Source of the DNA: Hymenobacter edaphi
GTDB taxonomy: Bacteria; Bacteroidota; Bacteroidia; Cytophagales; Hymenobacteraceae
Direction: 5' to 3'
NCBI RefSeq assembly: GCF_003258365.1
Contig: NZ_QHKM01000009.1
Location: forward strand, 62,001 to 126,000
DNA length: 64,000 nt
Every line of letters starts with the position of its first letter. Position 1 is the first letter of the stretch. A model generated the notes under the pieces. That model did no database searches. It was not told where the DNA came from and saw only the letters and a program-made list of their open reading frames with translations. The translations under genes were made by a program, and so were the position numbers. Positions 1 through 64,000 of this stretch are shown in pieces.

Positions 1-3000
1 CCGGTCCGCAGCACCTGGCCGGCCAGGCTCAAGATGCGCCAGCCTTTAACCGGCGCCGCCGCCTCGATGCGCAGCAGGTCGGTGGCCGGATTCGGGAATA
101 CGGTAGCCGTGAAAACGGCCGATCCGCTCAGCACCCGCACTTCCGAAAGCGTGGCCGTGCCGTCGCGGTCAACCTGGCGCAGGCGGTAGTACACCGGGCC
201 AACGGGGCGGCGCGCATCCTGGAAGGCGTATTGACGGCCGGTGCTGCTGTGCCCGGCGGCCTGCACCTGGCCAATGGCTTCAAACTCCTGGCCACCGTTG
301 GTAGAGCGCTGCACCTCGAAGTAGGCGCTGTTTTTCTCCTGGGCGGTGGTCCACTTCAGCAGGGCGCCTTCGCCCTGGCGCTGGGCCGTAAACCCGGTCA
401 GCGTGACGGGCAGCGGGTTGGTGCCGGCCGCGGTGGCATTCGTAGCCAGGCTGAAGTCGCCGAGGGCGGTGATGCTGGCCGCAACGGTGCCGCTGAGGAA
501 GCTGGGCCCGGTGGCGGTGATGGTGACGGTGGGCGTGCCCAGGTCGGTGTAGGCGGTGCTGCCGTTGGGCGAGCTGGCCAGGCGCAGGGTGGCCGCGTCG
601 TTCACGCCGTCGTCTTCACCAAAGGCCAGCTCCACGCTGCCGCCGGTGAGGGTGGCGCCGCCGGCTTCCTGGCTGAGGGCCACGTAGCGCACGGCCGACA
701 CGTTGGTCAGCGGCGCCGTGACGCCGCGGCTGTTGCCGGTCAGCTCCTGCAGGCGGGCGGTGTAGCCGCTGGCCGGGCCGTTGCTGGCCTGGGCCACCGT
801 CAGCGTCGCGGGGCGGTAAAAGCCCAGGCTGCCGCCCAGCGGGAAGGTCAGCGTGGCGGCCGTGGCGTTGGCGGCCGTGGGCAGCGTCAGGGCGTTGACG
901 TAGCTATTGGCGTTGCCCCCGGTAAGGGTGCCCGTCACCACCAAGCGCGTCGAGGGGGTAAACTGCAGCACGCCGCGGGTCAGCGTCACGTTGGCCACGG
1001 TGAGGGTGTTGGTCAGTTCAATGGTCACGTTAGCGGTCCGGTTCAGCACCAGTGAGGCCAGCATGCGCGCCGCCGTCGAGTTGACGAAAGCCAGCGTGCC
1101 GACGCTGCCCGTGCCGGTAAAGGCGAGGGCGCTGGTTGCGGAGCCCCGCAGCTGGCCGGCCACCGAGACAATGGGGCCGTCACTGGTGAGCGTACGACCG
1201 TTCAGCACCAGAATGCCGGAGGTAAGATTGAGGTTGGTGACGGTCAGGTCGGCTCCCAGGAACAGCTCGTCGGTGGCGTCGGCCAGGTTGAGGGTGAGCG
1301 TGCCCAGGGTTTCGCCCGCGCCCAGGTACAGGGTGCCGGGGGCCGAGGTACCGGCCGGCTTGGTCACATCCACGGTGGCGGCGGCGGCGGCCGTCAGCAC
1401 GCCGCTGCCCACGAAGGTGCCGTTACCGGTCAGCGCCAGCGTGTTGCCGTTCAGGGCCAGCGAGGTGCCGGTGTTCTGCGTCAGGCCGCCGCTGGTGACG
1501 GTGCCCAGGTTCAGGTTGGTGCTGCCGCCGGTGGCAGCCAGCACGCCGCCGGCCGTGTTGTTATTGGTCAGGCGGAACAGGTTGATGGCGTTGCCGTTGC
1601 CGGTCAGCGTCTGCGGGGTGGTACCGTCGAGCACCAGGGTGTAGGAGTTGTCGGCGGTGCCGTAGGTCACGGTGCCGAGCAGGGTGAAGTTGCCCAGCAG
1701 GCTCAGGGTGGTAAAGGTCGGGCTGCTGCTGCCGGCAAAGCCGTTGTAGCCCGTCACGTTGTCCACCGTGAAGTTGCCGCGGATAACGGTGGTGCCGGTG
1801 GGTAGGGTCTTGGTACCGCTGGTGAGCTTGAGGTTGCCGTAGCCGCCGCTGGGGGTGCGGCTGGCCGGCACGGCGTAGGTACCGGCCTGGGCGTAGTCGA
1901 CGGTGCTGCTGGCGGCCACCGCGCCGAAGGTGAAGCTGGGCGCCGTATTGAGCACCGTCAGGGTGCTGTTGGCGCTCAGGTCGAGGGTGCCGGTCAGGTT
2001 GAAGCCGGCCGGAATGGTCAGGTTCACGGCGGCCGTGCCGTCGCCCACCACCACTTTGCTGCCGGTGCCCAGCGTCAGGCTGGCCGTCAGCGTCGGGGCG
2101 AGGTTATTGACTAAGTTCAGGGTGATGCCGGGGTCGGTTAGGCTGGTGGGCGAGGCACCGCTGCCGTCGGGGTTCAGGCCGAAGGTGGCCGGGTCGTTGA
2201 GCGCGCCGGAGGCCTTGGCGTAGTACACGGGCAGCAGCACCGTGAAATTGGTGGTGCTGGTGGCCGTCTGGCCGCCTACCGCCACGCTCACCGGGCCGGT
2301 GGTGGCGCCGGCCGGCACCAGGGCCTGCACCTCGGTGCTGCTCACGAAGGTGACACTGGTAGCGGCCGTGCCGTTGAAGAGCACGCCGGTGCCCCCGCTC
2401 ACGAAGTTGGTGCCGGTAATGGTGACGGGCGTGTTGATCAGGCCCTGATCCGGGGTAAAGGAAACGATGGTGGGCGCCGGGGCCGGCGAACCGTACAGGG
2501 CCACGTCGTCGATGCTCCACCGCTCGGCCCCGTCGTTGGTGGTCGGGACGATGCGCACGCGTACCTGCGTTGCCGAGGCCGGCAGGTTGATTTTCACCGT
2601 GCTGTAGCCATCGGTGTTGCGCACTCCGCCGCCCGACGGCACAAAGGGCACCGGCGTGTTGTCGCCGTCGTAGGTGGTTTCGGCCACGCCGGTGGCCGTG
2701 TAGTCCCAGCGCGCGTTGTTGTTGCCGCCCACCAGCAGGGTGCTGCGCCAGGTCGTGCCGTTGTCCAGGCTAACCTCCACCGTCACGTTATCAGAGGCAT
2801 CCATGCCGTTGCCGGTCGAGCCAACGGAGAAGGCCCCGAGGCGGAACGTGACGTAGGCATTGCTGTAGCCCACCAACGACTGGTTGGCGAAAGTGGCCGT
2901 GGGCGAAGCCCCCGTGGCCAGCCAGGCTTTGGCGCTGCTGGTGAAGAAGGGCGAATTAGCCGGGGAACTGCCGCCGGTGCTGTTGCCCGCCACCGTGGCC

Positions 3001-5084
3001 ACGCTGCCGGTGTACGTCCAGGCAATGGTGGGCTGGTTGTCCTCAAAATCCTGGAAGACCAGCGGGGCGGGCAGCACCGTGAAGGCTACGGCGCTGCTGC
3101 TGCCGCCGCCGGGAGCCGGGTTGGTTACCGTCACGCTGTAGGAGCCGGCCGTAGCCACGGCCGCCGCCGGCACGGTGGCCGTCAGCGAGGTGGCCGAGAC
3201 AAACGTGGTGGCTAGGTCCGCGCCGTTGAAGGTCAGTGCCGAGCCGGCTACGAAGTTGGTCCCGGTGGCGGTCAGCGTGAAAGCGCCGCTGCCGGCCAGG
3301 CGGTTAGCGGGGCTCAGGCTGCTGAGCGTGGGCGCGGGGTTGTCGATCAGGAAGCTGCTGCCCGAGGTACCGGTGCCGCCGGGCGTGGTCACGGCCAGGG
3401 GGCCGGCCGTCACCCCGCTCGGCGCGGTGGCCGTGATGCTGGTGCTGCTGTTGACGGTAAAGCTGGCGGCGGCTACCCCGTTGAAGGTCACGGCCGTGGC
3501 GCCGGTAAAATCGGTGCCGCTGATGGCAACCACGGTACCGGCCGAGCCGCTGGGCGGGTTGAAGCTGGTTACCGTCGGGGCCGGAATGGGCGTGGCGGTG
3601 GTTACCGCGAGCAGCGTGGGGGTGGTCTGCAGGTTGGGCACGGCGTCCTCGGCCACCGCGTACACGTCGTAGGCGGTGCTGGCCGTCAGGCCGCCGATGG
3701 CCGCTGTGGCGGCCGTGTTGGCGGTGGCGTTGGTGATGGAGCCCGATTGGGCCGCGGCGCTGCCGCTGGCGTCCTGCCCGGCTTTCACCTGGGCACTCGT
3801 GGGGGCCGCGGCGCCGCTGGCCAGCACCACGTAGTAGGTTTTGCCGACTTCGTTAATCGTCGAAGAAAGCGTAAAGCCGGTGGTGGTAACGCCCGAAGCC
3901 GCAGGCGAACCGCTGCCAAACGTGGGCGGCGTGGTATCGGGCGAAAGGGTCGTCACTTCCAGCAGCGTCGCGGCGGTCTGCAGGTTGGGCACGGCGTCCT
4001 CGGCCACCACGTACACGTCGTAGGCGGTGCTGGCCGTCAGGCCGCTGATGGCCGCTGTGGCGGCCGTGTTGGCGGTGGCGTTGGTGATGGAGCCCGATTG
4101 GGCCGCGGCGCTGCCGCTGGCGTCCTGCCCGGCTTTCACCTGGGCACTCGTGGGGGCCGTGGCGCCGTCGGGGAGCACCACGTAGTAGGTTTTGCCGACT
4201 TCATCAATAGTAGAGGAAAGCGTGAAGCCGGTGGCCGTAGTGCCCGAAGCCGCGGGCGAACCAGTGGCGAAGGTAGGCGGGGTTGTGTCGGCAGGAGTTG
4301 TACCCGTAGTGAAGCTAACCGATACTTCATCAATAGCAAGGCCATGATCTGTACCATTGTGGTCTACATCTTTCCACCGTAGCATGATGTAGCGTCCAGC
4401 AGCTAGTGGGCTCGAAGTCAAATCAATAGTAGTAGCTGCTATTTGCACTCTATTTGCTGGCGCGTTGCCGTTTAAGGATGCAGCAGAACTGGTGTTAATA
4501 GGGCTGGTAAAATTGAGCGCTGCAACATCTGTCCAGCCGGCATCTGCTGTAGGGGCACCACTTGCAACGCCAATAGGAGTTAACGTGGTTATTTGTGACG
4601 CACTTGTTTGATAAGAAAAGGTTATGACGTTGGGTGTCGTGTTGCCACCATTGCGCCACTGCTCTCCTACATATGATATCGAAAGGGAGGTAATTGGGGC
4701 ACCAGTATTATTCTGGAAAAGAATGCCATGAGCAAAACTTCCAGCCGCAGCATTGCTTGAGCCAAGCGTTCCAAGTGCTCTGTCCGTTGCCGAAGCAGCT
4801 CCGTAGCTGTATAAATTGCCGCCATTTGCCCCGCCAGCATCAGCAACGATGGACGTGCCTGTACCAGTTCGCTGAGAGTATAGTCCAACAATGGTCCCGT
4901 TCTGGGTGAAGGTTGCACTACCTGAAACGGGTAGTGCATCGAAGTTTTGACCATAAGTTGGATTGCTACCCGTTAGAATAACCTGCCCCCACCCTACCAG
5001 CGGCGAGCAGAAAAACAACAGGGCGACAAGCCACCTCAAGCGTCGGCGTGGACCGGCGGAACTACGGGTAAGTTGTTGTGTCAT
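1..5084 (-). CDS. T9SS-secreted multidomain adhesin-like protein (C-terminus cut by window edge)
   Basis: An open frame of 1694 codons runs from an ATG at 5084 to the left edge without a stop; roughly the last 40 residues are missing. A signal peptide (about residues 1-34, ending PLVGWGQ) is followed by an N-terminal beta domain (35-262), two nearly identical 117-residue Fn3-like repeats (about 263-497), IPT/TIG-like domains, a region resembling a choice-of-anchor/MAM domain (about 670-860), another IPT domain, a long stretch of short beta repeats, and a closing module with LKWTTAQEKNSAYFEVQRS and YYRLRQVDRDG. The start of a type A sorting domain (FPNPATDLLRI) is visible near residue 1655. 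This architecture is known from T9SS cargo in Bacteroidota. Surface attachment or adhesion is inferred; the ligand cannot be read. The first 700 bp of the gene are clearly more AT-rich than the rest. Confidence 0.9.
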   Translation of the reverse strand, partial: MTQQLTRSSAGPRRRLRWLVALLFFCSPLVGWGQVILTGSNPTYGQNFDALPVSGSATFTQNGTIVGLYSQRTGTGTSIVADAGGANGGNLYSYGAASATDRALGTLGSSNAAAGSFAHGILFQNNTGAPITSLSISYVGEQWRNGGNTTPNVITFSYQTSASQITTLTPIGVASGAPTADAGWTDVAALNFTSPINTSSAASLNGNAPANRVQIAATTIDLTSSPLAAGRYIMLRWKDVDHNGTDHGLAIDEVSVSFTTGTTPADTTPPTFATGSPAASGTTATGFTLSSTIDEVGKTYYVVLPDGATAPTSAQVKAGQDASGSAAAQSGSITNATANTAATAAISGLTASTAYDVYVVAEDAVPNLQTAATLLEVTTLSPDTTPPTFGSGSPAASGVTTTGFTLSSTINEVGKTYYVVLASGAAAPTSAQVKAGQDASGSAAAQSGSITNATANTAATAAIGGLTASTAYDVYAVAEDAVPNLQTTPTLLAVTTATPIPAPTVTSFNPPSGSAGTVVAISGTDFTGATAVTFNGVAAASFTVNSSTSITATAPSGVTAGPLAVTTPGGTGTSGSSFLIDNPAPTLSSLSPANRLAGSGAFTLTATGTNFVAGSALTFNGADLATTFVSATSLTATVPAAAVATAGSYSVTVTNPAPGGGSSSAVAFTVLPAPLVFQDFEDNQPTIAWTYTGSVATVAGNSTGGSSPANSPFFTSSAKAWLATGASPTATFANQSLVGYSNAYVTFRLGAFSVGSTGNGMDASDNVTVEVSLDNGTTWRSTLLVGGNNNARWDYTATGVAETTYDGDNTPVPFVPSGGGVRNTDGYSTVKINLPASATQVRVRIVPTTNDGAERWSIDDVALYGSPAPAPTIVSFTPDQGLINTPVTITGTNFVSGGTGVLFNGTAATSVTFVSSTEVQALVPAGATTGPVSVAVGGQTATSTTNFTVLLPVYYAKASGALNDPATFGLNPDGSGASPTSLTDPGITLNLVNNLAPTLTASLTLGTGSKVVVGDGTAAVNLTIPAGFNLTGTLDLSANSTLTVLNTAPSFTFGAVAASSTVDYAQAGTYAVPASRTPSGGYGNLKLTSGTKTLPTGTTVIRGNFTVDNVTGYNGFAGSSSPTFTTLSLLGNFTLLGTVTYGTADNSYTLVLDGTTPQTLTGNGNAINLFRLTNNNTAGGVLAATGGSTNLNLGTVTSGGLTQNTGTSLALNGNTLALTGNGTFVGSGVLTAAAAATVDVTKPAGTSAPGTLYLGAGETLGTLTLNLADATDELFLGADLTVTNLNLTSGILVLNGRTLTSDGPIVSVAGQLRGSATSALAFTGTGSVGTLAFVNSTAARMLASLVLNRTANVTIELTNTLTVANVTLTRGVLQFTPSTRLVVTGTLTGGNANSYVNALTLPTAANATAATLTFPLGGSLGFYRPATLTVAQASNGPASGYTARLQELTGNSRGVTAPLTNVSAVRYVALSQEAGGATLTGGSVELAFGEDDGVNDAATLRLASSPNGSTAYTDLGTPTVTITATGPSFLSGTVAASITALGDFSLATNATAAGTNPLPVTLTGFTAQRQGEGALLKWTTAQEKNSAYFEVQRSTNGGQEFEAIGQVQAAGHSSTGRQYAFQDARRPVGPVYYRLRQVDRDGTATLSEVRVLSGSAVFTATVFPNPATDLLRIEAAAPVKGWRILSLAGQVLRT

Positions 5085-5125
5085 GCAATCAGGCTGAAGG
5101 AAGAGAGTTGGAGCGAACTAAGATA

Positions 5126-5133
5126 CAAAAGTA
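5126..5133 (-). promoter_or_regulatory. Putative -7 box of the first T9SS protein gene
   Basis: TACTTTTG on the minus strand matches the Bacteroidota -7 consensus TAnnTTTG and lies about 41 nt before the ATG. No good -33 TTTG is visible at the usual 19-21 nt spacing, so this is only a candidate. Confidence 0.35.
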
Positions 5134-5203
5134 CCATTTGCGCCCCCCTGCCTGTCGAGTTCGTTGTTAACGAATTGTTATGTAGCCGTTATCCGTAGGC
5201 CAC

Positions 5204-5237
5204 AAAAAAAGCCCCTGCCGGCTGGCAGGGGCTTTTT
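5204..5237 (-). terminator. Intrinsic terminator after the IPT/TIG protein gene
   Basis: The stem AGCCCCTGCC / GGCAGGGGCT is flanked by an A-run on one side and a T-run on the other, so it could terminate in both directions. It sits 22 nt past the stop of the minus-strand IPT/TIG gene. Confidence 0.8.
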
Positions 5238-5258
5238 CGTACGGAAGGCAGCGCGGGG

Positions 5259-8200
5259 CTAGCGCTTGGAAATGCGGCTGGTAGCCACGCCTTCGCGGGT
5301 CGAAATTTTCACCAGGTATTGTCCGGTCGGCAACTGGCGCAGGTCCAGGCTACCATCGGCGGCCAGACGGCCGCTCCACACGGGCCGGCCCAGCATGTCG
5401 AGCACCGTTACCTCGGCCGCGGGCACGGCACCGGCCAAGCGCACGTGCAGCTGGTCGGTCACCGGGTTGGGGTACACGCTCAGGCCCTGCAGCTTACCGG
5501 CATGGGCGGCCGTGGTGCTCGTCACCGTGAAGGTTACGGTGCTGGTGGCCGTGCCGCCCGGCGTGGTCACCGAGATAGTGCCCGACGTAGCGCCGGTCGG
5601 CACCGTGGCCGTGATGGACGTAGCCGATACCACCGTGAAGCTCGGCGCATTCACCCCGTTGAAGGCCACGGCCGTGGCGCCGGTCAGGTTGGTACCCGTA
5701 ATCGTCACCACCGTACCCACCGTACCGCTCGTCGGCGTAACCGCCGTGATGGTCGGGGCCGGGTTGGGCACCGTCACGGTGAAGCTGGCCGTCGAGGTGG
5801 CCGTGCCGCCCGGCGTGGTCACGGCAATGGTGCCGGAGGTGGCGCCCGTCGGCACCGTGGCCGTGATGGAAGTGGCCGAGTTGACGCTGAAGGTCGTGGC
5901 CGCCGTGCCGTTGAACGTTACCGCCGTGGCGCCGGTCAGGTTGGTGCCGGTGATGGTCACCACCGTGCCCACCGGGCCGCTCGTCGGCGTGAAGCTGGCC
6001 ACGGTCGGGGCCGGAATCGGGGCGGGCGTCACCGTGAAGGTGGCCGCCGCCGACGTGCCGCCGCCCGGGGCCGGGCTGGTCACGGTCACGTTGTAGGTGC
6101 CGGCCGTGGCAATGGCCGAGGCCGGCACGCTGGCCGTCAGCGAGGTGGCCGACCCGAACGTGGTGGTCAGCGCCGCCCCGTTGAAGGTGACGACCGAGCC
6201 CGATACGAAGCCCGTGCCCGTCACCGTGAGCGTGAAGCCCGCGCCGCCGGCCACGGCCGTGTTGGGCGCCAGCGCCGTGATGGTCGGCACCGGGTTGGGC
6301 ACCGTCACGGTGAAGCTGGCCGTCGAGGTGGCCGTGCCGCCCGGCGTGGTCACGGCAATGGGGCCGGAGGTGGCGCCAGCCGGCACCGTCGCCGTGATGG
6401 ACGTAGCCGACACCACCGTGAAACCGGTGGCTGCCGTGCCGTTGAAGGCCACGGTCGTGGCGCCGGTCAAATTGGTGCCGGTGATGGTCACCACGGTACC
6501 TACCGGGCCGCTCGTCGGCGTGAAGCTGGCAATGGCCGGGGCCGGCGTCGGCGCCGTCACGGTGAACGTCACGGCCGAAGAAGTGCCGCCGCCCGGGGCC
6601 GGGCTGGTCACGGTTACATTGTAAGTGCCGGCCGTGGCAATGGCTGAAGCCGGCACCGCCGCCGTCAGCGAGGTGGCCGACACAAACGTGGTGGTCAAAG
6701 CCGCGCCATTGAAATTGATGACCGAACCGGCCACGAAGCCCGTGCCAGTAGCAGTCAGCGTGAAGCCGGCGCTACCAGCTACGGCCGTGTTCGGCGCAAC
6801 GCTGGTCAGCGTCGGGGCCGGGTTGGGCACCGTCACGGTGAAGCTGGCCGTCGAAGTAGCCGTGCCGCCGGGCGTGGTCACGGCAACGGCGCCGGAGGTG
6901 GCGCCCGTCGGCACCGTGGCCGTGATGGAAGTGGCCGAGTTGACGCTGAAGGTCGTGGCCGCCGTGCCGTTAAACGTTACCGCCGTGGCGCCGGTCAGGT
7001 TGGTGCCGGTGATGGTCACCACCGTGCCCACCGGGCCGCTCGTCGGCGTGAAGCTGGCCACGGTCGGGGCCGGAATCGGGGCGGGCGTCACCGTGAAGGT
7101 GGCCGCCGCCGACGTGCCGCCGCCCGGGGCCGGGCTGGTCACGGTCACGTTGTAAGTGCCGGCCGTGGCAATGGCCGAGGCCGGCACGCTGGCCGTCAGC
7201 GAGGTGGCCGACCCGAACGTGGTGGTCAGCGCCGCCCCGTTGAAGGTGACGACCGAGCCCGATACGAAGCCCGTGCCCGTCACCGTGAGCGTGAAGCCCG
7301 CGCCGCCGGCCACGGCCGTGTTGGGCGCCAGCGCCGTGATGGTCGGCACCGGGTTGGGCACCGTCACGGTGAAGCTGGCCGTCGAGGTGGCCGTGCCGCC
7401 CGGCGTGGTCACGGCGATGGGGCCGGAGGTGGCGCCCGTCGGCACCGTGGCCGAAATCGTGGTGGCGTTGGTCACGCTGAAGGTCGTGGCCGCCGTGCCG
7501 TTGAAGCTCACCGCAGTAGCGCCGGTGAAATCCGAGCCGGTGATGGTCACCACGGTACCTACCGGACCGCTCGTCGGGGTGAAGCTGGCAATGGCCGGGG
7601 CCGGCGTCGGAGTCGTCACGGTAAAGGCCGCCGTCGAAGTAGCCGTACCGCCGGGCGTGGTCACGGCAATGGTGCCGGAGGTAGCGCCCGTCGGCACCGT
7701 GGCCGAAATAGAAGTAGCCGAGTTAACGGTGAAGCTGGTAGCCGCCGTGCCGTTGAAGGCCACGGCCGTGGCGCCGGTTAGGTTGGTACCCGTAATCGTC
7801 ACCACCGTGCCCACCGGGCCGCTCGTCGGCGTGAAGCTCGTAACGGCCGGGGCCGGGGTAGCGGAAGTTACAGTGAAGGGCAGCGCCGCGGAGGTACCAC
7901 CGCCGGGAGCCGGGTTGGTCACGGTCACGTTGTAGGTGCCGGCCGTGGCAATGGCCGAAGCCGGCACCGCCGCCGTCAGCTGGGCAGCCGAAACGAACGT
8001 GGTCGGCAGGGCCGTCCCGTTGAAATTCACCACCGAAGAGCCCAGGAAGTTGGAGCCGTTTACCGTCAGCGTGAAGTCCGCGCCGCCGGCCGCAGCCGTG
8101 TTGGGGGCCAGGCTGGTCAGCGTCGGGGCCGGGTTGGGAGCCGTCACCGTGAAGTTCAGGCTCGAGGTAGCCGTACCGCCGGGCGTGGTCACGGCAACGG

Positions 8201-9494
8201 CGCCGGAGGTGGCGCCCGTCGGCACCGTGGCCGAAATGGAAGTAGCCGAGTTAACGGTGAAGCTGGTAGCCGCCGTGCCGTTGAACGTTACCGAGGTAGC
8301 ACCAGTGAAATTCGAGCCGTTGATGGTTACCACCGTGCCCGCCGGGCCGCTCAGTGGCGAAAAGCTGGCAATGGTCGGGGCCTGGGTAGCGACGTTGATG
8401 GGCGCAAAAGCCACGCCCCGGAACACCGTATTCGCCGGCGCCGCTTTGATGGTTGCCAGCGACGAGCCGGCAGTGGGGGCCGCGTTGTAGCCCGTCGCGT
8501 CGGTAGCCGAGTACAGCCCGGTAGTGCCGGTGGCAAACAGCGTGGCCGAGTTGCCCGAAGCCTGCACGGTCAGGCCGCGCAGCCCCGCCGTCGAGGCAAT
8601 GACGCCGTTGTAGGTCCAGGTGCCACTTACCAGCGAGTATTTGTTGATGCCGCCGCCCGCGCCCGAGCGGTCATCGGCCACGTAGGCCACGTCGGGGCCG
8701 GGCACCGTGGCATCCAGGTCCACCAGCACAAAGCCGTAGGGCGAAGGGGTAGCCCCGTTGCCCGGGATGACCAGCGTAGTGGTCTGGCCCGCCGTGGTGG
8801 GCAGGCCAGTGCCCACGGTATTCACCCCGATATTCGAGCCCGAGCTGGAGGAAATGTAAAGCTGCCCGCCGTAGATGCCGACCGCGCGCACGTTAGTGGG
8901 TGCGGTGCTCAGCAGCGTGGAGGTGGTGGCCCCCAGCGTGGCGTAACGGGTGCCGCCGCTGCTGGTGGGCGAGCCGGTGCCGGCCAGCCAGAAGCGCGAG
9001 CCGTCGTCGGTGGCCGCGCCGCGCGGGCTGCTGGCCAAGTAGGCGTCGGTCAGCCCGGTGGAGGTGTCTACGTTGCCATTCACGTCGATGCGCGCCACGA
9101 CGCGCGCCGCGGCCGAGGCCGTAACCGAGGCCGTGGCCGGGGCCGCGTCGTAGCCTACCAGCGTCAGGTAGCGCCGGTCCGTCGAGAGGGTCAGCATGCC
9201 TTCCGAGGTGGCGCTGGCCGTGAGCGTAAACTGTTTCTGAGTGCCGCTGCCGGCCGTCGGCAGGGCAATGGACTGGACGAGGTTGCCGTTAGGCGTGTAC
9301 TCGTCCAGAAACACGGCGGCGGCCGTGCCGGAAGCCACGGCCGCCGTGCCGTCGCCCACGCGCACGACGACAAGGTTGCCGGAAGTAAAAGGAGCAGCCT
9401 GTAAGGAAAGTGTGCTGGCGGCCAGCAGGGCTGTCAGGCAGCTCAGGTGCCACCTGCTCGCCCTCGCGGTTGTAGATGTTGTTTTCACGGGCAT
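5259..9494 (-). CDS. T9SS-secreted protein with 11 IPT/TIG domains
   Basis: A 1411-residue secreted protein. A signal peptide (1-33) is followed by a propeller-like N-terminal region (about 34-368, with phrases such as DEYTPNGNLVQSIALP), then eleven IPT/TIG immunoglobulin-like domains of about 85 residues (about 369-1315) of two alternating types, one with TPTSGPVGTVVTITG and one with APNTAVAGGAGFTLTV, and a type A sorting domain (YPNPVTDQLHVRL ... TSRISKR). T9SS would export it and anchor or release it at the cell surface. Domains 9-10 are copies of domains 5-6 at DNA level with a 1059-bp period, so the array has been homogenised recently. The specific ligand is unknown. It is flanked by two other T9SS cargo genes on the same strand, each with its own terminator. 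Confidence 0.93.
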   Translation of the reverse strand: MPVKTTSTTARASRWHLSCLTALLAASTLSLQAAPFTSGNLVVVRVGDGTAAVASGTAAAVFLDEYTPNGNLVQSIALPTAGSGTQKQFTLTASATSEGMLTLSTDRRYLTLVGYDAAPATASVTASAAARVVARIDVNGNVDTSTGLTDAYLASSPRGAATDDGSRFWLAGTGSPTSSGGTRYATLGATTSTLLSTAPTNVRAVGIYGGQLYISSSSGSNIGVNTVGTGLPTTAGQTTTLVIPGNGATPSPYGFVLVDLDATVPGPDVAYVADDRSGAGGGINKYSLVSGTWTYNGVIASTAGLRGLTVQASGNSATLFATGTTGLYSATDATGYNAAPTAGSSLATIKAAPANTVFRGVAFAPINVATQAPTIASFSPLSGPAGTVVTINGSNFTGATSVTFNGTAATSFTVNSATSISATVPTGATSGAVAVTTPGGTATSSLNFTVTAPNPAPTLTSLAPNTAAAGGADFTLTVNGSNFLGSSVVNFNGTALPTTFVSAAQLTAAVPASAIATAGTYNVTVTNPAPGGGTSAALPFTVTSATPAPAVTSFTPTSGPVGTVVTITGTNLTGATAVAFNGTAATSFTVNSATSISATVPTGATSGTIAVTTPGGTATSTAAFTVTTPTPAPAIASFTPTSGPVGTVVTITGSDFTGATAVSFNGTAATTFSVTNATTISATVPTGATSGPIAVTTPGGTATSTASFTVTVPNPVPTITALAPNTAVAGGAGFTLTVTGTGFVSGSVVTFNGAALTTTFGSATSLTASVPASAIATAGTYNVTVTSPAPGGGTSAAATFTVTPAPIPAPTVASFTPTSGPVGTVVTITGTNLTGATAVTFNGTAATTFSVNSATSITATVPTGATSGAVAVTTPGGTATSTASFTVTVPNPAPTLTSVAPNTAVAGSAGFTLTATGTGFVAGSVINFNGAALTTTFVSATSLTAAVPASAIATAGTYNVTVTSPAPGGGTSSAVTFTVTAPTPAPAIASFTPTSGPVGTVVTITGTNLTGATTVAFNGTAATGFTVVSATSITATVPAGATSGPIAVTTPGGTATSTASFTVTVPNPVPTITALAPNTAVAGGAGFTLTVTGTGFVSGSVVTFNGAALTTTFGSATSLTASVPASAIATAGTYNVTVTSPAPGGGTSAAATFTVTPAPIPAPTVASFTPTSGPVGTVVTITGTNLTGATAVTFNGTAATTFSVNSATSITATVPTGATSGTIAVTTPGGTATSTASFTVTVPNPAPTITAVTPTSGTVGTVVTITGTNLTGATAVAFNGVNAPSFTVVSATSITATVPTGATSGTISVTTPGGTATSTVTFTVTSTTAAHAGKLQGLSVYPNPVTDQLHVRLAGAVPAAEVTVLDMLGRPVWSGRLAADGSLDLRQLPTGQYLVKISTREGVATSRISKR
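5760..7446 (-). repeat. Intragenic direct repeat, 1059-bp period
   Basis: Positions about 5760-6387 and 6819-7446 are nearly identical DNA offset by 1059 bp (353 codons). They encode the same two IPT/TIG domains with more than 150 consecutive identical residues and only scattered silent changes, for example GTTGAACG against GTTAAACG. Confidence 0.85.
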
Positions 9495-9603
9495 AAAGCC
9501 ATTAAAAGGTGGAATGTCAGGTTACGCAACGTCGCTCGGGAGGCGGCGTCGCGGTCCGGGCTTCATACTGAATTAGCCGGGGCCGCGTTGCTGCCGGGAG
9601 CAT

Positions 9604-9640
9604 AAAAAAAGCTCCCCGCCGGAGCGGGGAGCTTTCTTTT
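9604..9640 (-). terminator. Intrinsic terminator after the HYDIN-like T9SS protein gene
   Basis: GCTCCCCGC pairs with GCGGGGAGC around a short loop. Read on the minus strand it is followed by seven T residues. It lies 17 nt past the stop of the upstream minus-strand gene. Confidence 0.85.
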
Positions 9641-9656
9641 CCATCAGCAGTTGGAA

Positions 9657-12600
9657 TTACTGCTTGACAATCTTCTGGCTAACCTTTTCGCCGTCGCTGC
9701 TAACCGTCACGATGTACGTACCGGCTTTCAGTCGAGTCACGTCAAAGGCGCCGTCCAGGCCCAGCTTGCCGTTCAGCACCACGCGGCCCATCAGGTCGGT
9801 TACCTGCACCGTAGCGGCCGAGCTGGCCCCGCTCACGCGGACGTTCAGCTTGTCGGTCACCGGGTTCGGGTACATCGACACTTCCAGCTTGCCACCGTTG
9901 CGGATCGATACGGCCGGCAGGATGTGCGGCGTGCCATCGGTGTCCAGCTGGCGCAGGCGGTAGTACGATACGCCGGTCAGCGGCTGCGCGTCCTCGTGGT
10001 TGTACTCGCTCTGGGTGGTGGTGTTGCCACGGCCATTCACGAAACCAATGGTCTGGAAGTCGCGGCCGTTCTGGCTGCGCTGCACTTCAAAGCCGCGGTT
10101 GTTCTTCTCCTGAGCCGTTACCCAGTTCAGGTAAGCACGACCGTTGCGCAGCTTGGCCGTGAACGATACCAGTTCCACCGGCAGCGGAGTCTGGGGCTGG
10201 TTGTTCGGCACCTTGTAGTTCTCGGCGTTCAGCAGGCCGTCGTCATTGAACTCGAAGGCAAAGAAGTAGTAGTTCTCGTTCGCGTCCAGGTTGCCCACCG
10301 TGAAGGTGTTGGCCGAGCCGCTGAACACCACGTACGTGCCCGTGCTGATTTCAATGGGGGTACCGGTACCGTACTGGTAAGCGCCACCGACCGTCGAGCC
10401 CGGGTTGAAGTTCTGCTTGTCCAGCGGGAAGAGGTTGGTGGGCAGCAGCGTGTAAGTGCGCGAAGCAATTACCAGGCGGTTCTGACCGTAGCTCATGCCC
10501 GTGGGCGGATTGGTCGGCAGGAAGTTGATGGTAGCCGTCGTGCTCCCGGTCGGGCGGGTGATGGTAGCCGTCGACTGGGCGGAAGGCTCTTCAGCAATGG
10601 CGAAGCCCGTGGCGCGGCCGTTGCCGCTCAGCAGCATCAGCGGCAGGCCGTTGTTCAGCGCCTGGTTGGTGAAGGTCAGTTCCTGCGTCGAAGCACCTAC
10701 CCGGGTCGGGGCGTAACGCACCCGCAGGTTCACGATGCGGTTGCCGTCCGCGTTGTTGAGCAGCGTGTCAGCAAACAGGTAGCCGTCGTTCGAAGACTGC
10801 GCGTTGGGGTTGCCACCGTTGACGATGTCAAACTCGTACTGCGGGGTGCCGGCGGGGTTACGGCCCGGGTCTTCCGTATCGTTCGGGAAGTACAGGTTCA
10901 GCGGGCCGGTCAGCAGGAAGGTCTCCAGACGTACCGTCTTCGAAGCCGACTTGGTGTTTTTCACCGTGGCATCCCCAAACGAGCCCAGGGGCTGCAGCAG
11001 ACGAATCGTCGGTTCGCTGATACCCGTCACCGATACGTCGCGGTCGGGCGCCGGAGCGCTGGTAGCGCGGATCAGAGCGTTGACCGTCAGGGCGTTGTTG
11101 CCCGGCACGAAGCGTACGTACAGGGGTTGCTGCGGCACGTTGTTCTGGCCGTCACGGGTCAGCGTTACCGAGCTGAAGAAGTTCACGTTGTCGGTCGATA
11201 CCTGGAAGTAGCCGCCGTTGGTGCCGTTGGGAGCCACCACGATGTCCTGCAGCAGGTTGGTGCCCGAAATCAGGAACGACTGCGAAACCGAGAACGTCGC
11301 CGGACGGGTCGCGAAGGTAAAGGAGTTGTTGGCCGGGTTCGTGATGGAAATATCCGATACGTTGCCGTTCGACGTGGCCGTCACAATCACCGTCACCGGG
11401 GTTGCGCCCGGGCTCGTGACCTGAATATTCTGGTTGAAGGAGCCGTTGGCAATCGGCGAAACCAGGCGAACTTCCACCGTGGTCGGCGGCACCGTGCCAC
11501 CCACCGAAGTAATTACCAATGCCCCGCTGGTGAAGGCACCGCCCGTCGAGGCGTTGCGCAGCTGAATGTTGGCGCTCGAAGGAGTAAGCGTGATGGGGTT
11601 CGTACCCAGGTTGGTGCCGCTCACCGTCAGCAGGCGCGTATCGGCCGAACCGCTCTGCGTAACCGTGCCGAAGGCGAGGGTAGTCGGAGTCACGTTCACC
11701 GTGGCACCGCCCGGGCCCGCCAGGCCTTCGCCCGTCACGTTTACCTGGGTCGAGGCGTTGTTGGCCGTCACTTGCACCGTTTCATTCTTGATGCCGGCCG
11801 AAGCAGGCGTGAAACGCACGTCTACCGTCACGTTCGACACCGAGCCGCCAACGGGTACGATGGTAGCCGACTGGCCGAACGCGTTCGAGCCAATCCGCAC
11901 CTGGTAGTTGTTGGTTGCCGTGATGGTCACGTTGCTGTTGAGGCCGCTGCCATTCACCACGAACGACTGCGACGCCGTGGCCGAGCCAACCGTGGCCGAG
12001 CCAAAGCTCAGCGGATCCGGCGAGTACGTAACAGTCAGCGTGCCCGGTACTGCCGTGCCCTGGCCCGATACCTGCACCGTAGCCTGCGCGGCGCCGGTGC
12101 TGTTCAGCGTGATGTTGCCGATGTAGTTCTGTACCTGCGTGGGGTTGAACACCACATTCAGCGTGCCGCCGGCGGCCGGCAGAGTCGTCGTCGAGGCGTA
12201 AACGCTGCCGTTGTAGCTAACCAGGAAGCCCGCGGGGGCCACCACGGCAATCGTGCTGGAAAGCGAGTTGCCCGTTACCGTCACCGATTGCGGGGCCGAG
12301 GTGGTGTTGATGATCTGCGGCTGGAAACCCAGGGCCGTCGGGGCCACCACGATTTCCGGCGTACCAGCCACCCCGTTGCCCGTCAGGGAAATAGTCGGCG
12401 ACGAGGCTACCACGTCCCCATTGGTGTCCAGCGTAAAGGCAAAGACGGTCCGGTTGATCGTACCCGTCGCAATAGGCGCGAAACGCAGGTAGACGGTGGT
12501 GGGGGCCAGGGTGCCGCCGGTCGGCGAAAGCACAATAGCGTTGGTGCTGAAGCCGCTGGTGGCACTCAGGCTGCCTTCGAAGCGCGAAGGAATGTTGATA

Positions 12601-12824
12601 GTAACGTCATCAACCAGGCCGCTGCCCGAAACGGTGAACGAGCGGGGAGCCGATTTTTGGCCGACAACGACGTTGCCGAAGTTCTGCGGGCTTCCGGCTA
12701 CGTCCGGGGTCAGGCTTACAGACTGGGCATAGCCCGTGAGCGACAAGCTCAAGAGAGTGAAGAGTATCGCGCAGAGACGCTGCCAAGCAGGCCGTCGTGT
12801 GGCGATTAGGTAAGCGTTTTTCAT
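9657..12824 (-). CDS. T9SS-secreted choice-of-anchor D / HYDIN-like repeat protein
   Basis: A 1055-residue protein with a signal peptide (about 1-34, ending LSLTGYAQ). It carries five to six tandem beta-sandwich domains of about 100 residues marked by LxFGxVxxGxxxxxxxxxVxGxxL, the pattern of choice-of-anchor D or ASPM-SPD-2-Hydin modules. A penultimate module has LPVELVSFTAKLRNGRAYL and YYRLRQLDTDGT, and the protein ends in a type A sorting domain (YPNPVTDKLNVRV ... SQKIVKQ). Export by T9SS is established for this tail type; the role is probably structural or adhesive but is not readable. The ATG at 12824 is the only start that gives a proper signal peptide. Confidence 0.93.
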   Translation of the reverse strand: MKNAYLIATRRPAWQRLCAILFTLLSLSLTGYAQSVSLTPDVAGSPQNFGNVVVGQKSAPRSFTVSGSGLVDDVTINIPSRFEGSLSATSGFSTNAIVLSPTGGTLAPTTVYLRFAPIATGTINRTVFAFTLDTNGDVVASSPTISLTGNGVAGTPEIVVAPTALGFQPQIINTTSAPQSVTVTGNSLSSTIAVVAPAGFLVSYNGSVYASTTTLPAAGGTLNVVFNPTQVQNYIGNITLNSTGAAQATVQVSGQGTAVPGTLTVTYSPDPLSFGSATVGSATASQSFVVNGSGLNSNVTITATNNYQVRIGSNAFGQSATIVPVGGSVSNVTVDVRFTPASAGIKNETVQVTANNASTQVNVTGEGLAGPGGATVNVTPTTLAFGTVTQSGSADTRLLTVSGTNLGTNPITLTPSSANIQLRNASTGGAFTSGALVITSVGGTVPPTTVEVRLVSPIANGSFNQNIQVTSPGATPVTVIVTATSNGNVSDISITNPANNSFTFATRPATFSVSQSFLISGTNLLQDIVVAPNGTNGGYFQVSTDNVNFFSSVTLTRDGQNNVPQQPLYVRFVPGNNALTVNALIRATSAPAPDRDVSVTGISEPTIRLLQPLGSFGDATVKNTKSASKTVRLETFLLTGPLNLYFPNDTEDPGRNPAGTPQYEFDIVNGGNPNAQSSNDGYLFADTLLNNADGNRIVNLRVRYAPTRVGASTQELTFTNQALNNGLPLMLLSGNGRATGFAIAEEPSAQSTATITRPTGSTTATINFLPTNPPTGMSYGQNRLVIASRTYTLLPTNLFPLDKQNFNPGSTVGGAYQYGTGTPIEISTGTYVVFSGSANTFTVGNLDANENYYFFAFEFNDDGLLNAENYKVPNNQPQTPLPVELVSFTAKLRNGRAYLNWVTAQEKNNRGFEVQRSQNGRDFQTIGFVNGRGNTTTQSEYNHEDAQPLTGVSYYRLRQLDTDGTPHILPAVSIRNGGKLEVSMYPNPVTDKLNVRVSGASSAATVQVTDLMGRVVLNGKLGLDGAFDVTRLKAGTYIVTVSSDGEKVSQKIVKQ

Positions 12825-13274
12825 ATGAAAAGCGAGGAATGGTTACGAAGTGAGCGAGGGAAGTCCCTCAGGGGCACATTACGCAGAACGTAATGGTTTG
12901 GATGATTGATTTCTGCTTTTATTATTGTAAGTTTCTTAGTCTACATCGGCCGTTGGGCTGCTTGTGAAGCGTGCGCCCGTTAACACATTTCATGCCACAC
13001 AAAGGTGCGAAGGGAATTCCCATAAAAAAATTTGTTTTTCTTATTCCCAGCCTCTTGCAGTTTTTCATCACATAAATAGTGAGGATAAAACAAATATAAA
13101 AATTCAACTATTCTTATACTTATATGGTGTACAGCAGCTTTATTTTCAACAAGAGCGTTAAAACATTGACAACCGATACACGAATCGTAGCATCAAGCTA
13201 ACAAAATGACATTCGGCGTTCCGGGCTTTGGTCGGAATCCGGCAGCTATACGCACGACTGCTCAAGTGGTTGAC
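12825..13274. other. AT-rich intergenic region, no supported gene
   Basis: About 450 bp of AT-rich DNA upstream of the minus-strand HYDIN-like gene. It must hold that gene's promoter, but no convincing TAnnTTTG/TTTG pair was found. A palindrome CATTACG-5nt-CGTAATG lies at 12877-12895 and could be a regulator site. Short open frames on both strands here have no recognisable features. Confidence 0.5.
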
Positions 13275-13308
13275 AAAAAAAGGGCACTTCCTTATCGGAA
13301 GTGCCCTT
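13275..13308 (-). terminator. Intrinsic terminator at the end of the curlin-lipoprotein gene cluster
   Basis: AAGGGCACTTCC pairs with GGAAGTGCCCTT around a short loop, and on the minus strand a T-run follows. It is 27 nt downstream of the PD40 lipoprotein gene and would end the transcript that may begin at csgA. Confidence 0.88.
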
Positions 13309-13335
13309 GGCAGTTCATCGTTGTGTTAAGCTGCC

Positions 13336-14841
13336 TTACCGCCAGTCCGGGCTGGCCGCATTCTGCAGCAGGCGCACCCGGTTGTTGCCGTCGGCTGCGT
13401 CCATCACCCATACTTCCGGCGGCGCGATGTTGTCGTTGGCCACGTTCACGAAGATAATCTTGGCTCCGTCGGGAGAAAAGCGGGGATTGATATCATTGGT
13501 CCCGGCTGGTTTGCGGGTCGACAGGTCGAGCAGCCCCGTGCCGTCGGGGTGCTGCACCAGGATATGCGCGTTCAGTTGGCGCCCCGTAGGGTCGTCGATG
13601 CCGGCCAGGTCGCGGGTGTAGAGAATCTGCCGCCCGTCCACGCTGAAACTGGGCGAGTCCAGGCGCCCGGGCAGGTTACTCACCACCTGCGTCAGGCCGC
13701 TGCCGTCGGGGTTGAGCTGGTATATCTCGGCGTCGTAGGCGTTGGCCCCGATGGTCTGCACCACAATCTTGTTGGCCAAGACCGACCAGTCCAGCTCGCG
13801 GAAGTGGCGGCCGGCGGGAGCGGTAGCCAGCAGCGCTAGCCCGGTACCGTCGCGGTTGATGCGGTAGAGCTTGTCGTAGCGGGCATACACGAGCTGCGCG
13901 CCGTCGGGCGACCAGTGATAGGCCAGGCCATTGTTGTAGTACCCTTCCACCGGAATGGTGGTGATGCACCGCGCGTCGGAGCCGTCGCGGTTCATGGTGT
14001 ACAGCTGGTACTGCCCGGTGGCGTTGCTGGTGTAGGCAATCCGGTCGCGCGTAGGGCTAAGCTGCGGCGCGGTTTCGATGAAGGCGCTGGTTGTCAGGCG
14101 CAGCAGCATGCCGTTAGCCACGGCATCGGTGGCATAGATATCGGTGTTGCCTCCCGTGGTGCGCGCAAACAGGTAGCGGAGCTCCGGGAAGGTGGTGGTC
14201 TGGAAGGCCCATACGTCACCGCGGGCGGTTTCGCCGGCATGGTCGCGCACGGTCACCTGCCAGAAGTAGCTGGTGTTGTATTTCAGCCCGCTCACGGTTA
14301 CGGCGGTGTCGCGGCTGTTGCTGAGCAATTGCTGCCGTACCGTCGAGCTGCCTTCGTAGAGCACCACGTCGTAGCGCAGGGAGTCGCCTTTGTCGGGGTC
14401 GGTACCGCGCCAGCGCAGCGTCAGGCTGGGGGCCCGGTTGCTGGCACCGTTGGCCGGCTCGGGCTGGCTGGGGGCGTGGGGGCGTTGGTTGCCGGTGGAT
14501 TTCTCCAGGCGGATTTCCACGCTGGTGGCCGGTCCTTCGGCCACGTTCACGTTGAGCGTTTCGCTCTTGTAGTCGGTTTTGCGCAACGACAGCGTGTACT
14601 GGGCCACGGTCAGGTTGGGCAAGGCAAAGCGGCCCTCGTTGTCGGTGGTGAAGGAAGACGTGGCCGGGTTGGTCGTGATGACCACGTTGGGCAGCGGCGC
14701 GTTGGTGCGGCTGTCGCGCACGATGCCGCTCAGGCTGCCGTAGCGGGCGGGCTCAACGGTATTTTCCTCGCAGGCGCTCAGCAGCAGGCCCAGTGCCCAC
14801 AGCAAAGCCCACACGCAGGACGAAGCTAGTTGTCGATTCAT
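13336..14841 (-). CDS. Lipoprotein with carboxypeptidase-regulatory-like, Fn3 and PD40 propeller domains
   Basis: 501 residues from the ATG at 14841, which places a lipobox at LLLSAC (Cys24). A longer frame upstream has no signal peptide. Domains in order: a carboxypeptidase-regulatory-like beta sandwich (about 33-110, GSLSGIVRDSRTNAPLPNVV ... GRFALPNL), an Fn3-like domain (about 125-215, LRWRGTDPDKGDSLRYDVVL), then a TolB/PD40-type beta propeller (about 225-500) with repeats such as LSPTRDRIAYTSN, WSPDGAQLVYARY and FSPDGAKIIFVNV. It is probably anchored to the outer membrane or periplasmic face. It lies 83 nt after the csgH-like gene on the same strand and shares the final terminator, so co-transcription with the curlins is likely. 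A role in curli biogenesis is inference from position only. Confidence 0.88.
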   Translation of the reverse strand: MNRQLASSCVWALLWALGLLLSACEENTVEPARYGSLSGIVRDSRTNAPLPNVVITTNPATSSFTTDNEGRFALPNLTVAQYTLSLRKTDYKSETLNVNVAEGPATSVEIRLEKSTGNQRPHAPSQPEPANGASNRAPSLTLRWRGTDPDKGDSLRYDVVLYEGSSTVRQQLLSNSRDTAVTVSGLKYNTSYFWQVTVRDHAGETARGDVWAFQTTTFPELRYLFARTTGGNTDIYATDAVANGMLLRLTTSAFIETAPQLSPTRDRIAYTSNATGQYQLYTMNRDGSDARCITTIPVEGYYNNGLAYHWSPDGAQLVYARYDKLYRINRDGTGLALLATAPAGRHFRELDWSVLANKIVVQTIGANAYDAEIYQLNPDGSGLTQVVSNLPGRLDSPSFSVDGRQILYTRDLAGIDDPTGRQLNAHILVQHPDGTGLLDLSTRKPAGTNDINPRFSPDGAKIIFVNVANDNIAPPEVWVMDAADGNNRVRLLQNAASPDWR

Positions 14842-14924
14842 GGTGGTGGAAAACATGAAGTAAAGGGCTTGATCAGGGCCCGAAACAGCCGTGGCGAGCT
14901 GCCGGGCTCCGCGAAACGCCGACG

Positions 14925-15305
14925 CTAGGGCGCGGCCGGCAGCAGCAGGGAGTCGGCGGCCAGAACGGCGCCTTGCTCGTCGAGCACCCGCAGCCGCAGG
15001 CGGCAGGCATCGGTGGCGCCCAGGTTCAGCGTGGTGCGCGACAGCGTGACCTCCTGGCCCGGGGCGGCCACGAAGTTGCCCGCCTGGGCATTGCGCGACG
15101 AGCCGCTGCGCCCCTGTTTTTCGGCGCGCAGCTCGTAGGTCCACCGGGCGGCGGGCGGCACCCCGGTGTTGAGGCAATGGCCGGTGATGGTCACGTTGTC
15201 GCCGCGGCGCTGCACCTCCAGGCGCGCCTGGCAGCGGGGAGCGTCCGCGGCAGTGGTCAGGCAGGCCACTACCGCGGCGGCCGTCAGGATGGAAGCATGT
15301 AGCAT
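14925..15305 (-). CDS. csgH: CsgH-like curli chaperone
   Basis: 126 residues with an N-terminal signal peptide (MLHASILTAAAVVACLTT). The mature part is a small beta sandwich with the CsgH-type pattern RLEVQRRGDNVTITGHCLN, SGSSRNAQAGNFVAAPG and TLSRTTLNL, ending in a final strand. CsgH/CsgC proteins keep curlin subunits from forming amyloid in the periplasm before export. The start was set at 15305 because the longer frame upstream overlaps the csgB-like gene and lacks a signal peptide. Its place directly after two curlin genes supports the call. Two cysteines (near positions 47 and 103, in GHCLN and DACRL) may form a disulfide. Confidence 0.75.
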   Translation of the reverse strand: MLHASILTAAAVVACLTTAADAPRCQARLEVQRRGDNVTITGHCLNTGVPPAARWTYELRAEKQGRSGSSRNAQAGNFVAAPGQEVTLSRTTLNLGATDACRLRLRVLDEQGAVLAADSLLLPAAP

Positions 15306-15393
15306 TCGTGTGTTAATTAAGGAGTGAATGAAAAAAAGCAGTCCGCCGCCGGTCCCGGACACGCACGGCGCCGGGGCCGGCGGCGGGCCGCCT

Positions 15394-15981
15394 TCAGGGC
15401 GACACTCGCCCCTGCTCAATGGTGAGGCGGATGCCGTTGCCGACCATGCGCACCTCGTAGCCCGGGCCCGGCGCGGCACCGCTTTCGCGCTGCACCAGCT
15501 CGTTGGCGTTGCCGCGCTGCTCAACCAGGTAGCGGCGGTTGTCCAGGCTCAGGTCCTGCTGCAGCAGGTTCTGGTTGCCGCGCTGCCGGATTTCGGCCTC
15601 AATGCCGGTGCCGGTGAGCTGGCTTTCGATGCGGTTGCCGGCTCCCCGCTGCTCCACCACCGTGCGGTTGGCCGCGCCAATCTGGCCGATGTCGGCCAGG
15701 TTGGCCGCGCCCGCCTGCACGATTTGCACCAGATTGCCCAGCGCGGCGCCGGCGTAGCGCTGCTCCACCGCGGCTTCGTTTTGGGAGCCCTGCTGCAGCA
15801 GCTGCGTGGTGTTGGGGCCGGTAGCGGCGGCCGAAGCCACCGGCAACCGTTCGGTACCCAAGCGTTCAGCCAGCTGCTGCTCGTTGGAAATACCTTCCCG
15901 GTCGGCATTCTGCTGGGCCACCACCGGTAGCGCCACGATGCTCAGCGCGCTGCTGAACACCGCCAAGGAGAGTGGTTTCAT
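15394..15981 (-). CDS. csgB: CsgB-like minor curlin
   Basis: 195 residues: a signal peptide ending ALPVVAQ, then a Gln/Asn-rich region with imperfect curlin-type repeats (LLQQGSQNEAAVEQRYAG, VQAGAANLADIGQIGAANR, VVEQRGAGNRIE, IRQRGNQNLLQQDL, YLVEQRGNANELVQRE). The spacing of Gln and Asn matches the strand-turn-strand units of CsgA/CsgB. The repeats are fewer and more divergent than in the next gene upstream, as is typical for the nucleator. A TTG two codons earlier is possible, but the ATG at 15981 gives a normal signal peptide. It is 154 nt downstream of the csgA-like gene, and a strong hairpin lies between them. Confidence 0.8.
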   Translation of the reverse strand: MKPLSLAVFSSALSIVALPVVAQQNADREGISNEQQLAERLGTERLPVASAAATGPNTTQLLQQGSQNEAAVEQRYAGAALGNLVQIVQAGAANLADIGQIGAANRTVVEQRGAGNRIESQLTGTGIEAEIRQRGNQNLLQQDLSLDNRRYLVEQRGNANELVQRESGAAPGPGYEVRMVGNGIRLTIEQGRVSP

Positions 15982-16065
15982 ACACAAACTGGATAAGTAA
16001 GAAAATCTGGAGCGGCGCCCTCAGCGCCCGCGCTCCGCAGCCCTACCGAAGAGCCGGCAACCCTG

Positions 16066-16108
16066 AAACCCTGCCCCGGCGGCGGCAAGCCGGTCCGGGG
16101 CAGGGTTT
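16066..16108 (-). promoter_or_regulatory. Intercistronic hairpin between the two curlin genes
   Basis: AAACCCTGCCCCGG and CCGGGGCAGGGTTT form a perfect 14-bp stem with a 15-nt loop, and no T-run follows on the minus strand. It could stabilise the upstream csgA-like mRNA or act as a partial attenuator that sets the csgA:csgB ratio. The function is inferred. Confidence 0.6.
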
Positions 16109-16135
16109 ACGGCAGCGCGACGCTGCGGCGGGGGG

Positions 16136-17335
16136 TTAGGGATGATCCTGGCGCACGGTGGCGGTGTTGCCGTTGCCGTACTGCTCAATCACGCTGTTCT
16201 GGCCGCTGGCACCCTGCCATACTCTGGCGCTGTTGTCATTGCCCACCTGCGTCTGCATGGCGCGGTGGTCGTTGCCGTCCTGGTCCACATAAGCCGTGTT
16301 CCGGTCGCCGTTGGTGTACTGGGTAGCGCGGTTGTCGCTGCCTTCCTGGTCGATCTGCTGGCGGTTGTCGTCGTTGATGATGGTCTGCGAGGCGCGGTTG
16401 CGGTTGCCGGTCTGCTCCACCAGGGCCACGTTGTCGTCCGAGCCGCCGATGCCGATGGTCTGGGTCGAGCGGTTGTCGCTGCCGGCCTGCAGGGCGCGGG
16501 ATACGTTCCGGTCACCAATCTGGTCCTGCTCGGCGCGGTTGCGGTTGCCGACCTGCTGGATGCGGGCCAGGTTCAGGCTGTTGCCTTCCGACACCCGGCG
16601 CTGGCTTTGCCGGGCGTAGTTGTCGTTGCCGCCTTCCTGAATCACGATGGCCTCGTCGCCCACGGCGCTCAGCTGTTCCTGAATGGACGTGCTGCGGGCG
16701 CCGAGCTGCCGGGCCGATGCGCGGTTCAGCGAACCGGTCTGGTACTGCGAGGCGGTGTTGTCCCCGTCGAGGGGCGTGCCGTCGCCCTGCACGATGGTGG
16801 CCTGGTTCAGGTTGCCAAGCTGGGTTTGGGTGGCGCGGTTCCGGTCGCCCGTCTGCCGAGCCGAGGCTTCGTTGCCGCCGATCAGCCCCTGGGTCTGCGA
16901 GAGGCGGTTGTCGTCGCCGTTCTGCGTGCCGACGGCTTTGTTGGCCAGGCCGGTCTGGCTCTGCTCGGAGCGGTTGCCGTCGCCCGTCGACGTGATGCGG
17001 GCGTCGTGGTAGAGGCCGGTTTGGGTCTGGGTCGAGCGGTTGTCGTCGCCGGTCTGGGTGCTGCGGGCTTCGTTGTAGCGACCGGTCTGGGTTTGAGTGG
17101 CCCGGTTGTCGTCGCCGGTCTGGCGGCTCTGGCTCAGGTTGTAGCGCCCGTCCTGGGTCTGGGTGAGGCGGTTGTCGTCGCCGGCCTGGGTGCCGTGGGC
17201 CTCGTTCATCAGGCCGGACTGCGTCACGTTGGCGTCGTTGGTGCCACCCGATTGCAGCAGCGTGCTGGTATTATTCTGGGCATGGGCGTAGCCCGCAGCT
17301 AGCAGTGCAGCTAGCACGAAAGTAATGCGTTTCAT
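16136..17335 (-). CDS. csgA: CsgA-like major curlin with extended repeat array
   Basis: 399 residues: a signal peptide (MKRITFVLAALLAAGYAHA) followed almost entirely by curlin repeats of 11 (or 22) residues with the core N-x-A/S-x-Q-x-Q-x-G, for example TQTGDDNRATQTQTGRYNEA and QVGNRNRAEQDQIGDRNVS. About thirty half-repeats can be counted. Such units stack as strand-loop-strand rungs of an extracellular amyloid fibre. E. coli CsgA is about 150 residues with five 22-residue repeats, so this one is far longer. Asp and Arg are unusually frequent in the loops (GDDNR). The start at 17335 is set by the signal peptide; a longer frame upstream reads through the promoter. The best promoter candidate of the locus lies 57 nt upstream. 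Confidence 0.88.
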   Translation of the reverse strand: MKRITFVLAALLAAGYAHAQNNTSTLLQSGGTNDANVTQSGLMNEAHGTQAGDDNRLTQTQDGRYNLSQSRQTGDDNRATQTQTGRYNEARSTQTGDDNRSTQTQTGLYHDARITSTGDGNRSEQSQTGLANKAVGTQNGDDNRLSQTQGLIGGNEASARQTGDRNRATQTQLGNLNQATIVQGDGTPLDGDNTASQYQTGSLNRASARQLGARSTSIQEQLSAVGDEAIVIQEGGNDNYARQSQRRVSEGNSLNLARIQQVGNRNRAEQDQIGDRNVSRALQAGSDNRSTQTIGIGGSDDNVALVEQTGNRNRASQTIINDDNRQQIDQEGSDNRATQYTNGDRNTAYVDQDGNDHRAMQTQVGNDNSARVWQGASGQNSVIEQYGNGNTATVRQDHP

Positions 17336-17370
17336 CGGTCGCGTTGGGGTTAGAGGGGAAATCGATACGG

Positions 17371-17387
17371 GTTCCCTCCGGAGGAAC
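17371..17387. repeat. Inverted repeat in the csgA leader
   Basis: GTTCC / GGAAC around CTCCGGA forms an imperfect palindrome just downstream of the predicted transcription start and about 36 nt before the start codon. It may be a 5'-UTR hairpin or an operator. Confidence 0.4.
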
Positions 17388-17391
17388 AGTA

Positions 17392-17421
17392 CAAATATAT
17401 ATGAGAATAATATTAAATCAA
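17392..17421 (-). promoter_or_regulatory. Promoter of the csgA-csgB-csgH gene group
   Basis: On the minus strand a TTG (17421-17419) is followed after exactly 19 nt by TATATTTG (17399-17392). This fits the Bacteroidota primary sigma factor consensus TTTG-N19-21-TAnnTTTG. The region is very AT-rich compared with the flanking genes. The predicted start is near 17386, leaving a leader of about 50 nt. Confidence 0.7.
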
Positions 17422-17605
17422 GCGTCAGTAATAAAAAAAGTAAAATACTTTGAAGAAATAATCCTAGCAACAAACCAGCTTGGTTGTATTAATCTGGAAC
17501 GCTGCCACTTACTGCACTACGCGGCGCTTTCGGGCGCGTCCGTTCCGCTCTCAGACCCTTCTAATGATAGCATTTCGCGCAGCTGACTGGATTGCGCCGG
17601 CTGCG

Positions 17606-17650
17606 GCTGCGCCCGTAGCGCCACTGGGTTGGTGGCACTACGGGCGCAGC
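17606..17650 (-). promoter_or_regulatory. Large hairpin after csgG
   Basis: GCTGCGCCCGTAG pairs perfectly with CTACGGGCGCAGC, and an inner GCCAC/GTGGC adds five more pairs. No T-run follows, so it is not a standard intrinsic terminator. It lies between the csgG stop and the csgA promoter, where it may protect the csgEFG mRNA end. Confidence 0.5.
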
Positions 17651-17688
17651 GGTAAGCTTCTCGCAACCCCTCAGGGCTGGGGTGGGCA

Positions 17689-19122
17689 TCAGGGCTTGGC
17701 GGCCGGGGCGGGTACTGGGGCCACGGTGCGGGGCGCTCCGGCCTTGCGCCCCAGGTACCACACCACCCCTACCCTGCCGGCCCAGTAGAAGTCGTTGTAC
17801 TTGCCCTGCACCATACCATCGAGTCGGTCGGAGAGGTAATAGTGGTTGTCGACGCTGAGCTGCAGGCCAACCCGGTCGGTGGGCAGCCATTCGACGCCGA
17901 CGCCGGCCAGCACGTGCGGAAACATTTCGGTGGTGCGGCCCATCATGATGCGGCTGCGGGTGGTAATGCCCGCTCCGGCAAACAGGAAAGGCGTCAGGCG
18001 CTCCTGCGGAAACAGGCGCAGGTGGGCGGCGGCTTCGGCGTAGTTGAACGTTTCGCGGTAAAACTCGCCGGCGGCCAGGGTGCTCCGGCCCAGGTTCACG
18101 GCCCCGGTCAGGCGCCGATTGCCGCCGTAGCGCAACGTCAGCTCGGCCCCCGGGCGGATCTGCGGGCCGCGATAGTCGCCGCCGTAGCGCAGGGCGGCCG
18201 CGGTCAGGCCCAGGCCGAAATTGCTGCGGCGCTCGTGCAGGGAGCGGCCCAGCACGTCGATGGTGGCGTTTTCACTTTTTTCGGCCAGGTAGTCGGCCAC
18301 GGCCCGGCCTTTGCGGTCGGCGGGGTTGCGCGGTACCCACAGGCCCTCCAGCATGCCCTCGATGACCAGGGCCTGCACCGATTTCTCGATGGCCTCCTTC
18401 ACGGCCATTTCCGTGGGCTCGTTGTAGGTGAAGCCGGTTTCGGTTTCCAGCAGGCGCTTGAAGTCCACAAACCGGAACAGGCTGGCATCGACCTGCTGCG
18501 AGAGGATGGTCTTGGAGGTGTAGACCGTCTTCAGAATCTGCCCGTTGCTGGTGCTGATGGCCCGCAGGTACACCGTCACGCGGTCTTGCCGGTACTGGCC
18601 CGAGGCCCCGGCCCCGAAGTAGCGCAGCCCGGCCCCGCCGGTCAGAATGTTCGCGTCGTAGGAAATGATACCGCCTTCCAGAATCACGCCCGCGAAGAGC
18701 AGGGGAGGCAGCGCGGGCTCCTTCTGGCCGGTGGCCTCGGAGTACTCGGCCCGGCTGCTGCGGATGATTTTCCGCTCGTTGAGCAAGTTGCCCAGGTTTT
18801 CGCGCTCAATGGGCTCAAACCAGCGCGAATCCTCCAAAGCCCGCAGCAGAATGCTGGTAGCACCTTGGGTAATGGCTGTGGAAAAGCTCGACCCGTTGGC
18901 CGTGGGCTTGTACTGGCCGGTCTGGTCCCGAAACTTGTAGACGGCCACCACCACCCGCTCGTCGGGGGTGGGCAGGCTGCGCAGGGTGGCGCTGGCCCGC
19001 ACTTCGGCCCCCAGGCGGGCCCGCTCGGTGGCGAAGGGCTGGTGGAAATACGGCGCGCAGCCGGCGGCCCCGGCCAGCAGCAATGCGGCGGCCGTCCGGG
19101 CAAAACGGGTGTGAATACGCAT
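17689..19122 (-). CDS. csgG: CsgG curli secretion channel fused to a C-terminal beta-barrel-like domain
   Basis: 477 residues. A lipoprotein signal (LLLAGAAGC) precedes a full CsgG domain (about 45-265): VVVAVYKFRDQTGQYKP, ILLRALEDSRWFEPIEREN, LGNLLNERKIIRSSR, DRVTVYLRAISTSNGQIL and AVKEAIEKSVQALVIEGM. CsgG forms the nonameric outer-membrane pore for curlin export. E. coli CsgG is 277 residues; here about 210 residues are added. The extension has alternating amphipathic strands typical of an outer-membrane beta barrel (AALRYGGDY, RPGAELTLRYGGNRR, LTPFLFAGAGI, HVLAGVGVEWLPTDRVGLQL, RVGVVWYLG). The gene is 63 nt downstream of csgF. Whether the barrel part folds separately or shields the pore cannot be told from sequence. 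Confidence 0.93.
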   Translation of the reverse strand: MRIHTRFARTAAALLLAGAAGCAPYFHQPFATERARLGAEVRASATLRSLPTPDERVVVAVYKFRDQTGQYKPTANGSSFSTAITQGATSILLRALEDSRWFEPIERENLGNLLNERKIIRSSRAEYSEATGQKEPALPPLLFAGVILEGGIISYDANILTGGAGLRYFGAGASGQYRQDRVTVYLRAISTSNGQILKTVYTSKTILSQQVDASLFRFVDFKRLLETETGFTYNEPTEMAVKEAIEKSVQALVIEGMLEGLWVPRNPADRKGRAVADYLAEKSENATIDVLGRSLHERRSNFGLGLTAAALRYGGDYRGPQIRPGAELTLRYGGNRRLTGAVNLGRSTLAAGEFYRETFNYAEAAAHLRLFPQERLTPFLFAGAGITTRSRIMMGRTTEMFPHVLAGVGVEWLPTDRVGLQLSVDNHYYLSDRLDGMVQGKYNDFYWAGRVGVVWYLGRKAGAPRTVAPVPAPAAKP

Positions 19123-19185
19123 GGTGGAGAGCAGGGCAACGACCGGCGCGGGGCGGCGTGGCGGCCGCCCCGCGCCGGGGTAGCG

Positions 19186-19623
19186 TTACATAAAGGGGAT
19201 GGTAATCGTCGTCTGATTGCCCGTGCCCGAGTCGGTTATCTGCACCGAGAGGCCGGTGCCGGTGGGCGTCACGTTCAGCTGGTAGGTGCCGATGGTGTAG
19301 GTGCCCTCCTTCACCGCGCCCTCGCCGAACTGCGAGGTGATAAGCTGGCGCGAGAGCTGCGCGAGAATCTGCTGGTTCAGGCTCTGCTCAAACTCCTTGA
19401 GCGGGTCGCGCTGGTACAAGGACGACGAGGCGGTCTTGTCCTCAATGGTATTCTGGGCCTGGGCCGAGCTCAGCAGCCAGGAATAGTTGAAGGTGTTGCC
19501 GCCCCCGAAGGCCGGGTTTTTCGGCTCGTACACCAAATCCTGCGCCGCGGCGGGCTGCCGCGAGCCCAGCACCAGCAGGCCCAGTAACAGGGCCAGCCGC
19601 ATGATCAGCGTAAAATGGCTCAT
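19186..19623 (-). CDS. csgF: CsgF curli assembly factor
   Basis: 145 residues. A signal peptide (ending QPAAAQ) is followed by the conserved CsgF N-terminus DLVYEPKNPAFGGGNTFNYS and WLLSSAQAQN, which inserts into the CsgG pore in characterised systems. The C-terminal part (about 75-145) is the beta-rich region that exits to the surface and helps nucleate the fibre. The length matches the family (E. coli 138). It lies between csgE (34 nt upstream) and csgG (63 nt downstream) on the same strand. Confidence 0.95.
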   Translation of the reverse strand: MSHFTLIMRLALLLGLLVLGSRQPAAAQDLVYEPKNPAFGGGNTFNYSWLLSSAQAQNTIEDKTASSSLYQRDPLKEFEQSLNQQILAQLSRQLITSQFGEGAVKEGTYTIGTYQLNVTPTGTGLSVQITDSGTGNQTTITIPFM

Positions 19624-19657
19624 GAGAGTAAGGTGTTTGGAAGGTGGAACAATAGCC

Positions 19658-20260
19658 TCAGAACAGGCCCGACCCGGCTTGGTCGGCCCGTTCGAGTTGC
19701 TTGGTCACGGTCTGGGAGCGAAATAGGAAGTCGTAGGCTACGGCCACGGCCTCCTGGGCCGCGGCTTCCACCACCTCGAACTTGGGCTGCAGGGGCATTT
19801 CCAGCAGTTCCGTGTCGTTCACGTCCACGGCCACCAGGGTGCTGTTGCCGCGCCCGATCCGCTCCCGCAGGGTCACGGTGAAGTCGGTGGCGCCGGGCGG
19901 GGCTTCCCAGGTGGTGTAAAACACGTCGTAGAAGTCGTGACCGACCTTGGTAATCGTCTGGTCCACCACCAGGCCTTCGATTTCGGTGGGCCGGAACCGG
20001 CGGGTCTGCGCCGAATCGGCGCGCAGCAGGCGGCGCAGGGCTTCTTCCAGCTGCCGGGTCGACACGGCCTGCTCGCGGGGCGGGGCCGTTTCGTAGGGCC
20101 GGGCGGCGGGCGGCGGGGCCGCCGTGCCCGTCTTGGGCGCGGTCTGGGCCGGGGCCAGGCGGGGCAGCAGGCCCAGCACGAGACACCCAAGCGCAATCAT
20201 CCAGGGCCGCCACCACAGCACAGGCGGTGGTGGCGGAGCAGTTCTAACTGTCCGTCGCAT
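19658..20260 (-). CDS. csgE: CsgE curli specificity factor, with long N-terminal extension
   Basis: 200 residues. The conserved CsgE core (about 90-200) contains EIEGLVVDQTITKVGHDFYD, TVTLRERIGRGNSTLVAVDV, LLEMPLQPKFEVVEAAA and AYDFLFRSQTVTKQLER. In known systems CsgE forms the periplasmic cap on CsgG and gives substrate specificity. The N-terminus has an uncleaved-looking start MRRTVRTAPPPPPVLWW before a hydrophobic segment ending LAPAQ, then a Pro/Ala-rich linker, making it about 70 residues longer than E. coli CsgE. It is the first gene of csgEFG and has its own promoter about 110 nt upstream. Confidence 0.93.
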   Translation of the reverse strand: MRRTVRTAPPPPPVLWWRPWMIALGCLVLGLLPRLAPAQTAPKTGTAAPPPAARPYETAPPREQAVSTRQLEEALRRLLRADSAQTRRFRPTEIEGLVVDQTITKVGHDFYDVFYTTWEAPPGATDFTVTLRERIGRGNSTLVAVDVNDTELLEMPLQPKFEVVEAAAQEAVAVAYDFLFRSQTVTKQLERADQAGSGLF

Positions 20261-20370
20261 ATGTGGTGGAGAAACGCGCGTGAAGGCCGTGGCGCGGACC
20301 CAGCAGGCGCAATGGAATAAACTAACCTGAAGGCTGCAGCTGATCAGAATTCCAACAGCCTTACATCAAC

Positions 20371-20400
20371 CAAATGTAATTAAATAAAAGTATCGTACAA
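20371..20400 (-). promoter_or_regulatory. Promoter of csgEFG
   Basis: A TTG (20400-20398) and TACATTTG (20378-20371) are separated by exactly 19 nt on the minus strand, matching the Bacteroidota consensus and the same geometry as the csgA promoter. A small palindrome GCAATA-AA-TATTGC at 20409-20422 sits just upstream of the -33 box and could bind a regulator. Confidence 0.7.
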
Positions 20401-20422
20401 CAATACCAGCAATAAATATTGC

Positions 20423-20683
20423 TTAACAATAAATACTTTGCACTTATTTAACAATGCAAGAATATCCCAATGTACCTCTCTTAGCTCAACTCGAAAAGCT
20501 CGACCGTATCTTCTGACCTACAAGCCTGAAACCCCGCCCCCAACTGCCCGGGGCGGCCGATTGAGCCTGGTACAGCGCCGTAGCCGCCTGCTTCGGCGGG
20601 AAATGCCGGGCAAGCGCAATGCCCGCGGGCCTGGCAGACCGCTCCGGCATTGAAAGAAGCCCGGAACCGCGGCCGCCCGGCGG
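20423..20683. other. Intergenic region between murI and csgE, far part
   Basis: The half next to csgE is AT-rich. A 20-codon plus-strand frame (20454-20516, MQEYPNVPLLAQLEKLDRIF) follows a weak box ATACTTTG and points away from csgE. The half next to murI is GC-rich with small inverted repeats but no clear terminator. No gene can be supported. Confidence 0.4.
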
Positions 20684-21532
20684 CTACTCCCACAGGGGGT
20701 AATGTTCGAGGTTGACTTCCTGGCCGAAGAACAGCCGGGTGCTTTCAGCAAACGAGGGCGTGAAGTCGGACACGTAGAAATGGTGCTGGGGCGGGCGCAC
20801 CGCCGCCGGCGCGGCCAGGCCGTGCGCCTGCAGCAGCTCCCGCAGGGCTTCGGCCACAATAGCCGAGGGGTCGAGCACGTCGATCTGGCCCCGGTAGTAC
20901 TCCTCGATCTGCTCGCGGATCAGCGGGTAGTGCGTGCAGGCCAGCACCAGGGCCTCGATGTCAGTCAGCGCCGGGTCGGACAGGTAGGTGTTGATGACGC
21001 TCTGGCTGACGGCGCCGCGCACGAAGCCTTCCTCCACCATGGGCGCCAGTAGCGGCGTGGCCAGGGCGTGCAGGCGAATGTCGCGGTCGAGGGCGTCGAG
21101 CTTCTTGCGGTACACGTTGGAGCCCACGGTCTGCTTGGTCCCGATCAGCCCGACTTCGCGCCCGGCGTAGTGCTGCCCGATGTGGCGCACGATGGGGTCG
21201 ATGACGTTGAGCACCTGCGCCTTGGAGCCCACGTACTCGCGCACCAGCTCGTAGGCCGCGGCCGAGGCCGAGTTGCAGGCAATCAGGATGACCTTGCAGT
21301 GCTGGCGCAGCAGCACGTCGCAGATTTTCACCGAGTACGCCTGGATGGCGGCCGTGCTCTTGTCGCCGTAGGGCAGGTGGGCCGTGTCGCCGAAGTACAC
21401 GAGCCGCTCCTGCGGCAGCAGCTGGTTGACGGCGCGGGCCACGGTGAGCCCGCCGATGCCGCTGTCGAACACGCCGATGGGACGGGCGTCGTGCAGGGCG
21501 GGAGCGGCGGAAGCGGGAGCAGGAGCAGACAT
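20684..21532 (-). CDS. murI: Glutamate racemase
   Basis: 282 residues. It converts L- to D-glutamate for peptidoglycan. Visible motifs are IGVFDSGIGGLTVARAV with the catalytic Asp-Ser region, YFGDTAHLPYGDKS, the first catalytic Cys in LIACNSASAAAYE and the second in LVLACTHYPLI; the length fits the family. The ATG at 21532 was chosen because a longer frame would run into the terminator and the tRNA gene upstream. A -7-like box TACCTTCG lies five nt before this ATG, which suggests a leaderless message. Confidence 0.96.
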   Translation of the reverse strand: MSAPAPASAAPALHDARPIGVFDSGIGGLTVARAVNQLLPQERLVYFGDTAHLPYGDKSTAAIQAYSVKICDVLLRQHCKVILIACNSASAAAYELVREYVGSKAQVLNVIDPIVRHIGQHYAGREVGLIGTKQTVGSNVYRKKLDALDRDIRLHALATPLLAPMVEEGFVRGAVSQSVINTYLSDPALTDIEALVLACTHYPLIREQIEEYYRGQIDVLDPSAIVAEALRELLQAHGLAAPAAVRPPQHHFYVSDFTPSFAESTRLFFGQEVNLEHYPLWE

Positions 21533-21588
21533 GGCGCCGAAGGTACGGCGGCGGCGCATTTTGGGCGTGCGCCGCCGCGGCAGGAAGC

Positions 21589-21622
21589 AAAAAACCCGCT
21601 TGACTGGCTGCCGAGCGGGTTT
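21589..21622 (-). terminator. Terminator of the tRNA-Ala gene
   Basis: AACCCGCT pairs with AGCGGGTT around an 18-nt loop, and T residues follow on the minus strand. It lies directly past the tRNA 3' end and ahead of murI. Confidence 0.75.
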
Positions 21623-21624
21623 CG

Positions 21625-21698
21625 TGGAGAATAACGGAGTCGAACCGATGACCTGTTGCGTGCGATGCAACCGCTCTAGCCAGCTGAGCTAATTCCCC
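21625..21698 (-). tRNA. tRNA-Ala (anticodon CGC)
   Basis: A 74-nt cloverleaf on the minus strand: acceptor GGGGAAT/ATTCTCC with discriminator A, D arm GCTC...GAGC, anticodon stem GTTGC/GCAAC with loop ATCGCAC (anticodon CGC), T loop TTCGACT. The acceptor carries the G3:U70 pair that identifies alanine tRNAs. CCA is not encoded. The T stem ATCGG/CCGTT has one T-T mismatch. Anticodon CGC reads GCG, which is frequent in this GC-rich genome. Confidence 0.93.
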
Positions 21699-21805
21699 GG
21701 GTTAGCGGCTGCAACATACGGGCTTTGCGCGGCCGGTGCAAGTGAGTTATCCGTTTGCTATTGCGTCGAAATGTGTATGTTGCTCAGCAAACCACATTGC
21801 TTTGT

Positions 21806-22045
21806 ATGCTTCGAAGCGTCATTCTGGAGGAAATCGACCAGGCGCTGGCTCACTACGATTCTTCCAACGGCCGCCCCGTCGCCATTGAGCTGGGCGAGCG
21901 GAAATACACCCAGCTGATCCTGGACGTGGCCGCCCTGCACGCCGACGGCGGCGACCTGACCACCAACACCGGCCGCCCCCTGGCCTACCGCGGCCTGGAA
22001 ATCCTGCGCGACGACGTGCACCGCGACCGGGTACGCATCCTGTGA
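21806..22045 (+). CDS. Small protein of unknown function
   Basis: 79 residues from the ATG at 21806 (MLRSVILEEIDQALAHYDSS). It is soluble, mixed alpha/beta and acidic, with no signal peptide or known motif; VAIELGERKYTQLILDVAAL and YRGLEILRDDV look like genuine secondary structure, and third codon positions are strongly GC-biased as in neighbouring genes. An upstream in-frame codon at 21755 would add 17 residues of low-quality sequence. The TGA stop is formed by the first bases of the palindromic element that follows. I do not recognise the family. Confidence 0.65.
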   Translation: MLRSVILEEIDQALAHYDSSNGRPVAIELGERKYTQLILDVAALHADGGDLTTNTGRPLAYRGLEILRDDVHRDRVRIL

Positions 22046-22387
22046 CCACGGATTCGACGGATTTTTCGGATTGCCCGGATTTTGGGCACGATTGTGTACA
22101 GCAGCTCACCGGCAGTCATTGCGAGCGAAGCAACTGCAGAGGAAGGCGTCGCCAATCCTTCCTCATCGTAGCACCGCCGTTACGATACTTGCAGACTTAA
22201 AACCCGCCCCCTGAAACTACCGTTGCCGGTTTCGGGCGGTGCTTGTACCGTTGTACCGCGAGCGGAAGGGTTGGCTACGCCTTCCTGCGGTTGCTTCGGC
22301 TACGCCTCGCAACGATGACCGGTGAATCGTCGTCTGCCATCGTCCCCGAAATCCGGGCAATCCGAAAAATCCGTCGAATCCGTGGTC
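22044..22387. repeat. Nested palindromic intergenic element, copy 1
   Basis: 344 bp bounded by perfect 39-bp inverted ends (22044-22082 and 22349-22387) that begin GACCACGGATTCGACGGATT. Inside is a second inverted pair (22115-22162 and 22264-22319) beginning GTCATTGCGAG or its close variant, and in the centre a hairpin at about 22204-22240 (CCGCCC...GGGCGG). No open frame of note. The left end overlaps the TGA stop of the preceding gene; the right end touches the -7 box of the next gene. Confidence 0.9.
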
Positions 22388-22395
22388 TACCTTTG
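22388..22395 (+). promoter_or_regulatory. -7 box directly before the ABC-F start codon
   Basis: TACCTTTG matches TAnnTTTG and is followed by only five nt before the ATG, so the predicted start site coincides with the start codon. The box begins at the base after the palindromic element ends. No -33 TTTG is visible inside the element end. Confidence 0.5.
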
Positions 22396-22400
22396 CGGGT

Positions 22401-24311
22401 ATGAATCTGCTTTCTGGCGAAAATCTCTCTAAAAATTACGCGGACCGCTGGCTGTTCCGCGACCTGGGCTTTGGCCTGCAGCAGGGGCAGCGCGTGGCGC
22501 TGGTCGGCATCAACGGAGCCGGCAAAACCACCCTGCTGCGCATTCTGGCCGGCCTGGAGCAGCCCGATACCGGGCTGGTGTCGGTGCGCAAGGGTATTCG
22601 GGTGGCCTTTCTGGGCCAGCAGCCGCAGTTCGACGAGGACCTGACGGTGGAGCAAACCATCTTCGCCTCGCAAAACGACACGCTGGCCGCCATCCGCGAC
22701 TACGAGCACGTGGTGAACGACCCCAACCACCGCTCCGACGATTTGCAGCGGGTGATGGAGCAGATGGACGCGCTCAACGCCTGGGACTACGAGGCGCAGG
22801 TCAAGCAGATTCTGGGCCGTTTGGGCATCCTGGGGCCGCTGCTGGACCGGCCGGTGCGGCAGCTCTCGGGCGGGCAGCGCAAGCGCGTGGCCCTGGCCCG
22901 GGTGCTCATCGAGGAGCCGGAGGTGCTGATTCTGGACGAACCCACCAACCACCTGGACCTGGACACCATCGAGTGGCTGGAAAACCGGCTGGCCTCCCCC
23001 ACCCTCACGCTGCTGATGGTGACCCACGACCGGTACTTTCTGGACAAGGTGGCCAACGAAATCGTGGAGCTGGACCAGGGGCGCGTGCACCGCTACCAGG
23101 GCAACTACTCCTACTTCGTGGAGAAAAAGGCCGAGCGGGAGCAGATGGAAGTGGCCGAGGTGGAAAAAGCCCGCAACCTGCTGCGCAAGGAGCTGGAGTG
23201 GATGCGCCGCCAGCCCCAGGCCCGCGGCACCAAGCAGAAGGCCCGCATCGATGCTTTCTACGAGACGCAGGAAAAGGCCAAGACCAAGATTGGCGGCCCG
23301 CAGCTGGAGCTGTCGGTGAAGACCACCCGCCAGGGCGGCAAAATCATCGAGGTGGAACACCTGCACAAGCAGTTCGGCGACAAAGTAGTGCTCGACGACT
23401 TCAGCTACGTGTTCAAGAAAAAGGACCGCATCGGCCTGATCGGGCCGAACGGGGCGGGCAAGTCGACGCTGCTGAACATGCTCACCGGCAAGCTGCAGCC
23501 CGACTCCGGCACCGTGGACGCGGGGCAGACCACCGTATTCGGCTACTACACCCAGAACGAGCTGGAGTTTGACGAGACGCAACGGGTCATCGACATCGTG
23601 AAGGAGGTGGCCGAGGTGGTGGAAATGGCGAATGGCGACGTGGTGACGGCGTCACAGTTTCTGCAGCACTTCCAGTTTCCGCCGGCCCAGCAGTACACGC
23701 TGGTGAGCAAGCTGAGCGGGGGCGAAAAGCGCCGCCTGCAGCTGCTGCGGGTGCTGATCAAGAATCCAAACTTTTTGATTCTGGACGAGCCGACCAACGA
23801 CCTGGACATTATCACCCTGAACATTCTGGAGGACTTCCTGCTGAATTTCGCGGGCTGCCTGCTCATCGTGTCGCACGACCGGTACTTCATGGATGCGCTG
23901 GTGGAGCATGTGTTCGTGCTGGAGCCGGGCGGGCAGGTCCGGCAGTTCCCGGGTAACTACACCGACTACCGCGAGTGGCAGAAGGAGCACCAGAGCGAGG
24001 AATACGCCCGCGAACAGGCCCGCACGGCCAAGGCGGCGGCGGGCGTGGCCCCGTCGGCCGAGGTAAAGGCGGCGCCGGCCCCGGCCGGGCAGAAGCGCAA
24101 GGCCAGCTTCGCCGAGAAAAAGGAGTATGAGCAGCTCAGCAAGGATATCGAGCAGCTGGAAACCCGCAAACAGCAGCTTATCACGCAGCTGAACTCGGGC
24201 AACGGCACGCACACCGAGCTGGCCGACTGGGCCGCCGAGCTGAAGCGCACCGACGCCGACCTGGATGCGAAGGGGGAACGGTGGCTGGAGCTGGCCGATC
24301 TGGTCGACTAA
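22401..24311 (+). CDS. ABC-F family ATPase (Uup-like)
   Basis: 636 residues with two ABC domains and no membrane segments. Walker A motifs are GINGAGKTT (about 36) and GPNGAGKST (about 350); signatures LSGGQRKRVALARVL and LSGGEKRRLQLLRVL; Walker B with LILDEPTNHLDLDT and LILDEPTNDLD. The inter-domain linker is charged, and a C-terminal Lys/Glu-rich coiled coil (about 575-636, YEQLSKDIEQLETRKQQL) is typical of the Uup branch. Such proteins act on ribosomes or translation-related states rather than transport. The ATG at 22401 gives the conserved N-terminus MNLLSGENLSKNYADRWLF. Confidence 0.93.
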   Translation: MNLLSGENLSKNYADRWLFRDLGFGLQQGQRVALVGINGAGKTTLLRILAGLEQPDTGLVSVRKGIRVAFLGQQPQFDEDLTVEQTIFASQNDTLAAIRDYEHVVNDPNHRSDDLQRVMEQMDALNAWDYEAQVKQILGRLGILGPLLDRPVRQLSGGQRKRVALARVLIEEPEVLILDEPTNHLDLDTIEWLENRLASPTLTLLMVTHDRYFLDKVANEIVELDQGRVHRYQGNYSYFVEKKAEREQMEVAEVEKARNLLRKELEWMRRQPQARGTKQKARIDAFYETQEKAKTKIGGPQLELSVKTTRQGGKIIEVEHLHKQFGDKVVLDDFSYVFKKKDRIGLIGPNGAGKSTLLNMLTGKLQPDSGTVDAGQTTVFGYYTQNELEFDETQRVIDIVKEVAEVVEMANGDVVTASQFLQHFQFPPAQQYTLVSKLSGGEKRRLQLLRVLIKNPNFLILDEPTNDLDIITLNILEDFLLNFAGCLLIVSHDRYFMDALVEHVFVLEPGGQVRQFPGNYTDYREWQKEHQSEEYAREQARTAKAAAGVAPSAEVKAAPAPAGQKRKASFAEKKEYEQLSKDIEQLETRKQQLITQLNSGNGTHTELADWAAELKRTDADLDAKGERWLELADLVD

Positions 24312-24336
24312 GCCGCACGAATTCGCGCGGTTTCTA

Positions 24337-24376
24337 CACGAAGGCCCGGGGCTTAGGCTCCGGGCCTTCGTGCGTT
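24337..24376 (+). terminator. Intrinsic terminator after the ABC-F gene
   Basis: CACGAAGGCCCGG pairs perfectly with CCGGGCCTTCGTG around a 10-nt loop, followed by CGTTTT. It lies 26 nt past the stop. Confidence 0.85.
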
Positions 24377-24575
24377 TTGGGGCCACGGCAGGCCAAGTCT
24401 TTGACATCTAAAAGCCGCTTCAGGAGGCCGAATGATGCGTTTTTGAATTCAGGCCAGCTAATGACCAGGCTGCGCCACAAATTTTTTCACCCGGTTCCGT
24501 GCTACTTTTTCTGCTTTTCTGCATCCATTTCTCAAGCTCCGCCCGCGCTACTCCACCACAGAAAACACCTTAGCT

Positions 24576-25799
24576 ATGAAACAGCCCAACCTCGACCAGT
24601 GGACCACTGGCTTCGCGCTGGTGGCGTTTCTGGGCCTGTTCGTGGCCCCACTGCTCTACCTGCAAGCTGGCCGGCGGCACGCACCGGTGGGCTACGTGGT
24701 GGCCATCCTGACGTTGTATTCGCTCACGCTGCTGTATTACGTGCTGTGGTGGAGCGGCTACCTGCAATACGTGCCCTATCTCAACGGCGGCGTGGAGCTG
24801 TTTACCCTGCTGTTCGGCCCGCTGTTTTACCTCTACCTGCGCCGATTGGCGGCCCCGGCGGGGCGCGGGCCGGCCAGCTGGGCGCACTGGCTGCCGTTTG
24901 CCGTCGGCGCGCTGCTCAGCCTGCCCTGGCTGCTGACGCCGCCCCTGCAGCGGCCGCCGCTGCTGCGCGGCGGTAATTTCTTCGCCCTGTTTCACCAAGC
25001 GCTGCCCTGGCTGGCGCTGGGGCAGCTGCTGGGCTACGGCAGGGCGCTGCTGCGGCTGCGGCCCGCTTTCGGCGCGGGGCACCCGGCGGCGCACTGGGCC
25101 CGCTGGCTCACGGCCTGTTACTGGGGCTTCGTGCTGGCCAATGGCTCCTACTACGTGCTGGCGCAGCTGCCCTTCTTCTCGCGCAGCTGGGACTACGGCA
25201 TTTCCCTGGCCATGTCGGCCTTTATTTTCCTGGTGGCAGTGCTGGCCTTTGTGCAGCCGCAGGTGTTTCAGCCGGTGGCCGAACCGGCTCAGCTGGCTGC
25301 TGATACGCCGGCCGTTGAGCTGGCAGTAACCGCTCCTGCCCCCGCTGCCGGGGCCCCGCCGGCCGAGCCGGCGCGCTACCAGCACTCGGGGCTGCCGCCG
25401 CACGTGGCCCAAGAGCAGGCCCGGCGGCTGCAGCTGCTGATGCAGCAGGAGCGGCTGTACCGCCGCCCGGAGCTGCGCCTCGACGCCCTGGCCGAGCGGC
25501 TGGGACTGAGCCGGCACCACCTCTCGCAGGTGCTCAACGAGCAGCTCGGCCTGAACTTCTTCGAGTACCTGAACGCCCTGCGCGTGGCCGAGGCGCAGGA
25601 GCTGCTGCGCGCTACCTCGCGCCGGCAGCGCAACATTATTGAGGTGGCGTACGCGGTAGGCTTCAACAACAAAGTTTCGTTCAACAAGGCTTTCAAGCAG
25701 GCTACCGGGCTTACACCCAGCGAGTTTCGCCAACAGCTGACGGATAACACCGATGGGGATTTACTTTTTCCGCTGACGCCCGGGCTGGAAAAAGGATAA
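24576..25799 (+). CDS. Membrane-anchored AraC-family transcriptional regulator
   Basis: 407 residues. The N-terminal half (about 10-225) has six or seven hydrophobic helices (FALVAFLGLFVAPLLYL, YVVAILTLYSLTLLYYVLWW and others). A Pro/Ala-rich linker leads to an AraC-type double helix-turn-helix at about 290-395: LDALAERLGLSRHHLSQVLN, EYLNALRVAEAQELL, IIEVAYAVGFNNKVSFNKAF and TGLTPSEFRQ. This layout is common in Bacteroidota, where the membrane part is thought to sense an unknown signal. It precedes the SusC/SusD genes in the same direction, but a 508-bp gap with separate regulation is likely; control of that locus is speculation. Confidence 0.9.
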   Translation: MKQPNLDQWTTGFALVAFLGLFVAPLLYLQAGRRHAPVGYVVAILTLYSLTLLYYVLWWSGYLQYVPYLNGGVELFTLLFGPLFYLYLRRLAAPAGRGPASWAHWLPFAVGALLSLPWLLTPPLQRPPLLRGGNFFALFHQALPWLALGQLLGYGRALLRLRPAFGAGHPAAHWARWLTACYWGFVLANGSYYVLAQLPFFSRSWDYGISLAMSAFIFLVAVLAFVQPQVFQPVAEPAQLAADTPAVELAVTAPAPAAGAPPAEPARYQHSGLPPHVAQEQARRLQLLMQQERLYRRPELRLDALAERLGLSRHHLSQVLNEQLGLNFFEYLNALRVAEAQELLRATSRRQRNIIEVAYAVGFNNKVSFNKAFKQATGLTPSEFRQQLTDNTDGDLLFPLTPGLEKG

Positions 25800-26307
25800 G
25801 GTTTATCGGGCTTTACTCGCCGGAGCAGGTCCCCGGAGTCCTTGGAGCAGACCAACTCCCCGGGCTTATGCCACACCTGCTTACTCGGCTACCGGTACGG
25901 TTTCCACCCGAAACCCAACCGGCTCCCCCTACCCTTTCGGCGGCATTGCCGCCGGGCGTTTCGTCGCGCCGCCGGCTGGCCGCGCCGTGCTGCTTCAGTC
26001 CGCTCCTGCCGGCAGCCGTGTTGCCGGGGGCCTTTTACGGCTGATTCTGCCCTGACTTCTCCGCCCCGGTGCGCCGGGGCTGGTGGCAAGGCGGCGGGCT
26101 GAACCTGCCGGACCCCACGGCCGGGGTTGCAAACCCGGTCGTGCGCGAAAGTTTCCGCTTGGTGAGTGGGCGGAAACCCGGCCCCGGCGCAGAGCCGCGG
26201 GCTTCGTCCGGCGGGTTTGGACCGCTGCCTCAGCCCCTTCCGCGCCGCCCGATTGGCCGCGCACCTCAGTCCAACTCTCACCTTCTAACACCCACACAAC
26301 CTGCGTT
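25800..26307 (+). other. Long leader region before the SusC-like gene
   Basis: 508 bp without a convincing gene. It holds two inverted repeats: CCGGGGTTGCAAACCCGG (26121-26138, imperfect palindrome) and GTTTCCGC...GCGGAAAC (26151-26177). These may be operator or leader-RNA structures of the susCD operon. No clear TAnnTTTG box was identified. Confidence 0.4.
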
Positions 26308-29300
26308 ATGAAACGAACCTTACTTCTATTTGGCGTGCCGCTCGTGCTCCTGGCGGAGCCCGCGGCGGCCCAGAGCCGCACCGTGTCGGGCCGCGTGACG
26401 GACCGCGGCACCGGGCAGGCCCTGCCCGGCGCTACGGTACTGCTCAAAGGCACTACTACTGGCGCCTCCACCAATGCCGAGGGCACGTTTTCGCTGACGG
26501 TGCCGGCCGAGGGCGGCACCCTGGTCATCAGCTCCATCGGCTACGCCACCATCGAGCAGGTCATCGGCTCGCAGTCGACCATCAACATCGGGCTGGCGGC
26601 CGGCACCGAGCAGCTGAGCGAGGTGGTGGTGACGGCCCTGGGCATTGAGCGGGAGCGGAAAAGCCTGGGCTACGCGGTGGAAACGCTGGAAAACAAGGAC
26701 ATCACCCGGGCCAGTGAGCCCAACCTCGTGCGCTCCTTGCAGGGCCGCGTGGCCGGCGTGCAGGTGTCGTCGGCCTCGGGCGGGGCGGGCGGGGCCACGC
26801 GCATCGTGATTCGCGGGGCCCAGTCGTTTACCGGCGACAACCAGCCGATTTACGTGGTCGACGGCAACGTCATCAGCAACAACGCGGTGACCAACCTGAG
26901 CGCCGCCGCCCCGCGCGGCAACGGCGACGACCTGAACAACGGCGTGGACTTGCCGAACCGCGCGGCCGACATCGACCCGAACAACGTGGAATCGATAACG
27001 GTGCTGAAGGGGCCGGCCGCGGCGGCGCTGTACGGGGCGCGGGCGGCGTCGGGAGCCATTATCATCACCACCAAGAAGGGCGCCGGGCTGAAAGGCCGCT
27101 CCCAGATTTCGGTGACCAGCGCCGTGACCCTGGACCGGGTGAACCGCCTGCCCAAGTTCCAAAACACCTACGGCTCGGGCTCCGACGGCGTGTACGACCC
27201 GCAGAACAACGTGAGCTGGGGCCCGCGCATGGACGGCCGCCTGGTGCCCGACTGGCGCACCTACACCCTGGCCGACCCCAACGCGGCGGTGGTCGACTCC
27301 ATCCCGCTCACGCCCAAGCCCGACAACGTGCGGGACTTCTTTGAAACCGGCGTGACGACCAACAACGCGGTGTCGTTTTCGGGCTCGAATCAGGCCTCGA
27401 ACTTCTACGTGTCCTTGGCCGACGTGCGGACCAAGTCGTTTATTCCGAACACCACCTACAAGCGCACCAGCGTGAGCCTCAGCGGGGGCACGCAGCTCTT
27501 CAACAAGCTCACGACCAGCGCCACGCTCACCTACGTGAAGTCGGGCGGGGACCGGGGCGTGCAGGGCCAGTCGCGCTCCAACATCCTGCAAACCATTTAC
27601 AACACCCCGCGCGACATCGTGCTGACCGACCAGAAAAACTACAACGACCCGCGCTACGACCTGACGGGCTACTACCTGGCCGGCTTCCGCAACAACCCCT
27701 ACTTCCTGCTCGATAAAAACCTGCTCACCGACGACGTGGACCGCCTGCTGGGCACGGCCACGGTGAGCTACGACCCGCTGGAATGGCTGAACCTGACCTT
27801 CCGGCAGGGCGTGGACGTGTTTACCGACCGGCGCCGGCAGACCATTTCGCAGGGCACCATCAACAACCTGACCGGGCGCTACCTGGAAGACAACAACTTC
27901 GGCCGTAACCTGACCACCGACGCGCTCATCAACGTGACGCGCCGCTTCGGCGAAAACGTGACGCTGAAGGGCGTGTTCGGCACCAACTACCAGGAGCAGA
28001 TGACCGCGCGCAGCGTGGCCGACGGCGTGGGGCTGGTCATTCCGGAGTTCTACGACCTGAGCAACACCAGCGTGGTGACCAACACCAAGGTGGACACCAA
28101 GCAGCGCATTCTGGGCGTGTTCGGCGACGTGCAGCTGGCCTACCGCGACTACCTGTATGTGGGCCTGACCGGGCGCAACGACTGGACCTCGACCCTGCCC
28201 AAGGCCACGCGCAGCTTCTTCTACCCCAGCGCCAACGTGGGCTTCGTCTTCACCGACGCCTTCAAGCTGCAAAGCAACTATCTGAGCTTCGGCAAGCTGC
28301 GGGCCAACATTGCCTCGGTGGGCAAGCCGCCGATTCCCTACCAGATCGACCCGGTGTTCGTGCGCACGACCGTGGACAACGGCTTCCAGGCGCAGTACGT
28401 GTTTCCGCTGCAGACGGTGCCGGGCTTCCGCGTGGGGAACGTGCTGGGCAACCCGCGGCTGAAGTCGGAGCTGACCACGGCCTACGAGGGCGGGCTGGAA
28501 ATGCGGTTTTTCCAGAACCGGCTGGGGTTTGACCTGACCTACTACAGGTCCGTCAGCAAGAACATCATCGTGAACGTGCCGGTGCCGGGCACCTCGGGCT
28601 TCACGGCCCAGACGGCCAACGCGGGCACCATGGAAAACCGCGGGGTGGAACTGGCCCTGAACGCGACGCCGGTGCAACTCAAGAACGGCTTTACCTGGGA
28701 TTTGAATTTCACCTTCACCCGCAACCGCAACCGCGTAACGGAAGTCACCAACGTGACGCCCAACATCGGCGTGGGCGGCCTCGGCTCGGTGGCGCTGGAA
28801 GCCCGCGTGGGCCAGCCCTACGGCAGCTTCTTCGGCACCAAAATGCTGCGCGACGGGGAAGGCCGCGTCGTCATCGACCCGGTGTCGGGCTTTCCGCGCC
28901 TCGACCCGGTGCTGACCACGCTGGGCAACATCCAGCCCAAGTTCCTGGCCGGGGCCAGCACCACGCTCAGCTACAAAGGCCTGGCACTGAACGTGCTCTT
29001 CGACACCAGGCAGGGCGGCAAGTTCTTCTCCAACACCATCAGCACGCTCTACTTCGCCGGGGCGCTGGAGGAAACCACGGCCAACGACCGGCAGCCCTTC
29101 CTCTACCCGAACTCCGTCATTCCGAACCCCGACGGCTCGGGCGGCTTCGTGCCCAACACCGCGGTGCTCACCGACGGGGCCTTCAACTACTGGCGGCAGG
29201 TGTCGACGGCGGGCGAAAACAACCTGTTCGACGCCTCTTTCATCAAGCTGCGCGAGGCTTCGCTGAGCTACGCGCTGCCGGCCACCGTGGTGAGCAAGGT

Positions 29301-29481
29301 GAAGCTGACCGGCATTCAGTTCTCGCTGATCGGCCGCAACCTGGCCCTCTGGACGCCCGACTCGCAGCCGCACGTCGACCCGGAAGTCAGCTCCCTGGGC
29401 TCGGGCAACAATCAGGGCTACGAGTTCTTCGCCTACCCGAGCACCCGCTCCTACGGGGCCAGCCTGCGCCTGACCCTCTAA
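26308..29481 (+). CDS. SusC/RagA-family TonB-dependent outer-membrane transporter
   Basis: 1057 residues from the ATG at 26308, which opens a signal peptide ending EPAAAQS; an in-frame ATG-less extension upstream has no such feature. Domains: carboxypeptidase-regulatory-like (about 24-100, VSGRVTDRGTGQALPGATV), TonB plug (about 110-235, LSEVVVTALGIERE, LQGRVAGVQVSS, RIVIRGAQS, QPIYVVDG), then a large beta barrel ending in the aromatic-containing C-terminal strand YPSTRSYGASLRLTL. It would pair with the SusD-like lipoprotein 25 nt downstream to import an oligosaccharide or peptide; the substrate is not readable, and no glycoside hydrolase lies nearby. Confidence 0.95.
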   Translation: MKRTLLLFGVPLVLLAEPAAAQSRTVSGRVTDRGTGQALPGATVLLKGTTTGASTNAEGTFSLTVPAEGGTLVISSIGYATIEQVIGSQSTINIGLAAGTEQLSEVVVTALGIERERKSLGYAVETLENKDITRASEPNLVRSLQGRVAGVQVSSASGGAGGATRIVIRGAQSFTGDNQPIYVVDGNVISNNAVTNLSAAAPRGNGDDLNNGVDLPNRAADIDPNNVESITVLKGPAAAALYGARAASGAIIITTKKGAGLKGRSQISVTSAVTLDRVNRLPKFQNTYGSGSDGVYDPQNNVSWGPRMDGRLVPDWRTYTLADPNAAVVDSIPLTPKPDNVRDFFETGVTTNNAVSFSGSNQASNFYVSLADVRTKSFIPNTTYKRTSVSLSGGTQLFNKLTTSATLTYVKSGGDRGVQGQSRSNILQTIYNTPRDIVLTDQKNYNDPRYDLTGYYLAGFRNNPYFLLDKNLLTDDVDRLLGTATVSYDPLEWLNLTFRQGVDVFTDRRRQTISQGTINNLTGRYLEDNNFGRNLTTDALINVTRRFGENVTLKGVFGTNYQEQMTARSVADGVGLVIPEFYDLSNTSVVTNTKVDTKQRILGVFGDVQLAYRDYLYVGLTGRNDWTSTLPKATRSFFYPSANVGFVFTDAFKLQSNYLSFGKLRANIASVGKPPIPYQIDPVFVRTTVDNGFQAQYVFPLQTVPGFRVGNVLGNPRLKSELTTAYEGGLEMRFFQNRLGFDLTYYRSVSKNIIVNVPVPGTSGFTAQTANAGTMENRGVELALNATPVQLKNGFTWDLNFTFTRNRNRVTEVTNVTPNIGVGGLGSVALEARVGQPYGSFFGTKMLRDGEGRVVIDPVSGFPRLDPVLTTLGNIQPKFLAGASTTLSYKGLALNVLFDTRQGGKFFSNTISTLYFAGALEETTANDRQPFLYPNSVIPNPDGSGGFVPNTAVLTDGAFNYWRQVSTAGENNLFDASFIKLREASLSYALPATVVSKVKLTGIQFSLIGRNLALWTPDSQPHVDPEVSSLGSGNNQGYEFFAYPSTRSYGASLRLTL

Positions 29482-29506
29482 CTCCCTCACCGCAACAACT
29501 ACGGAC

Positions 29507-31099
29507 ATGAAAACCAACCTCATCCGACTCGGGGCGGTGCTGGGCCTGCTGCTGGGCGGCTCGGCCTGCGAGAAAGACTTTCTCGACATCAACAAGGACC
29601 CCAACAACCCCACCACCGCCGACATCAACCTGGTCTTGCCCTCGGGGCAGGCCACGGCCAGCTTTATCATCGGCGGGCAGTACAACGTGGTGGGCGAAAT
29701 CCTGGCCCAGCACCTGGGCATTGCGCAGGGCGGCAACCAGTACCGCGCCTGGGACCAGTTCAGCATTCCCACCAGCACCTTCGACGGGCGCGAGTTTTCG
29801 GGCGGGCTTTACGCCGGCGCGCTGGAGGATTTTCAGTACGTCATCAACGCCGGCACGCCCGCAAGTGAGTGGCGCATGGTGGGCATTGCCAAAATTCTGA
29901 AGGCCCACACCTACCAGGTCATCACCGATCTGTACGGCGACGTGCCCTTCAGTGAGGCCCTGCAGGGCTCGGCCAACCTCACGCCCAAGTACGACCGGCA
30001 GCAGGACATCTACGCGGGCCTGCAGGCCTTGCTCGACGAGGGCATCAGCGACATTGCCAAGCAGCAGGGCCGCTTTCCCGGCACCGCCGACATGAACTAC
30101 CGCGCCGCCACGGAGGCCGATATGCAGAAGTGGGTGCGCCTGGCCAACACCCTGAAGCTGCGCCTGTACCTGCGCCTGAGCGAGGTGGACGCCGCGGGCG
30201 CCCGGGCCGGCATTCAGGCCCTGTACGCCCGCAACCAGGCCGCCACCGACTTCAACTTCATGCGCGCGGCCGACAGCTACCAGTTCAACAACGGCACGGC
30301 CACCAACTCGGAAAACCCGTTTTACCAAACCAACTTCCGCCTGCCCAACAACCTGGCCGTCAGCAGCAACCTCGGCGACACGCTGGTGCGCTACCAGGAC
30401 CCGCGCCTGCCCGTTTACGCCCTCGACGCGGACCTGACGACCACGCCGCTGGAGTTCCTGTTTGTGCGCCCGGGCCAGAACGCGCCCTACCCGAACAACT
30501 TCACCACCAGCACCGGGCAGGCGGCCGTGCGCCTGTCCTTTCCCGGCACGTTCTTCATCGGGCAGGCCTTCACCAACGTCAACCGCGCCGGCAGCACCTT
30601 TCCCGGCATCACGGCCACCGATGCCCCGGCCAAATCCCGCCCCACCCTGCTGCTGACCTACGAGGAAAGCCAGCTGCTGCGGGCCGAAGCGGCCGTGCGC
30701 GGCTGGGCCCCGGCCGCCGAAAATGCCCAGACGCTCTACGAAGCCGGGGTGCGCGCCGCCCTCACGCGCTACGGCATCAGCACGGCCGATGCCACCACCT
30801 ACCTGGCCCGCCCGCAGGTGAGCTGGGCCGCGGCCGGCAGCCCGGCCGCGCAGCTGCGCCACGTGACGGTGCAGAAGTGGATATCGTTTTTCGCCACCAA
30901 CGGGGCCGAGGCCTGGACCGAGGTGCGCCGCAGCAACCAGCCCCGCCTGCAGGCCCCGCTGGTGAACCTGCTCGGCGGCGGCCGCTTTGTGCGGCGCCTG
31001 CCCTACCCCGACTCGGAGCTGCAGCGCAACCCGCGCATCAGCGACACCGGCCTCACGCCCGGCGACGTGACTACGCCGGTGTGGTGGGACGTGAATTAG
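29507..31099 (+). CDS. SusD/RagB-family nutrient-binding lipoprotein (SusD-like 2)
   Basis: 530 residues with a lipobox LLLGGSAC (Cys22) followed by EKDFLDINKDPNNPTTADIN, the typical opening of SusD-like_2 proteins. Further marks are MVGIAKILKAHTYQVITDLY, GDVPFSEALQG, KYDRQQDIYAGLQALLDEG and the C-terminal NGAEAWTEVRRSNQPRL. The protein forms the extracellular lid over its SusC partner. It is translated 25 nt after the susC-like gene and the pair ends at a strong terminator. Confidence 0.95.
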   Translation: MKTNLIRLGAVLGLLLGGSACEKDFLDINKDPNNPTTADINLVLPSGQATASFIIGGQYNVVGEILAQHLGIAQGGNQYRAWDQFSIPTSTFDGREFSGGLYAGALEDFQYVINAGTPASEWRMVGIAKILKAHTYQVITDLYGDVPFSEALQGSANLTPKYDRQQDIYAGLQALLDEGISDIAKQQGRFPGTADMNYRAATEADMQKWVRLANTLKLRLYLRLSEVDAAGARAGIQALYARNQAATDFNFMRAADSYQFNNGTATNSENPFYQTNFRLPNNLAVSSNLGDTLVRYQDPRLPVYALDADLTTTPLEFLFVRPGQNAPYPNNFTTSTGQAAVRLSFPGTFFIGQAFTNVNRAGSTFPGITATDAPAKSRPTLLLTYEESQLLRAEAAVRGWAPAAENAQTLYEAGVRAALTRYGISTADATTYLARPQVSWAAAGSPAAQLRHVTVQKWISFFATNGAEAWTEVRRSNQPRLQAPLVNLLGGGRFVRRLPYPDSELQRNPRISDTGLTPGDVTTPVWWDVN

Positions 31100-31132
31100 A
31101 GTTGGCCGTTCGGCTTTGCTGACGCCTACCCA

Positions 31133-31163
31133 CAGCCCCGGCCCTCACCGGCCGGGGCTGTTT
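31133..31163 (+). terminator. Intrinsic terminator of the susC-susD pair
   Basis: CAGCCCCGGCC pairs with GGCCGGGGCTG around a 6-nt loop, followed by TTT. It lies 33 nt past the SusD stop. Confidence 0.8.
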
Positions 31164-31350
31164 GGCGGCTCCCGGAACGGCCCGCCCGCTGCTGCCTGAC
31201 CGGGCATCGGCCCCGTATCGGTCAAAGCGGTATTTTCAGCCGCTGGCTCGGGCGTGCAGCCCCGCGGGCCGGGCGTCGTCAGTAGGGCGCTCCGGCTCGA
31301 TGCGGAGCCGGAGCTTCGTTCATTCTTTCCCGCCCTACCCTTCCAAACCC

Positions 31351-31920
31351 ATGAAAAAACCCGTTTCCCTGCTGCGCATCTGCGCTATGCTGCTGCTGGC
31401 CCAGCCGTTTGTTGGCGCGGCCCAGGCCCAGCCAAAGGTCAAACCCATCGGCGCCATTACGCCCAGCTCCGCGCAGGACCAAGCCAAGCCCAGCCCGGCC
31501 GCCACGGCCACCGGCAAAGCCGGCAAGGCCACCGTGACCGTAAAATACAGCTCGCCGGCCGTGAAGGGCCGCACCATCTGGGGCGGGCTGGAGCCCTACG
31601 GCAAGGTGTGGCGCGCCGGGGCCAACGAAGCCACCACCGTCACCTTCGACCAGCCCGTGACCGTGGAAGGCAAAGCCCTGCCGGCCGGCACCTACGCCTT
31701 CTTCGTCATCCCGATGGAAAAAGACGCCTGGACGGTTATTTTCAACAAAACCGCCAACCAGTGGGGCGCCTTCAAGTACGACGAAAAGCAGGACGCGCTG
31801 CGCGCTTCCGTCAAGCCGCGCAAGGCCGCCAGCCTGAACGAGCGGCTTACTTACACCGTGGAAAGCCCCGGCCTGGTACTGCGCTGGGAAAACATCGAGC
31901 TGCCGGTGAGTATCAAGTAA
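31351..31920 (+). CDS. Secreted DUF2911 protein
   Basis: 189 residues. A signal peptide (MKKPVSLLRICAMLLLAQ ... GAAQAQ) is followed by a DUF2911 domain: VTVKYSSPAVKGRTIWGGL, VWRAGANEATTVTFDQPV, GTYAFFVIPMEKDAWTVIFN and the final VESPGLVLRWENIELPVSI. DUF2911 proteins are common single-gene periplasmic proteins in Bacteroidota with no assigned activity. The ATG at 31351 was chosen because it gives the signal peptide; the frame is open 189 nt further upstream. It has its own bidirectional terminator. Confidence 0.9.
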   Translation: MKKPVSLLRICAMLLLAQPFVGAAQAQPKVKPIGAITPSSAQDQAKPSPAATATGKAGKATVTVKYSSPAVKGRTIWGGLEPYGKVWRAGANEATTVTFDQPVTVEGKALPAGTYAFFVIPMEKDAWTVIFNKTANQWGAFKYDEKQDALRASVKPRKAASLNERLTYTVESPGLVLRWENIELPVSIK

Positions 31921-31935
31921 GCGTCGCTGGCACGT

Positions 31936-31973
31936 AAAAAAGCCCCACCGGACTGTTCCGGCGGGGCTTTTTT
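31936..31973. terminator. Bidirectional terminator between convergent genes
   Basis: AAAAAAGCCCC and GGGGCTTTTTT flank a CGGACTGTTCCG-type inner stem. A-run and T-run let it act for both the DUF2911 gene and the converging lipoprotein gene. Confidence 0.9.
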
Positions 31974-31992
31974 GTGACTGATGCGCTGGGGC

Positions 31993-32802
31993 CTACCGGG
32001 TCCCGCGGCCGGGCTTGGCCGGGGCCGCCGCCGTAGCCGGGCGGTTATCCAGCCGGAAGTACTGCTGGGTAAACTCGCCCGCCAGCTGGCGGCCGGCCAC
32101 GGGCACCACCAGGCGCAGGCGGGCGGCCGCGTCGGCGCAGCGGCGAAACCGTACGCGGCCGCGCAGCAGCTGGCCGGGCGCCACGGTGGTTTTGCGCAGC
32201 AGGGTGGTTTCGAGCTGCCGCTGCTGGTCGCGGGCAGCGGTGGCCTGCACGGCGTGGCTGGCGCGCTCCTGCTCGTAGCGGGCCATTTCGGTCTGATAGC
32301 GGGCTTGGCGGGCGGTGCGGCGGGCGGCGTTTTCGTGGCGCGGGCGGCTGCTCAGGTCGTCCAGCAGGTTGCTCAGCGACGAGAGCATTTCCGCGGCCGG
32401 GCGGGCGGCCGCTTTCTGCCGGTGATAGGCGGCCTGCTGCTGCAGGGCCTGAATGTTCTGCTCGGGGTTTTCGGACTGCACGCGCAGGGCCCCCACGCCG
32501 GGCGTGGCGGCGTAGGCGTCGAGGTAGAAGGCTTCGGGGGCCACCAGCACCGGGCGGCGGCTGCGGTTCAGCAGCGCCACATCGAACTCCAGCCAGGGGC
32601 CGGTGGTCGACACCACGCCCATACGTACGTCGAGGCTGTCTTTCTTGGCGGCAACCACTTCCATGCCGTCTTGCCACTGGCCACTGCCCGCCGCGGGCTT
32701 TACCAGCACGTAGTGCGCCGTGGAGCAGGCCCCGAGGCTGAGCAGCAGCGCCCCGGCGGGCCCAAGAGAGGCAAAAACAGAGCGAAGAGTAGAAATTTTC
32801 AT
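31993..32802 (-). CDS. Lipoprotein of unknown function
   Basis: 269 residues with a lipobox LLSLGAC (Cys26). The N-terminal half (about 30-120) resembles a beta sandwich (LDVRMGVVSTTGPWLEFDVALLNRS as two strands, PVLVAPEAFYLDAYAAT). The middle (about 120-205) is an Arg/Gln/Ala-rich helix, probably coiled coil (QALQQQAAYHRQKAAARP, ARYEQERASHAVQATAA). The C-terminus returns to beta (TTVAPGQLLRGRVRFRR, LRLVVPVAG) and is Pro/Ala-rich at the end. I do not recognise a named family. It stands alone between two terminated units. Confidence 0.8.
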   Translation of the reverse strand: MKISTLRSVFASLGPAGALLLSLGACSTAHYVLVKPAAGSGQWQDGMEVVAAKKDSLDVRMGVVSTTGPWLEFDVALLNRSRRPVLVAPEAFYLDAYAATPGVGALRVQSENPEQNIQALQQQAAYHRQKAAARPAAEMLSSLSNLLDDLSSRPRHENAARRTARQARYQTEMARYEQERASHAVQATAARDQQRQLETTLLRKTTVAPGQLLRGRVRFRRCADAAARLRLVVPVAGRQLAGEFTQQYFRLDNRPATAAAPAKPGRGTR

Positions 32803-32912
32803 GCGCGGAGGAGAGAGTGGTCAGGTAAGTAACGACTATTACCCGACCTATCAAAATCCAACCGCTGCTCCCGCCAAGCGCCCGGCAGCCCGCCGCCCAT
32901 AACGAGCCCTGA

Positions 32913-33281
32913 TCAGTCGTCAGCGGCTTCCGGCAAGGCCTCGGGCAGCTCGAAAAGCCCCGAGGCGGTAGGCGGAAAGTCCAAAACCCGCTGCACGGCG
33001 GCCAGCGGAATCGGGCCGAATACGTGGGCGAAGTGCTGCCCGCGGTCTGCGGCCCACTCCCGCCTTACCACGAGGCCGGCGGCCGCCAGGGCGGCCTCGT
33101 CCAGCACCAGCAGCAGCACGTCGGGGCGGGCGCGGTAGTAGCGGTTGGCGGTTTCCAGCACCTGGTGCCGCTCGGAGGTGTGAATAAAGCCCTCGGCCTG
33201 CAGGTCGGGGCTGGCAAAAAAGCCGGTTTGCTGCGCCTGCTGCCAGTGGGCCCGCTCGGCAATGCGGTAGAGCGTCTTCAA
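32913..33281 (-). CDS. DUF952 family protein (TTG start at an element boundary)
   Basis: 122 residues. Family marks are YRIAERAHWQQAQQTGFF, LQAEGFIHTSERHQVLETAN, VLLLVLDEAAL and GQHFAHVFGPIPLAAVQRVL. DUF952 folds like ADP-ribosyltransferase-related proteins, but its activity is not established. The codon at 33281 is TTG (TTG-AAG-ACG-CTC) and a TAA lies directly before it in frame, while no Met codon follows until well inside the domain, so TTG must be the start. The AT-rich inverted-repeat element begins at this codon, which suggests that insertion changed an original ATG. Confidence 0.85.
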   Translation of the reverse strand: MKTLYRIAERAHWQQAQQTGFFASPDLQAEGFIHTSERHQVLETANRYYRARPDVLLLVLDEAALAAAGLVVRREWAADRGQHFAHVFGPIPLAAVQRVLDFPPTASGLFELPEALPEAADD

Positions 33282-33437
33282 TTAAAAAATGAGAATTAAA
33301 GATTGAAAATTCCGGGCAGGAAAGCGCCTTGGGCGCAATGCCCGGCTCCCACTTGAGAAGGCCAAAAGCAAAAACGGGGCTGGCAGCCGCAGCCACCAGC
33401 CCTCATTATTGATTTTTAACTCTCAATTCTTAACTGA
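33280..33437. repeat. AT-ended inverted-repeat element
   Basis: Imperfect inverted ends of about 30 bp (left ATTAAAAAATGAGAATTAAA, right complement GTTAAGAATTGAGAGTTAAA) enclose a GC-rich core with a hairpin CCGGGCA...TGCCCGG at 33312-33345. It fills the whole gap between the DUF952 start and the stop of the next minus-strand gene. Confidence 0.75.
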
Positions 33438-33440
33438 GCC

Positions 33441-33815
33441 TTACGCCTTCCACAGCTCGTGCTGCTGGCCTTTGCTGGTCAGCACGAAGCGCACGGGGCT
33501 GGGCAGCAGCACCAGGCGCACTTTGCCGGGGTACTTTTCCGAGTCGACCCACACGCCGTCTTCGCTGGTGAGCTGGGGGCCGGCGGGCAGGTAGGCGGTG
33601 GGCAGCAGCACGTCGGTGTCGGAGCTGAGGTCACCGTGGACTTTCTCCAGGGCGGCTTCCAGGAATTCGCCGTACTCCTCGTTGAAATCGTCTTCGAGGT
33701 CGTGCAGCTCTTCCTCCACGTCGTCGTAGCGGGCGTCGCTGTAGGCGAGCTGGTGCAGCTCGTGTTTTTTGGTGAGGAGGGCCGTCAGGGCCTTGTTCAG
33801 GGCGTTGGTATCCAT
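33441..33815 (-). CDS. Acidic small protein of unknown function
   Basis: 124 residues. The first half (about 1-65) is strongly helical and acidic (HELHQLAYSDARYDDVEEEL, EDDFNEEYGEFLEAALEKVH), and the second half is beta-rich (VLLPTAYLPAGPQL, KVRLVLLPSPVRFVLTSKG). No signal peptide. Codon use matches the neighbours. I do not recognise a family. It diverges from the hpd gene; 165 nt separate the two start codons. Confidence 0.75.
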   Translation of the reverse strand: MDTNALNKALTALLTKKHELHQLAYSDARYDDVEEELHDLEDDFNEEYGEFLEAALEKVHGDLSSDTDVLLPTAYLPAGPQLTSEDGVWVDSEKYPGKVRLVLLPSPVRFVLTSKGQQHELWKA

Positions 33816-33980
33816 ATCGGTCTGCAGGGACGGCCAGGTTGGGGATGCGGCGGCGTCGAAGGCAAATTTGGGAAAGAATCAAGAAAGTCGCCACGCCGGC
33901 CGCGAATTAGCCCGAAACAGTATTTTTACCACGTCTTTTCCCCGACACCTGTTTTTTTCCACCCCCAACCCGCCCCGCGC

Positions 33981-35114
33981 ATGGAAACGCTGACCCCGGC
34001 CACCACGGCTGCCCCGCAAACCGCCGATTTTCTGCCCCTGAACGGCACCGACTACCTCGAATTCTACGTCGGCAACGCTAAGCAGTCGGCCTACTACTAC
34101 CAGGCGGCCTTCGGCTTCGAGCTGGTGGCCTACTCGGGCCCCGAAACCGGCGTGCGCGACCGGGCCAGCTACGTGCTGCAGCAAAACAAGATCCGGCTGG
34201 TGCTGACCACCTCCCTGCTCGCCGATTCGGACATCACCCGGCACGTGGCCAAGCACGGCGACGGGGTGAAGGTGATGGCGCTGTGGGTGGACGACGCCCG
34301 CAAGTCGTTCGAGGAAACCACCAAGCGCGGCGCCAAGCCCGCCTTCGAGCCCTACACCGTGTCGGACGAGCACGGCGAGGTGACGCTGGCCGGCATCTAC
34401 ACCTACGGCGAAACCATCCACACCTTCGTGGAGCGCTCGAAGTACTCGGGGCCCTTCCTGCCCGGCTTCGTGGCCCGCACCAGCAACGTGCCGCAGGGCG
34501 CGCCGGTAGGCCTGCAGGTGGTCGACCACTGCGTGGGCAACGTGGGCTGGGGCGAGATGAACCAGTGGGTGAAGTTTTACGAGGACGTGATGGGCTTCAA
34601 GCTGCTCATCACCTTCGACGACGAGGACATTTCGACGGAGTACTCGGCCCTGATGTCCAAGGTGGTGTCGAACGGCAACGGCTACGTGAAATTCCCCATC
34701 AACGAGCCGGCCGAGGGCAAGAAAAAGTCGCAGATCGAGGAGTACCTCGACTTCTACCACGACGCGGGCGTGCAGCACATGGCCCTCATCACCCACGACA
34801 TTCGCTCGACCGTGACCGAGCTGCGCCGCCGCGGCGTGGAGTTCCTCTCGGTGCCCGAAACCTACTACGAGGACCTGATTGAGCGCGTGGGCCACATCGA
34901 CGAGGACATCGAGAGCATCAAGGCCCTGAACCTGCTGGTGGACCGCGACGAAGAAGGCTACCTGCTGCAGATTTTCACCAAGCCGGTGGAGGACCGCCCC
35001 ACCGTGTTCTACGAAATCATCCAGCGCAAAGGCGCCAAGTCGTTCGGCAAGGGCAACTTCAAAGCCCTGTTCGAGGCCATCGAGCGGGAGCAGGCCCTGC
35101 GCGGCAACCTCTAG
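33981..35114 (+). CDS. hpd: 4-hydroxyphenylpyruvate dioxygenase
   Basis: 377 residues. It converts 4-hydroxyphenylpyruvate to homogentisate in tyrosine breakdown. Two vicinal-oxygen-chelate halves are present; the C-terminal half carries the Fe(II) ligands H183 (VVDHCVGNV), H266 (GVQHMALITHD) and E345 (VFYEIIQRKG), a spacing that matches characterised enzymes. The C-terminal GKGNFKALFEAIEREQALRG is the conserved family tail. The ATG at 33981 (METLTPATTAAP) was chosen; the frame is open far upstream but antisense to another gene there. No homogentisate dioxygenase gene is adjacent. Confidence 0.96.
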   Translation: METLTPATTAAPQTADFLPLNGTDYLEFYVGNAKQSAYYYQAAFGFELVAYSGPETGVRDRASYVLQQNKIRLVLTTSLLADSDITRHVAKHGDGVKVMALWVDDARKSFEETTKRGAKPAFEPYTVSDEHGEVTLAGIYTYGETIHTFVERSKYSGPFLPGFVARTSNVPQGAPVGLQVVDHCVGNVGWGEMNQWVKFYEDVMGFKLLITFDDEDISTEYSALMSKVVSNGNGYVKFPINEPAEGKKKSQIEEYLDFYHDAGVQHMALITHDIRSTVTELRRRGVEFLSVPETYYEDLIERVGHIDEDIESIKALNLLVDRDEEGYLLQIFTKPVEDRPTVFYEIIQRKGAKSFGKGNFKALFEAIEREQALRGNL

Positions 35115-35148
35115 CACCCGGCCCCACCGGCCCCGGCGGGCCGCAGCC

Positions 35149-35181
35149 AAGCCACGACTCCCACAAGGGGTCGTGGCTTTT
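35149..35181 (+). terminator. Intrinsic terminator after hpd
   Basis: AAGCCACGAC pairs with GTCGTGGCTT around an 11-nt loop and is followed by TT. It lies 34 nt past the stop. Confidence 0.8.
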
Positions 35182-35326
35182 GCGTTGGGGTTGCCTGCGG
35201 GCGCGAACATGTTCATGCGATTGACGGACGAGCTGATTCGGGGCTATTTAGCGGCCGCTTCCCCGCTGCCCGCCCCGGTTTTGGCGCAGGCGGGGCGCCC
35301 GACCCTTCACTTCTTTCTTACCCGCT

Positions 35327-36304
35327 ATGAAATCAACCCTTCGCAGAGCAGGCCTGCTGGCCCTGCTCGGTACCGGCCTCAGCTTCAGCAGCCACGCGCA
35401 GCTGGGCGGCGGCGCCCTCTCGTTCAACAACACGCGGCAGCACAAGGCCAGCGTCGCGCTGGCGGCCCCGACCGGGCCGTTCACCCTGGAATCGTGGGTG
35501 TACTTCGCCGGCGCGTCCTTTTCCGACGGGGGCACCCACAACACCATCCTGGAGTTTGGCAACGACGACATCTGGTTCGGGGCCACGTACGGCGGCGACC
35601 TGTCGGTGTACCAGGTGCTGTCGGCGGGGCCGCTGCCCACCAACACCTGGGTGCACGTGGCCTACACCTGGGACGGCACCACCGGCCGCCTGTACCGGAA
35701 TGGCACCCTGATCGGGAGCAACACCACGCCGCCGGCGCCGGGCGGCCAGAACCTCGGCATTGGCTACAACGTGGGCGACACCGGCTGGAACGGCTACATC
35801 GACGAAGTCATGATCTGGAACGTGGCGCGCTCGGCCAGCCAGCTGCAGGCCGACCGGCAGAGCGGCGCCCCGGGCACTACCCCCGGCCTGCTGGCGTACT
35901 TCAAGTTTGACGAAGCCAGCGGCCAGACCTTGACCAACCAGGTACCCGGCGGGGTGGCCGGCGTGCTGGGCTCTACCGCCGGCGCAGACGTGAACGACCC
36001 GATTCGAACCATCGTCACCGCGGCCCGCCCGCCGCAGCTGGCCGGCGCCGTTCGGCTGGCCAATTTTCCCAACCCCTTTCAGCAGCACACCACCATCAGC
36101 TACACCCTGGAGCGCCCCGCCCCGGTGCGCCTGACGGTGCTGGACGCCACCGGCCGCCTGGTGGCCACCCTCGTGGATGCGCCCTGCCCCGCCGGCCCCC
36201 AGCAGGTGCCGTTCCGGGCCGGTGCCCTGCCCGCTGGCTTGTACCGCTGCCAGCTGACCATCGACGGCCGGAGCACCTCGCGGACAATGCTGGTGCAGCC
36301 CTAG
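35327..36304 (+). CDS. Secreted LamG/concanavalin-like protein with T9SS sorting domain
   Basis: 325 residues. A signal peptide (ending FSSHAQ) is followed by a LamG-like jelly roll (about 28-210: FTLESWVYFAG, WVHVAYTWDGTTGRLYRNGT, WNGYIDEVMIWNVARSASQL, LLAYFKFDEASG) and a type A sorting domain (about 240-325: NFPNPFQQHTTISYTLE, RLTVLDATGRLVATL, ALPAGLYRCQLTIDGRSTSR, MLVQP). It is probably a carbohydrate- or surface-binding secreted protein; the ligand is unknown. It is monocistronic and converges with the Hint-domain gene. Confidence 0.92.
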   Translation: MKSTLRRAGLLALLGTGLSFSSHAQLGGGALSFNNTRQHKASVALAAPTGPFTLESWVYFAGASFSDGGTHNTILEFGNDDIWFGATYGGDLSVYQVLSAGPLPTNTWVHVAYTWDGTTGRLYRNGTLIGSNTTPPAPGGQNLGIGYNVGDTGWNGYIDEVMIWNVARSASQLQADRQSGAPGTTPGLLAYFKFDEASGQTLTNQVPGGVAGVLGSTAGADVNDPIRTIVTAARPPQLAGAVRLANFPNPFQQHTTISYTLERPAPVRLTVLDATGRLVATLVDAPCPAGPQQVPFRAGALPAGLYRCQLTIDGRSTSRTMLVQP

Positions 36305-36350
36305 CGCGTGAGCGGGCCCGCGTTCGGCGCGGGCCCGCCGCCCGGACAAC

Positions 36351-36388
36351 GCAACACGCCCCGGCCAGAACGGACCGGGGCGTGTTGC
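36351..36388. terminator. Hairpin between convergent genes
   Basis: GCAACACGCCCCGG pairs perfectly with CCGGGGCGTGTTGC around a 10-nt loop. There is no T-run on either side, so termination would be unusual. A second GC hairpin (GCGGGCCCGC...GCGGGCCCGC) lies just upstream at about 36312-36338. Confidence 0.55.
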
Positions 36389-36415
36389 ATTCACCCGCGT
36401 AGGGGAGCCGGGGCG

Positions 36416-38113
36416 CTACTTCGAGCCGACGAGCACGCCGCCGACAAAGTAGTTGCCGGTTTCGGTGCGCAGGTTGTACACGACGGGCGCGGTGCCGGCG
36501 GCCTGGCGGTCGGTAAGGTGGGTGGTTTCCAGGGCCGCGGCGCTGCTGAGCTGCAGCAGGTTGTCGGAGGGGCGCAGCGCGTCGGCGCGCAGTTGCTGGC
36601 CCTCGGCCGTCACGATGGGGTGGTTGGGCGTCACGGTCAGCTCGGCGGCGGGCTTGTAGGGGCGGCCGGGCGTGTTATCGAGGCCGGCGTATACCGGCGG
36701 CACGCCGATGGTGAGCTGCACCAGCGGGTATTTCTGCTCGTCGTGAATGTCGAGGCGCACGACGCGGGTGGGCACCACCCGGCCGGTGCGCGCGTCGCGG
36801 CCGAGCACCACGTCGCCGGGGCGCACCTTGCTGATGTGCACTTCGCGGCCGTCGGGCAGGGCCACGCGGGCGTAGGCGGGAAAGCACACGGCTTCCTCGC
36901 ACTTGAAGGGCCGGTCGTAGAGGGCTTTCAGGTCGAGGTATTCCTGGTTCAGGTCGTAGATGGCGCTGCTGTAGCCTGCCAGCTGCTGCACCTGCCCCAG
37001 CATCAGCTGCTGGCCGCCCGCCAGGGCGCTCAGGAAGTTTTTCTCCTCGGGCCGCTGAATGTCGTCGCCGTAGTGAATCTTGGCCAGCTCGGTCTGGAAG
37101 GGCGTCACGCGGCTTTTCACCAGCGTCTTCTGCGTGGTCCAGGCCGTGTTGAGCTGGGGCAGAAACCGGGTGTAGAGGTCGAGGCGGCGCTTGGTGTACT
37201 GGCGGTAGAAGTCGAAGTTTTTGCGCTGGCCGGCGCAGTCGCCCTCGCGGGCTTCGGTCACGGGCCGAGCTTGCTCCTGCTGCTTCACGGCCTCCAGCTC
37301 GGTTTGGAGCTGCTGCTGCACCCGCGTAAAGGCATTGCCGCTCATTTCGGCGTTGAAGGCTTCCACCATTTTGCCGTGGGCTTCCAGGGCCGCCGTGGCC
37401 ACCAGCGGGGCCATTTTCGCAGGCCGCTGATTACCGCCAATGGCCTTCATCTTGGCTTCGTCCAGGCCGTGCTTGCGCATGAGCTGCTGCATGTAGGCGT
37501 CTTGCTCGGCCTCCGACTTCTTGTCCCAGGCCGTGCGGAAGGCCGGGCTTTTCATTTGCTGCATGAAGTCGGCCTGGGCGGCCTGGAAGCTCGGGTCCGA
37601 CACCATGCGCTGCTGGGCGCTGCCGGCCGGGGCCATCTGCGCCTGCATAAACTGGGCCTTTTCGGTGTCGCTCATTTTGGCCAACCGGGCCTGAAACGCC
37701 GGATCCTGCATCTGCTGGGCCAGCTGCACGGCCTGGGCGTTGTAGCCGGGCGTGCCCGCGCCGTGCTGCTGCATATAGGCCATTTTCTGCTGGTCGGTCA
37801 TCTTATCGACCCCGGCTGCCTGGGCCTGCCGGGCGGTAGTCAGGTGGGCCTGCTCGTCGCGGGTCTGCTCGGCGGTGCGGCCCGCGCCGATGCTGGCCCC
37901 GAGCTGGCCCAGCTGCCGGTCGAGCTCGGCCAGGGCGGCCGGGCGCTTCAGGGTGGGGCTAAAGGCCGCGGGCGGGGCCGGAATCCGGTCGAAGTAGGGC
38001 AGCACGTCGGTCTTGACGGGCTTCTGGGCGAAGGCCACCGCGAAAGGCAGCACCACGAGCAGGGCCGCCAGCAGAAACATCAGCAGACTGGCCAGACGGT
38101 GAACAGTTTTCAT
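36416..38113 (-). CDS. Secreted protein with C-terminal Hint (hedgehog/intein-like) domain
   Basis: 565 residues from the ATG at 38113 (signal peptide MKTVHRLASLLMFLLAALLV ... FAVAFAQ). The body (about 40-400) is Gln/Met/Ala-rich and helical, with recurring phrases such as DPAFQARLAKMSDTEKAQFM and DPSFQAAQADFMQQMKSPAF. From Cys410 a Hint domain runs to the end: CFPAYARVALPDGREVHISK, VRPGDVVLGRD, ELTVTPNHPIVTAEGQ (block B Thr/His) and VYNLRTETGNYFVGGVLVGS. Hint domains autocatalyse an N-S acyl shift at the first Cys. Here nothing follows the domain and the usual terminal His-Asn is replaced by Gly-Ser-Lys, so C-terminal cleavage is not expected. The role is unknown; processing or attachment of the N-terminal part is possible. 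Confidence 0.85.
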   Translation of the reverse strand: MKTVHRLASLLMFLLAALLVVLPFAVAFAQKPVKTDVLPYFDRIPAPPAAFSPTLKRPAALAELDRQLGQLGASIGAGRTAEQTRDEQAHLTTARQAQAAGVDKMTDQQKMAYMQQHGAGTPGYNAQAVQLAQQMQDPAFQARLAKMSDTEKAQFMQAQMAPAGSAQQRMVSDPSFQAAQADFMQQMKSPAFRTAWDKKSEAEQDAYMQQLMRKHGLDEAKMKAIGGNQRPAKMAPLVATAALEAHGKMVEAFNAEMSGNAFTRVQQQLQTELEAVKQQEQARPVTEAREGDCAGQRKNFDFYRQYTKRRLDLYTRFLPQLNTAWTTQKTLVKSRVTPFQTELAKIHYGDDIQRPEEKNFLSALAGGQQLMLGQVQQLAGYSSAIYDLNQEYLDLKALYDRPFKCEEAVCFPAYARVALPDGREVHISKVRPGDVVLGRDARTGRVVPTRVVRLDIHDEQKYPLVQLTIGVPPVYAGLDNTPGRPYKPAAELTVTPNHPIVTAEGQQLRADALRPSDNLLQLSSAAALETTHLTDRQAAGTAPVVYNLRTETGNYFVGGVLVGSK

Positions 38114-38448
38114 AGCGGGTAAGCAGGAAAAAGGGAAACGGAACGGTGGCAACCTGAACGTCATGCGGAGCGGAGCCGAAGCGCAGGAAGGCGCAGCCAA
38201 GCAGCTCGACCGCTTCGCCGGATAGTGAGTCACGGCCTCTCAGCAGCCCGCGGGATGTCTCGACCAGCCCGACACGACGGTCTTTATTGACTCGGAAAAA
38301 CCTAGTCGCTAAGACGGCTGCAAGTGCGGAAAAAATCGGGCGCACTTCAATCGCATGATAATGTGAGCTTTATCCAACCGCGTCTCCACCGTGTGCAAAC
38401 TTCCGTTTTCTTTGGCGTAGAAAACCCTCCTTCTGACTTTCCCCGCAT
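38114..38448. other. Intergenic region with decayed repeat
   Basis: 335 bp between divergent genes. The segment 38158-38275 has GTCATGCGGAGCGGAGCCGAAG and GGGATGTCTCGACCAGCC, resembling a worn dispersed palindromic repeat. The rest should hold both promoters, but no strong TAnnTTTG box was found. Confidence 0.4.
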
Positions 38449-40200
38449 ATGGCCCTATCCGCTGACGTTCAACAGAAAATCCAAACCTGGCTTACCGGCA
38501 ACTACGACGACGAAACCAAAGCCGAAATTGTGCGGCTGCAGGCCGAAGGCGACGAGGAAAGCCTGAACGACGCCTTCTACCGCGACCTGGAGTTCGGCAC
38601 CGGCGGCCTGCGCGGGGTGATGGGCGTGGGCTCGAACCGCATGAACCGCTACACCCTGGGCATGGCCACCCAGGGTTTGTGCAATTACCTGCTGCAAAGC
38701 TTCCCCGGCCAGGAAATCAAGGTGGCCGTGGCCCACGACTCGCGCCTGAACTCGCGCGCCTTTGCCCAGACGGCCGCCGGCATCTTCTCGGCCAACGGCA
38801 TTACGGTGTACCTGTTTGAGGACCTGCGCCCCACGCCCGAGCTGTCGTACACCATCCGCCACCTGGGCTGCCAGAGCGGGGTGGTCATCACCGCCTCGCA
38901 CAACCCCAAGGAGTACAACGGCTACAAGGTGTACTGGAACGACGGCGCCCAGGTGGTGGCCCCGCACGACAAGAACATCATCCGCGAAGTGGGCGCCATC
39001 CAGAGCGTCGACGCGGTGAAATTCCAGGCCGACGACGCCAAAATTCACATCATTGGGGCGGAAGTGGACGATGCTTACCTGAGCCAAGTGGCCAAGCTGA
39101 GCATCAACCCCGAGGCCATCAAGCGCCAGCACGACCTGAAAATCGTGTACACGCCCATTCACGGCACGGGCATCACCATGGTGCCGCCCGCGCTGAAGCG
39201 CTTCGGCTTCACCAATATCCACATCGTGGAGGAGCAGGCCACGCCCGACGGCAACTTCCCCACGGTGAAGTCGCCGAACCCGGAGGAGAAGGTGGCCATG
39301 CAGATGGCCCTGGACAAAGCCAAGCAGCTCGACGCCGACCTCGTCATTGCCACCGACCCGGACTCCGACCGCGTGGGCATCGGGGTGAAAAACGCCGCCG
39401 GCGAGTGGGTGCTGGTGAACGGCAACCAGACGGCCGCCCTGCTGACGCACTACCTCGTATCGGCCCGCCAGCAGGCCGGGCAGCTCAATACCGAGAAGGA
39501 CTACATCGTCTACACCATCGTGACCAGCGACGTGCTCGGCGACGTGGCCCGGCGCCACGGCATCCGCTCGTTCCAGACGCTGACGGGCTTCAAGTACATT
39601 GCCGGCGTCATCCGCGAGTTTGAGGCGCAAAACGACGGGCACTACTACATCGGCGGCGGCGAGGAAAGCTACGGCTACATGATCGGCGACTTCGTGCGCG
39701 ACAAGGACGCGGTGTCGGCCTGCTGCCTGATTGCCGAAATGGCCGCCGTGTCCAAGGACCAGGGCCGCACGCTCTACCAAGAAATGGAGCAGATGTACCG
39801 CACCTACGGCCTCTACAAGGAAGACCTCATCTCGCTGACCAAGAAGGGCCAGCGCGGGGCCGAGGAAATCCAGGAAATGATGGCCGAGCTGCGCCAGAAC
39901 CCGCCCGCCTCCCTCGGCGGCTCGCCCGTGGTGCAGCTGCTCGACTACCAGCAGCAGGTAGCCCGCGACCTGCGCACCGGCCAGACGACGCCCCTGCACC
40001 ACGAGAAGTCCAACGTGCTGCAGTTCGTGACCGAGGACGGCTCCAAGGTGTCGGCCCGCCCCTCGGGCACCGAGCCCAAAATCAAGTTCTACTTCAGCCT
40101 GAAGCAGCCGAATTTCGGCGCCGAGGAGTCGTTCGAGAATGCGCTGGCGGGCCTGGACGGGCGCATCAAGCAGATCATTCAGGAAATGCAGTTGCAGTAA
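38449..40200 (+). CDS. Phosphosugar mutase (phosphoglucomutase/phosphomannomutase family)
   Basis: 583 residues. Family motifs: FGTGGLRGVMGVGSNRMN near the N-terminus, the active-site serine loop VITASHNPKEYNGYKVYW, the metal loop ATDPDSDRVGIGVK, the sugar loop YIGGGEESYGYMIGD and the phosphate loop ARPSGTEPKIKFYFSL. Members interconvert hexose 1- and 6-phosphates or pentose phosphates; the length of about 580 fits the long bacterial PGM-type branch acting on glucose phosphates. It is monocistronic with a very long hairpin just past the stop. Confidence 0.94.
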   Translation: MALSADVQQKIQTWLTGNYDDETKAEIVRLQAEGDEESLNDAFYRDLEFGTGGLRGVMGVGSNRMNRYTLGMATQGLCNYLLQSFPGQEIKVAVAHDSRLNSRAFAQTAAGIFSANGITVYLFEDLRPTPELSYTIRHLGCQSGVVITASHNPKEYNGYKVYWNDGAQVVAPHDKNIIREVGAIQSVDAVKFQADDAKIHIIGAEVDDAYLSQVAKLSINPEAIKRQHDLKIVYTPIHGTGITMVPPALKRFGFTNIHIVEEQATPDGNFPTVKSPNPEEKVAMQMALDKAKQLDADLVIATDPDSDRVGIGVKNAAGEWVLVNGNQTAALLTHYLVSARQQAGQLNTEKDYIVYTIVTSDVLGDVARRHGIRSFQTLTGFKYIAGVIREFEAQNDGHYYIGGGEESYGYMIGDFVRDKDAVSACCLIAEMAAVSKDQGRTLYQEMEQMYRTYGLYKEDLISLTKKGQRGAEEIQEMMAELRQNPPASLGGSPVVQLLDYQQQVARDLRTGQTTPLHHEKSNVLQFVTEDGSKVSARPSGTEPKIKFYFSLKQPNFGAEESFENALAGLDGRIKQIIQEMQLQ

Positions 40201-40202
40201 TC

Positions 40203-40260
40203 TGCCCTGCATAACAAAAAAGGCCCAAGGTAATTTGGGCCTTTTTTGTTATGCAGGGCA
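40203..40260. terminator. 26-bp perfect inverted repeat acting as terminator
   Basis: Arms 40203-40228 and 40235-40260 are perfectly complementary over 26 bp with a 6-nt loop. The inner part AAAAAAGGCCCAA/TTGGGCCTTTTTT is a normal bidirectional terminator; the outer TGCCCTGCATAAC/GTTATGCAGGGCA doubles the stem length. It begins 3 nt after the phosphosugar mutase stop. Confidence 0.9.
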
Positions 40261-40289
40261 GCAATTTGATATTTAGGTATTATTCTTTA

Positions 40290-40883
40290 TCATGACTCAC
40301 ATTTTGCTTTTACATCATCTAAAATATTTCTGAAAGCATCATTCGTTGCTGCATATGCTTCAAGCTCTTCTAAAATACCTTCATAAACAAACAAATATTT
40401 GGCCCTGACAATTTGAGCTGGAAGTTTTTGCAAATAAATCAAGGCCTGCTTTATCTGACGTTGTTCAAATGGGTTATGAGCATTAATGTCGACAGTGTTG
40501 ACTTGTAGCATCCGTTCCAGTAGCGCAAACAGAATCTGCTTGGTATTAGCGGGCTTCGCACCTTGCCGAAACTGATCAAACAGCTCAAAAAAAGAATGAA
40601 GCGCGGATTCTTCGCAGCCGTAGTGCTCCGCTAGCAGCACCTTGCACCAACCCGCCGTGGTTTCTCCATGCAGGTAATAAGCTGCTACGAACCGGTGAAA
40701 CTCACCGAAATCCGGCGTAAGTTCTTCCTCTACTCCGTGATTATAGCAGGCGCTCAGATAGCCTTCTATGTAATGATACAATGCTGTTAGCGAAAGTCGA
40801 CCCAAGTACATAGCAGGCCGTTGCCTGATTAGATCAATATGCGCATACAAATCCCGAGGAATGAATTCAGAGGCTATTTGCAT
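40290..40883 (-). CDS. AT-rich orphan gene, possible immunity-type protein
   Basis: 197 residues, no signal peptide, rich in helix. The N-terminal motif IRQRPAMYLGRLSLTALYHYIEGY resembles the RPxMYLGxxSLxxLxxFxxGY pattern of small accessory proteins often found near toxin or defence genes, but the family function is not known to me. The base composition is far more AT-rich than that of all neighbours, with codons such as TTA, ATA and AAA, indicating recent transfer. No toxin gene lies next to it. Its promoter may be the TATATTTA about 20 nt before the start. Confidence 0.75.
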   Translation of the reverse strand: MQIASEFIPRDLYAHIDLIRQRPAMYLGRLSLTALYHYIEGYLSACYNHGVEEELTPDFGEFHRFVAAYYLHGETTAGWCKVLLAEHYGCEESALHSFFELFDQFRQGAKPANTKQILFALLERMLQVNTVDINAHNPFEQRQIKQALIYLQKLPAQIVRAKYLFVYEGILEELEAYAATNDAFRNILDDVKAKCES

Positions 40884-41105
40884 AAGGCGGGTATTTTAAT
40901 AAGATAAATATACCTAAAATATTTCGCTTTATCTAGTGCCTTTAGTGCACTACTGCTAACTCACGCTCCTGTTCGTTCCTGGCTCCATTATCGGCGAGGT
41001 AATGACCAAGTTTCCACTGCGCCAACGCGCACTGTCCATTGCCATTGAGCAGCGGCTAGCCAATGTGCTGGGCGTGCCGCTGCTGATCCTGAAAGGTGCT
41101 AACCG

Positions 41106-43259
41106 CTACAGCCGCACCCCGATGCCCGGCCCGAACAGCACAAACCACTTGTACTGGCCGTTGAGCAGGTAGCCCCCGCCCAGGTACAGCGGGAAGGTGA
41201 GCTTGGCGTCGCGGCGGGTGGGGTACACCGAGCCCAGCACCACGATGCCCAGGTTGCGGTTGGCGTTGTTGTCCTGGCTGAGATTGAAGGCGTTCAGCGC
41301 CACGAAGCCCGCCCCCACTTTGTAGGGCCGCAGGCGGTTGATTTTCTCGGGGTTGTAGAAGCTGAACTGGGCCAGCGTGGCCAGCGAAATACCGCCGAAG
41401 GACGTGTAGCTGCCGTTCGGCTCCCCGATTTTGCGGGTCAGCAAACCGGCCGGGAAGCTGATGTCGATGTCGAACTTGTAGGTGCGCTTGAGCACCAGCT
41501 CCACCACCTGCGTGAAGCCCGGGTCGCTGTACTGCCCGGCCTGATGCTTCACCGTCACAATGATGCGGCTCCACTCGTCCAGGTCGTAGGTTTTGCGGCC
41601 CAGCAGGCTGTTCAGGCTCAGCGCATCGGTGCGGCAGGCTTTGTCCTGGTAAAACACCGCGCGTGGCGAGTTGTCGCCGGGACAGATGACCACGTTGTCC
41701 ACGTTGCGGATTTCCACCAGCTCGCCCTTGGCGTTCAGGGTGCGGATTTCAAAGCTCAGAAACTGCTTGCCGTACAGCGCCTTGTCCGAGTCGATGCCGT
41801 TGGGGTTGAAGTTGAACACCACGTCGCGCACGGTGTGGCCGAAGAGCACCGGCCCGTTGAGCTGGGTGATGGGCCGGGGCGCCTCGCCGTAGCTCACCGA
41901 GACGAAATCCAGCGGGTGCGGGCGCTGAAACTCGCGCACCGACAGGGCAAAGCCGGTGGCCTGCCCGGCGTTCAGAATGCTGCTCTTGCGCTTGTCGAAG
42001 GTGATGGGCACCTGCACGCGCAGCACCACGCGGGCGTCGGTGCGGATGGAGGAATCGGAGGGAATGACGGGCAGGTCCTCGAAGTGGAAGCGGGCCTTCT
42101 GCAGCCCCTCCCCTTCCAGGCGCACGTCCACGGTTTCGCCGGGGCTCACGCTGAGCGAGGACGTCCAGTCGCCGCCGCGGTGCAGCACCTGCACGCCGGT
42201 GATGGTGGTTTTGGGCGTGATGTCGAGGTTGGTGACGTACAGCGCCTGGTCGTTGAGCTTGAGGTAGAGGTAGCCCTCGGTCTGCCGGTGGGTGTTGTAG
42301 GGGCGCAGGTAGCACAGCACCCGGTCGTTCGAGAGGTACTGGCGCGTAAACAGCTCGCCGATGAGCGTGCCGCCCGGCTCTTCCTGGTCCTCGATGCGGT
42401 AGGTGCGGCGCAGTTCGAAAAAGCGGCCGTTGTCGAGAATCAGCTCGGCACCGCGGCGGCGGCTGGCCTCGTCCAAAGTCACCATGCGCTTGTCGGGCGT
42501 GAGGAAGCGCAGGCGGGTGGCTTTCACGGTGAATTCCTGCCGGAGCGCGGGCAGCTGGTAGTTGAGCCGGCCGCCGTTCTGCAGCATGGGCCGCTCGCTC
42601 TGCAGCTTCACCGCCAGGGTACGGCGGCCCAGCTGCTTGGGCAGCACGTGCAGGCGCAGGGTGCCGTTGGGCTGGCGGGTCACGCGGTAGTCAAATTCGT
42701 CGGTGCGCACCCACTCGCCGGTGGCGCGCACGTTGCGCGGGTTCGAGCTGTTGAGCTCCAGCACCTTTTCCTCGCCCACAAACAGCTCGTCGTCGGCTGA
42801 GCGCAGGCTGACGGCGGTGTAGGCCACCGGCAGCAGCGGCACCACGTCGCGCAGGGTTTCTTCGCCGGCGGTGCCGGGCTGCTCCACCACCAGGCGGATA
42901 AACTGGCTGCTGGTCAGGTCCTGAAACCGCAGGCGGGTGCGCCAGCCGCCATCCGGCTCGCGGGTAAGCGAGTCGAGCTGCTGAAAATCGGCCGACTTGC
43001 GCAGGCGCAGCGGTTTGTCGCCGGCCACGCGCTCGGGGTACAGCCGCAGCTCCACCGTCTCGTCGTCGCGCCGAAACCAGAAGAACAGCGTCGGCTCGCC
43101 CTGCACCACCACCGTGTGGCGGCTGAGCTGGTAAGTGGCCGTGTCGGTGCGCAGCGTCACGTCGCGCAGCAGCGGTACCTGGGCCTGCGCCTCGCCCACA
43201 CCGTACCAGAGCAGAACGCAAAAGGCGCCCAGCAGTCGTAAAATCCTAGAAAGTCCCAC
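41106..43259 (-). CDS. Large secreted/outer-membrane protein of unknown function (GTG start)
   Basis: 717 residues from the GTG at 43259, which opens a signal peptide (MGLSRILRLLGAFCVLLWYG ... AQAQ). A GTG six codons upstream lies in the palindromic element and on the -7 box, so it is less likely. The body (about 30-590) is a series of beta domains (HTVVVQGEPTLFFWFRR, ELRLYPERVAGDKPL, VRLEGEGLQKARFHFEDLPV). The last 120 residues look like outer-membrane strands (FDIDISFPAGLLTRKIG, ISLATLAQFSFYNPEK, KVGAGFVALNAFNLS, LTFPLYLGGGYLL, KWFVLFGPGIGVRL) ending in the usual hydrophobic strand. I do not recognise a named family. Confidence 0.82.
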   Translation of the reverse strand: MGLSRILRLLGAFCVLLWYGVGEAQAQVPLLRDVTLRTDTATYQLSRHTVVVQGEPTLFFWFRRDDETVELRLYPERVAGDKPLRLRKSADFQQLDSLTREPDGGWRTRLRFQDLTSSQFIRLVVEQPGTAGEETLRDVVPLLPVAYTAVSLRSADDELFVGEEKVLELNSSNPRNVRATGEWVRTDEFDYRVTRQPNGTLRLHVLPKQLGRRTLAVKLQSERPMLQNGGRLNYQLPALRQEFTVKATRLRFLTPDKRMVTLDEASRRRGAELILDNGRFFELRRTYRIEDQEEPGGTLIGELFTRQYLSNDRVLCYLRPYNTHRQTEGYLYLKLNDQALYVTNLDITPKTTITGVQVLHRGGDWTSSLSVSPGETVDVRLEGEGLQKARFHFEDLPVIPSDSSIRTDARVVLRVQVPITFDKRKSSILNAGQATGFALSVREFQRPHPLDFVSVSYGEAPRPITQLNGPVLFGHTVRDVVFNFNPNGIDSDKALYGKQFLSFEIRTLNAKGELVEIRNVDNVVICPGDNSPRAVFYQDKACRTDALSLNSLLGRKTYDLDEWSRIIVTVKHQAGQYSDPGFTQVVELVLKRTYKFDIDISFPAGLLTRKIGEPNGSYTSFGGISLATLAQFSFYNPEKINRLRPYKVGAGFVALNAFNLSQDNNANRNLGIVVLGSVYPTRRDAKLTFPLYLGGGYLLNGQYKWFVLFGPGIGVRL

Positions 43260-43263
43260 GGTG

Positions 43264-43271
43264 CAAAAATA
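43264..43271 (-). promoter_or_regulatory. -7 box four nt before a GTG start
   Basis: TATTTTTG on the minus strand is followed by CACC and then the GTG start. The box abuts the end of palindromic element copy 2. The predicted transcript would begin at or next to the start codon. Confidence 0.5.
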
Positions 43272-43593
43272 GACCACGGATTCGACGGATTTTTCGGATT
43301 ACACGGATTTCGTGGATGGTGCGGCCGTCATTGCGAGCGAAGCGCAGCAACCGCAGGAAGACGTAGCCACTCCTTCATCTAGCAGCACCGCCGAGCCAAT
43401 GCCCACCAACCGAAAACGGCACCGCCCAAAACTGGAGTTACCGGTTTCGGGCGGTGCTATTGTGTTAGTCGGCGCGTTGGCCAGGACCGATTACGTTGCT
43501 TCGCTCGCAATGACGACGGGGCGGACCGGCTCAATCGTCCCCGAAATCCGCCTAATCCGTCGAAACGAAGTTCGGCGAAGCCAATTCGTGGTC
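43272..43593. repeat. Nested palindromic intergenic element, copy 2
   Basis: 322 bp. The left end GACCACGGATTCGACGGATT is the same as in copy 1; the right end is a degenerate inverse with an 18-bp insertion between AATCCGTCGAA and AATTCGTGGTC. Inside are GTCATTGCGAGCGAAGC (43327 on) with its complement at 43498-43514, and a core hairpin GCACCGCCC/GGGCGGTGC (43419-43427, 43449-43457). Its right end supplies the TGA stop of the minus-strand ABC1 kinase gene. Confidence 0.88.
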
Positions 43594-45277
43594 AGCTTTT
43601 TTCCTTCCGAATCGTGAGGATAAAGAGCACCAGCAGCCAGAAGCCGGTGGCGCCCAGGCCCGCCCACGTCACGCCGGGCAGGCCATGGTAGTAGGGCATC
43701 TGGCCGGCGGGGTAGTTGCCGAGCAGGCTCAGCCCCGAAAACAGCAGAAAGGCCACCGCCAGCACGGCAATGATGCTGCGCGACACCAGCCGCTCGGCCG
43801 TGCGCAGCAGGGGCAGGTAGCCGCTCAGCTGGGCCTGCACGCGCAGGTCGCCCTTGCTCAGCTTGCGCACAATCTGGCGCAGATCCGTCGGCAGGGTGTA
43901 CATCAAGGCCAGCAGCTGCTGCCCGGTGTACTGCAGCTCGGTCGTCACGTTCGACACTGAATACTGCTCCAAAATCAGCCGGCGGCCGTAGGGACGCACA
44001 AACTCGAAGGTGTTGAACGAGGGGTGCAGCACCTTGCCGATGCCTTCCAGAATCACCAGGGCCCGCAAGATCAGGAACACCGAGCCCGGCACCTGCAGCT
44101 TGAAGCGGTAGATGACCGTCTGCAGGCGCTCGGCCAGGGCACTCATGCTCATTTCCTTCACGTCGAGGCCGGTGAAGTCGTCGATGAGCAGCTGCAGCTC
44201 GGCCTCAAAGGCGCGCATGTCGCGGATGTCGGCCGTAATGGCCAGGCGACGGAAGTTCAGAGCCATGCCGCGCGCATCCTGCTGGCTCATGCTGATGAAC
44301 ACGCCCGCAAATGCGTATTTCTGCTGCTTGGTCAGCCGCCCCACCATCCCGAAGTCGATGAGCACGATGGTGCCGTCGGGGCGCACCAGCACGTTGCCGG
44401 GGTGCGGGTCGGCGTGGAAGATACCGAACTCGAAAATCTGGGTCAGGTAAATGTCCATGCCCGTTTCGGCCACCGTGGCCGGGCTCAGGCTCCAGCGCAG
44501 CAGCTGCTCCTTGTCGGTAATCTTGCAGCCGCTGATAAACTCGATAACCAGCACCCGGCTGGTGCTCAGCTCGCGGTAGGGCCGCGGCACGTAGAAGGTC
44601 TGGTACTCGGCATAGAGCTTGCGAAACTGCTCCATGGCCCGGCCCTCGGAGGTGTAGTCCAGCTCCTGCATCATGCTGCGCTCGAAGGCCTCCACGATGT
44701 CCTGCGGGTTGCTCAGCCCCTGTTTGCGCAGGTAGCCGCCGGTCAGCTTCACCAGCTCGCGCAGCAGGGCCAGGTCGGTGGTGATTTTGTCGCGGGCGTC
44801 GGGGCGCTGCACCTTCACCACCACGTCGGTGCCGTCGAGCAGCTGGGCTTTGTGCACCTGCCCGATGGAGGCCGAGCCCAGCGGCACGTCCTCGAACGCG
44901 CTGAACACCTCCCCCAGGGGCCGCCCCAGCTCTTTTTCGATGATGCGCTTGGCCTCGTCGGTGGCGAAGGGCGGCACCGCGCTCTGCAGCTTGGCAAACT
45001 CGTCCACCAGCTCCTGCGGCAGCAGGTCGGCGCGGTTGCTGAGCACCTGCGCCAGCTTCACAAACGTGGGCCCCAGCTCCTCGATGACCATGCGCACCCG
45101 CTCCCAGCGCGAGGTTTCGAACACCGTCTGCTCGCCGTGCTGCCAGGTGCGGCGGCGCTGGCGCGGCACCAGCCGCCGCAGCGCGGTGCTGGTTACCACG
45201 TCCTCAAAGCCGTAGCGCAGCAGCACCTCCGCCACTTGGCGGATGCGCCCCAGGTTGGTCATCGTGTTCTTGAACAT
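43592..45277 (-). CDS. ABC1/AarF (UbiB-family) atypical kinase
   Basis: 561 residues. The family-defining segment ELGPTFVKLAQVLSNRADLL (the KxGQ region, here KLAQ), the Ala/Gly loop GSASIGQVHKAQLLDG, a VVKVQRP lysine, the catalytic region FHADPHPGNVLVRPDG and the metal site LIDFGMVGRL are present. Two hydrophobic helices at the C-terminus (about 505-525 and 538-556) anchor it in the inner membrane. UbiB-type proteins support quinone biosynthesis, here presumably menaquinone, since menC is also in this window; this link is inference. The stop codon TGA belongs to the end of a palindromic element. Confidence 0.92.
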   Translation of the reverse strand: MFKNTMTNLGRIRQVAEVLLRYGFEDVVTSTALRRLVPRQRRRTWQHGEQTVFETSRWERVRMVIEELGPTFVKLAQVLSNRADLLPQELVDEFAKLQSAVPPFATDEAKRIIEKELGRPLGEVFSAFEDVPLGSASIGQVHKAQLLDGTDVVVKVQRPDARDKITTDLALLRELVKLTGGYLRKQGLSNPQDIVEAFERSMMQELDYTSEGRAMEQFRKLYAEYQTFYVPRPYRELSTSRVLVIEFISGCKITDKEQLLRWSLSPATVAETGMDIYLTQIFEFGIFHADPHPGNVLVRPDGTIVLIDFGMVGRLTKQQKYAFAGVFISMSQQDARGMALNFRRLAITADIRDMRAFEAELQLLIDDFTGLDVKEMSMSALAERLQTVIYRFKLQVPGSVFLILRALVILEGIGKVLHPSFNTFEFVRPYGRRLILEQYSVSNVTTELQYTGQQLLALMYTLPTDLRQIVRKLSKGDLRVQAQLSGYLPLLRTAERLVSRSIIAVLAVAFLLFSGLSLLGNYPAGQMPYYHGLPGVTWAGLGATGFWLLVLFILTIRKEKS

Positions 45278-45338
45278 CGAGCGTGAAAATGGGGAAATAT
45301 GTCCGGGGTTGAGCGTGCGGGTGTTTTTTCTGCCCGCC

Positions 45339-45420
45339 GATGACGCGGAAGAAACGCAGAGGAAGCAATGCTCAGCGCCTTCTGCGTCAGCCTCTGCGTC
45401 CTCGGCGGGCTACCATCGGC
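45339..45420. repeat. Dispersed CGCAGAGG-type inverted repeat
   Basis: AACGCAGAGG (about 45352-45361) faces CCTCTGCGT (about 45400-45408) around CTCAGCGCCTTCTGCGT. A related sequence, TTTGCGCAGAAGGCGCTGAG, occurs at about 63821-63840, so this is probably a genome-wide intergenic repeat. Confidence 0.5.
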
Positions 45421-45436
45421 TGCCCGATACATACAA

Positions 45437-45471
45437 CAAACCCTGCCCCCGAAACCGCGGGCAGGGTTTGA
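45437..45471 (-). terminator. Intrinsic terminator after the phasin-like gene
   Basis: AAACCCTGCCC pairs with GGGCAGGGTTT around a 10-nt loop; TTTGTTGT follows on the minus strand. It lies 19 nt past the stop. Confidence 0.75.
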
Positions 45472-45489
45472 AAATAGCTACCGAGTAGC

Positions 45490-45975
45490 TTACGAAGCGC
45501 TTTCAGCCGAATCCGACTTCTTGGCCGCAGCCGCGCCGCCCTTGCTGCCCGCGGCCGATTTCTTGGCGGCCGTCGAAGCAGCGCCGGCGGCTTTGGTGGT
45601 AGCCTTGGCGGCCGTTTTGGCCGCGCCCGTGGCCGAAGCCGCCGGGGCGCTGGCCTTTTTCGAGCCGGTGCCGGCGGCTGCGCCCGAAGCTTTGCTGCCC
45701 GAGCCCTTCACGGTGCGCTTCAGCTCTTCCACGTCCGAGCTGGAAGCTACGCCCATGCCCTTCATCACGCGCTTGGCAATGCTGTTGATCTGGGTTTCGA
45801 ACTCCTTGCGCTTGGTGTCGGTGTTTTTCTGCAGCGACTTCAGGATTTGCTCACCCTCCTTCTGGGAGAGTTTGTTTTCCTGCACCAGCTGGTTGATGGT
45901 GTCCTGCACCCGGTCGTTGGTGCGCGAAACGAACCCCACGCCGGCGTAGATGAACTTCTTAAACAGGTCTTCCAT
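45490..45975 (-). CDS. Phasin-like protein with Lys/Ala-rich tail
   Basis: 161 residues. The N-terminal 95 residues are one amphipathic helix-rich domain (FKKFIYAGVGFVSRTNDRVQ, DTINQLVQENKLSQKEGEQI, SLQKNTDTKRKEFETQINSI) typical of the phasin superfamily of polyhydroxyalkanoate-granule or membrane-associated proteins. From about residue 96 the chain is low-complexity Ala/Lys/Ser/Gly (KAAGAASTAAKKSAAGSKGG), similar to histone H1-like tails that can bind DNA or polyphosphate. No PHA synthase is seen here, so granule binding is only a possibility. Confidence 0.8.
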   Translation of the reverse strand: MEDLFKKFIYAGVGFVSRTNDRVQDTINQLVQENKLSQKEGEQILKSLQKNTDTKRKEFETQINSIAKRVMKGMGVASSSDVEELKRTVKGSGSKASGAAAGTGSKKASAPAASATGAAKTAAKATTKAAGAASTAAKKSAAGSKGGAAAAKKSDSAESAS

Positions 45976-46146
45976 GAGGGGAAAAGGTTGGATTGGTGAA
46001 AACCGGCGCGGCAGGCTCCGCAGTCACAAAATAGTATGCATGCCGACTACCTGACACAAACCTACGAAAAGCTAAATATTCCGGGCTGATTGAGCGCCAC
46101 TTTTTTGCTGAAAAAAATCAGCCGGCGGGCGGAAGCGCCGCGGCTC

Positions 46147-47136
46147 TCAGGCCGCAGCACGTAGCTGAGGGGCAGCACCTTTGCCCGGCCGGCGCCGCAC
46201 CGGGCCGCCCGCTGCGGTCTGCCGGGCTGCGGCTTGGGCCTGCCACACGGTTGCCACAAACCCGGCGGCGCGGCCCAGGGCAGCTTTGGCCTCGGGCACG
46301 GTGCGCCAGAACAGGTGCCACCAGTGCACCAGCCCCTCAAATACCTGCACCGTGACGGGCACCCCGGCGGCGCGGGCGCGGGCGGCCAGAGCCAGCGTAT
46401 CGGGGTACAGCAGTTCCCCGTCGGAAACCTGCAGCAGCAAGGGCGGCAGGCCGCGCAGGTCGGCGTAGAGGGGCGAGAGCAGCGGGTTATTCAGCGGGGT
46501 GGCGGCGGCGTAGCGCTGGCCCCAGGTGCGGATTTCCAGGGCTTCCACGAACTGGTCTTCGGCGTGCGGGTGGGCGGCGCGGCCGGTCAGGGCCAGGTCG
46601 CTCCAGGGCGAAAAGCAGAGGGCGGCGGCGGGCAATGGCTGGCCCGCGTCGCGCAGCTGCTGCAGCAGGGCCAGCACCAGGCCGCCGCCGGCCGAGTCGC
46701 CGGCCAGCACCACGTCTTCGGCGCGGTAGCCCTGCGTCAGCAGCCAGTGCCAGGCGGCGCGGGCGTCGTCGAGGGCGGCAGGAAAGGGGTGCTCGGGGGC
46801 CTTGCGGTAGTCGGCGGAAAGGGCGCGCAGACCACAGCGCTGCGCCAAGGCCCCGATGAAGCCGCGGTGGGTGTTCAGGGAGCCCATGACGTAAGCCCCG
46901 CCGTGCAGGTAAAGCAGCACGCGGCCGTCGGCGGCACCTTCGGGCTCAATCCATTCGGCCACCACGCCCTCCGCGGCGGGTACGCGCTCGAAGTGCACGT
47001 GCCAGGGCATAAACTGCAGCAGGGTGCTCAGTTCCAGGCCCAGGCGCAGGCTGTCGGCGCTGGGGCGACGCCGGGCAATGGGCCCGGCCGCGGCCGCGAG
47101 CAGCCGCTTGACGATGTGGTGCTGAAAGGAAGGCAT
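46147..47136 (-). CDS. Alpha/beta hydrolase, hormone-sensitive-lipase-type esterase
   Basis: 329 residues. Oxyanion-hole motif LLYLHGGAYVMGS, nucleophile elbow VLAGDSAGGGLVLA, acid residue in LLLQVSDGELLYPDTLALA and catalytic His in FEGLVHWWHLF; the layout is that of the HSL family, with a helical cap at the N-terminus. The substrate is probably a small acyl ester. No signal peptide. The start was placed at 47136 (MPSFQHHIVKRLLAAAAG); the longer frame upstream reads through a repeat-rich gap. The Arg/Pro/Ala-rich C-terminal 35 residues are likely disordered. Confidence 0.9.
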   Translation of the reverse strand: MPSFQHHIVKRLLAAAAGPIARRRPSADSLRLGLELSTLLQFMPWHVHFERVPAAEGVVAEWIEPEGAADGRVLLYLHGGAYVMGSLNTHRGFIGALAQRCGLRALSADYRKAPEHPFPAALDDARAAWHWLLTQGYRAEDVVLAGDSAGGGLVLALLQQLRDAGQPLPAAALCFSPWSDLALTGRAAHPHAEDQFVEALEIRTWGQRYAAATPLNNPLLSPLYADLRGLPPLLLQVSDGELLYPDTLALAARARAAGVPVTVQVFEGLVHWWHLFWRTVPEAKAALGRAAGFVATVWQAQAAARQTAAGGPVRRRPGKGAAPQLRAAA

Positions 47137-47269
47137 TGCGGGTGGGAAGGCGGAGAACGGTGCGGCAGCTTCGGCAAGCGGCCGGCGGGAGCGAAGGGCG
47201 TGGTACTTCTGTAACGAAGCGCCGCGCCAAAGAGTTGAAATGTATGAGGTTTCCGGGCTATTTGCACCC

Positions 47270-47400
47270 TGTCGAAGCCGCTGTAGAGACGCCTGATTGC
47301 GTCTCGCCGTTGAACGACCGGTGTTGCACCGGCGCGGGCGGAAGCCGGGTCGCAACGCACGGCGTTTGCGACCCGCAACCTCAGCGGCGGCGGCGCAGGG
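47270..47400. repeat. Two adjacent hairpin repeats in an intergenic gap
   Basis: TAGAGACGC-6nt-GCGTCTC (about 47283-47306) is followed by GGGTCGCAA...TTTGCGACCC (about 47347-47374). The GTAGAGACGC family is a known type of dispersed repeat in several phyla. The 293-bp gap holds no gene I can support. Confidence 0.5.
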
Positions 47401-47429
47401 TTGCGCTTATACCACGCGCCCCGCCCGGC

Positions 47430-48611
47430 TTACTGCTGCCCCGGCAGCTTCTGCCCGATGCGGTGCCGGCGGTAGCCGCGGATGGCTACCGGAATCAGTC
47501 CCAGCACCGGAATGAAGAAGGTGAAAACGAACGGATTGCGCCAGAGCAGCCGCAGCGTCGTGCCGAAGCCGCTGAGCCGCAGCTTGTACTGCGGACCGTA
47601 TTTGCGGTAGCCGCGCTCAAACTCGTGGAACAGCAGCGGCCAGAACGGCGGCAGGTAGAACGGGAAGTAGCGCCAGTTGGCCTTCATGCGCTGCCACAGC
47701 TCCCCTACTTGGAAGGGCTTACGGCCGTAGCGGTCCACGGCGTCGGTCAGCTCCTGCTGCATCTGAGTGTGCACGCGCCCGGTCAGGGCCACGAAATCGT
47801 CGCGGGTCAGGTCGTCGAACGGTTTATCGGTCCAGTCGGCGGGGCGCAGGCGGCTGCCGAGCACGAAGGTGAGCTTGGCCGGAAAGGCCATGTAGAACAC
47901 CCAGGGCTGCAGGATGATGCCGATCAGCAGCCAGGTGATGGGCAGGAAGGGAATGCCGATTTTCTTGACCCAGCGGTTCAGCCAGTCCCAGCTGTAGGCA
48001 CCGGGGTTAAGGTACTCCGCGTTGACGGTGGAAAACAGCATCAGGTCGGTCTGGTGCTGAATGCTGAGGCGCACCACGCTGCTGGCCAAGCGCTGCAGCT
48101 GGTACTTGCGGTTGAAGCCCTTACCGATGCCCGGCACGCCCTCCGGGTACAGCATCAGGTTGTGGTCGTTGTAGTACATCATCGTCTCGAAGTTCAGCGT
48201 GGTGGCGTCCACGCAGCCGGCCCGCTTCCAGAAGTCCGGAATCAGGAACGGGTTCATCAGCACCGACTGCGAGAGCAGCGGCGCGGCCAGCGGCCGGGGC
48301 ATGTCGTGGGGCCGGGGCACCGAGCGGTACAGGCTGGCCAGGGCCACGATGGCGTCCCAGGGAAAGGCCATGCCCGAGTGGTTGGAGCAGAATATCAGTG
48401 GCCGCTCGGGGTTGTTGCGCTGCGGAAAGTTTTCCAGGAAGCCCACCAGCTCGGAACGAAACCAGACGCGGTCGAGCAGCTGCAGCACGTTCTGGTCGAG
48501 GGCACGCACGAAGTCCTCGTCGAAGTAATCGGAGTAGATGTGCTGGTTGGCGCGAATGGCCGCCGACGGCGACTGGGACGGCGGAACGGCGGGGGCGGAA
48601 GCCGGGGGCAT
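47430..48611 (-). CDS. PlsC-like 1-acyl-glycerophosphate acyltransferase family protein
   Basis: 393 residues. An acyltransferase core is marked by FCSNHSGMAFPWDAI (the NHxxxxD-like block, with longer spacing than canonical HX4D), the substrate region DHNLMLYPEGVPGIGKGF with the PEG motif, and SVVRLSIQHQTDLMLFS. Two hydrophobic segments (about 205-235 FLPITWLLIGIILQPWVFYM and near 360 VFTFFIPVLGLIPVAI) suggest membrane association. The start at 48611 (MPPASAPAVPPSQSP) was chosen over a longer GC-rich extension. It may transfer acyl groups in lipid or ornithine-lipid synthesis; the exact acceptor is unknown. Confidence 0.8.
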   Translation of the reverse strand: MPPASAPAVPPSQSPSAAIRANQHIYSDYFDEDFVRALDQNVLQLLDRVWFRSELVGFLENFPQRNNPERPLIFCSNHSGMAFPWDAIVALASLYRSVPRPHDMPRPLAAPLLSQSVLMNPFLIPDFWKRAGCVDATTLNFETMMYYNDHNLMLYPEGVPGIGKGFNRKYQLQRLASSVVRLSIQHQTDLMLFSTVNAEYLNPGAYSWDWLNRWVKKIGIPFLPITWLLIGIILQPWVFYMAFPAKLTFVLGSRLRPADWTDKPFDDLTRDDFVALTGRVHTQMQQELTDAVDRYGRKPFQVGELWQRMKANWRYFPFYLPPFWPLLFHEFERGYRKYGPQYKLRLSGFGTTLRLLWRNPFVFTFFIPVLGLIPVAIRGYRRHRIGQKLPGQQ

Positions 48612-48795
48612 GGGCGGAAATGCGGCGGGCGAAGAATGGAGCCGGCGGGGGCCGGATTCCAAGATAGGACTTTGGGCGGGACATGCGCCGCGCCGTGCGC
48701 CGGCGCACGGCGCGGTGGGCGCGCCCGGCGGCAATATCCCTCCTTATTCCCGCAACGGGCCGCCGCGGTTTTGGCGGCCGCACCCCGCCGCGGCG

Positions 48796-50076
48796 CTACA
48801 GCTGCCGCCGCAGCGTCATGTTGGTCACGAACAGGTCGCCGTCGGGGCGGCGCACGAACATGATCAGGCGGCGGCCGTCGGCGGAGTGCAGCAGGCGCGT
48901 CACCTGGGTCAGCGACATATTGGCCACGGGCTGCAGGTTGATGGATATCAGCTCGTCCTTGGGCAGCAGATTGGCAATGGCCGCGGGCGAGCCGGGCTCC
49001 ACGCGCTGAATGATGTAGCGCCGGTACTGGGGGCCGCCGGCCAGTATTTCCAGCCCGCACATGTCGTGCTCGAACGGGTCCCGAAACAGGGCGTTGGGGC
49101 GCAGCCACAGCCGGTTGTGGGGATAGTCGATGACGACGGAAAAGCGCTTGAGCAGCTCAAAGCCGATGTTGCCGTTGCGGGCCACGCCCACCCGCGCCCG
49201 CACCGCGGCCTCGTCCGGAAACGAGGCCACCAGGGACTTGATGCGGTAGCGGCCCAGCTGCAGGGCTTTCACCCGGCCCAGGTAGCCGCTCACGTCACCG
49301 TTGAGGCCGCGGCCGAGGTAGGCCCGCAGCCGCTGCGTGGGCACGGCCAGGCGGCGGTCGGAGCCGGTTTCCAGCGAGAGGGCGTGGCCAGCGCCGGTGT
49401 CCAGGATCAGGCGCATGGGCATGGCCACCGAGTCGTTCAGGGCCACGTCGGTGTTGATGTAAGCCCGGTCGCCTTCAATTTCCAGGGGCATTTCCACCCA
49501 GCTGCTGCCGCGGGGCGGGCGGTATTGCTCGGGGCGGTGCAGGGTCAGGATCTGCTTTTCGGCCTCCACCTCCACCGCGAAGCTGCGGAACACGTCGGCG
49601 CCGAGGATGCCGTGAATGGGCCGCCCCACGTAGCCGGAGAGGTCCAGGATGTCGTCGGAGAGCAGCAGCAGGGACAGGTGACGGGCGGTGGCGGCTGTTT
49701 TCTCGCCCAGCTCCACCTGCACGCTGTCGGTCTGAAACGCCACCAGCGGGGCCTCCTCGCCCACGCCGGCCACCAGGTACTGCTGGCCGAGGCGCAGGTT
49801 CAGCGAATCGCGCAGGCCCGCATCGGTGATGATGGACTTGCCGACGCCGGTGTCGAGAATAAAGAAATAGGGGCCGCGGCCGTTCAGGCGCACGGGCAGC
49901 ACAATCAGGTTGCGCTGCAGCTCAAAGCGCAGCTCGGCCCGCCGGGCCCGGGGCCGGCGCAGCTGAAACGCGGGCGGCTGGGCCAGCGCGTCGGCCGCCG
50001 CCAGCAGCCAGCACAAGGCCAGCATCAGCCCCGCACGGCTGCGCAACAAAGGGAATAATGACCAAGGCGCGGCCAT
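48796..50076 (-). CDS. Double retropepsin-like aspartyl protease with PDZ domain
   Basis: 426 residues. After a signal peptide (LMLALCWLLAAADALAQ) two retropepsin-like units follow, each with a catalytic DTG: YFFILDTGVGKSIITDAGL (about residue 75) and MRLILDTGAGHALSLETGS (about 215), with the companion hydrophobic motifs HGILGADVFRSFAVEV and NIGFELLKRFSVVIDY. A C-terminal PDZ domain (about 340-420: IIQRVEPGSPAAIANLLPKD, ELISINLQPVANMS) completes it. This layout is frequent in Bacteroidota; it is a periplasmic protease or peptide-binding protein with unknown targets. Confidence 0.9.
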   Translation of the reverse strand: MAAPWSLFPLLRSRAGLMLALCWLLAAADALAQPPAFQLRRPRARRAELRFELQRNLIVLPVRLNGRGPYFFILDTGVGKSIITDAGLRDSLNLRLGQQYLVAGVGEEAPLVAFQTDSVQVELGEKTAATARHLSLLLLSDDILDLSGYVGRPIHGILGADVFRSFAVEVEAEKQILTLHRPEQYRPPRGSSWVEMPLEIEGDRAYINTDVALNDSVAMPMRLILDTGAGHALSLETGSDRRLAVPTQRLRAYLGRGLNGDVSGYLGRVKALQLGRYRIKSLVASFPDEAAVRARVGVARNGNIGFELLKRFSVVIDYPHNRLWLRPNALFRDPFEHDMCGLEILAGGPQYRRYIIQRVEPGSPAAIANLLPKDELISINLQPVANMSLTQVTRLLHSADGRRLIMFVRRPDGDLFVTNMTLRRQL

Positions 50077-50151
50077 GGGTAGCAGCAGACGGGAGGGGTG
50101 GGAGTATCGAGGGTATAAGATACTAAATCTTCCGCCCGTTCGCCAGACTTA

Positions 50152-51225
50152 TTAGCTAGGCTGCTCCCAGGGGCCGCGCGGGTCGTAGTACAGCTGCCCG
50201 CCGCGCACCTGCAGGGGCGCGGCTAAGTTGTTGTGGTACAGCTGCCCCGTGCCGAGGCCCTGCGCCATGTCGCCCACGGCAAATTCGGCGGTGAACTGGC
50301 TGATGGCATTCAGCCCCACGTTGGATTCCAGGGCCGAGGTCAGCCACCAGCCCAGGCCGCGCGCCTCGGCCAGCTCGATCCAGCGGCGGGTGGCGGCCAG
50401 CCCGCCCAGCAGCGTGGGCTTGAGCACCACGTAGGCCGGGCGCACGGCGTCGAGCAGCTGGGCCTGCCGGGCTGGCTCGGTTACACCAATCAGCTCCTCG
50501 TCGAGGGCCACGGGCACGGGCGAGGTGCGGCACAATTCGGCCAGGGCCTCCCACTGCCCCGCCCGGATGGGCTGCTCGATGGAATGCAGCCCGAACGCGG
50601 CCAGCCGGGCCAGCCGGGCGGGCGCCTCATTCGGGGCAAAGGCGCCGTTGGCATCCACGCGCAGCACCAACTCGGCGGGCCCGGCCACGGCCCGGATTTC
50701 GCGCAGCAAAGCCAGTTCCGCTTCGAAGTCGATGCCGCCGATTTTCAGCTTCAGGCAGCGGAAGCCCTCGGCGAGCTTTTTGCGAATCTGCGTCTGCATA
50801 AAGGCCGCGTCGCCCATCCACACCAAGCCGTTGATGGGCAGGCCCACCTCGCCGCGGCTGAAGGCGTTGTCGAACAGCTGCCGCCGGGCGCCGCCGCGCC
50901 AGTCGAGCAGGGCCGTTTCGAAGCCGAAGCGCAGGGCGGGCCAGGCGGGCTCCACCAGCGCGGCCACGGCCGCCAGGTCGGCGTCCGGGTAGCGGCGGGC
51001 GGTGAAGTCGGCGCACAGCTGCTGCAGGCGGGCTTCGAAGCCAGGGCCCTCGTCGGGGCTCAGGCCGGCCAGCGGGGCGGCTTCGCCCAGGGCCAGCCGG
51101 CCGGGCCGGGCCTCGTCGGTGAGGTGCAGGTACCAGGCCACGTGCTCGGTGAGGGCCCCGCGCGAGGTGCGGGCCGGAAAGTTGAAGCGCAGAACGCGGC
51201 GGGAATAGTGCAGACGCAGGGCCAT
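50152..51225 (-). CDS. menC: o-Succinylbenzoate synthase (enolase superfamily)
   Basis: 357 residues. Catalytic features of the muconate-lactonizing subgroup: CLKLKIGGIDFEAEL with the KxK pair, metal ligands in VLRVDANGAFAPNEA, LHSIEQPIRAGQ and PVALDEELIGV, and the second catalytic lysine in YVVLKPTLLGGL. The C-terminal SALESNVGLNAISQF is typical of MenC, which dehydrates SHCHC to o-succinylbenzoate in menaquinone synthesis; a dipeptide epimerase is the main alternative. The ATG at 51225 follows a TACTTTTG -7 box (51260-51253). No other men genes are adjacent. Confidence 0.85.
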   Translation of the reverse strand: MALRLHYSRRVLRFNFPARTSRGALTEHVAWYLHLTDEARPGRLALGEAAPLAGLSPDEGPGFEARLQQLCADFTARRYPDADLAAVAALVEPAWPALRFGFETALLDWRGGARRQLFDNAFSRGEVGLPINGLVWMGDAAFMQTQIRKKLAEGFRCLKLKIGGIDFEAELALLREIRAVAGPAELVLRVDANGAFAPNEAPARLARLAAFGLHSIEQPIRAGQWEALAELCRTSPVPVALDEELIGVTEPARQAQLLDAVRPAYVVLKPTLLGGLAATRRWIELAEARGLGWWLTSALESNVGLNAISQFTAEFAVGDMAQGLGTGQLYHNNLAAPLQVRGGQLYYDPRGPWEQPS

Positions 51226-51324
51226 CGGCAGACAGGGCGGGGAAATACAAGCCAAAAGTAAGCGCCGCGCCCCGGCGCCCAAACGGGCCCGGCGCGCGGC
51301 GCGGCTATGGGTCGGGGGCGGCGC

Positions 51325-51573
51325 TCAGTCCTGCACCGGGCCGGTGCTGGCCTCGGGGCTGCGGCCGATGGGCGAGCCTTCGGCCGTGTTCAGGCTGTCT
51401 TCGGAAATGTCCAGCGGTTCGCCGCGCTGCTGCTTTTCACGCTCCAGCGCGTCCACCAGCGCGTCGTCGTAGCGGTTGCTCATGCCGCTGCTGCTCTGGC
51501 TGCCGGGCTCGTTGGCGCGGTTGATTTCGGCGTCGGGCTGGGGTTGGTCGGCGGGATTCGGGTGCTCGGTCAT
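51325..51573 (-). CDS. Small acidic disordered protein
   Basis: 82 residues, almost no hydrophobic core: PNPADQPQPDAEINRANEPG, then a short helix DDALVDALEREKQQRGE and an acidic Ser/Pro tail. It looks intrinsically disordered. No signal peptide. It pairs with another small polar protein upstream on the same strand, with 150 nt between them. Function unknown; small hydrophilic proteins of this kind are sometimes stress-induced, but nothing here proves it. Confidence 0.65.
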   Translation of the reverse strand: MTEHPNPADQPQPDAEINRANEPGSQSSSGMSNRYDDALVDALEREKQQRGEPLDISEDSLNTAEGSPIGRSPEASTGPVQD

Positions 51574-51723
51574 GGCGGCAAAAGGGTTTGGGTGAGAGGA
51601 GGCGGAACCTGCCCTGCATACGCCAAAGGCGGGGGCGGCGGTTGCGCAGCCGCCCCGGCTTGCGCGGCAAACCGGGGCGGTAAACCAGGGTGCGGTCAGC
51701 GGCTTACGCTGGTGGCCGCGGCC

Positions 51724-52005
51724 TTACTCGTCGCTGGCGCCGGACTGCACGCGGCTTTCCCCGCGCTTATCGGTGGGCGCCGTGCCGGGGCCCTGGGCCT
51801 GGTCGCGGTTCAGGGCGGCGGTGCTGCTGTCCCCGGCTTCGTGGCGCTGGCTCGGAATGCCCGACACCCCGCTGTGCACCGAGCGGTTGCCCTCGATGGA
51901 GCCCGCCTGCTGGGCTTTGTCCGACGATTGGTTGCTTTGCTGCTGGCCCTGGTTCTGCGACGCGTTCGGGTCGTTCTGACTGCGTTGGCTTTGCTGACTG
52001 GACAT
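51724..52005 (-). CDS. Small Gln/Ser/Asn-rich disordered protein
   Basis: 93 residues from the ATG at 52005 (MSSQQSQRSQNDPNASQNQG). Very rich in Gln, Ser, Asn and Gly with no hydrophobic stretch, so it is likely disordered and heat-soluble. Later parts contain SVHSGVSGIPSQRHEAGDSS and APTDKRGESRVQSGASDE. The frame upstream of 52005 is GC-rich noise. It resembles hydrophilin-type stress proteins in composition only. It shares orientation and style with the next small gene downstream, suggesting a functional pair. Confidence 0.65.
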   Translation of the reverse strand: MSSQQSQRSQNDPNASQNQGQQQSNQSSDKAQQAGSIEGNRSVHSGVSGIPSQRHEAGDSSTAALNRDQAQGPGTAPTDKRGESRVQSGASDE

Positions 52006-52273
52006 AAGTGAAAACGGTTTTAGGTGATGGGAATGCGCCGCGGCGCTTCCGCGGAAGCGGGCCGCGTGGCCCGGGCCGGCGGCGAGTGGCTTGCTGGGTT
52101 TACGCCCGACCGGGGCGGCGGTTGGCATTCGGCGCCGATTTTTCGCCCCGAATCAGCCAAGCTCAACCATACTGCCGCTCAATTATTTAATCAGAATTTC
52201 CCGCCGGCGGCTTAGCCAAAGTTGCCGCTCGACGGTTATTTGTCGTACCTATCTGCTCCTGCCGTTTCTGCCT

Positions 52274-53602
52274 ATGTCTTCCCCTGCTGTGCTGGCTCCC
52301 GCGCCCGCCGCGGCTCCGGCCGCCCCCGCTTCCTTTGCCGCCCGCTACGCCGCCGTGCGGGCCCAGACCGCGGCCCTCTGCCGCCCGCTGCTGCCCGAAG
52401 ACACCGTGGTGCAGCCCGTTATCGACGTGAGCCCGCCCAAGTGGCACCTGGCGCACACCACCTGGTTTTTCGAAACCTTCCTGCTCCAGGAGCACCTGCC
52501 CGGCTACGAGCGGTTTCACCCGCAGTACGCCTACCTGTTCAACTCCTACTACAACTCGCTCGGCTCGCGCGTGAACCGGGCCGACCGCGGCACCCTCTCG
52601 CGCCCGGCCCTGGCCGACGTGTACCGCTACCGCACCTACGTCGACGAGCACATGCAGCGCCTGCTGGCTGGCGCCGACGAAGCCCGCTTCGCCGAAGTGC
52701 TGGAGCTGGGGCTGCAGCACGAGCAGCAGCACCAGGAGCTGCTGGTCACCGACATCAAGTACATCCTGAGCACCAACCCGCTGGCGCCCTCGTACTTCGG
52801 TGCCGACAATCCCGCCCCGGCCCCGCAGCCCGCCCTGCCGGCGGCCAGCTGGCTGCCCGTGCCCGGTGGGGTGGGCCGCATCGGCTTTCAGCCCGAGGCC
52901 GGCGACGCGCCGGGCTTCTGCTTCGACAACGAGCTGGACGCGCACCCGGTGTACGTGGCCCCGTTTGAGCTGCAGAACCGCCTCGTGACCAACGCCGAGT
53001 ACCTGGCCTTCGTGGAAGCGGGCGGCTACCAGGATTTCCGCTACTGGCTGGGCGAAGGCTGGGACCGGGTGCAGACCGAGGGCTGGCAGGCCCCGCTGTA
53101 CTGGGTGCGCCCCGAGGCTGCGGGCGGGGCGTGGCAGCGCTTCAGCCACCACGGCCTGCAGCCACTCGACCCGGCCGCGCCCGTCACCCACATCAGCTTC
53201 TACGAGGCCGACGCCTACGCCCACTGGGCCGGCGCCCGCCTGCCCACCGAGCCCGAATGGGAGCTGGCAGCCCGGCACTTCGGGGCCGAAGCAGCCGGCG
53301 GCAACTTCGTGGAAAGCCAGCGCTACGACCCTGCCCCGCTGCCCGCCGACGCCGACCCGGCCCGCTGCCACCAGCTGCTCGGCGACTGTTGGGAGTGGAC
53401 GTACTCGGCCTACCACCCCTACCCCGGCTACCGCAAGGCCGCCGGCGCCCTGGGCGAGTACAACGGCAAGTTTATGATCAACCAGCTGGTGCTGCGCGGC
53501 GGCTCCTGCGCTACGCCCGAAAGCCACATTCGCCTCAGCTACCGCAACTTCTTCCACGCCGACAAGCGCTGGCAGTACACCGGCATCCGCCTGGCACGGT
53601 AA
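52274..53602 (+). CDS. egtB: Ergothioneine biosynthesis sulfoxide synthase EgtB
   Basis: 442 residues. An N-terminal DinB-like domain (about 20-180) carries the iron ligands: H58/H61 in KWHLAHTTWFFE and the HX3HXE motif H149-H153-E155 in LQHEQQHQE. The C-terminal formylglycine-generating-enzyme-like domain (about 190-440) has NRLVTNAEYLAFVEAGGY, HISFYEADAYAHWAGARLPT, EPEWELAA, CWEWTYSAYHPYPGY and LRGGSCATPESHIRLSYRNF. The enzyme joins trimethylhistidine (hercynine) to a sulfur donor with oxygen. No egtA or egtC lies nearby, so cysteine may be used directly, as in some other bacterial EgtBs (inference). The gene for EgtD follows 75 nt downstream. Confidence 0.94.
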   Translation: MSSPAVLAPAPAAAPAAPASFAARYAAVRAQTAALCRPLLPEDTVVQPVIDVSPPKWHLAHTTWFFETFLLQEHLPGYERFHPQYAYLFNSYYNSLGSRVNRADRGTLSRPALADVYRYRTYVDEHMQRLLAGADEARFAEVLELGLQHEQQHQELLVTDIKYILSTNPLAPSYFGADNPAPAPQPALPAASWLPVPGGVGRIGFQPEAGDAPGFCFDNELDAHPVYVAPFELQNRLVTNAEYLAFVEAGGYQDFRYWLGEGWDRVQTEGWQAPLYWVRPEAAGGAWQRFSHHGLQPLDPAAPVTHISFYEADAYAHWAGARLPTEPEWELAARHFGAEAAGGNFVESQRYDPAPLPADADPARCHQLLGDCWEWTYSAYHPYPGYRKAAGALGEYNGKFMINQLVLRGGSCATPESHIRLSYRNFFHADKRWQYTGIRLAR

Positions 53603-53605
53603 CGC

Positions 53606-53786
53606 GTTTTTCGTTTTTTGTTGTCCGTTTTTCGGAGCCGGCCTCTCCCGCTGGCTTCGACATTCTTTTCCTGCCTTATGGCCCTTTCCCTCCCCGACCA
53701 AACCATTACCTCGCAGCCCGCATTACCTTCCGAATCCAACGATTCGGAACCGAACAACGCACAACGAACAACGAACAACGAACTAG
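53606..53786. repeat. Inverted-repeat element spanning the egtB-egtD junction
   Basis: The left arm CGTTTTTCGTTTTTTGTTGT (from about 53606) is an imperfect inverse of the right arm that ends ACAACGAACAACGAACAACG (about 53761-53780). A small hairpin CCGAAT/ATTCGG lies at about 53729-53747. The right arm is inside the egtD reading frame. Confidence 0.6.
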
Positions 53787-54721
53787 CCGCCCACGTGCTG
53801 GCGGGCCTCACGCGGCAGCCCCGCGCCCTCTCGTCGATGTACTTCTACGACGCGGTGGGCAGCGAGCTGTTTCAGCAGATCATGGCCCTGCCGGAGTACT
53901 ACCCCACCCGCACCGAGTTTGGCCTGCTCACCCGGCACCGCGCCGCCATTGCGGCGGCTCTCACCTCCGCCGACGGGCAGCCCCTGCACCTGCTGGAGCT
54001 GGGCGCCGGCGACGGGCTCAAAACCAAAATCCTGCTGCGCGAGCTGCTGGCCGCCGGCACCGATTTCACCTACGCCCCCGTCGATATTTCGCCCACGGCT
54101 TTGGAAGGCCTGGCCGCCAGCCTGCGCACCGAGCTGCCCGCCCTGCGCGTGCAGCCCTTGGTGGCCGAGTACACCGCCGCACTGGCGGGCCTGCGCGGGC
54201 AGCCCGGGCGCAAGGCCGTCCTCTTCCTGGGCTCCAACATCGGCAACTTCCCGCCCGAGGCCCGCCAGCAGTTCCTCGGGGCCCTGGCCGCCCAGCTCGG
54301 GCCCGACGACCGGCTGCTCTTCGGCTTCGACCTGCGCAAGGACCCGCGGCAGATCCGGGCGGCCTACGACGACGGGCAGGGCGTGACGGCGGCCTTCAAC
54401 CTGAACCTGCTCACCCGCCTCAACCGCGAGCTGCAGGCCGACTTCGACCTCGCGGCCTGGGAGCATTTCGCCGACTACGACCCGCAGACCGGGGCCATGC
54501 GTTCCTTCCTCGTCAGCCGCCGGGCCCAGCAGGTGCATATCGGCGCCCTCGGCCGCAGCTTCGACGTTGAGGCCTGGGAAGCCATTCACACCGAAAACTC
54601 CTACAAGTTCAGCCTGCCGCAGATCGAGCAGCTGGCTGCCGCCGCCGGGCTGCGCGTGCTCACCGCCTTCGAGGACGAGCAGCAGTGGTTTGCCGACGTG
54701 CTGCTGGCGCCCCAGCCCTAA
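53678..54721 (+). CDS. egtD: Histidine N-alpha-methyltransferase EgtD
   Basis: 347 residues. It trimethylates histidine to hercynine with SAM. Visible motifs: SSMYFYDAVGSELFQQIMAL, the SAM loop LLELGAGDGLKTKILL, YAPVDISPTALEGLA, VLFLGSNIGNFPPEAR, FGFDLRKDPRQIRAAYDD and the C-terminal ENSYKFSLPQIEQLA. The conserved domain begins at about residue 38 (ELAAHVLAGLTRQPRAL). The preceding residues (SESNDSEPNNAQRTTNNE) are encoded by the arm of an inverted-repeat element. The ATG at 53678 is the only ATG in the region; a GTG at about 53796 is the alternative that would avoid the repeat. Confidence 0.94.
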   Translation: MALSLPDQTITSQPALPSESNDSEPNNAQRTTNNELAAHVLAGLTRQPRALSSMYFYDAVGSELFQQIMALPEYYPTRTEFGLLTRHRAAIAAALTSADGQPLHLLELGAGDGLKTKILLRELLAAGTDFTYAPVDISPTALEGLAASLRTELPALRVQPLVAEYTAALAGLRGQPGRKAVLFLGSNIGNFPPEARQQFLGALAAQLGPDDRLLFGFDLRKDPRQIRAAYDDGQGVTAAFNLNLLTRLNRELQADFDLAAWEHFADYDPQTGAMRSFLVSRRAQQVHIGALGRSFDVEAWEAIHTENSYKFSLPQIEQLAAAAGLRVLTAFEDEQQWFADVLLAPQP

Positions 54722-54724
54722 GCG

Positions 54725-54767
54725 CACGGGCGCCGGCCGCGTAGCTCGTACGCGGCCGGCGCCCGTG
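54725..54767. terminator. 19-bp perfect hairpin between convergent genes
   Basis: CACGGGCGCCGGCCGCGTA pairs perfectly with TACGCGGCCGGCGCCCGTG around a 5-nt loop, directly after the egtD stop. No T-run on either side, so it would act as a roadblock or stabilising structure rather than a standard terminator. Confidence 0.55.
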
Positions 54768-54805
54768 GCCGGCCGAGTCCGCCGTTTCCCACTGGCGGCT
54801 CGCTG

Positions 54806-55405
54806 CTAATACCGCCCGACGGTGGACGAAATCGTGTTGTAATGCTGGCACAGCAGGGCGTAGCCGGCCATGTTCAGGTCGCCCGAGCCGGGCTCCACGT
54901 ATTTCAGGCTTCCGTCCGTATTCTGCTCGGTCCACAGCTGGCTGATGCTCGTCAGATACCCCCTGATCTGGTTGAATTTGCGGGTATCGGCGTTTATCAC
55001 GACTTCGTAATAGGTATCCAGCACCACGGCCGCCCCGCCGCCCCGGCCCACCAGCGAGGGGTAAAACGAGAAGACATCGGGGGTATGCTGCAGCGTCCGC
55101 ACGTCGAAGGTGAAGGTGGTGGCTTGCAGGAACGCGGCATCCGGCCGGCTTAGCCCGCCGCCCACCTGGTCCAGCACCGCGGTAGCCTTCAGCGTGCCGT
55201 CGATAACAAACGTATTCACCCGTAGCGTGGCCGTAAACGGCAGCGCGTTGTAGGTCCCCGCTACGCGGACCTCAATCCCACGTTCCTTGCTCACGCCGTC
55301 CTGAACAGAAGTGAGGCTCTGCTCGGGCAGCACTGTTGCCTTGTCACACCCGGTGGCAAAAAACAAACTCCCAATGACCAGCATGATGTACGATATTTTT
55401 TTCAT
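54806..55405 (-). CDS. Lipoprotein of unknown function
   Basis: 199 residues with a lipobox (LFFATGC, Cys20). The rest is beta-rich (GIEVRVAGTYNALPFTATLR, VNTFVIDGTLKATAVLDQVG, ATTFTFDVRTLQHTPDVFSF, TYYEVVINADTRKFNQI). The C-terminal QLWTEQNTDGSLKYVEPG and MAGYALLCQHYNTISST look globular. I do not recognise the family. It is monocistronic, preceded by a long AT-rich region and converging with egtD. Confidence 0.8.
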   Translation of the reverse strand: MKKISYIMLVIGSLFFATGCDKATVLPEQSLTSVQDGVSKERGIEVRVAGTYNALPFTATLRVNTFVIDGTLKATAVLDQVGGGLSRPDAAFLQATTFTFDVRTLQHTPDVFSFYPSLVGRGGGAAVVLDTYYEVVINADTRKFNQIRGYLTSISQLWTEQNTDGSLKYVEPGSGDLNMAGYALLCQHYNTISSTVGRY

Positions 55406-55859
55406 GACTGCGAGGGGTTTAGAAGTGAATTCACCAAAACAAATTCTAATTTTTTATCAATATCATTTCAGAACAACAGCATCTATTTTATCAAATATGC
55501 CACCCAATTAAATAATTTATATTATTGATATACAGGACTTTATACGAATAAATATTTAGTATAGTATCTATATCAAAGGCAACATTCCGCGCATTATCCA
55601 GTCCCTATTCCCGGAAATAATTATTCCACCCGGTAATCCTCCTAGCTACTCATTGCTAACGCCCGCCGCACCAGGGTTTTCAGGGGCTTGCCGGCTTCCT
55701 GCTGCGTTGCTATCATCCGGGCTGGCTGCAATGCGCTGCCCTCGCAGCGCTGGCACCAGACTTTGCGGGTACGACGGGGCAGTACCGGCGTTCTGGGGAG
55801 CATCCCGAGGCGGCCGGGGCAGTTCCGTTACCTTTGCGCCCCCTTTTTTCGTTCCGCTT
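55406..55859. other. Intergenic region, AT-rich then GC-rich
   Basis: 55406-55640 is markedly AT-rich and should hold the promoter of the minus-strand lipoprotein gene; ATATTTG-like boxes occur but none with a proper -33 partner. 55641-55859 is GC-rich and ends with TACCTTTG (55829-55836), a -7 box 24 nt before the MATE gene start. No gene is supported. Confidence 0.45.
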
Positions 55860-57233
55860 ATGGCCCTGGCCGACCTCCGCCCGCACTTTCGTCCCACCAT
55901 CCTGCTGGCCTACCCGGTGGTGCTCAGCCAGCTCGGCCACGTGATGGTCAACGTCGTGGACAGCGTGGTGGTGGGCCACACCGGCACGGTGCCGCTGGCG
56001 GCCGTGTCGCTGGGCGTGAGCGTGGTGACGGTGCTCATGGTGCTGGGCCTGGGCCTCTCGATGGGCATCACCCCGCTGGTGGCCGCCGCCGACGGGCAGC
56101 GCGACGTGCCCCGCATCGGGCAGCTGCTGGCGGGCGGGGTGCTGCAGTGCGCCGCCGCGGGCCTGCTGCTGACGGCCGCGGGCTGGGCCCTGGTGCCGCT
56201 GCTGCGCTACCTGAACCAGCCGCCGGCCGTGGTGGCCCTGGCCGCGCCCTGGATTCGGGTGATGCTGCTCTCGCTGATTCCGCTGATGGTATTTCAGGGC
56301 TTTCGGCAGTTTGCCGAGGGGCTGGGCCTCACGCGGCAGGCCATGCAGCTCTCCATTCTGGCCAACGTGGTCAACGCCGTGCTCTGCTACGCCCTCGTGT
56401 ACGGCAAGCTGGGCGCCCCGCACCTGGGCATGATGGGCGCCGCCTGGGCCACCCTCACTGCCCGCACGCTGATGGCCCTGCTGATGGCGGGCTACGTGCT
56501 GCGCGCCCCGCGCCTGCAGCCCTACCGCGACACCATCGGCCGCTGGCGCTTCGATGCGCCCACCCAGCGCCGCCTGCTCGACTTGGGCCTGCCCATCGGT
56601 GCGCAGATGGTGTTCGAGGTCGGGGCCTTCAGCGTGTCGGCCATCATGGCCGGCTGGCTGGGCGCCACCGTGCAGGCCGCCCACCAGATTGCCATCAACG
56701 TGGCCTCCGTCACCTACATGGCGGCCAGCGGCATCAGCACGGCCGCCACCATCCGGGTGGGCCGGCAGCGCGGGCTCGGCGACGCGGCGGGCGCCCGGCG
56801 GGCGGGCTTTGCGGCCTACGTGCTCACGTTCGGTTTTATGGCCGGCATGGGGCTGCTGCTGGTGCTCGGCCGGCATTTCATTCCGCAGCTCTACAACACC
56901 GACCCGGCCGTGGTGGCCCAGGCGGCCACGCTGCTGCTCATTGCGGCCCTGTTTCAAGTATCCGACGGGCTGCAGGTGGTGGGGCTCGGAGCCCTGCGCG
57001 GGCTCGAAGACGTAAAAATCCCGTCCTTGGTGGCGCTGCTGGCCTACTGGGTGCTGGCCCTGCCCCTGAGCTACGCGCTGGGCTTCGGCCTGGGCTGGGG
57101 GGCGGGCGGCGTCTGGTTGGGGCTGCTGGCGGGCCTATCGGCCGTGGCGGTGGTGCTGCTGCGGCGGTTTGAGCGCGAAACCCACCGCCCGGGCCTGCCG
57201 GGGCCCGAGCAATTGAACGAAACCGCCGGGTAG
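55860..57233 (+). CDS. MATE-family multidrug/metabolite exporter
   Basis: 457 residues, twelve predicted transmembrane helices arranged as two homologous halves. Features are LAYPVVLSQLGHVMVNVVDS in helix 1, VVGHTGTVPLAAVSLG, the mid-repeat LLDLGLPIGAQMVFEVGAFS and AAHQIAINVASVTYMAASGIS. These are typical of the NorM branch that uses Na+ or H+ gradients to export cationic compounds. The ATG at 55860 (MALADLRPHFRPTILLAYPV) is set by homology of the first helix; upstream sequence is not protein-like. TACCTTTG lies 24 nt before it. Confidence 0.93.
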   Translation: MALADLRPHFRPTILLAYPVVLSQLGHVMVNVVDSVVVGHTGTVPLAAVSLGVSVVTVLMVLGLGLSMGITPLVAAADGQRDVPRIGQLLAGGVLQCAAAGLLLTAAGWALVPLLRYLNQPPAVVALAAPWIRVMLLSLIPLMVFQGFRQFAEGLGLTRQAMQLSILANVVNAVLCYALVYGKLGAPHLGMMGAAWATLTARTLMALLMAGYVLRAPRLQPYRDTIGRWRFDAPTQRRLLDLGLPIGAQMVFEVGAFSVSAIMAGWLGATVQAAHQIAINVASVTYMAASGISTAATIRVGRQRGLGDAAGARRAGFAAYVLTFGFMAGMGLLLVLGRHFIPQLYNTDPAVVAQAATLLLIAALFQVSDGLQVVGLGALRGLEDVKIPSLVALLAYWVLALPLSYALGFGLGWGAGGVWLGLLAGLSAVAVVLLRRFERETHRPGLPGPEQLNETAG

Positions 57234-57283
57234 CGGCGTTGCATCGGCAGGCTACGTAGTTTCGCTTTTTCTGGTTGCGCTTT

Positions 57284-57907
57284 ATGCTCGATTTTCTGCT
57301 CCTGCCCCTGTTCCTGCACGTGTTGCCCCTGGGCGCCCCGGAGGCCCCGCGCCCGGCCGCTGCCGTCGTTCGACAAACTCCTGCCCCCGCCAAGGAGCTG
57401 CTGACCTGGTCGGCCAGCCGGCCGCTGACCTGGGCCGACTTCAAAGGGCGCCCTAATACCGGCGACCCGCTGCACGCGCTGACCACGGCCAACATCGGGG
57501 CGCAAATCGGCTGCCAGGACTACGTGTTTTCGGCCAACGTGCAGGCCACCTTCACGCCCACCGAATCGTGGGTGAAGTCGCCGCACACCGAATCGGCGGC
57601 TCTGCTGCACCACGAGCAGGTGCATTTCGACCTGACGGAGGTGCACGCCCGGCAGTTGCGCCAGAAGCTGAAGACGCTCAAGTTCGACTGCGAGCATCTG
57701 CAGCCGGCCTTCAACAACGTGATGAAGGTGGCCATTGCCAACTGGCAGCGCGAACAGCAGCGCTACGACGTGGACACCAACCACGGGCTGAACCTGATCA
57801 AGCAGAAAACCTGGGACGACCAGGTGTTGCAGCGCCTCACCGCCCTGCAGGCCTACGCCGCTCCGGCACCCGCCGCGGCCGGCACGGCTTCGTCGTCGGG
57901 GCAATAG
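57284..57907 (+). CDS. Secreted DUF922 zinc-metalloprotease-like protein
   Basis: 207 residues. A hydrophobic N-terminus (MLDFLLLPLFLHVLPLGAP) acts as signal peptide. The DUF922 domain includes LTWSASRPLTWADFKGRPNT and the zinc motif H110-E111-x-x-H114 in LLHHEQVHFDLTEVHAR, followed by helical segments (NVMKVAIANWQREQQRYDVD). The HExxH places it among zincins, but proteolysis by the family has not been firmly shown. A TTG at 57275 would add three residues; the ATG at 57284 is preferred. Confidence 0.87.
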   Translation: MLDFLLLPLFLHVLPLGAPEAPRPAAAVVRQTPAPAKELLTWSASRPLTWADFKGRPNTGDPLHALTTANIGAQIGCQDYVFSANVQATFTPTESWVKSPHTESAALLHHEQVHFDLTEVHARQLRQKLKTLKFDCEHLQPAFNNVMKVAIANWQREQQRYDVDTNHGLNLIKQKTWDDQVLQRLTALQAYAAPAPAAAGTASSSGQ

Positions 57908-58192
57908 AGTCGCCCGTCATCCTCTTCTGGCGTACGCACAGCGAAGCGCCGGGCGACGAAGTCAAGCACCTTTCTTGCCGCCCGCCCCAACCGACAAGCG
58001 CAGCTACCCACGCCCCATCGTCCGGGCTGGGGGCTGCGCTTCGGCGTTACTATTGCCCCTGTAAAACGTCCGTACTTCGTACGACGCGGCGGGTGGCGGA
58101 TTGGAGGCCGGTCCTTGCCCACGCCGACCGGCGGTTCGCTGCGCCCCAGGGTAACCGATGGTACTGGAGGCGCCGGCGCGTACCTTGCGCCC
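57908..58192. other. Intergenic region with two hairpins
   Basis: GTCGCCCG...CGGGCGAC (57910-57959) and AAGCGCAGC...GCTGCGCTT (57998-58043) form stem-loops, neither with a clear T-run. Near the downstream gene TACCTTG (58181-58187) lies 5 nt before the ATG and resembles a -7 box lacking one T. No gene seen. Confidence 0.45.
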
Positions 58193-58543
58193 ATGCCTGA
58201 ACCCACTGCCTCCATCACCTGGGCCGACTTTGAGCGCGTAGACCTGCGCGTGGGCACCATCGTCGACGCCCAGCCTTTTCCCGAAGCCCGCAAACCGGCT
58301 ATCCGCCTCGTCATCGACCTGGGCCCCGAGCTGGGGCTGAAAAAATCCAGCGCCCAGCTGACGGCCCTCTACACGCCCGACACCCTGCTGGGCCGGCAGG
58401 TGCTGTGCGTGGTCAATTTTCCGCCCCGCCAGATCGGGCCCATGCGCTCCGAAGTGCTGGTCACGGGCGCCGCCGACGCCGAAGGCCGCATCGTGCTGGC
58501 CTCGTTTGCCGGCCCGTTGCCCAACGGCAGCCGGCTGATCTAG
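58193..58543 (+). CDS. csaA: CsaA-like tRNA-binding-domain protein
   Basis: 116 residues, a single OB-fold EMAP/tRNA-binding domain: ITWADFERVDLRVGTIVDAQ, FPEARKPAIRLVIDLG, LGLKKSSAQLTALYTPDTLL, QVLCVVNFPPRQIGPMRSEV and LVTGAADAEGRIVLAS. Size and motifs match CsaA, described as a secretion-related chaperone in Bacillus and as a tRNA-binding protein. Its role here is not proven. The start is fixed by the ATG at 58193, right after a -7-like box. Confidence 0.9.
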   Translation: MPEPTASITWADFERVDLRVGTIVDAQPFPEARKPAIRLVIDLGPELGLKKSSAQLTALYTPDTLLGRQVLCVVNFPPRQIGPMRSEVLVTGAADAEGRIVLASFAGPLPNGSRLI

Positions 58544-58616
58544 CGCGCACGGCCGGGGCCCGGCATCGTCGACCGCCGAGCATTCCGCCGTCGGCGCCCG
58601 ACTTCGCCGCAGGGCT

Positions 58617-58979
58617 TTAGGGCGTGGGCGGCAGCTTGGCCTGGCGCATGCTGATGCTGTCGACCACGGTGGCGTAGATTTCCTCCAGGTCTTTGCCGTG
58701 GGTGGCGTAGTAGCGCATGCTCTCCCGGAAGGCCGCCTCATCGGTGTCGTGGCGCCAGTACACGCCTTTAACCTGCTCGCGAAACAGCGCCCGGGCCGAA
58801 TCGTGGGGCAGGCGCGAGGCCTCCACGCGGGCTTCGGTCACGTGCATATCCACCAGCAGGCTCACCAGCTGCGCACGGGGCAGCAGCTTGGCGGGCGGCA
58901 CTTGTTCTTCGGGCCGCTCGCACTGACTCAGCAGCACGGGCGCCAGGGCCAGCAGGGCGATACGCAGCAGGTTCTTCAC
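58617..58979 (-). CDS. DUF4296 lipoprotein (GTG start)
   Basis: 120 residues. Lipobox PVLLSQC (Cys19), then a helical DUF4296 domain (LPRAQLVSLLVDMHVTEARV, RALFREQVKGVYWRHDTDEA, AFRESMRYYATHGKDLEEIY). This family is confined to Bacteroidota and has no assigned role. The start codon is GTG (GTG-AAG-AAC-CTG), only four nt after a perfect -7 box, so the message is probably leaderless. It diverges from the DUF58 gene across 50 bp. Confidence 0.87.
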   Translation of the reverse strand: MKNLLRIALLALAPVLLSQCERPEEQVPPAKLLPRAQLVSLLVDMHVTEARVEASRLPHDSARALFREQVKGVYWRHDTDEAAFRESMRYYATHGKDLEEIYATVVDSISMRQAKLPPTP

Positions 58980-58983
58980 CCCG

Positions 58984-58991
58984 CAAAAATA
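58984..58991 (-). promoter_or_regulatory. -7 box four nt before a GTG start
   Basis: TATTTTTG on the minus strand, then CGGG, then GTG. The same sequence and spacing as before the GTG gene at 43259. No -33 TTTG at 19-21 nt upstream. Confidence 0.55.
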
Positions 58992-59029
58992 GCACTTGCC
59001 GGCCGTACCGTTATTTTAGCCGCCCCGCC

Positions 59030-59950
59030 ATGTCCACTTCCGCCCCCGATACCTCCCTGCAGGCCATTCTGCGCCGTCTGCGCCAGCTCGAAATCCGCAT
59101 CCGCAAGGTGGTGGACGCCCAGCTGCAGGGCGACTTCCACTCCGTGTTCAAGGGCACCGGGCTGGAATTCGACGACGTGCGCCAGTACCAGTACGGCGAC
59201 GAAGTGCGGGCCATCGACTGGGCCGTATCGGCCAAGGGCCACGGCACTTTCGTCAAGACCTACAAGGAGGAGCGGGAGCAGTCGGTGGTGCTGCTGCTCG
59301 ACGTGAGCCGCTCCCAGCAGGTGGGCGCCGCGGGCCGCCGCAAGCTCGACGTAGCCCGCGAAATCTGCGGCATCCTAGCCCTGTCGGCCGCCCGGCAGGA
59401 CGCGCAGCTCGGCGTGCTGGCTTTTTCCGATCAGAAGGAGCTGTTCCTGCCCGCCGGCAAGGGCATCCGCCACGCTTACGCGCTCATCAAGGCCATTTTC
59501 GGCCTGCAGCCGCAGAGCCCGGGCACCAACGTGGCCGCCGGCATCCGGCAGGCGCTGGGGTTGCTCAAGCGGCGCAGCCTGGTGCTGCTGCTCTCCGACT
59601 TCATCGACACCGACTACGAGCGGGAGCTGACCATGCTGGCCCGCAAGCACGACCTGATCGTGGTGCAGCTGCTCGACCGGCGCGAGCAGGAGTTTCCGCC
59701 CCTGGGCATCGTGCCGCTGCGCGACCAGGAAACCGGCCGCACCGTGTGGGTGAACACGTCCTCCAAGGCCTGGCGCGACCGGTACCGCGCCACCTACGAG
59801 CTGAACCGGGAGCAAATCGGCCAGATCTGCCGCCGCCACCGCACCTCCTTTCTCAGCATTGCCACCGACGTGGATTACCTGCCGCAGCTGGTGAGTTTGT
59901 TCCGCCTGCGCCAGCGCCGCGGCCCCACCCCCCAAGCCCCCGCCGCGTGA
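59030..59950 (+). CDS. DUF58 protein of the Bat-type cluster
   Basis: 306 residues. DUF58 with an embedded von Willebrand-type fold: the signature FKGTGLEFDDVRQYQYGDEV, RAIDWAVSAKGHGTFVKTYK, VVLLLDVSRSQQVGAAGRRK (MIDAS-like DxSxS) and LLSDFIDTDYERELTML. In Bacteroidota such genes stand between a MoxR ATPase and BatA/BatD genes and probably act as adaptor for membrane-protein maturation. No MoxR gene is upstream here; a DUF4296 gene diverges instead. Its stop overlaps the GTG start of the next gene (GTGA). Confidence 0.92.
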   Translation: MSTSAPDTSLQAILRRLRQLEIRIRKVVDAQLQGDFHSVFKGTGLEFDDVRQYQYGDEVRAIDWAVSAKGHGTFVKTYKEEREQSVVLLLDVSRSQQVGAAGRRKLDVAREICGILALSAARQDAQLGVLAFSDQKELFLPAGKGIRHAYALIKAIFGLQPQSPGTNVAAGIRQALGLLKRRSLVLLLSDFIDTDYERELTMLARKHDLIVVQLLDRREQEFPPLGIVPLRDQETGRTVWVNTSSKAWRDRYRATYELNREQIGQICRRHRTSFLSIATDVDYLPQLVSLFRLRQRRGPTPQAPAA

Positions 59951-60927
59951 GCCAGCTGCCCCTTCGTTTGCGGTGGCTGGGGCTGCTGGCCGCGCTCTGG
60001 CTGCGCAGCCCGGCCCAGGCCGGCACGGAGCAAGCCCCCGCGCCGACTGCTCAGGGAACTGCCACGCCCGATTCGGTACCGGTGGGCCGCTTCGTGACGC
60101 CCACCGTGCGCGTGGGTGAGCTGGTGGAGTACGAGCTGACCTTCCGCCACGCGCCGGGCCTGAACGTCATCTTCCCCGATTCCACGGCCGCGTTCAAGCC
60201 CTTCGAGTACGTGCGCCGCCGCTACTGGCCCACCCGCACCCGCCAGGGCCTCAGCCTCGACCGCTGCCGCTACGTGCTGCGCACCTTCGCCCTCGATTCG
60301 GTGCAGCAGTTGCGCCTGCCCGTCACGGTGCTGCGCGGCCGCGACTCGGTGCTGGTGTACGGCACCCCGGCCAGCGTGCGGCTGGTGCGCACTGCCCCCG
60401 CACTGCCGGCCGAGGCCGAGCTGCCCCCGCTGCGCCAGGATACCGCCCTGCTGCCGCTGGAAGCGCGCTTCAACTACCCCTACTGGCTGGCCGCCGCCGC
60501 CGCCGTGCTCGTGCTGGCCGCCGTGGTCTGGTGGACGTTCGGGCGCAACCTGCGCCAGCGCTACCGCCGCTACCGCACTGCCCGCAACCACGTCTACTTC
60601 CTCGCCCAGTACGCCCGCCACCTGGAGCGCTTCCAGCTCAGCCGCTCCCTGGCCAACATGGAGCGCGCCATCACGCTCTGGAAAAACTACCTGGCCCGCC
60701 TCGAAGACAATTCCCTGAACACGCTCACCACCAAGGAAATCGTGGCCCTCTACGGCGGCGACGCCGACGTGGCCACCGCCCTTCGCCTGGCCGACCGCGT
60801 CATCTACGGCAACCAGCTGCCCGACGAAGCCGCCGAGCAAACCGACCACGCCCTCGACGCCCTGCGCCGCTTCGCCGACCGCCGCTACGCCCTGATGCGC
60901 ACTGCCCAACGCCGCCCGGTGAGCTAG
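59947..60927 (+). CDS. Membrane protein of the Bat cluster (BatD-like position)
   Basis: 326 residues with a GTG start overlapping the preceding stop by four bases, a sign of translational coupling. N-terminal signal peptide (LRWLGLLAALWLRSPAQA), a periplasmic beta domain (about 45-165: RVGELVEYELTFRHAPGLNV, CRYVLRTFALDSVQQLRLPV), one transmembrane helix (about 180-200: YWLAAAAAVLVLAAVVWWTF) and a basic helical cytoplasmic tail (RQRYRRYRTARNHVYFLAQY, EIVALYGGDADVATALRLAD). An in-frame ATG at 59746 would overlap the DUF58 gene by 200 bp and lacks a signal peptide. Confidence 0.88.
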   Translation: MSQLPLRLRWLGLLAALWLRSPAQAGTEQAPAPTAQGTATPDSVPVGRFVTPTVRVGELVEYELTFRHAPGLNVIFPDSTAAFKPFEYVRRRYWPTRTRQGLSLDRCRYVLRTFALDSVQQLRLPVTVLRGRDSVLVYGTPASVRLVRTAPALPAEAELPPLRQDTALLPLEARFNYPYWLAAAAAVLVLAAVVWWTFGRNLRQRYRRYRTARNHVYFLAQYARHLERFQLSRSLANMERAITLWKNYLARLEDNSLNTLTTKEIVALYGGDADVATALRLADRVIYGNQLPDEAAEQTDHALDALRRFADRRYALMRTAQRRPVS

Positions 60928-60995
60928 TGCTGGGAATACGGGTATTTCTTTGGGCAGGAACGGCTACGCGGTTCGTCTCGGCGAAGGCGCAGCAC

Positions 60996-61445
60996 CTATT
61001 CATAGTGCGTAAGATGTACTATTCGGCCGCTTTTGGCGGTAAAAGCTATTTCGAAAGTTCCGCCCACTACGTCACCTCCGGCTGGTAACGTTCCCTGAAT
61101 AAACCAGAACCCATCCAGTAGATACCCTTCGTAGGGGCGCTGCGAAAGGATATTCTCCCTGCCGTATTGCTCGAATAGCACCGGCTCGGCAGCAGCAATA
61201 GCTTCGTCCGCCGTTGCTATCTGTCTCGCAGCACTTGCAGGATAGATCTTTTCAATGCGCAAGCCCTGCTGCAGCCGTTTCCGGGCCTCTTGCTCGCCGA
61301 TTCCCAGGCCTACCGTCGGCACATTTTTTTGCCTTACCATGATGGCTCCGTAAGCCGGCTCGGCAGCCTGCGTGCTAGCTGGCGCTGCTTGACAGGCCGT
61401 CAGCAAAACAACCATCAAAAAATAGTGTATTCGGTAAGACGTCAT
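60996..61445 (-). CDS. NTF2-fold immunity-like lipoprotein (Imm-NTF2 type)
   Basis: 149 residues. Lipobox VLLTAC (Cys18). The domain (about 80-149) has the pattern of NTF2-fold immunity proteins: AAEPVLFEQYGRENILSQRP, YEGYLLDGFWFIQGTLPAGG, VVGGTFEIAFTAKSGRIVHL and the final THYE. Such proteins protect against secreted toxins in polymorphic toxin systems. Base composition is lower in GC than the flanking Bat genes, and the gene is reversed between the BatD-like and BatA-like genes, suggesting insertion. No toxin gene is in this window, so it may be an orphan immunity gene. Confidence 0.82.
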   Translation of the reverse strand: MTSYRIHYFLMVVLLTACQAAPASTQAAEPAYGAIMVRQKNVPTVGLGIGEQEARKRLQQGLRIEKIYPASAARQIATADEAIAAAEPVLFEQYGRENILSQRPYEGYLLDGFWFIQGTLPAGGDVVGGTFEIAFTAKSGRIVHLTHYE

Positions 61446-61850
61446 TGCTTAGTCATTCAGCTTCGCTGAGGCTATTCCCGGCTGGTCTAATCACTCACTC
61501 GCCCGCAAAAATCCTATTATCAGCAAGCCGCGTTTTACTTTGTTTAGCCACCAAATATACCTTGGCTGCCTCAGCAGCGCCTGTACCCTCATCTACCAAT
61601 CTTATTGATGCCTACTTATCCTCTTCAGCCGATTACCAGGCCGCTCTTTCCCTTTTCCGAGCCTGTTCTGACGCAACCTAAAAGCTTCTCGCCCTTTTCG
61701 CAGCCCTTTCTGCCGCGCCCGAAATCGTTCCTACCGCGCCCGAAACGGTTCCTAAACGCTACCTGATTCGTCCATTTCCGCGGCTCATAACCAGCAGCAG
61801 CGGCGCTACCTATTCAAGCTGCCGCGATGTTGCCGTACCTTTCAGGCCGC
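61446..61850. other. Intergenic region with lower GC, between immunity-like gene and batA-like gene
   Basis: About 400 bp. On the minus strand TATATTTG occurs near 61555-61562 and may be the -7 box of the immunity-like gene. Repeated CCGCGCCCGAAA(T/C)CGTTCCTA at about 61713-61754 forms a short tandem. TACCTTTC at 61836-61843 lies 7 nt before the batA-like ATG. Short frames here are not supported. Confidence 0.45.
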
Positions 61851-62900
61851 ATGAACCAATTCTGGCAGCAGTTCCTGGCCCCACTCTTCGATGGGCTCCG
61901 CTACAGCACGCTGGCGGGCTACACCTGGGCCCATCCGCGGCTGCTGTTGCTGCTGCCGGCCGTGGTGCTGCTGTTTTTGCTGCGCGAGGGCCTGGCCCAG
62001 CGCCGCCGCGCCAAGCTGGGCGTGGCCTTCGTGCGGGGGCAGGCCCGCGCCCACTGGAGCGCCCTGCTGCGCTTCGTGCCCGATGTGGTGCTGGCCCTGA
62101 GCCTGATGCTGGGCGTACTGGCCCTGGCCCGCCCCCAGCGCACCGACGAGCGGGTGGAGCAGTCGGGCCGCGGCATCGACATCGTGCTGGCCGTCGACGT
62201 GTCGGCCTCCATGGAACTGCAGGACCTGCAGCCCAACCGCCTCGAAGCCGCCAAGCGCGTGGCTCAGGCCTTCGTGCAGGGCCGCCGCGGCGACCGGATC
62301 GGCCTCGTCGCCTTTGCCGGCGACGCGTACTCCGTGCTGCCCCTCACCACCGACTACGAGCTGCTGCTGGAGGAGCTGAAGAACCTGCGCCTGGGCCTGA
62401 TTCCGACCGACGGCACGGCCATCGGCACGGCGCTGGGCGTGGCCACCAACCGCCTGCGCACCGCTCCGGGCCGCTCCCGCGTGTGCATTCTGCTCTCCGA
62501 CGGCGAAAACACCGCCGGCGCCCTCGACCCGCTTACCGCCGCCCAGCTGGCCCACAGCTTCGGCCTGAAGCTCTACACCATCGGCCTGGGCCGCGACGGG
62601 CGCGTGCCCTACGGCCAGGACGAGCTGGGCCGCCCGCGCTACGTGGAAACCCGCCTCGACGAGACGACCATGCGCCAGATTGCCAGCGCCGGCGAAGGCC
62701 AGTTTTTCCGCGCCACCGACAACTCCGCCCTGCGCAGCATCTTTGCCCGCATCAACCGCCTGGAGCAGTCCGAAATCAAGCTGACGCGCTACCGCAACAC
62801 CCACGACTACTACCGCTACTACCTCTACTGGTGTGTCGGCCTCTGGCTGCTCTGGCTGGCGCTGAAAAACACCTTCCTGACGAATGCGCTGGAGGACTGA
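61851..62900 (+). CDS. BatA-like von Willebrand factor A membrane protein
   Basis: 349 residues. A membrane helix near 29-46 (PRLLLLLPAVVLLFLL), another at about 70-90 (LLRFVPDVVLALSLMLGVLA), a VWA domain (about 105-290) with a complete MIDAS: DIVLAVDVSASMELQDL, the threonine loop LIPTDGTAIGTALGVATNRL and ILLSDGENTAGALDPLTAAQ, and a final helix (YYLYWCVGLWLLWLALKNTF). These match BatA of the aerotolerance-type operon. The ATG at 61851 is preferred over 61827, since a -7-like box lies between them. Its TGA stop is the first part of a palindromic element. Confidence 0.92.
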   Translation: MNQFWQQFLAPLFDGLRYSTLAGYTWAHPRLLLLLPAVVLLFLLREGLAQRRRAKLGVAFVRGQARAHWSALLRFVPDVVLALSLMLGVLALARPQRTDERVEQSGRGIDIVLAVDVSASMELQDLQPNRLEAAKRVAQAFVQGRRGDRIGLVAFAGDAYSVLPLTTDYELLLEELKNLRLGLIPTDGTAIGTALGVATNRLRTAPGRSRVCILLSDGENTAGALDPLTAAQLAHSFGLKLYTIGLGRDGRVPYGQDELGRPRYVETRLDETTMRQIASAGEGQFFRATDNSALRSIFARINRLEQSEIKLTRYRNTHDYYRYYLYWCVGLWLLWLALKNTFLTNALED

Positions 62901-63123
62901 CCACGGATTCTCGCAGATTATGGGCGGATTGTACGGCTTTCGGGGACGATTTAAAAAGTAGTGGCGCCCTGATTTCAGGGGCTGCCCCCCGCTACTTTTA
63001 AGCCGCTTTTGCCCCGGCGCCGTAGTTTTGCCGACGCGCTGCCCGGACAAACCGAGCCGCCGGCACTTTCCTCCATCGTTCCCGAAATCCGTGCAATCCG
63101 AACAATCCGTCGAATCCGTGGTC
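62899..63123. repeat. Palindromic intergenic element, copy 3 (short form)
   Basis: 225 bp. The left end GACCACGGATTCTCGCAGAT and the right end ATCCGTCGAATCCGTGGTC are diverged relatives of the ends of copies 1 and 2. The core differs: AAAAGTAG/CTACTTTT (62954-62961, 62992-62999) enclose an inner hairpin CGCCCTGA/TCAGGGGC, a bidirectional terminator-like structure. A -7-like box TAGTTTTG (about 63022-63029) lies inside the element. The left end overlaps the TGA of the batA-like gene. Confidence 0.82.
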
Positions 63124-63789
63124 CGTCACTTCCAGCAGGAGCTGAGCGGTACCAGCTGCCGGCTGGTGGCCGTATCGAAAACTCACCCTGTGGAACTGAT
63201 CCGGGAGGCCTACGACGCGGGGCAGCGCCTGTTCGGCGAAAACCGCGTGCAGGAGCTGACCGCCAAGCAGCCCGCCCTGCCGGCCGACATCGAGTGGCAC
63301 CTCATCGGGCACCTGCAAACCAACAAGGTGAAGTACGTGGCCCCCTTCGTGCACACCATTCAGAGCATCGACAGCCTGAAGCTGCTGCTGGAAATCGAGC
63401 GGCAGGCGGCCCGCGCCGGGCGCGTCATTCAGGGCCTGCTGCAGTTTCACATTGCCGACGAGGAAACCAAGTTTGGCCTCTCCCTGCCCGAAGCCGAGGC
63501 CCTGCTGCAGGACGCGGCCGTGCAGCAACTGCAGCACGTGCGCCTGGCCGGCGTGATGGGCATTGCCACCAACACCGACGAGGAGCCGCAGCTGCGGCAG
63601 GAGTTCAGCACGCTGCGCGGCTACTTTGAGCAGCTCAAGGCCCGCTACTTCGCCGACGACGCGGGCTTCCGCGAAATTTCCATGGGCATGAGCAGCGACT
63701 ACCGCCTGGCCATCGAGGAGGGCAGCACGCTTATCCGCGTGGGCAGCGCCATCTTCGGCCGCCGCGCCTATCCCGCTCCGACGACCTGA
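63091..63789 (+). CDS. yggS: YggS-family pyridoxal phosphate homeostasis protein
   Basis: 232 residues if the GTG at 63091 is used. The conserved fold is clear: PLP lysine in RLVAVSKTHPVELIREAYDA, FGENRVQELTAKQPALP, IEWHLIGHLQTNKVKYVAPF, IQSIDSLKLLLEIERQAA, LAGVMGIATNTDEEP, ISMGMSSDYRLAIEEGSTLI and RVGSAIFGRR. The protein binds PLP and keeps vitamin B6 pools balanced. No ATG precedes the domain in frame; candidates are GTG 63091, GTG 63118 or a TTG at 63028. The first residues after 63091 (QSEQSVESVV) are translated from the end of the palindromic element. Family members usually have 20-30 residues before the AVSK motif, which favours 63091. Confidence 0.92.
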   Translation: MQSEQSVESVVRHFQQELSGTSCRLVAVSKTHPVELIREAYDAGQRLFGENRVQELTAKQPALPADIEWHLIGHLQTNKVKYVAPFVHTIQSIDSLKLLLEIERQAARAGRVIQGLLQFHIADEETKFGLSLPEAEALLQDAAVQQLQHVRLAGVMGIATNTDEEPQLRQEFSTLRGYFEQLKARYFADDAGFREISMGMSSDYRLAIEEGSTLIRVGSAIFGRRAYPAPTT

Positions 63790-63897
63790 CGTCCACTCGA
63801 TGGCTTGAGCCCGCAGCAGCCGCTGAGATTTGCGCAGAAGGCGCTGAGCCAGGGATTGGCCAATTCACCATTTCACAATCTCACCATTTCACCGCAC
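63790..63897. other. Short repeat-rich spacer before the DUF423 gene
   Basis: Contains TTTGCGCAGAAGGCGCTGAG, related to the repeat near 45380, and a near-tandem CACCATTTCACAATCTCACCATTTCACC (positions about 63867-63893). No promoter box was identified with confidence. Confidence 0.4.
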
Positions 63898-64000
63898 ATG
63901 ACCGCCCGACTCATTTTGCTGGCCGCCAGCCTGTTTGGCACCCTGGGCGTGGCCCTCGGCGCCTTCGGGGCCCACGGCTACAAGCGCTACCTCGAAGCTG
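63898..64000 (+). CDS. DUF423 family inner-membrane protein (start only)
   Basis: 34 codons before the window ends: MTARLILLAASLFGTLGVAL followed by GAFGAHGYKRYLEA. The GAFGAHG motif after a first hydrophobic helix is characteristic of DUF423 (YgdD-like) membrane proteins of about 130 residues with unknown function. The C-terminal three quarters lie outside the window. Confidence 0.85.
   Translation, partial: MTARLILLAASLFGTLGVALGAFGAHGYKRYLEA

What the first reader, a model, noticed from the sequence alone, without database searches (positions are those of the whole stretch)
22044..22387. Three related palindromic elements each supply the stop codon of the upstream gene
Elements at 22044-22387, 43272-43593 and 62899-63123 share the outer end GACCACGGATT in inverted orientation. 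In all three the preceding T makes TGACCACG, and that TGA is the exact stop codon of the upstream gene (small unknown gene; ABC1 kinase; batA-like). All three lie between co-directional genes, and the other end ...CCGTGGTC runs straight into the downstream gene's -7 box or coding start. Three of three is hard to explain by random insertion. Either the element targets translation ends, or it brings stop codon and terminator functions with it. Copies 1 and 2 are nested: outer ends, a middle pair GTCATTGCGAG..., and a core hairpin.
Basis: partly seen in the sequence, partly recalled or inferred. Interest (0 to 1): 0.72.

Follow-up and report, generated by a model that had tools for sequence, protein, structure and literature searches.

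The report
Palindromic elements that replace intergenic DNA
A family of palindromic DNA repeats, linked to a small Cas4-like nuclease gene, has overwritten the DNA between genes in this bacterium right up to the neighbouring genes' stop codons, start codons or promoter boxes.

Summary
The genome (6.04 Mb, probably a Hymenobacter relative) has about 36 loci with these arms. Of 49 recognisable ends, 30 abut a stop codon 0-3 nt before CCACGG, 8 offer an in-frame GTG start, 8 abut a -7 box, 1 an ATG, 2 neither.

The reading changes in three ways. (1) The stop is not brought in: in 55 of 59 sister alleles scored as element-free the protein ends at the same codon, though the stop triplet is often rewritten. 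(2) These are not simple insertions. Elsewhere the -7 box, ATG and first codons are overwritten too. (3) Arms flank a nuclease gene, GxxExxY (TIGR04256/PDDEXK_3, Cas4/RecB-like), at the 6 intact genus copies, one of them weakly, and elsewhere across several phyla (38 of 100 loci against 0 of 59 control ORFs).

Best model: a GxxExxY-linked palindromic element that repeatedly rewrites its intergenic site until it meets a functional boundary. The mechanism is inferred. Eight library searches found no description of it.

The parts
22044..22387 (.). Element 1, palindromic, with nested middle repeat and core; outer arms about 50 bp (22044-22093 and 22338-22387)
   Evidence: (arms 82 nt, 82% complementary)
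22043..22045 (+). TGA stop of the 79-aa gene, formed as T + GA of the element tip; sister G001 has TAA at the same codon without the element
22388..22395 (+). -7-like box TACCTTTG of the ABC-F-like gene (ATG 22401), directly after the element; the same box stands in sister G001 after native DNA
   Evidence: consensus TAnnTTTG recalled
43272..43593 (.). Element 2, palindromic, with GTCATTGCGAG middle pair (43327-43337 / 43504-43514)
43592..43594 (-). TGA stop of the ABC1 kinase gene; G001, G002, G004, G005 and G006 end at the same codon with TAA or TAG, G007 one codon earlier
43264..43271 (-). -7-like box TATTTTTG of the minus-strand gene leading away from element 2
62899..63123 (.). Element 3, palindromic ends
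62898..62900 (+). TGA stop of the VWA (batA-like) gene; sisters G001 and G002 have TAG at the same codon without the element
63118..63120 (+). GTG, inferred start of the yggS-like gene, inside the right arm; sister G001 has its own TACCTTTG and an ATG five codons upstream of this point

Best explanation
These are copies, nearly all without the gene, of a palindromic element whose full form carries a GxxExxY gene (a minimal PD-(D/E)XK, Cas4/RecB-like nuclease) between two inverted arms. Each arm is 3-4 imperfect 8-9-nt units, here (G)ACCACGGATT-CGACGGATT-TTTCGGATT-NCACGGATT. The element spreads or renews itself by replacement: the native DNA between two genes is lost and the element is written in its place. 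Shown here: arm anatomy, linkage to GxxExxY, replacement of native DNA, unchanged stop position, overwriting of -7 boxes and starts. Inferred: repeated cleavage of the palindrome and repair from another copy rewrites the site again and again; each event may remove a little more native flank, and the ratchet stops only at letters the cell cannot lose (an in-frame stop, a start codon, a -7 box). The nuclease's role in this is inferred.
For: Ends: 47 of 49 at a boundary (two corrected by eye); sister G003: 18 of 19 stop-side ends at 0-3 nt (many loci shared, so not independent). Replacement: at the first locus G001 has stop, 53 bp, TACCTTTG against stop, element, TACCTTTG here; at idx0 a native terminator hairpin shared by five sister genomes is absent here. 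Stop position unchanged in 55 of 59. Step-wise encroachment: at the LUD gene G003 and G002 have the arm just before the -7 box with ATG intact, G000 has lost both and reads GTGGTCGAG for ATGGCCGAA; at deoC G006 has the arm before the -7 box, G000 has overwritten it, the ATG and the next five codons. Rewriting: six elements shared by G000 and G003 have coding flanks 92-98% alike but cores 54-80% (one 60% against 57% shuffled); joint letters differ at idx13 and idx14. Nuclease: arms on both sides of the 6 intact genus copies, clear in 5 and weak in 1; 38 of 100 loci over the 99th percentile of mismatched pairs against 0 of 59 neighbour ORFs; D70, E80, K82, Q94, Y98 intact; fold nearest Cas4 SSO0001.
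Against: Seven of 20 loci checked lack the element in sister G003 and are probably recent here, yet show no leftover native DNA beyond 1 nt; a slow ratchet predicts intermediates. G003 has about as many arm hits as G000 (49 and 48) but no GxxExxY, and G006 has two GxxExxY but one pattern hit, equal to its control, though its tip differs, so presence does not track copy number. Only ends with a recognisable tip were scored, so eroded ends were not seen. Single arms without a partner exist. In a Verrucomicrobium genome 4 of 30 loci lie within 1 nt of a stop. No movement or cleavage has been observed.
Confidence: 0.5

Rival explanations
1. Targeted replacement in one step: the machinery recognises the ends of a translated or transcribed unit (stop codon, start codon, -7 box) and swaps everything between two such points for the element.
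For: No leftover native DNA beyond 1 nt at seven loci absent from the closest sister; stop position kept in 55 of 59; ATG to GTG in register at LUD, TatD and L078; tips carry stop and start letters; in H. siberiensis 7 of 10 stop-side ends read GTC TGA in one frame.
Against: Stop, start and -7 box share no sequence or chemistry that I can see a nuclease reading; the deoC, yggS and L075 joints lie several codons inside the gene; the same-locus shift from before the -7 box to the start codon looks step-wise.
Confidence: 0.25
2. Ordinary transposon-like insertion of a non-autonomous element, with a taste for TA or T in a GC-rich genome where those letters cluster at stops and -7 boxes.
For: Many joints read TA|GACC or T|GACC, and -7 boxes begin with TA.
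Against: Of the 8 start-side GTG joints only two follow a T and none follows TA; an insertion keeps the native flanks, which are missing here.
Confidence: 0.08
3. The arms are host cis-elements kept by selection beside gene ends (for example for translation termination or mRNA 3' ends) and GxxExxY is a passenger.
For: Single arms, some eroded, stand beside the same stop in several species (idx13); REPs close to stops lower translation (PMC12306157, passages, citing earlier work).
Against: The same arms sit before promoters and overwrite start codons; presence is patchy between sisters; arms flank GxxExxY across phyla.
Confidence: 0.1
4. One reading: the element brings its own stop codon and terminator, and selection keeps only copies that do so.
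For: Tips complete TGA or TAG; in H. siberiensis the tip gives the last codon and the stop at 7 of 10 ends.
Against: Protein length unchanged in 55 of 59 sister comparisons; by eye native terminators are kept at three loci; scans find no terminator in elements 1 and 3.
Confidence: 0.04

Closest known systems
REP / REPIN elements with RAYT transposases
   Same: Short palindromic repeats between genes, many copies, a nuclease-type gene thought to move them; in E. coli 446 of 4,072 predicted REPs lie within 15 nt of a stop (PMC12306157, passages read)
   Different: Arms are tandem 8-9-nt units around variable cores, not 20-40-bp hairpins; the linked gene is PD-(D/E)XK, not a tyrosine (HUH) transposase; native DNA is replaced and gene starts are met as exactly as stops
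ERIC/RU-1, Correia and other MITE-like bacterial repeats
   Same: Small palindromic intergenic repeats; RU-1 can remove a gene's normal stop codon by fusing to its 3' end (PMC2759123, passages read)
   Different: The RU-1 case lengthens the protein; here protein length is almost always unchanged and native DNA is lost
TAACTGA heptamer repeats of Beggiatoaceae
   Same: Short direct repeats at gene borders, some overlapping upstream stop codons (PMC4679880, abstract and passages read)
   Different: Tandem heptamers mostly just upstream of start codons in one orientation; no inverted pair and no nuclease gene named in the passages read
Cas4 / RecB-family nucleases
   Same: GxxExxY has the D, E-x-K and Q-x3-Y residues (motif names recalled) and its model is nearest Cas4 SSO0001 (Foldseek E 4.9e-4)
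   Different: About 130 aa, CRISPR context not examined, flanked by its own inverted arms

Membership tests
GxxExxY protein (TIGR04256 / PF13366 PDDEXK_3), for the gene in the full-length copy | Score above curated cut-off | tested here: met
   139.3 bits against 35 (3 of 14 control genomes ring, none over the cut-off); PF13366 135.1 bits against 22
GxxExxY protein (TIGR04256 / PF13366 PDDEXK_3), for the gene in the full-length copy | Conserved motif and PD-(D/E)XK residues intact | tested here: met
   Invariant columns incl. G28, E31, Y34, D70, E80, K82, Q94, Y98 in 25 sequences, the own copy among them
REP/REPIN-RAYT system | Palindrome of 20-40 bp with a GTAG or CGTC tag | tested here: not met
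   Elements of 225-344 bp with about 50-bp arms of tandem units and tip (G)ACCACGG; definition from title and start of abstract of PMC3733652 in the listings
REP/REPIN-RAYT system | Cognate RAYT transposase gene in the genome | not tested
   No search for a RAYT gene was made
MITE / transposon insertion | Native flanks kept on both sides, usually with a short target duplication | tested here: not met
   Native intergenic DNA missing on both sides at the first locus and at idx0, yggS, deoC; target duplications were not searched for separately
MITE / transposon insertion | Terminal inverted repeats shared with a full-length copy that carries the enzyme | tested here: met
   AATCCGTCGAATCCGTGGTC identical at both ends of the GxxExxY copy C28:399755-400574 and at short copies
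MITE / transposon insertion | Movement shown | not testable with these tools
   Only presence and absence between species

The most novel reading that the evidence does not exclude
GxxExxY elements are an undescribed class of mobile DNA found across many bacterial phyla that multiply by replacement rather than insertion: a Cas4-like nuclease and palindromic arms rewrite the space between genes, and the process senses, or is stopped with single-base accuracy by, stop codons, start codons and -7 boxes, so that whole intergenic regions, promoters and start codons are turned into element.
Probability: 0.35. Interest if true: 0.92.

Novelty: new variant of a known kind. Interest (0 to 1): 0.76.

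Why it matters
GxxExxY is a common family whose role I found no account of in the library searched (152 of 296 sampled genomes of this phylum, up to 12 matches in one genome). Its linkage to inverted arms gives it a plausible job. If these elements replace intergenic DNA, they rewrite terminators, promoters, leaders and even start codons of conserved genes while leaving proteins almost unchanged, a route of regulatory change unlike ordinary insertion. It could also mislead gene-start annotation, since genes such as yggS, deoC and tatD now seem to begin at a GTG inside a repeat.

Tried and rejected
Chance: rejected. Known RNA family: Rfam at gathering threshold gives only a tRNA in the window. 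Element brings the stop: rejected as the main reading. TA-targeted insertion: disfavoured (start-side joints). Two insertions plus recombination between copies: considered; it predicts ends followed by native DNA, and only 2 of 49 ends look so (L068, degenerate, and L072:3060). Old arms as landing sites: possible at LUD and deoC, not at idx0 where five sisters have no arm. Generality of stop adjacency: in the GxxExxY loci of other taxa 34 of 61 ends with an inward ORF of 120 or more codons have the stop between -17 and +5 of the arm (search range -60 to +150; 120 ends of 60 loci with arm score 33 or more, some below the 99th percentile; arm start located only roughly). In the Verrucomicrobium genome 4 of 30 loci lie within 1 nt, one locus was mis-sited (L369), the tip there seems longer, and I call it inconclusive. 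PDB sequence search with the GxxExxY alignment: 0 hits at E up to 1. Rows dropped or reassigned: 49 outer ends were picked by hand from the 82 rows (internal repeats, L062:1521 and L067:2801 left out); L067 and L070:10956 were reassigned by eye (stop TAG, and -7 box); 10 of 111 GxxExxY loci had no recognisable ORF and 1 was too short (those 111 are the own copy, 30 top loci and the 80 kept of 543). The own copy scores only 27 because the 300-base flank misses its outer arm; its arms are shown. Among the 59 alleles scored as element-free, at least three (idx5 G002; idx13 G001 and G006) look by eye like eroded arms.

Full report
WHAT IS THERE. The window lies in a 6.04 Mb genome, G000; it is not named, and I take it for a Hymenobacter relative because the best match of its GxxExxY protein among named genomes is Hymenobacter siberiensis. 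A gapped arm pattern, CCACGGATTN{0,30}GGATT, has 73 raw hits there and 0 for the reversed control; together these collapse by hand to about 36 loci, fetched as L061-L091 and listed. An arm is about 50 bp: (G)ACCACGGATT, CGACGGATT, TTTCGGATT, NCACGGATTT, then CGTGGACGATT, a period of about 9. Two arms face each other around a core of very variable sequence; some loci show a single recognisable arm. The GTCATTGCGAG middle pair of copies 1 and 2 is a separate repeat family that occurs alone elsewhere in the genus.

WHERE THE ENDS LIE. From the 82 rows I picked 49 outer ends by hand and scored their flanks with a codon-usage model trained on long ORFs of the same loci and the window. Twenty-nine were called as gene ends running into the element with the stop 0-3 nt before CCACGG; one more (L067, TAG) was called otherwise by a hair and I assign it by eye, giving 30. 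One end (L070:10956) was miscalled and is a -7 box by eye. Of the rest, 8 have the GTG of CCGTGGTC in frame with the gene leading away (TatD and McrBC-type proteins confirmed by Pfam and yggS as Ala_racemase_N; deoC, GH3 and LUD are names from memory), 8 have a TAnnTTTG box 1-2 nt outside (that of L070:10956 included), 1 has ATG 3 nt outside, and 2 have neither (L068, degenerate; L072:3060). That GTG is the true start is inferred; some of these frames stay open further into the arm. Any-frame stop letters 0-3 nt upstream are found at 8.3% of random positions and at 7 of 114 other CCACGG in the window. In G003, the nearest relative, 29 ends were scored: 18 of 19 stop-side ends lie at 0-3 nt (the other has a duplicated tip), and 8 of the other 10 meet a start or -7 box, one of the last two being a stop by eye; many of these loci are shared with G000 and are not independent.

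IT IS REPLACEMENT, AND THE STOP IS NATIVE. I placed 20 gene ends in ten relatives (the listing was cut) and fetched 92 regions in five of them. Alleles without the element carry other DNA, mostly with a terminator-like hairpin seen by eye, directly after the same gene end. Of 59 alleles scored as element-free over 17 stop-side loci, 55 end at the same codon, 3 are one codon shorter (idx3) and 1 differs at a diverged C-terminus; at least three of the 59 look like eroded arms by eye, and alleles of one locus are not independent. The stop triplet often changes to fit the tip (TAA or TAG to T|GA at idx1, 12, 15; TAA to TA|G at idx9). Seven of the 20 loci lack the element in G003 (idx0, 1, 3, 4, 6, 9, 10), yet G000 has no native remnant there beyond 1 nt. 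At the third locus G001 keeps its promoter box and ATGTCCATTGCTTCTACC; in G000 and G003 these are gone and the reading frame runs back into the arm. At the second, G001 and G006 carry only the left outer arm and G002 and G007 none; the kinase ends at the same codon in G001, G002, G004, G005 and G006 and one codon earlier in G007.

ENCROACHMENT AND REWRITING. At the LUD gene G003 and G002 have the arm immediately before the -7 box with the ATG intact, G006 has what looks like an eroded arm there, G001 has none, and G000 has lost box and ATG and reads GTG GTC GAG TCG for ATG GCC GAA ACG. At deoC, G006 has the arm before the -7 box, G003 and G001 are native, and G000 has overwritten box, ATG and the next five codons. 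In six elements shared by G000 and G003, coding flanks are 92-98% identical, arms 66-98%, cores 54-80%; one core (idx8) is hardly more alike than its shuffle (0.60 and 0.57, which corrects an over-long stretch). This suggests repeated rewriting at fixed places.

THE NUCLEASE. The only GxxExxY gene of G000 lies inside an element with perfect arms (C28:399755-400574). In the genus, 4 of 8 genomes have the gene, 6 intact copies and one broken one; the five other intact copies were fetched and have inverted arms, alignment scores 73, 79, 89, 57 and a weak 30. In L404 and L406 both arms abut stop codons of the flanking genes by eye (TAG|ACCACGG, TAA|CCACGG; TAA|ATCACGG twice). L405 and L408, at what looks like the same place in G005 and G004, have a different arm family whose two arms match each other inside each copy but differ between the genomes. 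In the phylum sample 152 of 296 genomes have the gene; 3 of 14 control genomes ring, none over the cut-off. For 100 scored loci (111 tried), the two flanks of the gene align as inverted repeats better than the 99th percentile of 2000 mismatched pairs in 38, against 0 of 59 neighbouring ORFs; medians 36 and 18. The 38 include records titled Deltaproteobacteria, Geobacteraceae, Scalindua, Planctomycetales, Omnitrophota, Verrucomicrobia, Chloroflexi, Rivularia, Thermochlorobacteriaceae and Fibrimonadaceae; most of these are metagenome bins, whose titles can be wrong for a contig. Arm units differ (CACAGAG, CGCAGAG, CGCCAAG, CACGAAA, TCTGAAC-type with GATT units) but the plan is the same. In H. 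siberiensis, 7 of 10 stop-side ends (17 ends seen; codon model of G000 used) use the tip's own GTC TGA in one frame. The AlphaFold model (mean pLDDT 92.7) is nearest Cas4 SSO0001, with other RecB-type nucleases among the next.

RESULTS AGAINST. G003 has 49 pattern hits and no GxxExxY; G006 has two GxxExxY and 1 hit with 1 in its control, though its arm tip differs (AATCACGG). In a Verrucomicrobium genome 84 hits were found but only 4 of 30 loci are within 1 nt of a stop. The absence of partly eroded young copies speaks against a slow ratchet. A terminator scan finds none in elements 1 and 3 and two weak ones in element 2, against 0.4-0.6 in shuffles.

LITERATURE. Searches for GxxExxY (2 papers; of one I read a passage, where it is only a domain label, the other I saw in the listing), PF13366/PDDEXK_3, the arm sequences, and topic words in the open-licence library, eight searches in all, found no description of this element or of the gene's role in it. 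Most subscription papers are not in that library. Passages were read in PMC12306157, PMC4679880, PMC2229807 and PMC2759123; PMC3733652 was seen only in listings.

VERDICT. The strongest claims are exact replacement of intergenic DNA and linkage to GxxExxY. The mechanism, erosive rewriting against one-step targeting, is open.

Noticed in passing
window 22115-22125; 43327-43337 and 43504-43514: The GTCATTGCGAG... palindromic repeat nested in copies 1 and 2 is a separate family; it occurs without the outer arms in G003 (idx10), G004 and G005.
   Followed up: partly
window 45356-45411 and 63808-63849: Another arm-like repeat of the CGCAGAG/CGCTGAG type, the same type as the arms of GxxExxY copies L405 and L408; at 63808 it lies about 20 nt after the yggS stop, not abutting.
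   Followed up: partly
L405 (G005) and L408 (G004): GxxExxY elements at what looks like the same genomic place carry different arm sequences, yet left and right arm match within each copy, as if the two arms evolve together.
   Followed up: no
L074 3057-3873 and its orthologues L118, L138, L157, L176: Where G000 has the GxxExxY element between an OmpA-like gene and LUD, four relatives have other, mutually different DNA that looks coding (not annotated): a variable spot.
   Followed up: no
window 40202-40261: Perfect 27-bp inverted repeat with a 6-base loop, probably a two-way terminator.
   Followed up: no
window 3076-8418 and 16253-17206: Long arrays of imperfect repeats in coding-like DNA: about 250/530-nt units, and 66-nt units that recall curlin repeats (from memory, not tested).
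   Followed up: no
L344-L373 (genome G330, Verrucomicrobium): 84 hits of GACAGGATTAACAGGAT-like arms, control 0; by eye the conserved tip seems to extend 15-30 nt further out and sometimes begins with TGA.
   Followed up: partly
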